A stretch of 64,000 nt of DNA from Xestospongia bergquistia (Eukaryota > Porifera > Demospongiae > Haplosclerida > Petrosiidae). The notes beneath the pieces were generated by a model. That model saw only the letters and a program-made list of their open reading frames with translations. It did no database searches and was not told where the DNA came from. Positions 1 through 64,000 of the stretch are shown in pieces (position 1 is the stretch's first letter; the number at the start of each line of letters is the position of its first letter). The DNA is taken from contig OZ014419.1 in the NCBI GenBank assembly GCA_963965975.1, forward strand, positions 1,736,001 through 1,800,000, in the 5' to 3' direction. The translations under genes were made by a program, and so were the position numbers.

Positions 1-299
1 CTTTATTGTTTTGTTTCCCTAACCAATATTAGTACAATCAGAACCTTTTTCAAAGTTTGTGTATCTTTGCTTACTATTATTGTTGTTAGTTTATAAAAAT
101 ATCCCTTTATAATATGTAGACTCCTCTTTCTCATTGTTCCAATGACTTCATTCATTCAGTTAATAGTGTGTTCTAATTTGTTATTATTGCATAGTAAATA
201 AAGTTTAGTTTTTCAATGTATACAGAATGTGTAAGAGTGCATTCTCCATCTATCTACTTCATATTCCAGTTATGTACAGACTACTTTGGTATTGTTATA
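1..299. other. 3' flank of the transporter gene; start of a duplicated unit
   Basis: No coding exon is seen. The sequence matches 14407 onward and 49701 onward almost base for base, which marks it as part of the unit repeated along the window. In both other places it directly follows the tail exon of a receptor fragment, so another receptor fragment probably lies just left of the window. TTTATT near base 2 would read AATAAA on the minus strand and could serve the transporter. Confidence 0.6.
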
Positions 300-1625
300 T
301 TAGTAGATATCAAAAGAGTCATCAAATAGATACTGTGCCCAAAAATTGCTGACTAAAGTTTCATTAGAGAAACATACTACATCACTATAAGTATAACTGA
401 TATACATCAGTGCTGTGTAAACAGTAGTCAGAGTAAATACTACAATTATCATTAACAAACCAATTCCCATTTTCTTCAACATGTTAGGTAGATGATGATG
501 TAAATAAGGTCGTAGTAGACACATGTACACTGGAACACCAATTATGATAACATAGTACATGAAATAATGTGATGATCCAATTTCAAGTGCTGAAAATCTT
601 TCAGTTCCATTTCTATAATAATAGTTTGAATATATCTCCCCTGGTTGTCCATTAGAACCCTGAAGTAATAATAATCCAAATAATGTTAACATTAACAAGA
701 AAATACGTCCAAAACTTTTAACATCCTCGACTTGTTCAGTAGAAAATGGTCCTCCATATCTCTCTTTACTTAGATCTAGTCTGGTGGGAGGAAGTTCTCC
801 ATAAGTGAAGGCACTACATCTCAATTGTTGTGCTGAAAAGCTCAATACTTTAATGATCTGTTTAACTGGGTTAGTGTGACACACTGGCTCAGTAAATAAG
901 TGACAACGACAACAGCAGATTATAACAACAATCAATAATGAACAGGTCAGTGCAATAACAGACAATAATATCCAAATCCATGCTATGTATTTGTAGTATT
1001 CAAATCTTAAAAATGGTATTACAGAGGAAAGTGTATACTGAACAGCATACAATGTCCAGAAGTACCAGTGAACGAATTTACTGACTTCTTCATTACTAGC
1101 AAATTGTAACTGATCTGTTCCAAACTGAATAGCATTAGCTTCAAATAAACCAAGTCCAAAATGATAGATTATGAATCCAGGAACAACTGGTATGAAAGCA
1201 GAGTTGCCATTAGTGTCAATATTACCATCACGATATAGTATAACAGTTACAGTGATAGAAGACAATGTAGCTACAATTAGTCCAATCACTGCTATTACAG
1301 AGCCAATCATCATAACTTTATATCGAGTGAGTAGTGTTTCAGCTAGTAGGCCAGCCACAGGATAAATAAGAAGAGTCATGATTTTAGCACTTAACAAAGC
1401 TATAAAAACGTCCCTCGTGTCCAAATCCACCTGTTTAAAACTGGCACTATACTCTATTATACTAAGAAGTAGAAGATAATTGTCCAGACAATGTAGTAAG
1501 GTAGACCACAATAGCACTAAGAGAGCTCCTTTTAAGGGAACACAACAAATGGTACAATATTTTGATAAATATTTTGTTGAAGTACTTTTCTTGCTGTTCC
1601 TTATAAGTGGGATTGTCTCTTCCAT
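300..1625 (-). CDS. POT/PTR-family (SLC15-like) membrane transporter, C-terminally shortened
   Basis: This is a single-exon reading frame of 441 codons with many hydrophobic helices. It shows marks of the proton-coupled oligopeptide transporter superfamily. AGLLAETLLTRYK (about residues 91-103) resembles the family signature between TM2 and TM3. FGTDQL (168-173) is followed by FVHWYFW (184-190), the usual FGADQF...FFNWYY pattern. A YGGPFSTEQVEDVK stretch lies in the central cytoplasmic loop. Members move small peptides, nitrate or similar solutes with protons across membranes; the substrate cannot be told here. The protein is short for the family (usually above 500 residues). Compared with its sister at 50050-51568, a deletion near the 3' end removes the last helices and replaces them with NFWAQYLFDDSFDIY. 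The frame is open, but whether it still transports is doubtful. Confidence 0.75.
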   Translation of the reverse strand: MEETIPLIRNSKKSTSTKYLSKYCTICCVPLKGALLVLLWSTLLHCLDNYLLLLSIIEYSASFKQVDLDTRDVFIALLSAKIMTLLIYPVAGLLAETLLTRYKVMMIGSVIAVIGLIVATLSSITVTVILYRDGNIDTNGNSAFIPVVPGFIIYHFGLGLFEANAIQFGTDQLQFASNEEVSKFVHWYFWTLYAVQYTLSSVIPFLRFEYYKYIAWIWILLSVIALTCSLLIVVIICCCRCHLFTEPVCHTNPVKQIIKVLSFSAQQLRCSAFTYGELPPTRLDLSKERYGGPFSTEQVEDVKSFGRIFLLMLTLFGLLLLQGSNGQPGEIYSNYYYRNGTERFSALEIGSSHYFMYYVIIIGVPVYMCLLRPYLHHHLPNMLKKMGIGLLMIIVVFTLTTVYTALMYISYTYSDVVCFSNETLVSNFWAQYLFDDSFDIY

Positions 1626-1939
1626 TTTACTGTCTAGTCAGCTTCTAATAATGTTAATAATTAACTACTTCATAGTACAACCTGTACAGTATATACATTA
1701 CATAGAATGTGCATATATAAATTGTGAAATACGTTTATTATTATTAAAATAGTATCACTGCTGGTCTTGTTTAAAATCTGTTAATAAGTATATAGATACT
1801 GCTATATAATATGTTCTAACTTATCTACTCAACTACTTTCTCGTAATTATATAATAGCATTAAACTACTGAAATCATATAATATTGAATGTACTCAGATC
1901 AGCATAAACAGTTATCATAGATATTATAGGTCTACATAG

Positions 1940-2006
<67 letters not shown>

Positions 2007-2339
2007 ACTACATGTATACAGTTGTGTATTTGATTCCAGTAGTGATTAACTCAAGTTAATTATATTATCATTCTATTAATTAAATTTAATTCCTTTTTCC
2101 TATTTCTCTTGCAATTTTATCATTTTGTTCTTATCCATAGATAGACTGTTCATCCAATGCAAAAATAGGATGTTCTTAGAGGTATGGGATTTGATTGATG
2201 TGATGGATAGTCAATTGAGATGTGAGTATAGTTTTTTTATGATGAAGGGTATAGTTTTAGTAGTGATATTGATAGAAGTACTCAATGATGTACACTATTT
2301 TAGTTACTAAATTACACTTTGATAGATTCAATCACTCCT
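1626..2339. other. Spacer between head-to-head transporter copies
   Basis: No exon is recognised. This is the 5' flank of the minus-strand transporter and of the decayed plus-strand copy that starts near 2340. It contains the CT/AT microsatellite at 1940-2002. An open frame at 2125-2310 is not conserved as protein in the matching stretches near 37200 and 52130, so I leave it out. Confidence 0.5.
1940..2002. repeat. (CT)n(AT)n microsatellite
   Basis: A run of CT dinucleotides passes directly into a run of AT dinucleotides. The same compound repeat sits at the matching place in the other units (37037-37090, and 51887-51991 where a long TG run is added). The lengths differ, so it should be polymorphic. 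Confidence 0.95.
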
Positions 2340-2640
2340 TGTATCAAAGGGGTTCTCTTAGATAGTGATACTGTAGCACTTCACTATACACTGTCTTGGG
2401 CTCTTTCTTATAATTACTATAGAGTATTTATAGTGCCACTAGTCATGAATTAAACTGGAGGGACCTCTTTACAGTTTTCCTGGTTGCTAAAATGCTGACT
2501 CTTCTATTTTATCCTGTGGCTGACCCACTATACTCACTTGATTATGAAGTTATATGATTGATACTGTAATATAAGTGATTGGATTAACTGTGATGATATG
2601 TCTTTTGTCTTGATTTGGAAGAATTGAATTCAGTTATGAC
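2340..2640 (+). pseudogene. Decayed plus-strand POT transporter fragment
   Basis: Read on the plus strand, this stretch matches the N-terminal coding part of the transporter at 300-1625. Shared blocks include the TCTCTTAG, ACATTGTCT-like, TATAGAGTA and TATAGTGCCA steps, then GCTAAAATGCTGACTCTTCT and ATTTTATCCTGTGGCTG, which in the live gene encode KIMTLLIYPVAG. Several indels and in-frame stops break it. It lies head to head with the live minus-strand gene. Related remnants occur near 14570, 37430 and 52340, so the fragment was part of the ancestral unit. Confidence 0.7.
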
Positions 2641-3688
2641 AATAATTTCCTAGACAACATTGATAATATCAAGTAGGAAGGATATTATACAGCTATTACA
2701 GATAATTGATCCTGATAGAGTAAAGTAAGAAAAAAGAAGTGCTTTAGAGGCAGAGTTTATCAGAATAATTAAGGTATCTGTATGTATGTAAAAATTATCA
2801 TATTTGTAGGGACTAATTTATTTATGGCTTGTAGATAGCATGATATGTTGCCCCATATGACTAATTGTGCTTGCATGGATTGGTTAATAAACTATCATGT
2901 TAAAATTGCTTAAATGTGTTGTTTGTGTTGTTTCTGTAAGAAGATAATGTGGTTAAACCTATTAGCTAAAAAAATTGTACAAACTAACAACTTCGACAGT
3001 TCCATTCTACACAAGTAAAATTAATGGATGTCTTGTTTTGTTTAAAGTAATTACTTTTATTTAAGGTACATATCTAGATTACAACATTGCCCATTTGATA
3101 ACCCAAGAGAGGAATGTCCAAGTTGATGAATGACTGAAATGGTCAAAAAATTTATCACAACTAAATGCATCATTGCAATCTGATATTCCAAATAATAAAT
3201 TTGACATGATCAGTATATATGTAAGTATATTTATTTGTTGTATTTATTTTCCCTTTTGTAGATTCATCTGATCATGATTAGATCTATAATCATCCTGTAC
3301 ATTCATCTTTATGACTTTATCGTATGATGCATGAAAGTACATCTACAACATCATTTATTCCGCCTAGTTTAAAAGTCATAACTGATGCTATGATCAGGGA
3401 GAATTCTTAATTAGTGTATTCTGTACCTGTGCTATTATGTAAGGATAATGTAATTGCCTACTATCTTGTTAGTATTTTTCATATTGAGCTGACATTAGCC
3501 ATCCTTACATTATAGAAAAAGTTTTTTTTTACTTATTACATGAAAATTCAGGCTCTAAACAATTAAAAGTAAAAATAAAATGGTGCACCACTATAAAAAC
3601 TGATTGCATGATTGATCTAATCAATATATAGTTAATACAGATTGCAAATTGCAAGTATGTAACAAATTATTTGATGCAAACTGAAAGT

Positions 3689-3774
3689 AAACATGATACT
3701 GTTTTCATTCATAACATACTCTCAGATTAATTGTTTAGTCAATTTGATAGTATGTTAAAAAAAATACGATGTTT
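3689..3774. repeat. Degenerate foldback element (hairpin type A)
   Basis: Two inverted arms of roughly 30 bp flank a short AT-rich loop containing GATTAATTGTTTAGTCAATT. The right arm ends in a run of A and is less perfect here than at 16333-16423 and 61813-61903. The form is that of a short foldback transposable element or MITE. No transposase is present. Confidence 0.7.
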
Positions 3775-3929
3775 ACTTTACCTGTAACCTATATAGTCTA
3801 ACCATATATTGATTAAATCAACCAATCAATTTTTACAGTGATATATGTTATTATTAGAATAAAAGACATCCAGTATATATAGGCATATTGACTATAACTA
3901 TTCACCTATGCAATATTGAGAAGCAGGAT

Positions 3930-3931
<2 letters not shown>

Positions 3932-3984
<53 letters not shown>
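3932..3984. repeat. (AC)n(AT)n microsatellite
   Basis: A run of AC dinucleotides passes into AT dinucleotides. In the matching places of the other units (16570-16602, 53969-53997, 62045-62088) the run is AT only, so the AC run arose or expanded in this unit. Confidence 0.95.
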
Positions 3985-4048
3985 GATGATATACGTAACA
4001 TTAGATTGTGCACTCTGCTAAAATTAATATTATTATTTTAACAACTAA

Positions 4049-4212
4049 TTTGTAGCTTACAAGGTGGATTACTATGGAATCCAAAATTCATGTGAACTAC
4101 TTGTTGTACAAATTATTGTGTTGTAATAGTACAAAATACCAACAAATTAGTTTTACAGTGAGTAATCATGAGTTCTAGTTTCCATAGTAATCCACTAATG
4201 TAAGGCACAAAT
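4049..4212. repeat. Inverted-repeat element (MITE-like, type B)
   Basis: The left arm TTTGTAGCTTAC...GTGGATTACTATGGAA is matched by the reverse complement TTCCATAGTAATCCAC...GTAAG...ACAAA at the right end, about 160 bp in all. The best-preserved copy is at 39459-39625. Other copies are at 16649-16816 and 62139-62303, and a half copy follows 53998. Confidence 0.75.
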
Positions 4213-4927
4213 TGGCTCTTATAATAACTGATTATTTTTATTAAATTAACTTTTAGTAGGTATTTGCATTGTATGGCACATACTCAATTGGAAAATTAAT
4301 AAATTTAGGTTCTATGGTTTAGGGTTTAGTGTCTAGGGTATAATATTAACTAATCTAGTCTAATGAACTAGCTCCTCCTCCTTTTTCATAAGCTGACAGG
4401 TAGAGGAGAGTCTAAAAGTGAACCTGGCTTACTACCCCATTGAAATGTGGCCAGTACCACAAAGTTGTCAATGTTATGAATATAGCTATATCAATCAAAT
4501 TCTTTGCTTAATTATGTGTTTTTACCATGAGTTATATTTAAAGTTCAATGGAAGTAACATGTACAGTAAGGTCATTGTAAATGAGAGAGGGAATAAATTT
4601 GGATGTATACATTTAACAGCTGGCCAAATAATCAGGATGTAGGAAAGTTAACAAAAATATTTAGATTTAAGATGTCTTATTAGGTTATGGTTTGATTACA
4701 GTAGGATTTGTACTTGGCCCAAAGGTGAGAAAAACCATTTTGCTAAATTTGGTATAATTTTTAGCAACTTGACGAGATAGATACACATACCTTGAATCTA
4801 TAGAGATGAACAGTATGACATATATATGTCAGTATTAATTTCATGACACTATGACACCTTTGTGGTGCTGGTCCACATTACACACATTCCAACGAGGCAA
4901 TAAGCCAAATTTGCTTCTAGTCCTTTT

Positions 4928-4949
4928 AACGTGACGTTTACGTCACGTT
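4928..4949. promoter_or_regulatory. CRE-like palindrome upstream of R1
   Basis: Perfect 10-bp arms AACGTGACGT and ACGTCACGTT are separated by TT. Each arm contains a TGACGT/ACGTCA half site of the kind bound by CREB/ATF bZIP factors. It lies about 200 bp before the R1 start codon. It recurs at the same place before R2, R4 (damaged), R5 and R6, but was not found before R3. Function as a promoter element is inferred. Confidence 0.65.
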
Positions 4950-5149
4950 ATTACTTTCTTCTCGTTATATTTGGCGTGGCATAACACGCGGGTCAGCTTA
5001 TCAAAAGGAAGGAGGGGCTAGCACGCTAGGCTAAGTATTAATTTCTTATTACAGTATTCATTTCTTTGCGCCGTACTAATAGCCGTTGTATGACTACTTA
5101 AACATCCAAGACCCTCTCATCCTTCTCAACGGATAGAAGCATAGTAAAG

Positions 5150-8100
5150 ATGCGGGATTCATCAGTTAAGGTAAAGAGACATTATATATAACATCATGAT
5201 CACTAACTTATATTAATTATTACTATCATAAATTATTACTGTTAGTAGAGTGTACAATCTCATGTTACATATGTCATAGTTATTAGTCATGCATACTTAA
5301 ACACTAGAACATAATCCCTAAAATTGTCTTTTTTATGTTGAGGCTAGTTTGTCTTTACTTACTTTAGTTGAAGAATTTGATACTAATGTTACTGATTTCA
5401 CAACTGTACTGTGTAAAAGGTAAGTTCATTAAAGTAGATTGTGTTGCTATATATTCTTTATATATTTGGATTAATCTAGATATTAAAGGTTATGTAATAA
5501 GATACTTAGACTATAGGAGAAATAACTGAATAGTTCACTAATGTGTTTGTACTTGTGTAATGGAGTTTTGAAAATTCTGATACTATGCCTAAGATCACAG
5601 CACTTGCAGTAGAAGCTATGGCATGCCATTTATGTCAAAATGTCTTGATGATTATGGAAGTTGTATATCATCATTATTATAATATATTACATACTGTTAC
5701 TAGACTCATCTCAAACCTTCCTAAACCCTAAACACTTGAGTGTACAATGCACAGTCAGTATAAAGCCATTCCTATTATTACAATATTAATTTTAACACAG
5801 AAACTAATTATGGTTGCTAACTTGCCATGAGTATTACTAATTTTGTCAGTGCAGGTATGCAGTTATTATGACATACTATATAAAATACAAATGAAGATAC
5901 TAAATAACAGTATGCACAGGATACTGCATGAATTAAAACAATTTAGGACTGTCTAATATAATAAGAAATAATAATTCACAAAATAATATAGCTAATTATA
6001 AAATCATCCTAAGATTATTTAGATGATTGGATAGCTAATAGAAACTATGAAAAACTGCTCAAAGATATTTTCTTGAGCTAGAAAACTAAAAGCATTGACC
6101 CAATTGAAAATGCTCACATCAAAATTTAAAGCAATAATATTCATTGATTGTTATGTGTGTTGGTGGATATTGCAAGACACTTAATCACATTTAACACACT
6201 CAAGATGAATAAAAATTGATTAAAAATGTAAAATGGACACACTCATATATATACATACATGCAACGACAAAAACTATATTAGGAACCACCCCAGTAATTA
6301 CAGCATGCTCTAGATAGAAAAACTCAATGAATGTCCAATTTATGTATAACAACTCTTTATATAACTATGGAAATCTTATTTTAATAATCTTATTTGGTCT
6401 CCTTCTCAAAGTAGTATTATTTTCCTATATCACTATTATTAAACTTTTTGACTTCTTTATTTATTTACATTAGGTACTTTTAATGTTGTCAACTGTGAGC
6501 ATGGATCTTTAAGGTTAGTAAATGGGGCTTTCGCTAATCAAGGAAGACTGGAGATTTGTATAAATTTTGTTTGGGGTACAGTATGTCATGTCTCTTTTTA
6601 CACTAATGATGCTAAAGTGGTTTGTAGACAATTGGGATATGAAGTGGATGGAGGACAAAGTAAGAATAAAAATATTACTACATAAATTGTAATACTTAAT
6701 AGTTGTGACATACTATCCAAATGCATATTATGGAGAAGGAAGTGGACCAATATGGTTGAAATATGTCTATTGTACTGGTATTGAGAGTAACTTATTGGAA
6801 TGTCGAAGAGGATATCACATTGGCTATCCTTATAATTACTGCTCTCACTCAAAAGATGTTAGTGTAGTTTGTCCAGGTATAGATTCTATACTACTAATCA
6901 CATAATTATTATAATTTTATATTCTAGTTAACTCTTGTACACAAGGTGATGTTCGTCTCACTGATGGACTGGTACCAAATGAAGGAACAGTTGAAGTGTG
7001 TTATAATGGAGCTTGGAATTCTGTGTGTGATAGTGGTTGGGGCTATCAAGAAGCATTTGTAGTCTGTAGACAGTTAGGTCTTCCATCAACAAGTAATAAT
7101 AATAATAATAACAATATATCTCTTGATGTTTGGTATATATATAGGTGCAGAGTATTTATCATCTAACTACTTTGGTACTGGACATGGACTACCAACACTA
7201 ACTGACTGGAGATGTATTGGAAATGAAACAAAATTATTGGACTGCATTCATACCAGTGACTCTTCTTGTTTCTCGTATCCTGGTGTGCATCATAGAGCAA
7301 GTATTAGATGTACAGGAATGATAGTGTCTGGTAATATTTATTTTAAGATTAAAATATGCATTATTATGTAAATTTCACATGCATAGACAGCTGTGGTACA
7401 AGTGGTAATATGCGTCTTGCTGGATCTAATGGTCCTAATGATGTTGAGGGCAGAGTAGAGTACTGCAGTAATGGAGTATGGGGGACTGTGTCCAGTAGGG
7501 GGTTTGATGTAAATGATGGGAAAGTTGTCTGCAGGAAACTGGGATATCAGGAACCACGTAATATGAATATAAAGTTTGTAACTTAGTTTATTAGTTATTC
7601 TGTACAGGTGTACTGATATTTAGAAATTATGGACAAGGATCAGGTCCTGTTCTTTTTGTATACCTTGACTGTAATGGAAAAGAGTTTACTCTGGATGACT
7701 GTAGTTTTAACTTAGATCCTTATTCCTATAGTCACTTCACTGATGTTGTAGTCAGGTGTATGGAAAAAGGTTTTTAATGATTTGTATTATATCATTCAAC
7801 ATACTTTAATAGTTTCCACTGGTTGTACTCATGGTAACATTAGATTAGTAAATGGTTCCACTCCACATCAAGGAAGAGTAGAAATATGTCTCAACAAAGA
7901 ATGGGGAACTGTCTGTGATACCTTTTGGGACAGAAGAGATGCTCAGGTTGTCTGTAGACAACTGGGATATGTCCCAACATGTAAACTAGTATTCATTAGT
8001 ATATACATAATATTAACTGTGGATATTATAGGGGCATCATTGTATAGATCATCACAATTTGGAGATGGAAACTTACAACAACTTATTTGGAATGTCCAAT

Positions 8101-11100
8101 GTAGTGGTTCAGAGACATCTCTACTGAATTGTAGTTATCAACAAGATCCTGTTTCTTTATGTGATTATGGTCATACTGTTGGAGTCAGATGTTATAGTAA
8201 GATAATAATATTACAATTATTGATCTATTTTGTCTCAGACTCCACAAACTGTACTGAAGGAGATATCAGACTAGTTGGAGGAAATAATCCAAATGAAGGA
8301 GATATACAAATATGTAGAAGTGGAGTGTGGGGATTTATATGTGAGTATGGCTGGTATTACACAACAAATACAATTGTATTATGTAGACAACTGGGATATC
8401 ACAGTGATAATAACTGTAAGTTTAATCTCTATCATAATATTTTAACTATTCTTCATTTGAAGGGCATGCTTATAGTTGGTATTCATTCTTTGGAGGAAGT
8501 CAAGACACTGCACCAATAGTATGGGATGAATTTGTCTGTGGAGGTAGTGAGACATCTCTAACTCAGTGCTCTAAGGAAAACTATGGCTATTATAGTGCAT
8601 GTACAGGCACTGTAGGAATCTATTGTGCAGGTCTAAGACTTTACATATGTTACTAAAACAAATTACATCAATTGCTTTATATCTACAGATGTAGTTAACT
8701 GTACTAATTGGTCAGTTCGTTTAGTGGATGGAGAAAGTGATAATGAAGGCAAAGTTGAGATATGTATAGATGGAATATGGATGACAACAGAGGCAAATTA
8801 TTGGTCTTATTCTCATGCTAAAATTGTATGTAGACAACGTGGATATTATGACAAATGTAAAATAAATGTTTTATATGATAGTGAATACTTTAGCATACTG
8901 TAGGGTCAGTAGCTATCACAGATATAATTTGGAAAACTAAAAGTAAAAGAGTTGGCTACATCTATTCAGGTTGTACTGGAAATGAAACATCACTGAGTAA
9001 TTGTTCTTATCATAAGCCCTGGCATTATAGATATTTGAGCGACTGGTATGATTATATCAGAGCAGGAGCGGAATGTCAGATGAAATCACACTCGGGTATG
9101 ATAATAAATATAACTAATATACATTATCTTCATTATTTTACAGAGTCATGTACAAATGTTGGAGCTATTCGTTTGTCTGGTGGTAGTCAATTAAATGAGG
9201 GTAGAGTTGAGATATGTCTTGATGGATACTGGGGTACTATGTGTAGTAATGGATGGGATGAACAAGATGCTCTAGTAACATGTAGACAAGTTGGATATCA
9301 GACATTAAGTGAGGAATTCACTAGTTAATGAGGTGACCATTACCTTCTATATATACAGGAGCTATTCCAATGTATGATGCATTCTTTGGAAGAGGAGTTG
9401 GACCAGTTCATATGACATCTGTTAGTTGTCATGGCAATGAGAACAATCTAACTGAGTGCTCTTATATAAGTGGTATAGGAGTAGATAATTGTTATCATGG
9501 TAAAGATGTAGGAGTCATCTGTTTAGGTAAATAGAAGGAAAGTCATTATGTATATTCTCTAAAACAATAGATTCTGCTGCTTTCTATAATGTCATTATAT
9601 CACTGAGCACAAACCAGTCCTCTGTAACTATTGGTAGTAATGTGACACTTCATTGTAATATATCTCCAAGTCCTCCTATTAACACTACTTATCAATGGAG
9701 GACCACTGTGTCAGGAGTTACATTATTACAACCTATTTCTACTTATCCCAATGTGACATTGACTGTTCCTACAGGACATACACAACAAGGGGATTACTAC
9801 TGTATTGTTAAATATAATGGAGCAACATTAGGGAAAGGACAAACTCAAATTACTGTTAAAGGTAATTAGTCATAGCTATTTTCATTATAACTTTCATTAA
9901 TTCTTGAATAGATCTTCTTAATCCTGTTGGCAATAAAGTAAAATCTACTATTATTGGGTCTAATGTCAGCTTCACAGTTGATATAACTGATAGTTTTATT
10001 ACTGACTATCTTCGTGAACTCAACTGGTATCATAATGATCAACAGATTGTTAGTACCTTCAACAAGTACAGTATTACTAATGATAATAAGACACTGATTA
10101 TTACTAATATTACTAAAGAAGATGTAGGAGGATACTCTGTTAAATTTGATGGTCTCAGACTCTATCAGTACAATACAAACTGTGAACAGAAAGTCCTACA
10201 ACTTCTAAGACACTATCCAGTATTGAGTCCTACTGTGTTCTATGTCTCTATTGAGGGTAAATAGGACACTTTGTATAATTAGCATAAACTTGTTATTAAT
10301 TTAGGAGATAGAGATGATATTATAAAGTCATCTGCTGCTAGATGTTCAACTTCTACTTATCCTGTCACTGGTTTTAATAAGACAACCCAGAAAGCTGTAG
10401 TCATTAGTTTTCTTAATGAAGACAAACAATGCCGTAATGAGGCACAAGTATTTTGGTATCATGATGGTAGTAGGGTTACCTCAGGAATGACCAGTAGTCA
10501 CTTGGAGTTATATTCTGAACCATATTATAGTTTGAGTATTAACAATCCTACTGTGTTACACTCTGGATATTATGAGTCTCAACTAGCTGTTACATCTTCA
10601 ACAGTACTCTCATCATTGAGTTGTAGTAACTCATATCAAAACTTCCTGACTTCTTCCAATTATCTTAATTTATCAACTATTGTCATAGATTCTATAGTAC
10701 AAAGACTGGAATACTATGGTTAGTACTAATACAACTAAATATAACATTATGATTAAATCTTTATTATAGAAACTCCATCAGTAAATTTGACAACAGATAA
10801 AATCAGTTTTAACTCAACATCTAATGCTGAGTTAGTGTGTTCAGTTAGTGGTGGTTATCCTCTATATTATAACATTACATTGATGAAGAATGGACTGTCT
10901 ATTGCTAACATTATTGGATCATCTCAATTAGTCTATAATACTGAGGAAGATCAAACTGGTAGTAAATATGGAGTGTATAAGTGTGTAGTCAATAATACAG
11001 TCATTGAGATTGAATCAAGTGTATATCTGAAGGAAGAAGGTTAGATATTTTACATATTGCAATATATAATGATATCTAATTTTAGCTGTCCTAATACTAA

Positions 11101-11925
11101 ACTTTAAAGTTGATAGCTGTCATCAATGGTACTTATAATGAAACATTAATGTTTGTTTCTTTACAGGATCAAGAAATCCCAGCAATAGAGTCTGCTATAA
11201 AGGAACATGCTCAACTCTCCTGTAGTTGTTCATTAGTTAACGCTTCTTTTAAAGAAAGCACTCAATCATGTTCTAATAATATTCTGTCTTTCTCTGCTAC
11301 TTTCATCTATGCTGCTAGTAATGGTTTATTCACAGCATCAAAGATGGTCGACCAACTGGAGAGAGATTTCAGTCAAGGAAAGAATACAACTTTAACAGTT
11401 AATGGATAACAGTGACAGACAATACAAGTCAAAAAGAGAACAATAATGGAATTCTGACAGGACTCTTCTTTGCTGGATTCATTAGTGCTACAATACTTTG
11501 TGGAATAATCATTATTATAGTCATGTTAGTATACATAGGCTACCATAATTATAAAAATTACTTCAATTTTCTACAGTGCTTTGCTGTTAAAATCAAGAAA
11601 GGCTAGAGTGGCAGAGACTACAGTGTCACAAGATGAAGTACTATATACCACTAAGCCATCAGCTGTCACAGTATCTAGTAGTAAACCATCTAATCAGAAA
11701 CAACCAAACAAATCATCAGGTAATACTATTGATAATCAATCCTCCAGACCTAGATCAACAAGTACAGCTCAAACAAAGCCCAGAGTAGCTACTACTACTC
11801 AACAAGTGAAATCAGACAAAACTATGGCTACTGCTGCAAGTGTGAAACCTAAAGAAAAAGAACACACTTATGAAATCCTAACATCATCACTTGATGTTGA
11901 CACTTACGAAGAACTTTACAGATAA
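5150..11925 (+). CDS. Receptor R1: 7 SRCR + 4 Ig-like domains, membrane exon broken (predicted secreted)
   Basis: Exons by phase and splice sites: 5150-5170, 5368-5419, 6474-6659, 6703-6876, 6928-7092, 7145-7330, 7387-7557, 7608-7769, 7813-7980, 8032-8196, 8239-8415, 8463-8630, 8689-8856, 8904-9095, 9144-9308, 9359-9526, 9571-9861, 9912-10256, 10305-10718, 10770-11039, 11086 onward, 11167-11524, 11577-11925. Exon 1 encodes MRDSSVK and exon 2 encodes LKNLILMLLISQLYC, together a signal peptide. Fourteen exons form seven SRCR domains (pattern GRVEIC, W, CRQLGY); four exons form Ig-like domains. Two lesions hit the anchor. About 9 bp, including the GTAAGT donor, are missing after 11129, so reading through stops at 11136-11138 after about 1286 residues. 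A 7-bp deletion also puts a stop at 11407-11409, ahead of the transmembrane helix. The tail exon still encodes an ITAM ([16 protein letters not shown]) that the frame can no longer reach. It is either a soluble receptor or a young pseudogene. Confidence 0.8.
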
Positions 11926-13667
11926 ATATTATTTTGTCGAACTAACTATTAATATGTGCTGAACTTTTGTTAGTAGAATGTTAGTACAACTCTTAGTTTG
12001 TGTAGTAATTGAAGTCTGTTATTACAGTAACTATTGTATACAATATGTTATTATCATTGTATATATAAGAACCAAAGTAAAACATCTATGATAATGTTGA
12101 TACATATAAGTGTTTACTTGTTTAATTTAATTTTGAAAATTCTGTTTAAATAGTTAATTGCAATGAATAAATTTCTCTATATACATTATTTTGAGAACAG
12201 TTACATATCAACTAGGCCCTATACATGAATGTACAGTAGTTAAATACCTGATATGTAGATTACTACTGATACATCTAGGTAATATAATAAGTATGAACAT
12301 AAACTTTAATCTTGTGTTTTCTTATAATGTATTTTCTTTGTTAGTAGACGTTAATGACTATAAATAAACAACAAAAATGTAAACAACACTGTAAATTGAT
12401 TTGTATTCTATGTGTACATACTATTTAATGAACAATTCTTGTTGTAAGTCCCTTCAAAATGGACCTACAACATCCACTACAAATGCATTGTCTGATCCAT
12501 TTAGAAGTAGTAATGTTATATACAATTCTACCTTCTTCAAAACAGACTTAAAATAAGATAAAACAATGTTGTTGTGCGTGTGCATATATACCTCATCCAG
12601 GCAACAGTGGATCATATGATAAAATATCTGACTACTGTTCAGAAGATCCTTTCTGACTGCCATCTCTGTGTAAAATATACCTTACCTTCAAGATCTCTTT
12701 GCTATGTCTGTTAGTGCTACAATACTATGTGTGGAGTAATCATCATGATAATTATAAAACACAGTCCAAGAATACATCAATAAACCAATAGTGGATTTTC
12801 TGGATGGATGACATAACCCAATAGTAAAATCATAGTAAAAAACCATTGGAAAGAATTTAAAAAACAACAGTTGAAATAAGAATATTTTCCTGTGATATCT
12901 ACAGTCATTTATACAAAATGCACCAGAACATTATTAGTTTGGTCTTCATATATATATTATTGTTAGACATCCTTCAAACAGTCAGTTATGACAACCAGCT
13001 ATATCATGATATTTATTTTACTACATACATATACACATACCACTTTCAACTGGAAATCCCTTTTTCAAGACAGTGCTACAATATAAGAATATTTTCTCTT
13101 ACAACTATATTTCATTAACATAAAAAGAAATCTGTAACATACCTCAATTCTTGTTATAATCTCCATTACATGGTGTGTAATTTTAATACATCAATTTGTT
13201 ATTTCAAATTCATTTCATTTATTAGTTATGTAGTGGTGAATAGGATAGATCTACAATGTACACACATAATGATTTCCTCAGTTTTAATTATATAGAATAA
13301 TTGTTGATAACATTGTACAAGTAAGCATCCATAATTATATAATTATAACATGGATTCTATTAAAATTCAATTCCATGTATGGTATACCAGATAGTTAGTT
13401 AATATATGCTAGTACATTAATTGTACAAACATTACATATCTGATGGTGTTTCTCAGTAAATACTTGCATTATAGCTAGTTTTAGTGTGCCTATACTCATC
13501 TCTAGTAAATCCATGTGTGTTTTCCAAAACTCAATAAATATACTGAACAACCTGCTAATATATAGTATGATATACAGTCATACTCATGTATGAAACTCAT
13601 ATAACAAATTCATATATTATAAAGCATCCTATATTTATTCATTAGTTGATGTTACCTTTTATAATTA
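11926..13667. other. 3' flank of R1
   Basis: The sequence is nearly identical to the flanks of R3 (34670-36404) and R4 (46890-48630). An AATAAA signal lies at 12166-12171, about 240 bp after the stop, and is the likely poly(A) site. Around 12700-12750 a short plus-strand piece resembles the transmembrane exon (GTGCTACAATACTATGTG). Minus-strand exon-like sequence at 12454-12670 is listed separately. Confidence 0.55.
12454..12670 (-). other. Minus-strand exon-like pair, unknown product
   Basis: On the minus strand, TTTTACACAG looks like an acceptor before an open piece encoding MAVRKDLLNSSQIFYHMIH. It ends at GAG with a GTATAT donor. After 45 bp ending in TTATTTTAAG, a second open piece encodes SVLKKVELYITLLLL and continues to a TGA. 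The same arrangement occurs near 35189-35410 and 47416-47635. In the latter a GT repeat has grown inside the proposed intron, which would disturb a continuous frame but not a spliced one. I recognise no family. It may be a remnant of an unrelated gene carried in the unit. Confidence 0.35.
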
Positions 13668-14345
13668 ATCATGTTCTAATAATATTCTATCTTTCTCCTC
13701 TACTTTCATCTATGCTGCTAGTAATGGTCTTCTTACATCATCAGAGATAACAAATGGAAAAAGATTTCAGTCCAGGAAGAAACACAACTCTAATAGTTAA
13801 TAGACAACAATTAACAACAATCAATGAAATGAAGGAATCTTGTAGTAATAGTATTAATGGCGAAGTTTTGACAGGATTGTTCTTCATTGGTTTTGTTACT
13901 GCTATCCTGTGTGTAATGATTGTTATAATATTTATGTGAGTTTAAACAGTGTCAATATTATTGATAGATTTACTGAGTTAGTATGTTAGTATGTCAGTAC
14001 CTTTTCATTCTATGTAACCTTATTGCATCAGATTGACATTATTGGAGCTTTAATTAGTGAAACATTTGAGAGTTGAGGATACATATAGTGGTATTAATTT
14101 AAGTGTCTTTGACTTAAATTGTATGTCTTACAATTGTATATTCTTACTTGTATTAGGTAGCATTATTATTGGATATTATCATGTCTTAAACCTCAAGTGT
14201 TTAATTTTTAATTTGCATATCATTTCATCACTTCTATAGTATATTTATTTTAAAATTAAGAAAGACAAAGGGCACTCCTACACAAAAAGAGGATGTACAT
14301 TATGATACTAAGGCATGATCTATGTCTTTGTTATCTGAAGAAACT
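13668..14345 (+). pseudogene. 3' fragment of a second receptor type (membrane-proximal, TM, short tail)
   Basis: From about 13668 to 13935 the sequence matches the second half of the R-gene membrane exon: a Ser/Cys-rich segment, then LTGLFFIGFVTAILCVMI as a transmembrane helix, ending in a GT donor. A tail exon starts at 14240 after TATAG and encodes LKLRKTKGTPTQKEDVHYD, then a TGA at 14316-14318. No signal peptide, SRCR or Ig exon precedes it, and the first part of the membrane exon is missing. The fuller relative is at 48640-49692. It looks like the stump of a paralogue whose tail had one tyrosine and no ITAM. Confidence 0.7.
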
Positions 14346-16332
14346 TCACCAAGCTAGAATAACTATGAGACAATCAACATCCATTTTGGAATTGTTAATT
14401 TATTAACTTTATTGTTTTGTTTCCCTAACCAATACTAGTACAATCAGAACCTTTTTCAAAGTTTGTGTATCTTTGCTTACTATTATTGTTGTTAGTTTAT
14501 AAAAATATCCCTTTATAACATGTACACAGTTGTGTATTTGATTCCAGCAGTGATCAACTCAAGTTAATTATACTATGGTTGCTAAAATGATGACTCTTCT
14601 ATTTTATCCTGTGGCTGACCCACTATACTCACTTGATTATAAAGTTATATGATTGATATTGTAATATAAGTGATTAGATTAGCTGTGGTGTTCTAGTCTT
14701 TTGTCTTGATTTGGAAGAATTGAATTCAGTTATGACAATAACTTCCTAGACAACATTGATAATATCAAGTACCTAGGAACGATATTATACAGCTATTACA
14801 GATAATTGATCCTGATAGAGTAAAGTAAGAAAAAAGAAGTGCTTTAGAGGCAGAGTTTATCAGAATAATTAAGGTATCTGTATGTATGTAAAAATTATCA
14901 TATTTGTAGGGACTAATTTATTTATGGCTTGTAGACAGCATGATATGTTGCCCCAATATGACTAATTGTGCTTCCATGGATTGGTTAATAAACTATCATG
15001 TTAAAATTACTTAAATGCGTTGTTTGTATTGTTTCTGTAAGAAGATAATGTGGCTAAACCTATCACCTAGAAACTACAATCCTCATGTAGTGTCAAGATG
15101 TTTCTTGTAATGTATTAAAGAACATGGTGGTATTGGGATTATTATATATATATATTTATATTGTTTGTCTTGGTTTATCTTTCAATTACAGGTGGTCCTA
15201 TGCATGTATCTCTGCTCTGATTATGGCACTAAAATTATGTGATTGTATCTCTTCTGATTGCATTCTACCTTAAAAACAAATCATCACTAAAAGAGCATTC
15301 ATAAATACATGTGCCTCTTCAAAATCTAATGTGGTAATAGATTAAAATCAATCCTTTACAATTATTACATCCTCTTAGAAAATTGAAGGATAGTGGTCAC
15401 AATTTTGGCATCATACAAGTTCATGGTAGATAGATAAATTTAAGGTAGAATAAACATGTATTTACAATGACAAATAGGTATACATTTAATTTTGTAGGAG
15501 CTAAAACAAACTAACAACTTTGACAATTCCATCCTACACAAGTAAAATTAATGGATGTCTTGTTTTATTTAAACTAATTACTTTCACTTAAGGTTATAGT
15601 TTACAACATTGCCCATTTGATAGCCCAAGAGAGGTATGTCCAAGTTGATGAATGACTGGAATGGTCATAAAAATCTATGACAACTAAATGTATCATTGCC
15701 ATCTGACATTCCAAATAATAATAAATTTTGACATGATCAGTATATGGTAAGTACATTTATTTGTTAATTTTATACTTTCTTCATCTGATCATAATTATAA
15801 TCATGATGGTATGTCACAACTATTAAATATTAAATTTATGTACATCCAATTTTTATGGGTTTATGGAATGATGCATGGAAGTACACCTACACCATAAATT
15901 ATTGCACCTAATTTAAAAGTCCTACCTGATACCATGATTAGGGAGAATTTTTAATTAGTACATAAAGAAATACACAAGAAGTTTACGTTTTCATTATCAT
16001 AAATTTAAACTATTACTAACATCAAAAGGATAAGTGAATTCAAACACAAACAATATCAGTGATATATTTTTGCACCTGTGTTATTATGTAAGGATGATGT
16101 AATTGCCTACTATCTTGTTAGCATTTTTCACATTGAGATGACATTAGCCATTCTTATGTTAGCTTCATTTTTAGAAAATGTTTTTACTTACTTATTACAT
16201 AAAATTTTCAAGTCCTAAACAATTAAAGTAAAAAAATGGTGCACCACTATAAAAACTGATTGATTGATCTAATCAATATATAGTTAATACAGGTTGCAAG
16301 TATGTAACAAATTATTTGATACAAACTAAAGT

Positions 16333-16423
16333 AAACATCATATTGTTTTCATTCCTAGCATACTATCAGATTAATTGTTTAGTCAATTTGATAGTATGTT
16401 AGGAATAAAACAACATGATGTTT
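16333..16423. repeat. Near-perfect foldback hairpin (type A)
   Basis: Arms of about 37 bp (AAACATCAT...ATTCCTAGCATACTATCA and TGATAGTATGTTAGGAAT...ATGATGTTT) flank a loop of about 18 nt. Transcribed RNA would fold into one long stem. An almost identical copy is at 61813-61903, a weaker one at 3689-3774 and a rearranged one at 53690-53812. It is probably a short foldback transposable element. Confidence 0.8.
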
Positions 16424-16567
16424 ATACTTTACTTGTAACCTATATATTGGTTAAATCAACCAATCAATTTTTATGGTGATAAATGTTATTATTTGAATAA
16501 AACATTAGTATATATCGGTATATTGATTACAACTATTCACCTATATAATATTGAGAAGTAGGATGTA

Positions 16568-16569
<2 letters not shown>

Positions 16570-16602
<33 letters not shown>
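16570..16602. repeat. (AT)n microsatellite
   Basis: A pure AT run at the position where unit 1 has the AC/AT run. Confidence 0.9.
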
Positions 16603-16604
<2 letters not shown>

Positions 16605-16648
16605 TTAGATTGTGCACTCTGCTAAAATTAAATATATTATTTCAACAA

Positions 16649-16816
16649 CTAATTTGTAGCTTACAAGGTGGATTACTATGGAATCCAAAATTCATGTGAA
16701 TTACTCCTTGTACAAATTATTGTGTTGTAATATTACAACATAATAACAAATTAATTTACAGTACTGATCATGAGTTCTAGATTCCATAGTAATCCACTAA
16801 TGTAAGCTACAAATTG
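16649..16816. repeat. Inverted-repeat element (type B)
   Basis: This copy of the MITE-like element at 4049-4212 has both ends: TTTGTAGCTTAC on the left and GTAAGCTACAAA on the right, with GGATTACTATGGAATC and its reverse complement inside. Confidence 0.75.
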
Positions 16817-17669
16817 ACTGTTATAATAATTGATTAATTAATTTTTACAGTGATATAATATATATAACAATAATGATGACATGTGTAACACGAGATTGTG
16901 CACTCTACTAACAATATAAATTTATGATAGCATTAATATAACTTATAGTGACCATGATGTTACATATAACAGCTTTTTGGTATGGGAGATACTCCAATTG
17001 CAAAATTAATACCTTTAGGTTCTATAGTTTAGGGTTAGGGTCTATGATATAGTATTAACCTAGTCTAGTGATCATGAACTAGCTCCTCTTCCTATTGATA
17101 AGCTGACAGGCAGAGGAGATTCTAAAAGTAAACTCGACTTACTACCCATGCATTGAAATGTGGAGTAGTACTGTAGTACCAAAGTTGTCATAGTGTTATG
17201 AATATAGCCATATCAGTCAAATTCTTTACTTATGTGTTTTTATGCAAGCTACCATGAGTGATATTTAAAGTTTAATGAAAGTAACATTGTAAATGAGAGA
17301 GGGAATAGATTTGGATGTATACATATAACAGCTGGCCAAAAATTTGGGGTGTAGGAGAGTTAGATAATGAACCAAAAAATAGATTTAAGATGTCTTAGTA
17401 GGCTATGGTTTGATTACAGTTTGATTTGTACTTGGCACAAATGTGTGGAGAACCATTTTTCTTAATAGAGTGAAAGAGTGAGTTTCTTTTTCAAAATGTT
17501 TAATGTGTAGGAGTTATTAAGATTTGAGTTATAGATGATAGCTATTGAGATGTATGACAGATATGGCAGTTGTAGTTTCATCACACTATGACATCTTTGT
17601 GGTGCTGGTCCACATTACACACATTCCAATAAGAAGAATTCGCTTCAGGATGTATGGGTCAGTTCTTAT

Positions 17670-17692
17670 AACGTGACGTTTTACGTCACGTT
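17670..17692. promoter_or_regulatory. CRE-like palindrome upstream of R2
   Basis: Arms AACGTGACGT and ACGTCACGTT with a TTT spacer, about 195 bp before the R2 start codon. The flanking block, with its CCTCTCATCC and TTCTCAACGGAT motifs, is also shared with the other receptor promoters. Confidence 0.65.
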
Positions 17693-17887
17693 ATTGTTTT
17701 CTTCTCGTTACACTTGGCGCCAGCTTATTAAAAAGGAGGAGGGGCTAGCTCGCTAGACTAAGTATTAATTTTTCCATTACAGTATTCATTTCTCTGTGCC
17801 GTACAAATAACCACTGCATGCGTACTTAAACATCAGAGGCCCTCTCATCCTTCTCAACGGATAGAAGTAGTCTAATCATAAGTAAAG

Positions 17888-20427
17888 ATGTGGCATTCAT
17901 CAGTTAAGGTAAATAGACATTATATATAATATCATGACCACTAACTTATATTAATTATTGCTATTATAAATTATTACTGTAAGTAGAGAGTACAAACTCA
18001 TTATATATATGTCATCAATATTATTATATATCACATATTTAACTTTTAATCTTATAAATAGTAAATACGCTTTTACTATTTATATGTTGTATATGCTTTC
18101 CAATTGTATATGCTTTCCAATGGATAGATGTCAATATACAGTGAACGAAGACATTACAACTCCTCAGAGTCTAGCATCCTAATTCACAATATTATAAAGA
18201 TGAAAAATTATAGCCAATATACCTAGGTGTACTTGTGTCTTATTCTAATAATAATTCCATTTATATTTTTACTTTAAGGGGCCTGGATTTTTAATATAAT
18301 TTCTTAACCATGAATGTCTAGTTTAGGAATTCTTAATATAATTATCAGTCATGCAAAGTCTAAAATATAATCCCTAAAATGACATTTTTGTGTTGAGGAT
18401 AATTTGTGTACTTACTTTAGTTGAAGAATTGGATATTAATATTTCTTATGTCACAGCTGTACTGTGTAAAAGGTAAGAAGATCATTAACATAAATTGTGT
18501 TGCTATATTTTCTCTTTATATTGAATAAATCTAAATATTAAAAGTTATGTAATAAGATACTTACACTATGGGAGAAGTAGCTGAATAGTTCACTAATGTG
18601 TTTTGTAAAGGAATTTTGAAAATTCTGATACTATGTCTGTTTTCATAGCACTTACAGTAGAAGCTATGGTATGCTGTTTATGTCAAAGGTTTTTAATGAT
18701 TATGGAAGTGGTATTATCAGTATTATAATATATTTTATACTGTTACTAGACTAATCCCAACCTTCCTAAACCTTAATCCTAAACATTTGACTGTACATTC
18801 CACAGTCAGTAATAAAGTATTCTCATTATCATAATTAATATTAATTTTGACGCCAGAGGTACGTCATAGAGGCTAATTATGGTTTCCAATTAGCTATATC
18901 TATTACTAGTTTAATTTTGTCAGTGAAGGTATGCAGCCTCGTACCCAGGCTTTCGTGAAAGCCTGGTAATTACTGCTTGCGCATGCGCGTAATTACTTTA
19001 ATTTTGCAATATAGTGACATCATAATTACAACCTTTTAAATTAACGAATAAATGGACTGGGTTTATATTGATAATTCACTACACGAGTTTAAGCATGGCT
19101 AGTCGAATTTGTCGGTTGTAAATGGAATAGCGTCAAACTTGGGTATGAGGCTATGAAGGTATGCAGTGATTATGACATTTGTCACATACTATAAAATACA
19201 AATGGAGATACAAATAATATATGTACATGATACTGCATAAACCTAAACAATTATATAACAATTAAACAATTACTATAGGACTGTTGAATATACTAAGAAA
19301 TAAATAATTCACAAAATTATATAACTAATTGTAAAAATTAACCTAAGATTCTTTTATTTGATGACTGGATAGTTGACAAAACTATGAGAAACTACTCAAA
19401 AACATTTTTGAGTTAGACAAATTAAAATCATTGATCACAGTTCAAAGTGCTCACAGTCAAAGTAATAATATTCATTGATTGTTATGAATGTTGGTGGATA
19501 TTGTAAGTAGCTAATTAAATTCAGCATGCTAAAAAGATGTTTACAACAATTGATTAAAACTGTGAAATGGACACACACATATATAAACATGTACAAAAGG
19601 GCAAATCTCTATCAGAAACCACCTCCAGCAGTTATAGCATGCTAGGTAGAAAAAATCTATGAATGTCCAATTTATGTACAACATCTTTTGATACAACTAT
19701 TGATATCTTATTTTAATAATCTTAATTGGTCTTATTTTCAAGGTAGTCACATTGTCTTATATGTATGCACTCATCATTAAACTTTTTGACCTCTCTATTT
19801 GTCTACATCAGGTACTTTTAATGTCAACTGTGAACATGGATCTTTAAGGTTAGTAAACGGAGGTTCTGCTAATGAAGGAAGACTGGAGATTTGTATAAAT
19901 TTTGTTTGGGGCACAATATGTGATAACATTTACTCTTCTGACACTAACAATGCTAAAGTGGTTTGTAGACAATTGGGATATGAAGTGGATGGAGGACAAA
20001 GTGAGAAGAAAATATCATTTCTAAATTTTAATACTTAATAGCTCTGACATATTATACAAATGCATATTATGGACAAGGTAGTGGACCAATATGGTTGAAG
20101 TACCTCCAGTGTACTGGTACTGAGAGTAACTTATTGGAATGTCCAAGAGGATATGATATTGGCAATCCTTATGGCTGCTCTCACTCTGAAGATGTTAGTG
20201 TGGTTTGTCCAGGTATAGATACTATACTACTAATCACATAATTATTATAATTTTATATTCTAGTTAACTCCTGTACAAAAGGTGATGTTCGTCTCACTGA
20301 TGGACTGGTACCAAATGAAGGAACAGTTGAAGTGTGTTATAATGGAGCTTGGAATTCTGTGTGTGATAGTGGTTGGGACTATCAAGAAACATTTGTAGTC
20401 TGTAGACAGTTAGGTCTTCCAGCAACA

Positions 20428-20461
<34 letters not shown>

Positions 20462-23400
20462 TATCACTTGAAGTTTGGTATATATAGGTGCAGAGTATTT
20501 GTCATATAACTCCTTTGGTACTGGACATGGAATACCGACACTAAGTAACTGGAGATGTATTGGAAATGAAACAAATTTATTAGACTGCCTTTATACTAGT
20601 GATTCAACTTGTTTCTCATATCATGGTGTTTACCGTAGAGCAAGTATCAGATGTATGGGAGAGACAGTAACAGGTAATACATGATTTTATTGAATATTTT
20701 ATCATTTTTGCACACAGACAGCTGTACAAGTGGTTCTATGCGTCTTGTCAGTGCTAATGGTCCTAATCAGATTGAGGGTAGAGTAGAATACTGTAGTAAT
20801 GGAGTATGGGGGACTGTATGCAGTAGGGGGTTTGATGTAAATGATGGAAAAGTTGTCTGCAGGAGATTGGGTCATCAGGAACCACGTAATTTAAGAGGTA
20901 CATTGGACTATGATAGCTTTCTTTGTTTTATACAGGTGTACTGATATTTAGAAACTATGAACAAGGATCAGGTCCTATCATTTTTGAGAACCTTGGTTGT
21001 AATGGAAATGAGTTTACTTTGAATGATTGTAGTTTTAGCTCATGTCCTTATGATTACACTCCATCTCCATGCTATGTTGTTGAAGTGAGGTGTATGGAAA
21101 AAAAAGGTTTTTTTCTGTTATATATCACATCATTCAACATACTTTCATAGTTTTCACTGGTTGTACTCATGGTAACATTAGATTAGTAAATGGTTCCACT
21201 CCACATGAGGGAAGAGTAGAAATATGTATCAATGGAGAATGGGGAACTGTCTGTGGTACCTCTTGGGACAGAAGAGATGCTCAAGTTGTCTGTAGACAAC
21301 TGGGATATGTCCCAACATGTAAACTAGTATTCATTAGTATATACATAATATTAACTGTGGATATTATAGGGGCATCATTTTATACATCATCACAATTTGG
21401 AGATGGAGACTTACAACAACTTACTGGGAATATCCAATGCACTGGTTCAGAGACATCTTTACTGTCATGTAGTCCTCAATGTAATCCTACTTCATCCTGT
21501 TATTATGGTCATACTGCTGGAGTTAGATGTTATAGTAAGACAATGTTAATATAGTGACGTAGACATGTTTTAATTCAGACTCTACATACTGTACTGAAGG
21601 AGATGTCAGACTAGTTGGAGGAAATAGTCCAAATGAAGGAGATATACAAATATGTAGAAGTGGAGTCTGGGGATTTATATGTGATAACCGCTGGCAATAC
21701 ACAGGAAATAGGAATGTTGCATGTAGACAACTTGGATACTCTAACAGCAACTGTAAGTTTAATGCCCACCAAAATATTATTTAGATTTAACTATTCTTCA
21801 TTTGAAGGGCATGCTTATAGTCGGTATTCATTCTTTGGAGGAAGTCAAGACATTGCACCATTAGTATGGGATAGAGTTAATTGTGGAGGTAGTGAAACAT
21901 CTCTAACTCAATGCTCAAAGTATTACTATGGATATATAAGAACATGTACACAGACTGCAGGAATCTATTGTGCAGGTCAAATTTTGCTACTATACTAACA
22001 GTAATTAAATTTCTTTATATCTACAGATGTAGTCAACTGTACTAATTGGTCAGTTCGTTTAGTAGATGGAGAAAGTGATAATGAAGGAAAAGTTGAGATA
22101 TGTATAGATGGAATATGGATGACAACAGAGGCAAATTATTGGTCTTATTCTCATGCTAAAATTGTATGTAGACAACTTGGATATTATGACAAATGTATGA
22201 TACATTTGAGCCAAATTATAAAACAAGTCATTATCATTTACACTGTAGGGTCAGTTGCTATCAAAGATTTGCTTTGGAAAACTAAAAGTGAAAGAGTTGG
22301 GTATCGTTATTTATTTTGTATTGAAGATGAAACATCATTGAGTCATTGTTTATATCATAACCCCTCTAATCGTTTGAACTATTGGTACAATGAGATTAGA
22401 GCAGGTGTGGAATGTCAAATGAAATCACAGTCAGGTGTGATATTACACTAATATATCTATACTATATATAATAATATTTTTTATTATTACTATATATTGT
22501 TTTACAGAGTCATGTACAAATGTTAAAGCTATTCGTTTGGTTAGTGGTAGTCAATCAAATGAAGGTAGAGTTGAGATATGTCTAGATGGATACTGGGGTA
22601 CTCTGTGTAGTAATGGATGGGATGAACAAGATGCTCTAGTAACATGTAGACAAGCTGGATATCAAATATTAAGTGAGGAATTCACTAGTTAATGAAGTGA
22701 CCAATATCTTCTATATATACAGGAGCTATTCCAATGTATGGTGCATTCTTTGGAAGAGGAGTTGGACCAGTTCAAATGACATCTGTTGGTTGTCATGGCA
22801 ATGAGAACAGTTTAACTCAGTGCTATTATATGAGTGGTATAGGAGTAGATAATTGTTATCATGGTAAAGATGTAGGAGTCATTTGTTTAGGTAAAAAGTA
22901 AGAAAATCAATATAATGATATTTTCTTTAATGCAATAGATTCTCCTGTGTTCTATAATGTCACTATATCATTGAGTTCAAACCAGTCCCCTGTAGCTATT
23001 GGTAGTAATGTGACACTTCATTGTAATGTTTCTCCAAGTCCCCCTATTAACACTACTTATCAATGGAGGACCACTGTGTCAGGAGTTATATTATCACAAC
23101 CAACTTCTACCTATTCAAATGTAACATTGACTGTCCCTACAGGACATACACAACAAGGGAATTACTACTGTATTGTTAAATATAATGGAGCAACATTAGG
23201 GAGAGGACAAACTCAAATTACTGTTAAAGGTAATAAGTCATAGCTATTTTCATTATAACTATCATTAATTCTTGAATAGATCTTCTTAATCCTGTTGGCA
23301 ATAAAGTAAAATCTACTATTATTGGGTCTAATGTCAACTTCACAGTTGATATAACTGATAGCTTTATTACTGACTATTTTCGTGAACTCAACTGGTATCA

Positions 23401-25280
23401 TAATGATCAACAGATTGTTAATATCTTCAACAAGTACAGTATTACTAATGATAATAAGACACTGATTATTACTAATATTACTAAAGAAGATGTAGGAGAA
23501 TACTCTGTTAAATTTGATGGTCTCAGACTGTATCAGTACAATAGAGTCTGTGAACAGAAAGTACTACAACTTCTAAGACACTATCCAGTATTGAGTCCTA
23601 CTGTGTTCTATGTCTCTGTTGAGGGTAAGCTAGGACACTTTATATAACTAGTGTAAACTTTTTATTAATTTAGGAGATGGATATGATATTACAAAGTCAT
23701 CTAGATGTTCAAATTCTACTTATCCTGTCACTGGTTTTAATAAGACAACTCAGAAAGCTATAGTCATTAGTTTTCTTAATGAGGACAAACAATACCGTAA
23801 TGAGGCACAAGTATTTTGGTGTCATGATGGTAGTAGGGTTACCTCAGGAATGACTAGTAGTCACTTGGGGTTATATTCTGAACCATATTATAGTTTGAGT
23901 ATTAACAATCCTACTGTGTTACACTCTGGATATTATGAGTCTCAACTAACTGTTACATCTTCAACAGTACTCTCATCATTGAGTTGTAGTAACTCATATC
24001 AAAACTTCCTGACTTCTTCCAGTTATCTTAATTTATCAACTATTGTCATAGATTCTATAGTACAAAGACTGGAATACTATGGTTAGTACTAATACAACTA
24101 AATATAACATTATGATTAAATCTTTATTATAGAAACTCCATCAGTAAATTTGACAACAGATAAAACCAGTTTTAACTCAACATCTAATGCTGAGTTAGTG
24201 TGTTCAGTTAGTGGTGGTTATCCTCTATATTATAACATTACATTGATGAAGAATGGACTGTCTATTGCTAACACTATTGGATCATCTCAATTAGTCTATA
24301 ATACTGAGGAAGATCAAACTGGTAGTAAATATGGAGTGTATAAGTGTGTAGTCAATAATACAGTCATTGAGATTGAATCAAGTGTATATCTGAAGGAAGA
24401 AGGTTAGATATTCATAATAATAATTATTTTCATATTTTGTTTTTAGCTAAATTATCTCTGTATTTACAAGCTGACAGTTGTCGTCAATGGAATGTAAGAG
24501 ATTATAATGAAAGATTAGTCTCAAGTTTTCATCACCTTAGGATCTTCAAATTCCAGCAATAGAGTTTGCTATAAAGGAACATGCTCAAATATCATGTAGT
24601 TGTTCATTAGTTAATAGTTCCTTTAATAACAGTAGTCAATCATGTTCTAATAACAATCTGACTTTCTCCTCTACTTTCACTTATTCTTCTAGTAATGGTC
24701 TCTTTATAGCATCAGAGATAGTTGAACAACTAGAGAAAGATTTCAGTCTAGGAAGGAATGCAACTTTAATAGTTAATGGACAACAATTAATAGCACTAAC
24801 CAGTACCAATTTAAATCAAAAGGAGAGCAATAATAATGGAATTTTGACAGGACTGTTCTTTGCTGGATTCACTAGTGCTACAATACTATGTGTAATAATC
24901 ATTATTATAATCATGTAAGTATATATTATCTTATAAATTAATAACAATTTTATGTATTGTATAGTGTTTTGTTGTTGAAATCAAGAAAAGTTAGACCAAC
25001 AAAGACTTCAAAACCACAAAAGGAAGTACAATACAATGCAGAGTCTATGTCTGCTTCTATCTATAGTAATGAGGTACTAAATGATACACCACTTTATAGT
25101 ATACCACGTTACCACCGTATTGGGCAAACATTAAGTAAAGGTCTCAAGGCAGTCAATAATACTCAACAAACAAAACCAAATGTTACTACAGTTACACTCT
25201 CAAATGAGAAATTCAAAGGAAATGAAACAATGATGTCAACATATGAAGACATGGATCATTATGAAGGACTGTATAATTAA
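17888..25280 (+). CDS. Receptor R2: intact 7 SRCR + 4 Ig-like transmembrane receptor with divergent tail
   Basis: Exons: 17888-17908, 18421-18472, 19812-20000, 20042-20212, 20264-20428, 20488-20673, 20718-20885, 20936-21106, 21151-21318, 21370-21534, 21579-21752, 21808-21975, 22027-22194, 22249-22434, 22508-22672, 22723-22890, 22939-23229, 23280-23624, 23674-24081, 24133-24402, 24447-24493, 24541-24914, 24965-25280. They sum to 4536 nt, 1511 residues, with no break. Layout: signal 1-24 (MWHSSVK then [15 protein letters not shown]), SRCR1-7 about 25-828, Ig-like 829-1266, Cys-rich segment, TM about 1383-1406, tail 1407-1511. SRCR3 keeps the cysteine (GTVCSRGF) that R1, R3, R4 and R5 lost. Ig2 lacks the usual cysteine pair. 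The tail has no ITAM; it holds YEDM (a YxxM, PI3-kinase SH2-type motif), YEGL and scattered tyrosines. A transposon-like insert sits in intron 2. SRCR/Ig receptors bind ligands at the cell surface; the ligand is unknown. Confidence 0.87.
18937..19153. mobile_element. Short non-autonomous transposon in intron 2 of R2
   Basis: An insert of about 217 bp is absent from the same intron of R1 and R4. Its ends are inverted (CCTCGTACCC and GGGTATGAGG), and TGAAGGTATGCAG is present on both sides (18924-18936 and 19154-19166) but only once in the empty sites, so it is a target-site duplication of about 13 bp. The interior has a hairpin (CCAGGCTTTC/GAAAGCCTGG) and the CpG-rich GCGCATGCGCG, unlike the surroundings. 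No coding capacity is seen. Confidence 0.75.
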
Positions 25281-26277
25281 CTTTCAATGTTATATGCCAT
25301 TGTTTGCAGTATATATAGTTTACTTTCAATGTTTTTATAGTTAGTATCGATTGTTAGATGCTAAAAAGTACACACAGCCATTACTATGTTGCATTGTGTT
25401 GTTATTTTTAAACTTTATTAATTATTATTTTCATTGTTCAGTAGCTATGACAACCAAAATAATTAGTAGTGAATAATAATTAGTAATTACTCTAGTGAAC
25501 CAGACACCTGCTGGTTCACAAGATTGGTCATTATCTAAAAATGTTTGATGCAGCATACATAATGTTTGTATACGTGAACATGAGATTATATATCCAAGTT
25601 AAAAGATAATCCTAAGACCACTTATCTTAAATGAAGATAGCTAAATCTTTGCGAGCATATGACTAGACGTGGGGACACAAGACCTTAGAACAAGATGTTG
25701 GTATGACAAATGAACCAATGACTGCTATTTTAATGACTAACTACCTTTAAATCCACTATTAATTGCATTTACAAAATTTACCATTTTAAAGAAGTCATTA
25801 TTTTAGCATGCATTCTATGACACTTCCAATTTAACAAAAAATTTTTGGTATATATGTCATGTACCCTTTATAAACTATTTTATATCAAAAGAAAAACCCA
25901 CTCCTCCTGTACACTACACTACAGGTGTAAATATACTAAAAGTATTATACAACAAATTTTATAGAAGTCAATAAATTGCTATAATATTAAAATATACATT
26001 TAATTAAGGTACCATCAGTGTTCATAAACAAAAATTATGTTTATAAAACATGAATGATATTAAATTCTTTCTTCTTTATGAACTCTTATCACAACAGTTT
26101 ATGAATTTTACTATGAAACTATTTATGAGAAGCGTAACTGTTAGCTCTTTAACTCCATCAAAACTAGCATTAGATAAAGTGATGTCTATTTATTTTTATT
26201 ACACAATACTCTTGGTTACATGCAAAGTATAGTTTCACTGACACAAATTGTGCTAGCCGTAATTTTCTGCCAGCCCT

Positions 26278-26385
26278 GGCAGGTACCTTTAATATGAAAC
26301 TATGAACATGGATCTTTAAGGCTAATCAATGGAAGTGCTACTACTTGAGGACAACTGTAGATATGTATAATTATTGGGGGAAGGG
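26278..26385 (+). pseudogene. Decayed SRCR1 first-half exon
   Basis: GGTACCTTTAATATGAAAC and TATGAACATGGATCTTTAAG, then a GCTAATCAATGGAAGTGCTA stretch, follow the SRCR1 exon of R2 (19812 onward: GGTACTTTTAATGTCAAC, GTGAACATGGATCTTTAAG, and so on). An in-frame TGA follows soon after, and the second half is lost. It shows that a further receptor copy once stood between R2 and R3. Confidence 0.7.
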
Positions 26386-27588
26386 GAGGAGGTGGGGCAT
26401 GATGAAAGTTGTTATTGATTAGTAGAGTATAACATCATGCTTTTTGATACGTGTAATAATTGAAGACTCTTCTGATATAAATGTTTTATTAATAGTTAAT
26501 AACTTACGTATACACTATGCTATACACACCATGTGGACAAGATAAAACTATCATAAGTATATTGATATAAAAGTACTCTGCAGGTAGTGGATGTTTGTCT
26601 TCCAGGAGGTCATACTTTGTTGACTTGTGTATTGTTAATGTTTAGGTTTAGGGGGTGGGGACCAGTATCATAATACACAACAAAGTATGGACTTACTGCT
26701 GGACAAATTGCCTTTAAGAATAGAGGATAGGTCATTAATTAATTAATTAATTTCATCTTCATTCTGTTGAAGGTGTGGTCAACTGTTGAACAGTTTTAAT
26801 ATAGATACAGGATTCTAAAGTCTACTACTGCACCAGTATTACAATAGTACACAAGTACATTGACATGTGTTACTTCTAAACCATATCAACTAAGATGTCA
26901 TTCTAATAGGTAGGTTTATTTCCTCCAGGATTTGCTATATGGAATTTGTTATGGCTCTACATTATGATGACTCCAAGGACAGATGCACGTTAATGAACTA
27001 CTTAGTAATGTACACATACATATAATTGACCATGCATGTAGTTAATTAGCTACCTGACATGCAGCCTATTACGTAATTTAAACCAAAGTTTAAATATGGT
27101 TAATTGGGATAGATCTGGGCTATAGTGCGCATGCGCAGTTTACATAAGAGCACATGCCTTACTTCCTAGGCAAGCTAACAGACTTACCCACCTGCCACTC
27201 CCACTAATGATATAGTTTGGTCCATTTTAACTTCCATCTGACTTCAGATGTGACAGGATCTGGGCAATTGGTGGAGCACACACTCGCTCCACCCAGTCAT
27301 ATCACCCAAGAACGTGCCTTATTTCAAAATTAATAAGTGATTGGGGCTACCATGATTCATTAAGGTATCATTTAGTTTGACTAACCCCCTAAAAGTAGAG
27401 TCATGCATTTTAATGATTTTCTGCGCCCAGCCCAGATCCTCCTTTTCCCATACTATACTGTTTCTGGAGAGCAAGGGATCAATAGCAAAAATCCTCCTTA
27501 TTCATAATTGTTTAAAGGAAGGTTTAAATGTATCAACAAAAACCAGAGCAGACTATTATCATGTCAGCATTAAGCTGATATGTATACA

Positions 27589-28130
27589 TTTATATAATGT
27601 TGTGTTTTGTTCTAGTGTATTTTCTTTGTTAATAGAGGTTAATGACTACTAAGGAGAATAAACAACTATTAGCATAAATAATGTATGCTTACATGATGCA
27701 GTATACATTACTACACTTTTGGATTTATATAATGCTGTGTTTTACTCTAGTGTATTTTCTTTGTTAATAGAGGTTAATGACTACTAAGGAGAATAAACAA
27801 CTATTAGCATAAATAATGAATGCTTACATGATGCAGTATACATTACTACACTTTTGAATTTATATAATGCTGTGTTTTACTCTAGTGTATTTTCTTTGTT
27901 AATAGAGGTTAATGACTACTAAGGAGAATAAACAACTATTAGCATAAATAATGAATGCTTACATGATGCAGTATACATTACTACACTTTTGAATTTATAT
28001 AATGCTGTGTTTTACTCTAGTGTATTTTCTTTGTTAATAGAGGTTAATGACTACGAAGGAATAAACAACAATAAACACCAACAATTTATGCTTATATGAT
28101 GCATGTATATATTACTACATTTTTGGATTT
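27589..28130. repeat. 135-bp tandem repeat, about 3.7 copies
   Basis: The block beginning TGTGTTTT starts at 27601, 27736, 27871 and 28006, exactly 135 bp apart, with few differences. Its core (GTATTTTCTTTGTTAATAGA, GGTTAATGACTA, AATAAACAAC) matches the receptor 3' flank near 12320-12370, so part of a 3' flank was amplified in tandem here. Confidence 0.9.
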
Positions 28131-28451
28131 AATCCTAAGAATTAAAACCAATTCTGTAAGCCTTAATAATTATAATCAAGTTTATACTAAATACTGAAAT
28201 GCAGCGATAGTATAAAATGATGAAAACAAAAACATATTTATATGATGTAGTATAAAACAATTTTAGGACTGTCTGTCACAACTACTCTTTGCATGCATGG
28301 AGGTGGAATTTGACAAACAAGTAGGTTTAAGCAGACAATTTTATGTAAAATGATGTAAATTCAATGTTCACTGAAAAACAGATGTTCTCTTTTAAATGTC
28401 TTTAAAAGAAAACTATTATATTCACAATTCTATCTGAGCAGATTTAGTGAT

Positions 28452-28694
28452 ATATTATGTGTTGTTGCCAATTATATTATGTGTTGTTGCCAATTATATT
28501 ATGTGTTGTTGCCAATTATATTATGTGTTGTTGACAATTATATTATGTGTTGTTGACAATTATATTATGTGTTGTTGACAATTATATTATGTGTTGTTGA
28601 CAATTATATTATGTGTTGTTGACAATTATATTATGTGTTGTTGACAATTATATTATGTGTTGTTGACAATTATATTATGTGTTGTTGACAATTA
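28452..28694. repeat. 22-bp minisatellite, about 11 copies
   Basis: The unit is TATTATGTGTTGTTG, then CCAATTA in the first three copies and ACAATTA in the remaining eight. The two variants are segregated, as expected from spread by unequal exchange. There are no variable spacers, so this is not a CRISPR array. Confidence 0.95.
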
Positions 28695-28963
28695 TATATA
28701 CACTATTATTATAGTATTATAACTGAAAGCCATCAATTTAGATCTGTATGTTTTTCTCAAATGATCAATTAATTAAATGGATTACCATTGACACAAATAC
28801 TGCTTCCTTTTAGATAGTTTTTAATCATTAATTGAATATCAACTACAATATGTTATATTTCCATAATATTGTTATATATGTATGCATGCACTATTAACGC
28901 TGTACATGCAATTTGCTTTATTAGATATCCTTAATTGATAGTAATAATTCCACAAGCAAGCAC

Positions 28964-28973
28964 TATATAAAAG
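28964..28973 (+). promoter_or_regulatory. TATA box of R3
   Basis: TATATAAAAG lies 62 bp before the R3 start codon, a fitting distance for a short 5' UTR. R3 lacks the CRE-like palindrome of its siblings. The assignment rests on motif and position only. Confidence 0.5.
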
Positions 28974-29025
28974 ATAAATCATAAGCTAATAGACTAGCTC
29001 CAACTGGCATACTTGTGCTTTTAAT

Positions 29026-32000
29026 ATGAAGTTGCTTATTTTGACAATCTTATTGGTCTTATGTTTTGAAGGTAATCAATCTCTTTGTCATAATTATATA
29101 TACTCACTAACTTTGACTATTCTCTGTTTTCAGGTCAATGTAATATTTACTGTGAACATGGATCTTTAAGGTTAGTAAATGGAAGCTCCACTAATCAAGG
29201 AAGACTAGAGATTTGTATAAATTCTGTTTGGGGTACTGTATGCTATTACTCTTTTGACACTAATGATGCTGAAGTGGCTTGTAGACAATTGGGATATGAA
29301 GTGGATAGAGGACAAAGTGAGAATATAGAATATTACTAGTCTATTAAAAGTAGAGTGTAATTATTGAAAATCATACTATCAAAAAGGTGTGACATACTAT
29401 TCAAGTGTATATTATGGACGAGGTAGTGGACCAATATGGTTGAGTTATCTCTATTGTACTGGTAATGAGGGTAGTCTTTTAGAGTGTGGAAGAGGATATC
29501 ATATTGGCTATACTTATTGCTCTCATGCATATGATGTTCGTGTGGTTTGTCCAGGTATAGACACTATACTACTAATCACACAATTATTATAATTATATAT
29601 TCTAGTTAACTCCTGTACACAAGGTGATGTTCGTCTCACTGATGGACTGGTACCAAATGAAGGAACAGTTGAAGTGTGTTATAATGGAACTTGGACTTCT
29701 CTATGTTGTTATGACTTTGGCTATCAAGAAGCATTTGTAGTCTGTAGACAGTTAGGTCTTCCAGCAACAGGTAATAATAATAATAAAAATAATAATAATA
29801 ATATATTACTTGATGTTTGGTATATATAGGAGCACAATCTTTATCATCTAACTACTTTGGTATTGGACATGGAATACCAACACTAACTGACTGGAGATGT
29901 TTTGGGAATGAAACAAGTTTATTGGACTGCATTCATACCAATGGTTCTTGTTTCTCATATCCTGGTGTGTATCATAGAGCAAGTATCAGATGTACAGGAA
30001 TGATAGTGTCTGGTAATACTTATTTCAAGATTAAAATATTCATTATTATGTAACTTTCACACATATAGACAGCTGTGGTACAAGTGGCAATATGCGTCTT
30101 GTTGGACCTAATGGTCCTAATAAGGTTGAGGGCAGAGTAGAGTACTGTAGTAATGGAGTATGGGGGACTGTGTCCAGTGGGGGGTTTGATGTAAATGATG
30201 GGAAAGTTGTCTGCAGAAAATTGGGTTATCAGGAACCACGTAATTTGAATATAAATTTTGTAACTTATTTTATTAGTTATTTTATATAGGTGTACTAATA
30301 TTTAGAAATTATGAACAAGGATCAGGTCCTGTTCTTTTTGCATACCTTGACTGTAATGGAAATGAGTTTACTCTGGATGACTGTAGTTTTGACTTATATC
30401 CTTATTGGTATAGTCACTACACTGATGTTGGAGTCAGGTGTATGGAAAAGGGTATCGATAGAATATAATAATACATACTTTGCAGACTTATATTAATTAA
30501 CCCTTCCTTAGATTTCACTGGTTGTACTCATGGTAACATTAGATTAGTAAATGGTTCCACTCTACATGAAGGAAAAGTAGAAATATGTCTCAATGGAGAA
30601 TGGGGAACTATCTGTGATTACTTTTGGGACAGATTGGATGCTCAGGTTGTCTGTAGACAACTGGGATATGTCCCAACATGTAAACTAGCATTCATTAGTG
30701 TATACATAATATTAACTGTGGATATTATAGGGGCATCATTTTATAGATCATCACAATTTGGAGATGGAGATTTACAACAACTTATTGGGACTGTCCAATG
30801 TAGTAGTTCAGAGACATCTCTACTGTCATGTAGTTATCAATATGATCCTAGTTCATCCTGTTATTATGGTCATACTGCTGGAGTCAAATGTTATAGTAAG
30901 ATAACATTAATATTATTGTACAAATGGTAATAATGATTTTAATATCTCTCAGACTCTACATACTGTACTGAAGGAGATATCAGACTAGTTGGAGGAAATA
31001 CTACAAATGAAGGAGATATACAAATATGTAGAAATGGAGTGTGGGGATTTATATGTAATTATGACTGGTACTGGTATCACTCAGCAAACTGGATTGTTAC
31101 ATGTAAACAACTGGGATATCACAGTGATAATAACTGTAAGTTTAATGTCTATCATAATATTCTAACTATTCTGTATTTGAAGGGATTGCTACTAGTTGGT
31201 ATTCATTCTTTGAAGGAAGTCAAGACACTGCACCAATAGTATGGGATAGATTTGACTGTATAGGCAATGAAACATCTTTAACTCAGTGCTCAAAGTATAA
31301 CTATGGATATTATAGTACATGTACTCATACGGCATTAATCCATTGTGCAGGTCAACCTTGCTACTACATTTAACACTAGTTACAATATTTTCTTTATATC
31401 TACAGATATAGTCAACTGTACTAATTGGTCAGTTCATTTAGTGGATGGAGAAAGTGATAATGAAGGCAAAGTTGAGATATGTATAGATGGAATATGGATG
31501 ACAACAGAGGCAAATTATTGGTCTTATTCTCATGCTAAAATTGTATGTAGACAACTTGGATATTATGACAAATGTATGATTAATGTTTTATATCATAGTG
31601 AATACTCTAACTTACTATAGGGTCAGTAGCTATCACAGATATAACTTGGAAAACTAAAAGTAAAAGAGTTGGGTATCGTAATTTTGGTTGTACTGGAAAT
31701 GAAACATCACTGAGTAATTGCTCTTATTATTATGATCCATGGTATTATAAAGGGATAGCTTACTGGTATGACAAAATCAGAGCAGGTGTAGAATGTCAGA
31801 TGAAATTACAATCAGGTATGATATCAGTACAACACTATGGATTATCTTATTATTTTACAGAGTCATGTACAAATGTTGGAACTATTCGTTTGTCTGGTGG
31901 TAGTCAATTAAATGAGGGTAGAGTTGAGATATGTCTTGATGGATACTGGGGTAGTGTGTGTAGTAATAGATGGGATGAACAAGATGCTCTAGTAACATGT

Positions 32001-34669
32001 AGACAAGCTGGATATCAGACATTAAGTGAGGAATTCACTAGTTAATGTACAGTAATGAAGTGACCATTACCTTCTGTATGTACAGGAGCTATTCCAATGT
32101 ATGATGCATTCTTTGGAAGAGGAGTTGGACCAGTTCATATGACATCTGTTGGTTGTTATGGCAATGAGAACAGTCTAACTGAGTGCTCTTATATGAGTGG
32201 TATAGGAGTAGATAATTGTTATCATGGTAAAGATGTAGGAGTCATCTGTTTAGATAAATAGAAGGAAAAATCATTATATATATTTTCTAAAACGATAGAT
32301 TCTGCTGTTTTCTATAATGTCACTATATCATTGAGTTCAAACCAGTCCCCTGTAGCTATTGGTAGTAATGTGACACTTTATTGTAATGTCTCTCCAAGTC
32401 CCCCTATTAACACTACTTATCAATGGAGGACCACTGTATCAGGAGTTATATTATCACAACCTATTTCTACCTATTCAAATGTAACATTGACTGTCCCTAC
32501 AGGACATACACAACAAGGGAATTACTACTGTATTGTTAAATATAATGGAGCAACATTAGGGAGAGGACATACTCAAATTACTGTTAAAGGTAATAAGTCA
32601 TAGCTATTTTCATTATAACTATCATTAATTCTTGAATAGATCTTCTTAATCCTGTTGGGAATAAAGTAAAATCTACTATTATTGGGTCTAATGTCAACCT
32701 CACAGTTAGTATAACTGATAGTTTTATTACTGACTATCTTCGTGAACTCAACTGGTATCATAATGATCAACAGATTGTTAATACCTTCAACAAGTACAGT
32801 ATTACTAATGATAATAAGACACTGATTATTACTAATATTACTAAAGAAGATGTAGGAGAATACTCTGTTAAATTTGACGGTCTCAGACTGTATCACTACA
32901 ATAGAGACTGTGAACAGAAAGTCCTGCAACTTCTAAGACACTATCCAGTATTGAGTCCTACTGTGTTCTATGTCTCTATTGATGGTAAGATAGGACACTT
33001 TGTATTATTAGCATAAACTTGTTATTAATTTAGGAGATAGAGATGATATTATAAAGTCATCTGCTGCTAGATGTTCAACTCCTACTTATCCTGTCACTGG
33101 TTTTAATAAGACAACTCAGAAAACTGTAGTCATTAGTTTTCTTAATGAAGACAAACAATACAGTAATGAGGCACAAGTAATTTGGTATCATGATGGTAGT
33201 AGGGTTACCTCAGGAATGACTAGTAGTCACTTGGGATTAAATTCTAAACCATATTATAGTTTGAGTATTAACAATCCTACTGTGTTACACTCTGGATATT
33301 ATGAGTCTCAACTAACTGTTACATCTTCAACAGTACTGTCATCATTGAGTTGTAGTAACTCATATCAAGAATTCCTGACTTCTTCTAATTATCTTAATTT
33401 ATCAACTATTGTCATAGATTCTATAGTACAAAGACTGGAATACTATGGTTAGTACTAATATAACTAAATATAACATTATGATTAAATTTTTATTATAGAA
33501 ACTCCATCAGTAAATTTGACAACAGATAAAATCAGTTTTAACTCAACATCTAATGCTGAGTTAGTGTGTTCAGTTAGTGGTGGTTATCCTCTATATTATA
33601 ACATTACATTGATAAAGAATGGACTATCTATTGCTAACAATATTGGATCATCTCAATTAGTCTATAATACCGAGGAAGATCAAACTGGTAGTAAATATGG
33701 AGTGTATAAGTGTATAGTCAATAATACAGTCATTGAGATTGAATCAAGTGTATATCTAAAGGAAGAAGGTTAGATATTTTCATACTGTAATATATAATGA
33801 TATCTAATTTTAGCTGTCCTAACATTAAACTTTAAAGTTGATAGCTGTCATCAATGGAATGTAAGTTATTTATAATGAAGCATTAATGTTTGTTTCTTTA
33901 CAGGATCACCACATCCCAGCAATAGAGTCTGCTATAAAGGAACATGCTCAACTCTCCTGTAGTTGTTCATTAGTTAACGCTTCTTTTAAAGAAAGCACTC
34001 AATCATGTTCTAATAATATTCTGTCTTTCTCTGCTACTTTCATCTATGCTGCTAGTAATGGTTTATTCACAGCATCAAAGATAGTCAACAAACTGGAGAG
34101 AGATTTCAGTCAAGGAAGGAATACAACTTTAACAGTTAATGGACAACAACTAACAGTGACAGACAATATAAGTCAAAAAGAGAACAATAATGGAATTCTG
34201 ACAGGACTCTTCTTTGCTGGATTCATTAGTGCTACAATACTTTGTGGAATAATCATTATTATAGTCATGTTAGTATACATAGGCTATCATAATTATAAAA
34301 ATTACTTCAATTTTCTACAGTCCTTTGCTGTTAAAATCAAGAAAGGGTAGAATGGCAGAGACTACAGTGTCACAAGATGAAGTACGATATACCACTAAGC
34401 CATCAGCTGTCACTGTAGCTAGTAGTAAACCATCTAATCAGAAACAACCAAACAAAACATCAGGTAATACTATTTATAATCAATCATCCAGACCTAGATC
34501 AACAAGTACAGCTCAAACAAAGCCCAGAGTAGCTACTACTACTCAACAGGTGAAATCAGACAAAACTATGGCTACTGCTGCAAGTGTGAAACCTAAAGAA
34601 AAAGAACACACTTATCAAACCCTAACATCATCACTTGATGTTGACACTTACGAAGAACTTTACAGATAA
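29026..34669 (+). CDS. Receptor R3: 7 SRCR + 4 Ig-like + ITAM tail, splice-donor mutation after SRCR7
   Basis: Exons: 29026-29071, 29134-29316, 29387-29554, 29606-29770, 29830-30012, 30069-30239, 30290-30451, 30512-30679, 30731-30895, 30953-31135, 31183-31350, 31406-31573, 31621-31815, 31861-32025, 32086-32253, 32299-32589, 32640-32984, 33034-33447, 33499-33768, 33814-33860, 33904-34268, 34321-34669. The start differs from the siblings: one exon encodes the whole signal peptide, [16 protein letters not shown]. Spliced as listed, the protein would be 1512 residues. However, the donor at 32254 reads AT instead of GT. Reading on gives Asp-Lys-stop and a secreted protein of about 821 residues holding only SRCR1-7. 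A GTAAAG at 32227 is in the same phase and could rescue splicing in frame with loss of nine residues including the last SRCR7 cysteine. The tail ends in a consensus [20 protein letters not shown], preceded by Glu at -3. No other break is seen. Confidence 0.82.
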
Positions 34670-36404
34670 ATATTATTTTGTCGAGCTAACTATTAATATG
34701 TACTGAACTTTGTTAGTAGAATAGTAAACAAGTCTTAATTTGTGTAGTAATTGAAGTCTGCTATTACATTAACTATTGTATACAATATGTTTTTATCATT
34801 GTATATATAAGAACCAAAGTAAAACATCTATGATAATGTTGATACATAAAAAGTGTTTACTTGTTTAATTTAATTTTGAAAATTCTGTTTAAATAGTTAA
34901 TTGCAATGAATAAATTTTCTATATACATTATTTTGAGAACAGTTACATATCAACTATACATGAATGTACAGTAGTTAAATACCTGATATGTAGATTACTA
35001 CTGATACATCTAGGTAATATAATAAGTATGAACATAAACTTTAATGTTGTGTTTTCTTATAATGTATTTTCTTTGTTAATAGACGTTAATAACTATAAAT
35101 AAACAACAAAAATGTAAACAGCACTGTAAATTGATTTGTATTCTGTGTGTACATACTATTTAATGAACAATTCTTGTTGTAAGTCCCTTCAAAATGGACC
35201 TATAACATCCACTACAAATGCATTGTCTGATCCTTTTAGAAGTAGTAATGTTATATACAATTCTACCTTCTTCAAAACAGACTTAAAATAAGATAAAACA
35301 ATGTTGTTGTGTGTGTGCATATATACCTTATCCAGGCAACAGTGGATCATACGATAAAATATCTGACTACTGTTCAGAAGATCCTTTCTGACTGCCATCT
35401 CTGTGTAAAATATACTTACCTTCAAGATCTCTTTACTATGTCTGTTAGTGCTACAATACTATGTGTGGAGTAATCATCACAACGATTATAAAACACAGTC
35501 CAATAATACATCAATAAACCAATAGTGGATTTTTTGGATGGATGACATAACCCAATAGTAAAATCATAGTAAAAAACCATTGGAAAGAATTTGAAAAACA
35601 ACAGTTGAAATAAGAATATTTTCCTGTGATATCTACAGTCATTTATACAAAATGCACCAGTACATTATTAGTTTAGTCTTCATATATATATTATTGTTAG
35701 ACATCCTTCAAACAGTCAGTTATGACAACCAGCTATATCATGATATTTATTTTACTACATACATATACACATACCACTTTCAACTGGAAATCCCTTTTGC
35801 AAGACAGTGCTACTATATATAAGAATATTTTCTCTTACAACTATATTTCATTAACATGAAAAGAAATCTGTAACATACCTCAATTCTTGTTATAATCTCC
35901 ATTACATGGTGTGTAATTTTAATACATTAATTTGTTATTTCAAATTCATTTCATTTATTAGTTATGTAGTGGTGAATAGGATAGATCTACAATGTACACA
36001 CATAATGATTTCCTCAGTTTTAATTATCTAGAATAATTGTTGATAACATTGTACAAGTAAGCATCCATAATTATATAATTATAACATGGATTCTATTAAA
36101 ATTCAATTCCATGTATAGTATACCAGATAGTTAGTTAATATATGCTAGTACATTAATTGTACAAACATTACATCTGATGGTGTTTCTCAGTAAGTACTTG
36201 CATTATAGCTAGTTTTAGTGTGCCTATATATACTCATCTCTAGTAAATCCATGTGTTTTCCAAAACTCAGTAAATATACTGAACAACCTGCTAATATATA
36301 GTATGATATACAGTCATACTCATGTATTAAACTCATATAACAAATTCATATATTATAAAGCATCCTATATTTATTCATTAGTTGATGTTACCTTATATAA
36401 TTAA
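34670..36404. other. 3' flank of R3
   Basis: Nearly identical to the flanks of R1 and R4. It includes an AATAAA about 240 bp past the stop, and the minus-strand exon-like pair at 35189-35410. No other feature is supported. Confidence 0.55.
35189..35410 (-). other. Minus-strand exon-like pair (copy of 12454-12670)
   Basis: It has the same open pieces and splice-like borders as at 12454-12670, with a few amino-acid changes (FYRMIHCCLDK, LLLLKGSDNAFVVD). Product unknown. Confidence 0.35.
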
Positions 36405-36974
36405 TCATGTTCTAATAATATTCTATCTTTCTCCTCTACTTTCATCTATGCTGCTAGTAATGGTCTTCTTACATCATCAGAGATAACAAATGGAAAAAGA
36501 CTTCAGTCCAGGAAGAAACACAACTGTAATAATTAATAGACAACAATTTACAGCAATCAATGAAATGAAGGAATCTTGTAGTAATAGTATTAATGGCAGA
36601 GTTTTGACAGGATTGTTCTTCATTGGTTTTTTTACTGCTATCCTGTGTGTAATGATTGCTATAACATTTATGTGAGCTTAAACAGTGTCAATATTATTGA
36701 TAGATTTACTGAGTTAGTATGTTAGTATGTCAGTACCTTTTCATTCTATGTAACCTTATTGCATCAGATTGACATTATTGGAGCTTTAATTAGTGAAACA
36801 TTTGAGAGTTGAGGATACATATAGTGGTATTAATTTAAGTGTCTTTGACTTAAATTGTATGTCTTAAAATTGTATATTCTTGCTTGTATTAGGTAGCATT
36901 ATTATTGGATATTATTATGTCTTAAACCTCAAGTGTTTAATTTTTAATTTTTATATCTTTTCATCACTTCTATA
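36405..36974 (+). pseudogene. 3' fragment of second receptor type, tail lost
   Basis: A copy of the fragment at 13668-14345: Ser/Cys-rich segment and transmembrane helix (LTGLFFIGFFTAILCVMI) to about 36673. The tail exon is missing because the sequence jumps at about 36975 into the equivalent of base 1735, the 5' flank of the deleted transporter. That deletion also removed the transporter of this unit. Confidence 0.7.
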
Positions 36975-37032
36975 GTATATTTAAACGTTTATTATTATTA
37001 AAACAGTATCACTAGTACTGCTGGTCTTGTTT

Positions 37033-37036
<4 letters not shown>

Positions 37037-37090
<54 letters not shown>
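37037..37090. repeat. (CT)n(AT)n microsatellite
   Basis: Counterpart of 1940-2002, with a shorter AT part. Confidence 0.95.
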
Positions 37091-37093
<3 letters not shown>

Positions 37094-37429
37094 ACTACAT
37101 GTACACAGTTGTGTATTTGATTCCAGCAGTGATCAACTCAAGCTATATTATCATTCCATTAATTAAATTTAATTCCTTTCCCTATTTCTCTTGCAATTTT
37201 ATCATTTTGTTCTTATCCATAGATAGACTATGCAAAAATAGGATGTTCTTAAAAGTATGGGAGTTGGTTGATGTGATGGATAGTCTTTAGAGATGTATGT
37301 GAGTATAGTTTTTTTGTGATGATGAAGGGTATAGTTTGAATAGTTATATTTGATAGATGTACTCAATGATGTACTGTAACACTATTTTAGTTATAAAATT
37401 ACACTTCAGTGGATTTAATCACTCCTCAT

Positions 37430-37745
37430 ATCAAAGGTGTTTTCTTTGATAGTGATACTGTAGCACTTTACTATACAATGTCTTAGGCTCTATCTTATAA
37501 TTATTATAGAGTATTATAGTGCTACTAGTCATGAATTAAACTGGAGGACCTTTTTACAGTTTTCCTGGTTGCTAAAATGCTGACTCTTCTATTTTATCCT
37601 GTGGCTGGCCCATTATACTCACTTGATTATGAAGTTATATGATTGGTATTGTAATATCAGTGATTGGATTAGCTGTGGTGCTCTAGTCTTTTGTCTTGAT
37701 TTGGAATAATTGAATTCAGTTATGACAATAATTTCCTAGACAACA
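37430..37745 (+). pseudogene. Decayed plus-strand POT transporter fragment
   Basis: Counterpart of 2340-2640, with the same GCTAAAATGCTGACTCTTCT landmark and similar indels and stops. The facing minus-strand transporter is absent in this unit. Confidence 0.65.
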
Positions 37746-39458
37746 TTGATAATATCAAGTAGAAAGAATATTATACAGCTATTACAGATAACTGATCCTG
37801 ATAGAGTAAATTAAGAAAAAAGAAGTGCTTTAGATACAGAGTTTATCAGAATTAGATATCCGCTTGTATATAAAATTATCATATTTGTAGGGATCAATTT
37901 ATTTATGGTATGTAGACAGCAATGATATGTTGCCCTCATATGACTAATTATGCTTGAATGGATTGGTTAATAAACTATCATGATAAAATTACCAAAATGT
38001 GTTGTTTGTATTATTTCTCTAGTAAGATAGTCTGGCTACAAACCACAATCCTTAAGTGGCAAAATATTTCTTGTAATGTATTAAAGAACATGGTGGTAAT
38101 AGTTATTATTTTGTTTAGTTTATCATTCAATTACAGGTAGTCCTATGCATGTATTTCTGCTCTGATTATAGCACTAAAATTATGTGATTGTATCTCTTCA
38201 GATTACATTCTACCTTAAAAACAAATTATCACTAAGAGAGCATTTATATATACATGTGCCTCTTAAAAATCTAATGTGGTAATAGATTAAAATCAATCTT
38301 TTATAGTACATCCTCTTAGAATATTGAAGGATGGTGGTCATAATTTAGGTACCATAAAAGTTCATGATGGATAGATAAATTTAATGTAGAATAAACATAT
38401 ATTGACAATGACAAATAAATACACATTTACTTTTGTAGAAACTAAAACAAACTAACAACTTTGACTGTTCCATCCTACACAAGTAAGATTAATGGATGTC
38501 TTGTTTATTTAAAGTAATTACTTTTATTTAAGCTACATATCTAGATTACAACATTGCCCAGCCCAAGAGAGGAATGTCTAAGTTGATGAATGACTGAAAT
38601 GGTCGTAAAAATTTAGCACAAATAAATGCATCATTGCAATCTGACATTCCAAATAATAAATTTGACATGATCAGTATATATGTAAGTATATTTATTTGTT
38701 GTATTTTATACTTCCCTTTTGTAGATTCATCTGATCATGATTATAATCATCCTGTACATCCATGATTATGGGTTTATGGAATGATGAATGAAAGTACACT
38801 TACACCATCATTTTATTCCACCTAGTTTAAAGTTCTAACTGATACAATGATCAGGGAGAATGTTTAATTAGTGCATAAAAATAGTATTCGCAAGAAGTTA
38901 ACATTTTCATCATCAAACACAACATCAGTGATATATTTTGCATTCTGTACGTGTGCTATTATGTAAGGATGATGTAATTGCTTACTATCTTGTTAGCATT
39001 TTTCATAATGAGCTAACATTAGCCATCCTTATATTAGCTTCATTTTTAAAAATGTTTTTATTTACTTATTACATAGAATATTCATACCCTAAACAATTAA
39101 AAAATAAAATGGTGAACCATTACATTATAAAAACTGATTGATTGATCTAATCAATATATAGTTAATACAAGTTGATAGTATGTTAGGAATAAAGCAACAT
39201 AATGTTTATTTTGCCTATAATCTATAAAACCATATATTGGTTAAATCGACCAATCAATTTTTACAGTAATATATGTTATTAATTATTAGAATAAAATATC
39301 AGTATATATTGGTATATTGACTATAACATCGACTATAACCATTTACCTAAACAATATTGAGAAGTAGGATATAAACATATATATATTACAAAATTATATA
39401 TATATATATATAACATTAGAATTTGCACTGTGCTAAAATTAATATATTATTTTAACTA

Positions 39459-39625
39459 ATTTGTAGCTTACATTAGTGGATTACTATGGAATCCAAAATT
39501 CATGTGAATTACTTGTTGTACAAATTATTGTGTTGTAATAGTACAACATAATAACAAATTAATTTACAGTACTGATCATGAGTTCTAGATTCCATAGTAA
39601 TCCACTAATGTAAGTAAGCTACAAA
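39459..39625. repeat. Best-preserved inverted-repeat element (type B)
   Basis: The left end TTTGTAGCTTACATTAGTGG and the following ATTACTATGGAATC are matched at the right by GATTCCATAGTAAT, CCACTAATGTAAG and GCTACAAA. The arms are about 35 bp and nearly perfect; the interior of about 90 bp has no coding capacity. The form is a MITE. Confidence 0.8.
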
Positions 39626-39795
39626 TTGACTGTTATAATAATTGATTAATTAAATTAAATTAATTTTTACAGTGGTATAATATATATAACAATAATGATG
39701 ACATATATAATGTGAGATTGTGTACTCTACTAACAATAATAATTTTGATAGCATTAATATAACTTAGTGATCATGATGTTATATATAACAGCTTT

Positions 39796-39908
39796 TTACC
39801 TTAACTGATGAATGCTGCATGCATCTTTAGTATAATTAGACTACTTCTATCTGCTAAGAAGGATGAGAGGGCCCTGGATATTTATGTAATTCGTGGCTAT
39901 TTGTATGG
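39796..39908 (-). promoter_or_regulatory. Inverted copy of the receptor first exon and 5' leader
   Basis: The reverse complement reads the shared leader (GGGCCCTCTCATCC, a TTCTTAGCAGATAGAAGTAG block), then AAAGATG...GCATTCATCAGTTAAG and a GGTA donor. This is exon 1 of R4 (40479-40499) with its upstream block, pointing the other way about 600 bp before the real one. An equivalent inverted copy is at 54307-54400. No matching reverse-strand downstream exons were found. Confidence 0.7.
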
Positions 39909-40230
39909 GAAATACTCAGATGCAAAATTAATACATTTAGGTTCTCTGGTTTAGGGTTAGGGTCTATGATATAGTATTAACCTAGTCTAGTGATCATGAA
40001 CTAGCTCCTCTTCTTATTAATAAGCTGACAAGCAATAGAAACTCTAAAAGTGAACTTGAATTACTAATTATTTGAGTTATAGATGATAGCTATTGAGATG
40101 AATAGTATGACATATATGGCAGTTGTAGCTTCATGACACTATGACATCTTTGTGGTGTTGGTCCACATTACACACATTCCAATGAGGCAATAAGCCGAAT
40201 TCGCTTCAGGATGTATGGCTCAGTTCTTAT

Positions 40231-40252
40231 AACGTGACGTTTACGTAACATT
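40231..40252. promoter_or_regulatory. CRE-like palindrome of R4, right arm damaged
   Basis: The left arm AACGTGACGT is intact, but the right arm reads ACGTAACATT instead of ACGTCACGTT. If the site matters, R4 should respond differently from R2. Confidence 0.6.
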
Positions 40253-40268
40253 ATTGTTTTCTTCTCGT

Positions 40269-40331
40269 TACATTACGTGTCATAAGATATTACATTACGT
40301 GTCATAAGATATTACATTACGTGTCATAAGA
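40269..40331. repeat. Triplicated 22-bp block in the R4 promoter
   Basis: TACATTACGTGTCATAAGAT plus AT occurs twice, then a third time ending in ACGCG. The other promoters have a single diverged form at this place. Each copy carries a TTACGTG half-site-like motif, so the change adds possible bZIP sites just below the damaged palindrome. Confidence 0.85.
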
Positions 40332-40478
40332 CGCGCGTCAGCTTATTAAAAAGGAGGAGGGGCTAGCTCGCTATTAATTTTGCCATTACATTCTCTATGC
40401 CGTACTGCATGCGTACTTAAACATCAGAGGCCCTCTCATCCTTCTCAACGGATAAAAGTAGTCTAACCATAATTAAAG

Positions 40479-41123
40479 ATGTGGCATTCATCAGTTAAGG
40501 TAAAGAGACACTATAAAATATAATCCTTAAAAATGACATTTTTATGTTGAGGATAATTTGTGTACTTACTTTAGTTGAAGAATTGGATATTAATATTTCT
40601 TATGTCACAACTGTACTGTGTAAAAGGTAAGATCATTAACATAAATTGTGTTGCTATATTTTCTCTTTATATTTGAATAAATCTAGATATTAAAAGTTAT
40701 GTAATAAGATACTTACACTATGGGAGAAGTAGCTGAATAGTTCACTAATGTGTTTTGTAAAAAAAATTTGAAAATTCTGATACTATGCCTGTTTTCATAG
40801 CACTTACAGTGGAAGCTATAGTATGCTGTTTATGTCAAAAACTAATAATGATTATGGAAGTGTTATCATCAGTATTATAATATATTTTATACTGTTACTA
40901 GACTAATTCCAACCTTCCTAAACCTTAATCCTAAACACTTGAGTGTATATTCCACAGTCAGTAATGAAGTATTCTCATTATCATAATTAATATTAATTTT
41001 GATGCCAGAGGCATGTCATGGAGGCTAATTATGATTTCCAACTAGGTATATCTATTACTAGTTTAATTTTGTCAGTGAAGATATGCAGTTATTATGACAT
41101 TTGTCACATACTATAAAATGAAC

Positions 41124-41156
<33 letters not shown>

Positions 41157-41999
41157 CTCATATATAAACACATACAAAAGGGCAAAACTATATCAGAAAC
41201 TACTTCTAGCAGTTATAGCATGCTAGGTGGAAAAAATCAATGAATGTCCAATTTATGTACGACATCTTTTTATACAACTATTGATATCTTATTTTAATAA
41301 TCTTAATTGGTCTTATTTTCAAGGTAGTCACATTGTCTTATATGTATGCACTCATCATTAAACTTTGTGACCTCTCTATTTCTCTACATCAGGTACTTTT
41401 AATGTCAACTGTGAACATGGATCTTTAAGGTTAGTAAACGGAGGTTCTGCTAATGAAGGAAGACTGGAGATTTGTATAAATTTTGTTTGGGGTACAATAT
41501 GTGATAGCGTTTACTCTTCTGACACTAATGATGCTAAAGTGGCTTGTAGACAACTAGGATATGAAGTGGATGGAGGACAAAGTGAGAAGAAAATATTATT
41601 ACTAAATTTTAATACTTAATAGATGTGACAAATGCATATTATGGACATGGTAGCGGACCAATATGGTTGAAGTACCCCCAGTGTACTGGTATTGAGAGTA
41701 ACTTGTTGGAATGTCCAAAAAGATATGATATTGGCAATCCTTATGGTTGCTCTCACCCTGAAGATGTTAGTATAGTTTGTCCAGGTATAGATACTATACT
41801 ACTAATCACATAATTATTATAATTTTATATTCTAGTTAACTCCTGTACACAAGGTGATGTTCGTCTCACTGATGGACTGGTACCAAATGAAGGAACAGTT
41901 GAAGTGTGTTATAATAGAGCTTGGAATTCTGTGTGTGATAGTGGTTGGGGCTATCAAGAAGCATTTGTAGTCTGTAGACAGTTAGGTCTTCCAGCAACA

Positions 42000-42037
<38 letters not shown>

Positions 42038-45000
42038 GTCACTTAATGTTTGGTATATATAGGTGCACAGTCTTTATCATCTAACTACTTTGGTACTGGA
42101 CATGGAATACCAACACTAAATTACTGGAGATGCATTGGAAATGAAACAAATTTATTGGACTGCCTTTATTCCAGTGATTCAACTTGTTTCTCAAGTTCTG
42201 GTGTATATCATAGAGCAAGTATTAGATGTACAGGAATGATAGCGTCTGGTAATACTTATTTCATGATTAAAAATTAATATTCATTATTATGTAACTTTCA
42301 CACATATAGACAGCTGTGGTACAAGTAGTAATATGCGTCTTGTTGGACCTAATGATGTTGAGGGCAGAGTAGAGTACTGTAGTAATGGAGTATGGGGGAC
42401 TGTGTCCTACCTTGGGTTTGATGTAAATGATGGAAAAGTTGTTTGCAGGAAATTGGGTTATCAGGAACCACGTAATATGAATACAAATTTTGCAACTTAG
42501 TTTATTAGTTATTCTATACAGGTGTACTGATATTTAGAAATTATGGACAAGGATCAGGTCCTGTTCTTTTTATATACCTTCACTGTAATGGAAATGAGTT
42601 TACTCCGGATGACTGTAGTTTTGACTTAGATCCTTATTGGTATGATCACTCATATGATGTTGCAGTCAGGTGTATGGAAAAGGGTATTGATAGAATATAT
42701 ACATGGTTTGCAAATTTAACCATTCCTTAGTTCCCACTGATTGTACTCATGGTAGCATTAGATTAGTAAATGGTTCCACTCCACATGAAGGAAGAGTAGA
42801 AATATGTCTCAATGGAGAATGGGGAACTGTCTGTGGTACCTATTGGGACAGACGAGATGCTCAAGTTGTCTGTAGACAACTGGGATATGTCCCAACATGT
42901 AAACTAGTATTCATTAGTATATACATGATATTAACTGTGGATATTATAGGGGCATCATTTTATAGATCATCACAATTTGGAGATGGAGATTTACAACAAC
43001 TTATTTGGAATTTCCAATGTAGTGGTTCAGAGACATCTCTACTGAATTGTAGTTATCAATATGATCCTAGTTCATCCTGTTATTATGGTCGTACTGCTGG
43101 AGTCAAATGTTATAGTAAGATAACATTAATATTATTATACAAATGGTAATAATGATTTCAATATCTCTCAGACTCTACATACTGTACTGAAGGAGATATC
43201 AGACTAATTGGAGGTAATAGTACAAATGAAGGAGATATACAAATATGTGAAAGTGGAGTATGGGGATTTATATGTGATTATGACTGGCATTGGTTTTGGT
43301 ATTGGTATTACTCAGCAAACATGATTGTTACATGTAGACAACTGGGATATCACAGTGATAATAACTGTAAGTTTAATTTCCATCATAACATTTTAACTAT
43401 TCTTTATTTGAAGGGATTGCTACTAGTTGGTATTCATTCTTTGGAGGAAGTCAAGACACTGCACCAATAGTATGGGATGGATTTAACTGTGTAGGCAATG
43501 AAACATCTTTAACTCAGTGTTCAAAGTATAACTATGGATATTATAGTACATGTACACAGAGTGCAGTAATCTATTGTGCAGGTCAAACTTGCTACTGCAT
43601 TTAACACTAGTTACAATACTTTCTTTATATCTACAGATATAGTCAACTGTACTAATTGGTCAGTTCATTTAGTGGATGGAGAAAGTGATAATGAAGGCAA
43701 AGTTGAAATATGTATAGATGGAATATGGATGACAACAGAGGCAAATTATTGGTCTTATTCTCATGCTAAAATTGTATGTAGACAACTTGGATATTATGAC
43801 AAATGTAAAATAAATGTTTTATATGATAGTGAATACTTTAGCATACTGTAGGGTCAGTAGCTATCACAGATATAATTTGGAAAACTAAAAGTAAAAGAGT
43901 TGGCTATCAATATTTTGGTTGTACTGGAAATGAAACATCACTGAGTAATTGTTCTTATTATTATGATCCATGGTATTATAAAGGGATAGCTTACTGGTAT
44001 GACAAAATCAGAGCAGGTGTAGAATGTCAGATGAAATTACAATCAGGTATGATATCAGTACAACACTATGGATTATCTTCATTACTTTACAGAGTCATGT
44101 ACAAATGTTGGAGATATTCGTTTGTCTGGTGGTAGTCAATTAAATGAGGGTAGAGTTGAAATATGTCTTGATGGATACTGGGGTAGTGTATGTAGTAATG
44201 GATGGGATGAACAAGATGCTCTAGTAACATGTAGACAAGCTGGATATCAGACATTAAGTGAGGAATTCACTAGTCAATAAAGTGACCATTACCTTCTATA
44301 TATACAGGAGCTATTCCAATGTATGATGCATTCTTTGGAAGAGGAGTTGGACCAGTTCATATGACATCTGTTAGTTGTCATGGCAATGAGAACAGTCTAA
44401 CTGACTGCTCTTATATGAGTGGTATAGGAGTAGATAATTGTTATCATGGTAAAGATGTAGGAGTCATCTGTTTAGGTAGAAAGTAAGAGAGTCATTATAA
44501 TATATTTCCTCTAAAATAATAGATACCGCTAATTTCTATAATGTCACTATATCATTAAGTTCAAATGGGTCCTCTGTAATTATTGGTAGTAATGTGACAC
44601 TTCATTGTAATGTCTCTCCAAGTCCTCCTATTAACACTACTTATCAATGGAGAACTACTGTGTCAGGAGTTACATTATCACAACCTATTTCTACTTATCC
44701 AAATGTGACATTGACTGTTCCTACAGGACATACACAACAAGGGAATTACTACTGTATTGTTAAATATAATGGAACAACATTAGGAAGAGGACATACTCAA
44801 ATTTCTGTAAAAGGTAATTATAACATAGCCATTTTCTTTATAACTATTATTAATTAGATCTTCTTAATCCTGTTGGCAATAAAGTAAAATCTACTATTAT
44901 TGGGTCTAATGTCAACCTCACAGTTGATATAACTGATAGTTTTATTACTGACTATCTTCGTGAACTCAACTGGTATCATAATGATCAACAGATTGTTAAT

Positions 45001-46889
45001 ACTTTCAACAAGTACAGTATTACTAATGACAATAAGACACTGATTATTACTAATATTACTAAAGAAGATGTAGGAGAATACTCTGTTAAATATGATGGTC
45101 TAAGACTGTATCACTACAATAGAGACTGTGAACAGAAAGTCCTACAACTTCTAAGAAACTATCCAGTATTGAGTCCTACTGTGTTCTATGTCTCTATTGA
45201 TGGTAAGATAGGACACTTTGTATTATTAGCATAAACCTGTTATTAATTTAGGAGATAGAGATGATATTATAAAGTCATCTGCTGCTAGATGTTCAACTCC
45301 TACTTATCCTGTCACTGGTTTTAATAAGACAACTCAGAAAACTGTAGTCATTAGTTTTCTTAATGAAGACAAACAATACAGTAATGAGGCACAAGTAATT
45401 TGGTATCATGATGGTAGTAGGGTTACCTCAGGAATGACCAGTAGTCACTTGGGATTATATTCTAAACCATATTATAGTTTGAATATTAACAATCCTACTG
45501 TGTTACACTCTGGATATTATGAGTCTCAACTAACTGTTACATCTTCAACAGTACTGTCATTATTGAGTTGTAGTAACTCATATCAAGACTTCCTGACTAC
45601 TTACAATTATCTTAATTTTTCAACTATTGTCATAGATTCTATAGTACAAAGACTGGAATACTATGGTTAGTACTAATATAACTAAATATAACATTATGAT
45701 TAAATGTTTATTATAGAAACTCCATCAGTAAATTTGACAACAGATAAAATCAGTTTTAACTCAACAACTAATGCTGAGTTAGTGTGTTCAGTTAGTGGTG
45801 GTTATCCTCTATATTATAACATTACATTAATGAAGAATGGACTGTCTATTGCTAACATTATTGGATCATCTCAATTAGTCTATAATACTGAGAAAGATCA
45901 AACTGGTAGTAAATATGGAGTGTATAAGTGTGTAGTCAATAATACAGTCATTGAGATTGTATCAAGTGTATATCTAAAGGAAGAAGGTTAAATATTTTAC
46001 ATATTGTAATATAATAATGATATCTAATTTTAGCTGTCCTAACACTAAACTTTAAAGTTGATAGCTGTCGTCAATGGAATGTAAGTTATTTATAATGAGG
46101 CATTAATGTTTGTTTCTTTACAGGATCACCACATCCCAGCAATAGAGTCTGCTATAAAGGAACATGCTCAACTCTCCTGTAGTTGTTCATTAGTTAACGC
46201 TTCTTTTAAAGAAAGCACTCAATCATGTTCTAATAATATTCTGTCTTTCTCTGCTACTTTCATCTACGCTGCTAGTAATGGTTTATTCACAGCATCAAAG
46301 ATAGTCAAACAACTGGAGAGAGATTTCAGTCAAGGAAGGAATACAGCTTTAACAGTTAATGGCCAACAACTAACAGTGACAGACAATATAAGTCAAAAAG
46401 AGAACAATAATGGAATTCTGACAGGACTCTTCTTTGCTGGATTCATTAGTGCTACAATACTTTGTGGAATAATCATTATTATAGTCATGTTAGTATACAT
46501 AGGCTATCATAATTATAAAATTTACTTCAATTTTCTACAGTGCTATGCTGTTAAAATCAAGAAAGGGTAGAATGGCAGAAACTACAGTGTCACAAGATGA
46601 AGTACGATATACCACTAAGCCATCAGCCGTCACTGTAGCTAGTAGTAAACAGTCTAATCAGAAACAACCAAACAAAACATCAGGTAATACTAGTCATAAT
46701 CAATCATCCAGACCTAGATCAACAAGTACAGCTCAAACAAAGCCCAGAGTAGCTACTACTACTCAACAAGTGAAATCAGACAAAACTATGGCTACTGCTG
46801 CAAGTGTGAATCCTAAAGAAAAAGAACACACTTATGAAACCCTAACATCATCACCTGATGTTGACACTTACGAAGAACTTTACAGATAA
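40479..46889 (+). CDS. Receptor R4: intact 7 SRCR + 4 Ig-like transmembrane receptor with ITAM tail
   Basis: Exons: 40479-40499, 40575-40626, 41393-41581, 41623-41784, 41836-42000, 42063-42248, 42310-42471, 42522-42683, 42731-42898, 42950-43114, 43172-43366, 43414-43581, 43637-43804, 43852-44046, 44093-44257, 44308-44475, 44523-44813, 44858-45202, 45252-45665, 45717-45986, 46034-46080, 46124-46488, 46541-46889. They sum to 4572 nt, 1523 residues, all splice sites GT-AG. Layout: signal 1-24, SRCR1-7 about 25-830, Ig-like 831-1270, Cys-rich segment 1287 on, TM ([18 protein letters not shown] and following isoleucines) about 1382-1408, tail 1409-1523. The tail ends in [16 protein letters not shown] with Tyr1506 and Tyr1518 and Glu at -3: an exact ITAM. 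Such motifs, once phosphorylated by Src kinases, recruit tandem-SH2 kinases of the Syk type. SRCR5 has an enlarged aromatic loop ([11 protein letters not shown]). This is the only copy here both intact and ITAM-bearing. Confidence 0.88.
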
Positions 46890-48630
46890 ATATTATTTTG
46901 TCGAACTAACTATTAATATGTACTGAACTTTGTTAGTAGAATAGTAAACAAGTCTTAAGTTGTGTAGTAATTGAAGTCTGCTATTACATTAACTATTGTA
47001 TACAATATGTTATTATCATTGTATATATAAGAACCAAAGTAAAACATCTATGATAATGTTGATACATAATAAATGTTTACTTGTTTAATTTAATTTTTAA
47101 ATTCTGTTTAAATAGTTAATTCCAATGAATAAATTTCTCTATATACATTATTTTGAGAACAGTTACATATCAACTAGGCCCTATACATGAATGTACAGTA
47201 GTTAAATACCTGATATGTAGATTACTACTGATACATCTAGGTAATATAATAAGTATGAACATAAACTTTAATCTTGTGTTTTCTTATAATGTATTTTCTT
47301 TGTTAATAGACGTTAGTGACTATAAATAAACAACAAAAATGTAAACAACACTGTAAATTGATTTGTATTCTATGTGTACATACTATTTAATGAACAATTC
47401 TTGTTGTAAGTCCCTTCAAAATGGACCTACAACATCCACTACAAATGCATTGTCTGATCCTTTTAGAAGTAGTAATGTTATATACAATTCTACCTTCTTC
47501 AAAACAGACTTAAAATAAGATAAAGCAATGTTGTTGTGTGTGTGTGTGTGTGCATATGTACCTCATCCAAACTACAGTATATCATGTGATAAAATATCTG
47601 ACTACTGTTCAGAAGATCCTTTCTGACTGCCATTTCTGTGTAAAATATACTTACCTTCAAGATCTCTTTGCTATGTATGTTAGTGCTACAATACTATGTG
47701 TGGAGTAATCATCACAATGATTATAAAACACAGTCCAAGAATACATCAATAAACCAATAGTGGATTTTCTGGATGGATGACATAACCCAATAGTAAAATC
47801 ATAGTAAAAAACCATTGGAAAGAATTTGAAAAACAACAGTTGAAATAAGAATATTTTCCTGTGATATCTACAGTCATTTATACAAAATGCACCAGTACGT
47901 TATTAGTTTAGTCTTTATATATATATTACAGTTTGACTGTTCAAACTACATCCTTCAAACAGTCAGTTATGACAACCAGCTATATCATGATATTTATTTT
48001 ACTACATACATATACACATACCACTTTCAACTGGAAATCCCTTTTGCAAGACAGTGCTACTATATATAAGAATATTTTCTCTTACAACTATATTTCATTA
48101 ACATGAAAAGAAATCTGTAACATACCTCAATTCTTGTTATAATCTCCATTACATGGTGTGTAATTTTAAAACATCAATTTGTTATTTCAAATTCATTTCA
48201 TTTATTAGTTATGTAGTGGTGAATAGGATAGATCTACAATGTACACACATAATGATTTCCTCAGTTTTAATTATCTAGAATAATTGTTGATAACATTGTA
48301 CAAGTAAGCATCAATAATTATATAACATGGATTCTATTAAAATTCAATTCCATGTATGGTATACCAGATAGTTAGTTAATATATGCTAGTACATTAATTG
48401 TACAAACATTACATCTGATGGTGTTTCTCAGTAAGTACTTGCATTATAGCTAGTTTTAGTGTGCCTATATATACTCATCTCTAGTAAATCCATGTGTTTT
48501 CCAAAACTCAGTAAATATACTGAACAACCTGCTAATATATAGTATGATATACAGTCATACTCATGTATGAAACTCATATAACAAATTCATATATTATAAA
48601 GCATCCTATATTTATTCATTAGTTGATGTT
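46890..48630. other. 3' flank of R4
   Basis: Nearly identical to 11926-13667, with an AATAAA about 240 bp after the stop. The minus-strand exon-like pair lies at 47416-47635. Confidence 0.55.
47416..47635 (-). other. Minus-strand exon-like pair with GT repeat in the proposed intron
   Basis: A copy of 12454-12670. A GTGTGTGT run has expanded exactly within the proposed intron, while the two open pieces stay readable. Product unknown. Confidence 0.35.
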
Positions 48631-48639
48631 ACTTGTAGT

Positions 48640-49692
48640 AATAGTATCAATGGCGGAGTTTTGACAGGATTGTTCTTCATTGGTTTTGTTACTGCTATCC
48701 TAGAAAAGTAGAGGAGAAAGATAGAATATTATTAGAACATGATTAATTATAAAAAGTAACATAGTCACTTGGGGTTATATTCTAAACTTTAAAGTTGATA
48801 GCTGTCATCAATGGAATGTAAGTTACTTATAATGAAACATTAATGTTTGTTTCTTTACAGGATCAACACATTCCAGCAATAGAGTCTGCTATAAAGGAAC
48901 ATGCTCAACTCTCCTGTAGTTGTTCATTAGTTAATGCTTCCTTTAAAGAAAGCACTCAATCATGTTCTAATAATATTCTATCTTTCTCCTCTACTTTTAT
49001 CTATGCTGCTAGTAATGGTCTTCTTACATCATCAGAGATAGTAGAACAAATGGAAAGAGATTTCAGTCCAGGAAGGAACACAACTCTAACAGTTAATGGA
49101 CAACAATTAACAGCAATCAATGAAATGAATGAATCTTGTAGTAATAGTATCAATGGCAGAGTTTTGACAGGATTGTTCTTCATTGGTTTTGTTACTGCTA
49201 TCCTGTGTGTAATGATTGTTATGACATTTATGTGAGTTTAAACAATGTCAATATTATTGATAGATTTACTGAGTTAGTATGTTAGTATGTTAGTACCTTT
49301 TCATTCTATGTAACCTTATTGCATCAGATTGACATTATTGGAGCTTTAATTAGTGAGAGTTGAGGATACATATAGTGGTATTAATTTAAGTGTCTTTAGC
49401 TTGAATTGTATGTCTTACAATTGTATATTCTTCCTTGTATTAGGTAACATTATTATTGGATATTATCATGTCTTAAACCTCAAGTGTTTAATTTTTAATT
49501 TGCATATCATTTCATCACTTCTATAGTATATTTATTTTAAAATTAAGAAAGACAAAGGGCACTCCTACACAAAAAGAGGTTGTACATTATGATACTAAGG
49601 CAGGATCTATGTCTTTGTTATCTAAAGAAACTTCACCGAGCTTACCTTCAAGAATAACTATGAGACAATCAACATCCATTTGGAATTGTTAA
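48640..49692 (+). pseudogene. Rearranged receptor fragment: juxtamembrane, TM and non-ITAM tail
   Basis: A first piece of transmembrane exon (48640-48705) breaks into an inverted segment at about 48709-48763. That segment is the reverse complement of the sequence that precedes and begins the fragment at 13651-13704. Next comes a scrap of the third Ig exon (AGTCACTTGGGGTTATATTC) fused to the linker exon, which ends at a GTAAGT donor. A complete membrane exon follows at 48861-49231 ([28 protein letters not shown]), then an open tail exon at 49527-49692 (LKLRKTKGTPTQKEVVHYD, ends SIWNC). The 3' part is readable but has no signal peptide or ligand domains. It is best seen as a scrambled stump. 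Confidence 0.72.
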
Positions 49693-49700
49693 TTTATTAA

Positions 49701-50049
49701 CTTTATTGTTTTGTTTCCCTAACCAATACTAGTACAATCAGAACCTTTTTCAAAGTTTGCGTATCTTTGCTTACTATTATTGTTGTTAGTTTATAAAAAT
49801 ATCCCTTTATAATATGTAGACTCCTCTTTCTCATTGTTCCAATGACTTCATTCATTCAGTTAATAGTGTGTTCTAATTTGTTATTATTGCATAGTAAATA
49901 AAGTTTAGTTGTTCAATGTATACAGAATGTGTAAGAGTGCATTCTCCATCTATCTACTTCATATTCCAGTTATGTACAGACTACTTTGGCATTGTTATAT
50001 TAGTAGATATCAAAAGATTCATCAAATAGATACTGTGACCAAAAATTGT
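49701..50049. other. 3' flank of the broken transporter copy
   Basis: It repeats bases 1-350 nearly identically. No gene is seen. Confidence 0.6.
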
Positions 50050-51568
50050 TTTTATATAGGGCCAGTAGTGACATCTTGTAGTGTTAGTACTGATAGTAGT
50101 CTGACAGCTACTCCTAGTGACTGATAGGCATACCATAGTCCAATCAGGAGACCCTGCATACTATGTGGACCCTAAGCTAAAATAAACTCCAGTACAGTCA
50201 AGGACACTAAAAAGTAACTTAATCCACTGATGAACTGTGATACAATGAGAAGAAGGATTTCATATCTTTGTAAACCATAAGGATCTGGTGAAATGCTGAC
50301 TAATGTTTCATTAGAGAAACATACTACATCACTATAAGTATAACTGATATACATCAGTGCTGTGTAAACAGTAGTCAGAGTAAATACTACAATTATCATT
50401 AACAAACCAATTCCCATTTTCTTCAACATGTTAGGTAGATGATGATGTAAACAAGGTCGTAGTAGACACATGTACACTGGAACACCAATTATGATAACAT
50501 AGTACATGAAATAATGTGATGATCCAATTTCTAGTACTGAAAACCTTCCAGTTCCATTTCTATAATAATAGTTTGAATATATCTCCCCTGGTTGTCTATT
50601 AGAACCCTGAAGTAATAATAATCCAAATAATGTTAACATTAACAAGAAAATACGTCCAAAACTTTTAACATCGTCGACTTGTTCAGTAGAAAATGGTCCT
50701 CCATATCTCTCTTTACTTAGATCTAGTCTGGTGGGAGGAAGTTCTCCATAAGTAAAGGCACTACATCTCACTGGTTGTTTGTGTTGTGTTGTGCTGAAAA
50801 GCTCAATACTTTTATGATCTGTTTAACTGGGTTAGTGTGACCTACTGGCTCAGTAAATAAATGACAACAACAACAGCAGATTATAACAACAATCAATAAT
50901 GAACAGGTAAGTGCAATAACAGACAATAATATCCAAATCCATGCTATGTATTTGTAGTATTCAAAGCTTAAAAATGATATTATAGAGGAAAGTGCATACT
51001 GAACAGCATACAATGTCCAGAAGTACCAGTGAACGAATTTACTGAGTTCTTCATTACTAGCAAATTGTAACTGATCTGTTCCAAACTGAATAGCATTAGC
51101 TTCAAATAAACCAAGTCCAAAATGATAGATTATGAATCCAGGAACAACTGGTATTAAAGCAGATTTGCCATCACGATATAGTATAACAGTTCCAGTGATA
51201 GAAGACAATGTAGCTACAGTTAGTCCAATCACTGCTATTACAGAGCCAATCATCATAACTTTATATCGAGTGAGTAGTGTTTCAGCTAGTAGGCCAGCCA
51301 CAGGATAAATAAGAAGAGTCATGATTTTAGCACTTAACAAAGCTATAAAAACGTCCCTCGTGTCCAAATCCAACTGTTTAAAACTGGCACTATACTCTAT
51401 TATACTAAGAAGTAGAAGATAATTGTCCAGACAATGTAGTAAGGTAGACCACAATAGCACTAAGAGAGCTCCTTTTAAGGGAACACAACAAATGGTACAA
51501 TATTTTGACAAATATTTTGTTGAAGTACTTTTCTTGCCATTCCTTATAAGTGGGATTGTCTCGCCCAT
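50050..51568 (-). pseudogene. POT-family transporter, frameshifted and interrupted
   Basis: This is the sister of the transporter at 300-1625, with the same N-terminal two thirds (MGETIPLIRNGKK start, FGTDQL and FVHWYFW motifs). About 14 extra bases near 50771-50790 shift the frame after KVLSFSAQ. The second part (RCSAFTYGELPP onward) is open to LEFILA and then meets TAG at 50172-50174. Past the stop the same frame still encodes SMQGLLIGLWYAYQSLG, typical of the last helices of this family, so the stop is a real lesion. It keeps the C-terminal region that its sister lost by deletion. Neither copy in the window is a full-length transporter. Confidence 0.8.
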
Positions 51569-51886
51569 TTTACTGTCTAGTCAGCTTCCAATAATGTTAA
51601 TAATTAACTTAATTACTCATAGTACAATCTGTACAGTATATACATTACATAGAATGTGCATATATAAATTGTGAAATACGTTTATTATTATTAAAATAGT
51701 ACCACTGCTGGTCTTGTTTAAAATCTGTTAATAAGTATATAGATATTGCTATATAATATGTTATAACTCTTCTACTCAACTACTTTCTCGTAATTATATA
51801 ATAGCATTAAACTACTGAAATCATATAATATTGAATGTACTCAGATCAGCATAAACAGTTATCATAGATATTATAAATCTACATAG

Positions 51887-51922
<36 letters not shown>

Positions 51923-51923
51923 A

Positions 51924-51993
<70 letters not shown>

Positions 51994-52339
51994 TATTATT
52001 ATTACTACATGTACACAGTTGTGTATTTGATTCCAGCAGTGATCAACTCAAGTTAATTATGTTATCATTCTATTAATTAAATTTAATTCCTTTTTCCTAT
52101 TTCTCTTGCAATTTTATCATTTTGTTCTTATCCATAGATAGACTGTTCATCCAATGCAAAAATAGGATGTTCTTAGAGGTATGGGCCGGGATTTGATTGA
52201 TGTGATGGATAGTCTTTTGAGATGTGAGTATAGTTTTTTTTTATGATGAAGGGTATAGTTTTAGTAGTGATATTGATAGAAGTACTCAATGATGTACACT
52301 ATTTTAGTTACTAAATTACACTTTGATAGATTCAATCAC
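51569..52339. other. Spacer between head-to-head transporter copies, unit 5
   Basis: Counterpart of 1626-2339. It contains the large compound microsatellite at 51887-51991 and no supported exon. Confidence 0.5.
51887..51991. repeat. (TC)n(AT)n(TG)n compound microsatellite
   Basis: About 105 bp of TC, then AT, then a long TG run. The TG part is missing from the counterparts at 1940 and 37037. Confidence 0.95.
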
Positions 52340-52650
52340 TCCTTGTATCAAAGGGGTTCTCTTAGATAGTGATACTGTAGCACTTCACTATACACTGTCT
52401 TGGGCTCTTTCTTATAATTACTATAGAGTATATTTATAGTGCCACTAGTCATGAATTAAACTGGAGGGACCTCTTTACAGTTTTCCTGGTTGCTAAAATG
52501 CTGACTCTTCTATTTTATCCTGTGGCTGACCCACTATACTCACTTGATTATAAAGTTATATGATTGATATTGTAATATAAATGATTGGATTAGCTGTGAT
52601 GATATGTCTTTTGTCTTGATTTGGAAGAATTGAATTCAGCTGTTTTGACA
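52340..52650 (+). pseudogene. Decayed plus-strand POT transporter fragment
   Basis: Counterpart of 2340-2640, with the same landmarks and breaks, head to head with the broken transporter at 50050-51568. Confidence 0.65.
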
Positions 52651-53689
52651 ATAATTTCCTAGACAACATTTATAATATCAAGTAGGAAGGATATTATACA
52701 GCTATTACAGATAATTGATCCTGATAGAGTAAAGTAAGAAAAAAGAAGTGTTTTAGAGGCAGAGTTTATCAGAATATTTAAGGTATCTGTATGTATGTAA
52801 AAATTATCATATTTGTAGGGACTAATTTATTTATGGCTTGTAGATAGCATGATATGTTGCCCCCATATGACTAATTGTGCTTGCATGGATTGGTTAATAA
52901 TCATGTTAAAATTACTTAAATGTGTTGTTTGTGTTGTTTTTGTAAGAAGATAATGTGGCTAAACCTATTAGCTAAAAAAATTGTACAAACTAACAACTTC
53001 GACAGTTCCATTCTACACAAGTAAAATTAATGGATGTCTTGTTTTGTTTAAAGTAATTACTTTTATTTAAGGTACATATCTAGATTACAACATTGCACAT
53101 TTGATAACCCAAGAGAGGAATGTCCAAGTTGATGAATGACTGAAATGGTCAAAAAATTTATCACCACTAAATGCATCATTGTTATCTGATATTCCAAATA
53201 ATAAATTTGACATGATCAGTATATATGTAAGTATATTTACTTGTTGTATTTATTTTCCCTTTTGTAGATTCATCTGATCATGATTAGATCTATAATCATC
53301 CTGTACATTCATCTTTATTGCTTTATGGTATGATGCATGAAAGTACATCTTCAACATCATTTATTCCACCTAGTTTAAATGTCATAACTGATGCTATGAT
53401 CAGGGAGAATTCTTAATTAGTGTATTCTGTACCTGTGCTATTATGTAAGGATAATGTAATTGCCTACTATCTTGTTAGTATTTTTCATATTGAGCTGACA
53501 TTAGCCATCCTTACATTATAGAAAAAGTTTTTTTTTTACTTATTACATAAAAATTCAGGCCCTAAACAATTAAAAGTAAAAATAAAATGGTGTACCACTA
53601 TAAAAACTGATTGCATGATTGATCTAATCAATATATAGTTAATACAGATTGCAAATTGCAAGTATGTAACAAATTATTTGATGCAAACT

Positions 53690-53812
53690 GAAAGTAAACA
53701 TGATACTGCTTTCATTCATAACATACTACCAGATTTGCTGAACATTCCTAACATACTATCAGATTAATTCTTTAGTCAATTTGATAGTATGTTAAAAAAA
53801 TACAATGTTTAC
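53690..53812. repeat. Type A foldback element with partly duplicated left arm
   Basis: ATAACATACTACCAGATT is followed by a second left arm, ATTCCTAACATACTATCA, then the loop and the right arm TGATAGTATGTTAAAAAAA. The extra arm suggests a nested insertion or local duplication. Confidence 0.65.
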
Positions 53813-53965
53813 TTTACCTGTAACCTATATATATAACCATATATTGATTAAATCAACCAATCAATTTTTACAATGATATATGTTATTATTAGAATAAAAG
53901 ACATCCAGTATATATAGGCATATTGACTATAACTATTCACCTATGCAATATTGAGAAGCAGGATG

Positions 53966-53999
<34 letters not shown>

Positions 54000-54306
54000 A
54001 AAATTCATGTGAACAACTTGTTGTACAAATTATTGTGTTGTAATAGTACAAAATACCAACAAATTAGTTATACAGTGAGTAATCATAAGTTCTAGTTTCC
54101 ATAGTAATCCACTAATGTAAGGTATAAATTGACTCTTATAATAACTGATTATTTTTATTAAATTAATTTTTACAGTGGTATAATATGTATAACAATAACA
54201 ATAATGATGATACATGTAACGTAAGATTGTGTACTCTACTACTACTAATAATTTATGATAGCAATAATATAAGTTAGTGATCATGATGTTATATATAACA
54301 GTTCTT

Positions 54307-54400
54307 TACTTGATTGATAAATGCTACATGCATCTTTACTATGATTAGACTACTTCTATCCACTGAGAAGGATGAGAGGGTACTGGATATTTATTAATTA
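54307..54400 (-). promoter_or_regulatory. Inverted copy of the receptor first exon and leader (decayed)
   Basis: Counterpart of 39796-39908. The reverse complement shows the leader with ATCCTTCTCAGTGGATAGAAG and then AAAGATGCATGTAGCATTTA, more diverged from exon 1 than the unit-4 copy. Confidence 0.6.
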
Positions 54401-55076
54401 GTAGGTATTTGCATTGTATGGCACATACTCAAATGGAAAATTAATAAATTTAGGTTCTATGGTTTAGGGTTTAGCGTCTAGGGTATAATATTAACTAATC
54501 TAGTCTAATGAACTAGCTCCTCCTCCTTTTTCATAAGCTGACAGGCAGAGGAGAGTCTAAAAGTGAACCTGGCTTACTACCCATTGAAATATTGCCAATA
54601 CCACAAAGATGTCAATGTTATGAATATAGCTATATCAATCAAATTCTTTGCTTAATTATGTGTTTTTATACAAGCTACCATGAGTTATATTTAAAGTTCA
54701 ATGGAAGTAACATGTACAGTAAGGTCATTGTAAATGAGAGAGGGAATAAATTTGGATGTATACATTTAACAGCTGGCCAAATAATCAGGATGTAGGAAAG
54801 TTAACGAAAATATTTAAATTTAAGATATCTTATTAGGCTATGGTTTGATTACAGTAGGATTTGTACTTGGCCCAAAGGTGAGAAAAATCATTTTGCTAAA
54901 TTTGGTATAATTTTTAGCAACTTGACGAGATAGATACATACCTTGAAGCTATAGAGATGAACAGTATGACATATATGTCAGTATTAATTTCATGACACTA
55001 TGACACCTTTGTGGTGCTGGTCCACATTACATACATTCCAATGAGGCAATAAGCCAATTTTGCTTCTAGTCCTTTT

Positions 55077-55098
55077 AACGTGACGTTTACGTCACGTT
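55077..55098. promoter_or_regulatory. CRE-like palindrome upstream of R5
   Basis: Perfect arms AACGTGACGT and ACGTCACGTT with a TT spacer, about 220 bp before the R5 ATG. Identical to that of R1. Confidence 0.65.
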
Positions 55099-55298
55099 AT
55101 TACTTTCTTCTCGTTACATTTGGCGTGCCATAACACGAGGGTCAGCTTATCAAAAGGAAGGAGGGGCTAGCACGCTAGGCTAAGTATTAATTTCTTATTA
55201 CAGTATTCATTTCTTTGCGCCGTACTAATAGCCGTTGTATGACTACTTAAACATCCAAGACCCTCTCATCCTTCTCAACGGATAGAAGCATAGTAAAG

Positions 55299-58200
55299 AT
55301 GCGGGATTCATCAGTTAAGGTAAAGAGACATTATATATAACATCATGATCACTAACTTATATTAATTATTACTATCATAAATTATTACTGTTAGTAGAGT
55401 GTACAATCTCATGTTACATATGTCATAGTTATTAGTCATACATACTTAAACACTAGAACATAATCCCTAAAATTGTCTTTTTTATGTTGAGGCTAGTTTG
55501 TCTTTACTTACTTTAGTTGAAGAATTTGATACTAATATTACTGATTTCACAACTGTACTGTGTAAAAGGTAAGTTCATTAAAGTAGATTGTGTTGCTATA
55601 TATTCTTTATATATTTGGATTAATCTAAATATTAAAGGTTATGTAATAAGATACTTACACTATAGGAGAAATAACTGAATAGTTCACTAATGTGTTTGTA
55701 CTTGTGTAATGGAGTTTTGAAAATTCTGATACTATGCCTAAGATCACAACACTTGCAGTAGAAGCTATGGCATGCCATTTATGTCAAAATGTCTTGATGA
55801 TTATGGAAGTTGTATATCATCATTATCATCATTATTATATTATTATACATTTCAATACTTAATAGTTGTGACATACTATCCAAATGCATATTATGGAGAA
55901 GGAAGTGGACCAATATGGTTGAAATATGTCTATTGTACTGGTACTGAGAGTAACTTATTGGAATGTCGAAGAGGATATCACATTGGCTATCCTTATAATT
56001 ACTGCTCTCACTCAAAAGATGTTAGTGTAGTTTGTCCAGGTATAGTTACTATACTACTAATCACATAATTATCATAATTTTATATTCTAGTTAACTCTTG
56101 TACACAAGGTGATGTTCGTCTCACTGATGGACTGGTACCAAATGAAGGAACAGTTGAAGTGTGTTATAATGGAGCTTGGACTTCTCTATGTTATTATGAT
56201 TTTGGCTATCAAGAAGCATTTGTAGTCTGTAGACAGTTAGGTCTTCCATCAACAAGTAATAATAATAATAATAATAATAATATATTACTTAATGTTTGGT
56301 ATATATAGGTGCAGAGTATTTATCATCTAACTACTTTGGTACTGGACATGGAATACCAACACTAACTAACTGGAGATGTATTGGAAATGAAACAAAATTA
56401 TTGGACTGCATTCATACCAGTGACTCTTCTTGTTTCTCATATCCTGGTGTGCATCATAGAGCAAGTATTAGATGTATAGGAATGATAGTGTCTGGTAATA
56501 TTTATTTCAAGATTAAAATATTCATTATTATGTAAATTTCACATGCATAGACAGCTGTGGTACAAGTGGTAATATGCGTCTTGTTGGATCTAATGGCCCT
56601 AATGATGTTGAGGGCAGAGTAGAGTACTGCAGTAATGGAGTATGGGGGACTGTGTCCTATTATGGGTTTGATGTAAATGATGGAAAAGTTGTCTGCAGGA
56701 AACTGGGATATCAGGAACCACGTAATATGAATATAAAGTTTGTAACTTAGTTTATTAGTTATTCTGTACAGGTGTACTGATATTTAGAAATTATGGACAA
56801 GGATCAGGTCCTGTTCTTTTTGTATATCTTGACATGTAATGGAAATGAGTTTACTCTGGATGACTGTAGTTTTAACTTAGATCCTTATTCCTATAGTCAC
56901 TTCACTGATGTTGTAGTCAGGTGTATGGAAAAAGGTTTTTAATGATTTGTATTATATCATTCAACATACTTTAATAGTTTCCACTGGTTGTACTCATGGT
57001 AACATTAGATTAGTAAATGGTTCCACTCTACATCAAGGAAGAGTAGAAATATGTCTCAACAAAGAATGGGGAACTGTCTGTGATACCTTTTGGGACAGAA
57101 AAGATGCTCAGGTTGTCTGTAGACAACTGGGATATGTCCCAACATGTAAACTAGCATTCATTAGTATATACATAATATTAACTGTGGATATTATAGGGGC
57201 ATCATTGTATATATCATCACAATTTGGAGATGGAAACTTACAACAAGTTATTTGGAATGTCCAATGTAGTGGTTCAGAGACATTTCTACTGAATTGTAGT
57301 TATCAACAAGATCATGGTTCTTTATGTGAATATGGTCATACTGTTGGAGTCAGATGTTATAGTAAGATAATAATATTACAATTATTGATATATTTTGTCT
57401 CAGACTCTGCATACTGTACTGAAGGAAATATCAGACTAGTTGGAGGAAATAGTCCAAATGAAGGAGATATACAAATATGTAGAAGTGGAGTGTGGGGATT
57501 TATATGTAGTGATTACTGGTATTACACAACAAATACAATTGTATTATGTAGACAACTGGGATATCACAGTGATAATAACTGTAAGTTTAATCTCTATCAT
57601 AATATTTTAACTATTCACTTGAAGAGCATGCTTATAGTTGGTATTCATTCTTTGGAGGAAGTCAAGACACTGCACCAATAGTATGGGATGAATTTGTCTG
57701 TGGAGGTAGTAAGACATCTCTAACTCAATGCTCTAAGGAAAACTATGGCTATTATAGTACATGTACAGGCACTGCAGGAATCTATTGTGCAGATCTAAGA
57801 CTTTACATATGTTACTAAAACAAATTACATCAATTGCTTTATATCCACAGATGTAGTTAACTGTACTAATTGGTCAGTTCGTTTAGTGGATGGTGAAAAT
57901 GATAATGAAGGCAAGGTTGAGATATGTATAGATGGAATATGGATGACAACAGAGGCAAATTATTGGTTTTATTCTCATGCTAAAATTGTATGTAGACAAC
58001 GTGGATATTATGACAAATGTAAAATAAATGTTTTATATGATAGTGAATACTTTAGCATACTGTAGGGTCAGTAGCTATCACAGATATAATTTGGAAAACT
58101 AAAAGTAAAAGAGTTGGCTACATCTATTCAGGTTGTACTGGAAATGAAACATCACTGAGTAATTGTTCTTATCATAAGCCCTGGCATTATAGATATTTGA

Positions 58201-61103
58201 GATACTGGTATGATTATATCAGAGCAGGAGTGGAATGTCAGATGAAATCACAGTCAGGTATGACAATAAATATAACTAATATACATTATCTTCATTATTT
58301 TACAGAGTCATGTACAAATGTTGGAGCTATTCGTTTGCCTGGTGGTAGTCAGCTAAATGAGGGTAGAGTTGAGATATGTCTTGATGGATTCTGGGGTAGT
58401 GTGTGTAGTAATGGATGGGATGAACAAGATGCTCTAGTAACATGTAGACAAGCTGGATATCAGACATTAAGTGAGGAATTCACTAGTTAATGAGGTGACC
58501 ATTACCTTCTATATATACAGGAGCTATTCCAATGTATGATGCATTCTTTGGAAGAGGAGTTGGACCAGTTCATATGACATCTGTTAGTTGTCATGGCAAT
58601 GAGAACAATCTAACTGAGTGCTCTTATATAAGTGGTATAGGAGTAGATAATTGTTATCATGGTAAAGATGTAGGAGTCATCTGTTTAGGTAAATAGAAGG
58701 AAAGTCATTATGTATATTCTCTAAAACAATAGATTCTGCTGCTTTCTATAATGTCACTATATCACTGAGCACAAACCAGTCCTCTGTAACTATTGGTAGT
58801 AATGTGACACTTCATTGTAATATATCTCCACGTCCTCCTATTAACACTACTTATCAATGGAGGACCACTGTGTCAGGAGTTACATTATTACAACCTATTT
58901 CTACTTATCCCAATGTGACATTGACTGTTCCTACAGGACATACACAACAAGGGAATTACTACTGTATTGTTAAATATAATGAAGCAACATTAGGGAAAGG
59001 ACAAACTCAAATTACTGTTAAAAGTAATTAGTCATAGCTATTTTCATTATAACTTTCATTAATTCTTGAATAGATCTTCTTAATCCTGTTGGCAATAAAG
59101 TAAAATCTACTATTATTGGGTCTAATGTCAGCCTCACAGTTGATATAACTGATAGTTTTATTACTGACTATCTTCGTGAACTCAACTGGTATCATAATGA
59201 TCAACAGATTGTTAGTACCTTCAACAAGTACAGTATTACTAATGATAATAAGACACTGATTATTATTAATATTACTAAAGAAGATGTAGGAGGATACTCT
59301 GTTAAATTTGATGGTCTCAGACTCTATCAGTACAATACAAACTGTGAACAGAAAGTCCTACAACTTCTAAGAAACTATCCAGTATTGAGTCCTACTGTGT
59401 TCTATGTCTCTATTGAGGGTAAATAGGACACTTTGTATAATTAGCATAAACTTGTTATTAATTTAGGAGATAGAGATGATATTATAAAGTCATCTGCTGC
59501 TAGATGTTCAACTTCTACATATCCTGTCACTGGTTTTAATAAGACAACCCAGAAAGCTGTAGTCATTAGTTTTCTTAATGAAGACAAACAATACAGTAAT
59601 GAGGCACAAGTAATTTGGTATCATGATGGTAGTAGGGTTACCTCAGGAATGACCAGTAGTCACTTGGAGTTATATTCTGAACCATATTATAGTTTGAGTA
59701 TTAACAATCCTACTGTGTTACACTCTGGATATTATGAGTCTCAACTAACTGTTACATCTTCAACAGTACTCTCATCATTGAGTTGTAGTAACTCATATCA
59801 AGACTTCCTGACTTCTTCCAATTATCTTAATTTAGCAGCTATTGTTATAGATTCTATAGTACAAAGACTGGAATACTATGGTTAGTAATAATACAACTAA
59901 ATATAACATTATGATTAAATGTTTATTATAGAAACTCCATCAGTAAATTTGACAACAGATAAAATCAGTTTTAACTCAACTTCTAATGCTGAGTTAGTGT
60001 GTTCAGTTAGTGGTGGTTATCCTCTATATTATAACATTACATTGATGAAGAATGGACTGTCTATTGATAACATTATTGGATCATCTCAATTAGTCTATAA
60101 TACTAAGGAAGATCAAACTGGTAGTAAATATGGAGTGTATAAGTGTATAGTCAATAATACAGTCATTGAGATTGTATCAAGTGTATATCTGAAGGAAGAA
60201 AGTTAGATATTTTACATATTGCAATATATAATGATATCTAATTTTAGCTGTCCTAATACTAAACTTTAAAGTTGATAGCTGTCATGAATGGAATGTAAGT
60301 TACTTATAATGAAACACTAATTTTTGTTTCTTTACAGGATCAAGAAATCCCAGCAATAGAGTCTGCTATAAAGGAACATGCTCAACTCTCCTGTAGTTGT
60401 TCATTAGTTAACGCTTCTTTTAAAGAAAGCACTCAATCATGTTCTAATAATATTCTGTCTTTCTCTGCTACTTTCATCTATGCTGCTAGTAATGGTTTAT
60501 TCACAGCATCAAAGATGGTCGACCAACTGGAGAGAGATTTCAGTCAAGGAAAGAATACAACTTTAACAGTTAATGGACAACAACTAACAGTGACAGACAA
60601 TACAAGTCAAAAAGAGAACAATAATGGAATTCTGACAGGACTCTTCTTTGCTGGATTCATTAGTGCTACAATACTTTGTGGAATAATCATTATTATAGTC
60701 ATGTTAGTATACATAGGCTATCATAATTATAAAAATTACTTCAATTTTCTACAGTGCTTTGCTGTTAAAATCAAGAAAGGCTAGAGTGGCAGAAACTACA
60801 GTGTCACAAGATGAAGTACAATATACCGCTAAGCCATCAGCCGTCACTGTATCTAGTAATAAACCATCTAATCAGAAACAACCAAACAAATCATCAGCTA
60901 ATACTATTCATAATCAATTATCCAGACCTAGATCAACAAGTACAGCTCAAACAAAGCCCAGAGTAGCTACTACTACTCAACAAGTGAAATCAGACAAAAC
61001 TATGGCTACTGCTGCAAGTGTGAAACCTAAAGAAAAAGAACACACTTATCAAACCCTAACATCATCACTTGATGTTGACACTTACGAAGAACTTTACAGA
61101 TAA
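55299..61103 (+). pseudogene. Receptor R5: SRCR/Ig/ITAM receptor copy with multiple lesions
   Basis: Close relative of R1. Exons: 55299-55319, 55517-55568, 55866-56039, 56091-56255, 56309-56494, 56551-56721, 56772-56934, 56978-57145, 57197-57361, 57404-57580, 57625-57792, 57851-58018, 58066-58257, 58306-58470, 58521-58688, 58733-59023, 59074-59418, 59467-59880, 59932-60201, 60248-60294, 60338-60702, 60755-61103. About 1 kb is deleted around 55830, removing the first-half exon of SRCR1; phase-1 symmetry keeps the frame. One extra A at 56834 in SRCR3 gives ATG-TAA and ends the frame at 56837-56839. The exon at 57625 joins as TAG, and its donor at 57793 is AT. The Ig, membrane and tail exons are clean, with an ITAM ([16 protein letters not shown]). 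Any protein would stop within SRCR3. Confidence 0.82.
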
Positions 61104-61706
61104 ATATTATTTTGTCGAACTAACTATTAATATGTGCTGAACTTTTGTTAGTAGAATGTTAGTACAACTCTTAGTTTGTGTAGTAATTGAAGTCTGTTAT
61201 TACAGTAACTATTGTATACAATATGTTATTATCATTGTATATATAAGAACCAAAGTAAAACATCTATGATAATGTTGATACATAATAAGTGTTTACTTGT
61301 TTAATTTAATTATTATATATATAATTTTGAAAATTCTGTTTAAATAGTTAATTCCAATGAATAAATTTCTCTATATACATTATTTTGAGAACAGTTACAT
61401 ATCAACTAGGCCCTATACATGAATGTACAGTAGTTAAATACCTGATATGTAGATTACTACTGATACATCTAGGTAATATAATAAGTATGAACATAAACTT
61501 TAATCTTGTGTTTTCTTATAATGTATTTTCTTTGTTAATAGACGTTAATGACTATAAATAAACAACAAAAATGTAAACAACACTGTAAATTGATTTGTAT
61601 TCTGTGTGTACATACTATTTAATGAACAATTCTTGTTGTAAGTCCCTTCAAAATGGACCTACAACATCCACTACAAATGCATTGTCTGATCCTTTTAGAA
61701 GTAGTA
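61104..61706. other. 3' flank of R5, truncated
   Basis: It follows the R1 flank, including AATAAA about 250 bp past the stop, up to the middle of the minus-strand exon-like sequence. At about 61706 it jumps to sequence equivalent to about 16240, so the receptor fragment, transporter and most of the spacer of the next unit are deleted. Confidence 0.65.
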
Positions 61707-61812
61707 AAAACTGATATAAAGAAGATATGTAAAAACTGATTGATTGATCTAATCAATATATAGTTAATACAGGTTGCAAGTATGTAACAAATTATTTGAT
61801 ACAAACTAAAGT

Positions 61813-61903
61813 AAACATCATATTGTTTTCATTCCTAACATACTATCAGATTAATTGTTTAGTCAATTTGATAGTATGTTAGGAATAAAACAACATGATG
61901 TTT
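61813..61903. repeat. Near-perfect foldback hairpin (type A)
   Basis: Copy of 16333-16423 with ATTCCTAACATACTATCA and its exact reverse complement around an 18-20 nt loop. Confidence 0.8.
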
Positions 61904-62138
61904 ATACTTTACTTGTAACCTATATATTGGTTAAATCAACCAATCAATTTTTATGGTGATAAATGTTATTATTTGAATAAAACATTAGTATATATCGGTA
62001 TATTGATTACAACTATTCACCTATATTGAGAAGTAGGATGTAAACATATATATATATATATATATATATATCTATATATATATATATAGTATTAGATTGT
62101 GCACTCTGCTAAAATTAAATATATTATTTCAACAACTA

Positions 62139-62303
62139 ATTTGTAGCTTACAAGGTGGATTACTATGGAATCCAAAATTCATGTGAATTACTCATTGTAC
62201 AAATTATTGTGTTGTAATAGTACAACATAATAACAAATTAGTTATACAGTGAGTAATCATGAGTTCTAGATTCCATAGCAATCCACTAATGTAAGCTACA
62301 AAT
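62139..62303. repeat. Inverted-repeat element (type B)
   Basis: Copy of 16649-16816, with both ends present and minor changes. Confidence 0.75.
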
Positions 62304-63159
62304 TGACTGTTATAATAATTGATTAATTAATTTTTACAGTGATATAATATATATAAGAATAATGATGACATGTGTAAAATGAGATTGTGCACTCTACTAA
62401 CAATATAAATTTATGATAGCATTAATATAACTTATAGTGACCATGGTGTTACATATAACAGCTTTTTGGTATGGGAGATACTCCAATTACAAAATTACTA
62501 CCTTTAGGATCTATGGTTTAGGGTTAGGGTCTATGATATAGTATTAACCTAGTCTAGTGATCATGAACTAGCTCCTCTTCCTATTGATAAGCTGACATGC
62601 AGAGGAGATTCTAAAAGTAAACTTGACTTGCTACCCATGCACTGAAATGTGGAATAGTACTGTAGTACCAAAGTTGTCATATATAGTAGTTATGAATGTA
62701 GCCATATCAGTCAAATTTTTTGCCTATGTGTTTTTATGCAAGCTACCATGAGTGATATTTAAAGTTTAATGAAAGTAACATTGTAAAAGAGGGAATAGAT
62801 TTGGATGTATACATGTAACAGCTGGCCAAATATTTGTGGGTGTAGATAATGAACCAAAAAAATAGATTTAAGATGTCTTAGTAGGTTATGGTTTGATTAC
62901 AGTTTGATTTGTACTTGATGCAAAGGTGTGGAGAACCATTTTTCTTAATAGAGTGAAAGAGTGAGTTCCTTTTTCAAAATGTTTAATGTAGGAGTTATCA
63001 ATTCAAGCAAGATTTGAGTTATAGATGATAGCTATTGAGATGTATGACAGATATGGCAGTTGTAGCTTCATCACACTATGACACCTTTGTGGTGCTGGTC
63101 CACATTACACACATTCCAATAAGTCGAATTCGCTTCAGGATGTATGGGTCAGTTCTTAT

Positions 63160-63182
63160 AACGTGACGTTTTACGTCACGTT
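63160..63182. promoter_or_regulatory. CRE-like palindrome upstream of R6
   Basis: Arms AACGTGACGT and ACGTCACGTT with a TTT spacer as in R2, about 200 bp before the R6 ATG. Confidence 0.65.
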
Positions 63183-63362
63183 ATTGTTTTCTTCTCGTTA
63201 CACTTGGCGCCAGCTTATTAAAAAGCTCGCTAGACTAAGTATTAATTTTCATTACAATATTCATTTCTCTGTGCCGTACAAATAACCACTGCATGCGTAC
63301 TTAAACATCAGAGGCCCTCTCATCCTTCTCAACGGATAAAAGTAGTCTAATCATAAGTAAAG

Positions 63363-64000
63363 ATGTGGCATTCATCAGTTAAGGTAAAGAGACATTATAT
63401 ATAATATCATGGCCACTAACTTATATTAATTATTGCTATTATAAATTATTACTGTAAGTAGAGAGTACAAACTCATTATATATATGTCATCAATATTATT
63501 ATATATCACATATTTAACTTTTAATCTTATAAATAGTAAATATGCTTTTACTATTTATATGTTGCAATTTTATATGCTTTCCAATGGATAGATGTCAATA
63601 TACAGTGAATGAAGACATTACAAATCCTCAGAGTCTAGCATCCTAATTCACAATATTATAAAGATGAAAAGTTATAGCCAATATACATAGGTGTACTTGT
63701 GTCTTATTCTAATAATAATTTCATTTATATTTTTACTTTAAGGGGCCTGGATTTTTAATATAATTTCTTAAACCATGAATGTCTAGTTTAAGAATTCGTC
63801 ATATAATTATTAGTCATACAAAGTCTAAAATATAATCCCTAAAAATGACATTTTTGTGTTGAGGATAATTTGTGTACTTACTTTAGTTGAAGAATTGGAT
63901 ATTAATATTTCTTATGTCACAGCTGTACTGTGTAAAAGGTAAGATCATTAACATAAATTGTGTTGCTATATTTTCTCTTTATATTTGAATAAATCTAAAA
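63363..64000 (+). CDS. Receptor R6, 5' end only (runs off the window)
   Basis: Exon 1 (63363-63383, ATG start, encodes MWHSSVK) and exon 2 (63887-63938, encodes [15 protein letters not shown] and ends in phase 1 at a GTAAG donor) are both present. They are nearly identical to the signal-peptide exons of R2. The SRCR exons should follow beyond the window. The whole block from about 61707 resembles R2's 5' region more than R5's. Confidence 0.75.

Follow-up and report, generated by a model that had tools for sequence, protein, structure and literature searches.

The paired-tyrosine activation signal, or ITAM, is used by vertebrate immune receptors, and FcgammaRIIA is a single-chain vertebrate ITAM receptor whose ectodomain consists of Ig domains only. 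According to the accessible parts of the papers cited here, ITAM, hemITAM or ITIM tails also occur in the clustered recognition gene families Alr of Hydractinia and fuhc of Botryllus, and ITAM/ITIM signalling has been proposed as a common recognition logic from cnidarians to mammals (PMC12065747). The oyster protein CgIgIT2 is an Ig-domain receptor with a classic ITAM (PMC11999971), CD5 is an SRCR receptor with paired tail tyrosines in a pseudo-ITAM, YSQP-x8-YPAL (PMC5983667), and FCRLS is a single protein that carries SRCR as well as Ig-like domains (PMC7940838). For sponges, large gene expansions of the SRCR superfamily have been described in one species (PMC10855680), and Syk has been reported (PMC9601881, PMC9486129). 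As judged by term searches, 'ITAM' and 'tyrosine-based' are absent from the main text of the sponge SRCR paper (PMC10855680), and the accessible text of a sponge graft transcriptome paper (PMC5450542) contains none of SRCR, scavenger receptor, tyrosine, ITAM or immunoglobulin. No ITAM, whether on a sponge receptor or on a seven-SRCR/Ig receptor, appeared in the literature searched, most subscription journals and preprints lying outside its scope. Here we describe R4, a predicted receptor gene, probably from a sponge, in the window, that is, the whole stretch of 64,000 nucleotides analysed (C9:1736001-1800000), together with searches of the genome it belongs to (146,460,797 bases, 21 contigs).

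Structure of the R4 gene and its tail motif

R4 is predicted by splicing to consist of 21 exons at 41393-46889 on the + strand, which join into 1494 open codons and a stop; all 20 introns are GT-AG and measure 41-62 nt. Its features are as follows.

41393..44475, + strand: seven SRCR domains in 14 exons, two per domain (GT-AG exon chain; seven Pfam SRCR stretches)
44523-44813, 44858-45202, 45252-45665 and 45717-45986, + strand: four Ig-like exons
46034-46080 and 46124-46488, + strand: juxtamembrane exons, the end of which is an uncharged membrane helix
46489..46540, + strand: 52-nt intron, whose retention leaves the frame open and yields a short tail without the ITAM
46541..46889, + strand: cytoplasmic tail exon, 115 residues and a stop (exon chain)
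46824..46880, + strand: ITAM EHTYETL-x8-YEEL (strict-motif scan)

The preliminary description had proposed a seven-SRCR, four-Ig ectodomain. Pfam recovers all seven SRCR domains, whereas only two of the four Ig-like exons, the first and second, pass the Pfam Ig cut-offs; the fourth falls slightly under and the third is weak. After the juxtamembrane exons come one uncharged membrane helix, a basic stretch and the tail exon. Both junctions suggested earlier for this part of the gene, 46080/46124 and 46488/46541, are GT-AG and keep the frame, with introns at 46081-46123 (43 nt) and 46489-46540 (52 nt). Structure prediction gave a mean pLDDT of 39.6 for the juxtamembrane region. A signal-peptide exon was sought upstream of R4 and no convincing one was found there; the related copy R3 starts with a small signal-peptide exon, separated by 62 nt from the first of its SRCR exons, and the same signal-peptide coding sequence precedes R6. 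An Rfam scan of the whole window returned no match at the gathering threshold.

The R4 tail ends in a canonical ITAM with Glu at position -3 and a spacer of 8. It matches the strict form [DE]xxYxx[LI]x(6-8)Yxx[LI] and, in the predicted chain, lies in frame with the membrane segment and the ectodomain, which bears out the ITAM claimed for this tail. Shuffling the 113 residues of the R4 tail 200,000 times produced the strict motif on 7 occasions. A six-frame scan of a 124-kb region gave six strict matches, every one in a receptor tail of the array described below. Twenty Markov-simulated sequences of the same length gave a mean of 2.65 such matches (range 0-7), so that such a motif cannot be called rare in raw DNA, and we reject an argument from rarity at the DNA level (2.65 simulated against six real). 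The six matches are one inherited motif; it counts because it stands at the end of a real cytoplasmic tail and is retained in relatives. Read-through of the 52-nt intron is open in R0, R3, R4, R5 and P0011, and P0012-P0014 are not the same in this respect.

The array, its copies and their tails

The tandem array of receptor genes proposed in the preliminary description is confirmed by genome-wide searches: all seven matches to the tail exon (E <= 0.001) and all 24 matches to the juxtamembrane/membrane exon (E <= 0.01) lie on C9. A search for SRCR domains gave 163 matches from 150 scored of 4312 first-look candidates. This abundance of SRCR domains, together with small introns and arrayed genes, makes an early-branching animal, probably a demosponge, the likely source. 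R0, R5b, R6, R7, R8 and short-tailed copies lie outside the window. Within it, the following features accompany R4.

11860..11916, + strand: ITAM sequence of R1, whose frame is already broken ahead of the membrane segment (motif scan)
24965..25280, + strand: variant tail of R2, ending STYEDM-x2-YEGLYN, not an ITAM
34604..34660, + strand: ITAM EHTYQTL-x8-YEEL of R3, chain open (motif scan)
48861..49223 (within 48822-49235), + strand: R4b, a juxtamembrane/membrane exon paralogue with a short tail, no ITAM in raw frames
61038..61094, + strand: ITAM of R5, where one SRCR exon carries a 1-nt insertion and the first exon is not recognisable (motif scan)

A strict ITAM is present in six of the ten in-genome tails compared (R0, R1, R3, R4, R5 and R6). 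The other four are not strict: R7 reads YETM and then YEAM-x9-YEGL, R2 and R5b read YEDM-x2-YEGL, and R8 reads YKAM, YEDI and YQGL. R8 (locus L012, C9:1833780-1834300) is diverged, with ITIM-like SMYEDI and SHYQGL in its tail, and may be dead because its membrane frame has a stop before the expected donor. The short-tailed R4b and R-1, the latter a membrane-exon paralogue at C9:1718672 whose raw frames also hold no ITAM, were read as raw frames only and stand outside the ten-tail count. The window further holds two copies of a POT/PTR2-like transporter gene on the - strand, at 300-1637 and 50172-51580, the second split over two frames.

When the R4 exon borders were mapped onto eight other copies, R0, R6 and R5b showed no problem, and R2 differed only in tail length and had no stop. 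The chain of R3 is open, with a last SRCR exon that has no GT donor. R1 has lost the donor of its small juxtamembrane exon and carries a 7-nt deletion before the membrane helix, so that its frame breaks ahead of the membrane segment. In R5 a 1-nt insertion disrupts the latter half of SRCR3, and mapping from R4 found no recognisable first exon; in R7 a 7-nt problem was flagged. The motif earlier ascribed to R1, R3 and R5 is thus present in all three tail exons, but R1, with its broken frame, does not stand as a usable copy, and neither, probably, does R5, with its insertion and missing first exon. Given these lesions, we reject for R1, and doubt for R5, that all window copies carry a usable ITAM; the motifs of these two are probably not displayed. 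The lesions may be assembly errors, and that of R5 a sequencing or assembly slip.

Among R0, R2, R3, R4, R5b and R6, dN/dS was below 1 in 17 of the 19 exons scored, a set that leaves out the 47-nt exon and also the tail exon, the latter because of a stop within the R5b segment used. We make no claim of positive selection at S2a (dN/dS 1.58) or S4a (1.40), where there are fewer than two synonymous changes per pair. Pairwise ratios for the tail span 0.32-2.82 among seven copies and 0.54-0.74 against R7; on this codon comparison the tail exon is weakly constrained.

A protein search returned nine relatives. P0002-P0004 match R4, R1 and R0 of the array itself, P0009 matches R7, and P0008 and P0010 are R7-like. 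The preliminary description had looked to related tails for both YxxL units: P0005, P0006 and P0007, on other contigs, retain the two, but with spacers of 12, 9 and 9 rather than 8. Both tyrosines and the last leucine are invariant in a ten-row alignment that includes the rows of the array. Among the relatives found, the strict 6-8 spacer is not retained outside the array locus. Wide ITAM spacing is known, for example in FcgammaRIIA, and the longer spacers, although they count against a narrow ITAM reading, are consistent with wide ITAMs.

R5b (C9 ~1799900-1806900) shares most of its ectodomain with R4. Ten exons, from SRCR5 to Ig4, are 92-100% identical, as are eight of the nine introns between them at 94-100% (the other at 84%), whereas identity is 72% in the small juxtamembrane exon, 85% in the membrane exon and 60% in the tail. 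This pattern suggests a recent exchange between the two paralogues.

Kinases and phosphatases in the same genome

The SH2 search of the genome gave 83 matches, and translations were read at 30 of these loci. The preliminary description had made its reading hang on a Syk-type kinase in this organism, and one was found. The gene L044, on the minus strand of C5, contains two SH2 matches in the order N-SH2, linker, C-SH2 and kinase exons with HRDLAARN, DFG and EYYRAETAGRWPLKWYAPE. Its tandem SH2 part aligns with SYK over its length (E 3.1e-47), and SYK or ZAP-70 make up its 11 best solved-structure matches. L044 also aligns with the arginine of each phosphotyrosine pocket, at what we take to be the Syk positions. 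For the kinase piece the top match is a single EGFR-labelled entry with two matched stretches, and matches 2-25 of the best are SYK or ZAP-70 (2.7e-58). As predicted from these translations, L044 is a clear Syk/ZAP-70-type tandem-SH2 kinase.

Src kinases, for which the preliminary description had also proposed a search, are represented at C6:1620765-1698712 by an array of Src-like SH2-kinase genes, at least nine in number and mostly single open frames. SHP-like SH2-SH2 genes form a third group at C3:1264887-1284716, with six SH2 pairs, and in five of the six genes a phosphatase part was read in the same frame; further SHP-like relatives lie at C7:8319015-8319560 and C6:199640-200233. The Src and SHP labels come from reading translations and not from a profile search.

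Outside the SH2 families, a cluster of C1-peptidase exons lies about 210 kb upstream of the window on the same contig (C9:1502757-1523415), and the active site of another such peptidase, L070 (C9:3183978), reads CSCYAF. Silicatein is a sponge-specific marker with an active-site Ser; from the 76 C1-peptidase matches, seven short stretches were read, and they held no clear active-site Ser.

A candidate activating receptor and its place among known systems

On the basis of these results, we lean, with slightly better than even confidence, towards R4, R0 and R6, and probably R3, being single-chain activating cell-surface receptors that work through Src-type kinases and Syk. A ligand bound by the seven SRCR and about four Ig-like domains would cluster the receptor, whereupon both tyrosines of the tail would be phosphorylated by a Src-type kinase. 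Once YxxL-x8-YxxL carries both phosphates, the genome's own Syk-type kinase could dock there through its tandem SH2, and this docking would give an activating signal. What the sequence itself holds is an exon chain that stays open, the motif with its membrane segment, a Syk gene, and relatives that retain the YxxL pair; the Src-like and SHP-like genes and the low dN/dS of most exons also speak for this reading. Against it count the damage to R1 and R5, two of the six copies with an ITAM, the lack of a strict ITAM in R7, R2, R5b and R8, the longer spacers of outside relatives, the weak constraint on the tail, the six-frame chance rate and the failure to find an R4 signal peptide.

Its main rival, and a serious one, is a scavenger receptor engaged in the uptake of microbes or debris, in which both YxxL units would serve as endocytosis signals of the AP-2 type and their ITAM-like spacing would be incidental. 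SRCR scavenger receptors are known to use YxxM as an endocytic signal. In the diverged members of this family Leu is swapped for Met and the spacing varies (2, 8, 9, 12) while the Yxx-hydrophobic units stay, changes that an uptake signal would tolerate; Yxx[LIM] units occur in all ten in-genome tails compared. SH2 docking, on the other hand, prefers Glu after the tyrosine. Such a Glu is found in most copies, both units lie at the extreme end of the tail, and the spacer is exactly 8 in six copies, so that we regard endocytosis as possible but unlikely. Alternatively, the ITAM tail might go unused, the copies decaying, the tail exon being skipped or the 52-nt intron retained, with the motif a product of chance in an AT-rich array. 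The damage to R1 and R5, the open intron read-through in R0, R3, R4, R5 and P0011 and the raw six-frame rate of 2.65 per 124 kb would fit, but R0, R4 and R6 are intact, tail shuffles reach the motif in only 7 of 200,000 cases, 17 of the 19 scored exons show dN/dS values under 1 and outside relatives retain both YxxL units. We therefore consider an idle tail quite improbable.

The tail could also be inhibitory, its phosphorylated pair recruiting the SHP-like SH2-SH2-phosphatases that are expanded in this genome and that, counted by SH2 pairs, number six in the C3 array, with a further gene on C7. The tandem SH2 of SHP can indeed bind doubly phosphorylated tails. The ITIM [SIVL]xYxx[IVL], however, is absent from the six ITAM tails, where position -2 is His or Asp, and ITIM-like matches occur only in the possibly dead R8; an inhibitory role thus seems very unlikely.

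Under the activating reading, we infer expression, phosphorylation, Syk binding, the activating sign, a ligand and an immune or self-recognition role. R4 and R5b share the layout of vertebrate paired receptors, in that ectodomains which are almost the same are joined, within a single locus, to different tails. Comparison of the tails found no ITIM in R2 or R5b, and because the R5b tail has no ITIM match we do not file the array as paired activating and inhibitory receptors. More speculatively, and as an improbable extension, the locus might be a complex of paired receptors at the base of the animal tree, in which recombining SRCR/Ig ectodomains are combined with ITAM tails (for Syk) or with YEDM/YEGL, YxxM and short tails (for other SH2 proteins, including the expanded SHP set) into a sponge immune or self/non-self recognition system. 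If so, its signalling would be built on the same Src-Syk-SHP scheme as in NK and B cells of vertebrates.

As far as the accessible parts of these papers go, each described system differs from R4. Hydractinia Alr and Botryllus fuhc have other ectodomains and belong to other phyla, and there an allorecognition role is supported (PMC12065747). The molluscan CgIgIT2 has five Ig domains and no reported SRCR domain (PMC11999971). CD5 has no Leu or Ile at +3 of its first unit and no Ig domains, and it dampens T-cell signals (PMC5983667), and the mammalian FCRLS is secreted, with no membrane segment or ITAM tail (PMC7940838).

With a Syk encoded in the same genome, R4 is a candidate ITAM receptor of a probable sponge. 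The two make an ITAM-Syk route near the base of animals directly testable, and studies of immunity or allorecognition in sponges gain in the array a definite receptor locus to work on. Like FcgammaRIIA, R4 would combine a ligand-binding ectodomain, one membrane helix and an ITAM in one chain, with no adaptor needed; FcgammaRIIA carries Ig domains only, as against seven SRCR and Ig-like domains in R4, and the likeness drawn here is one of layout.
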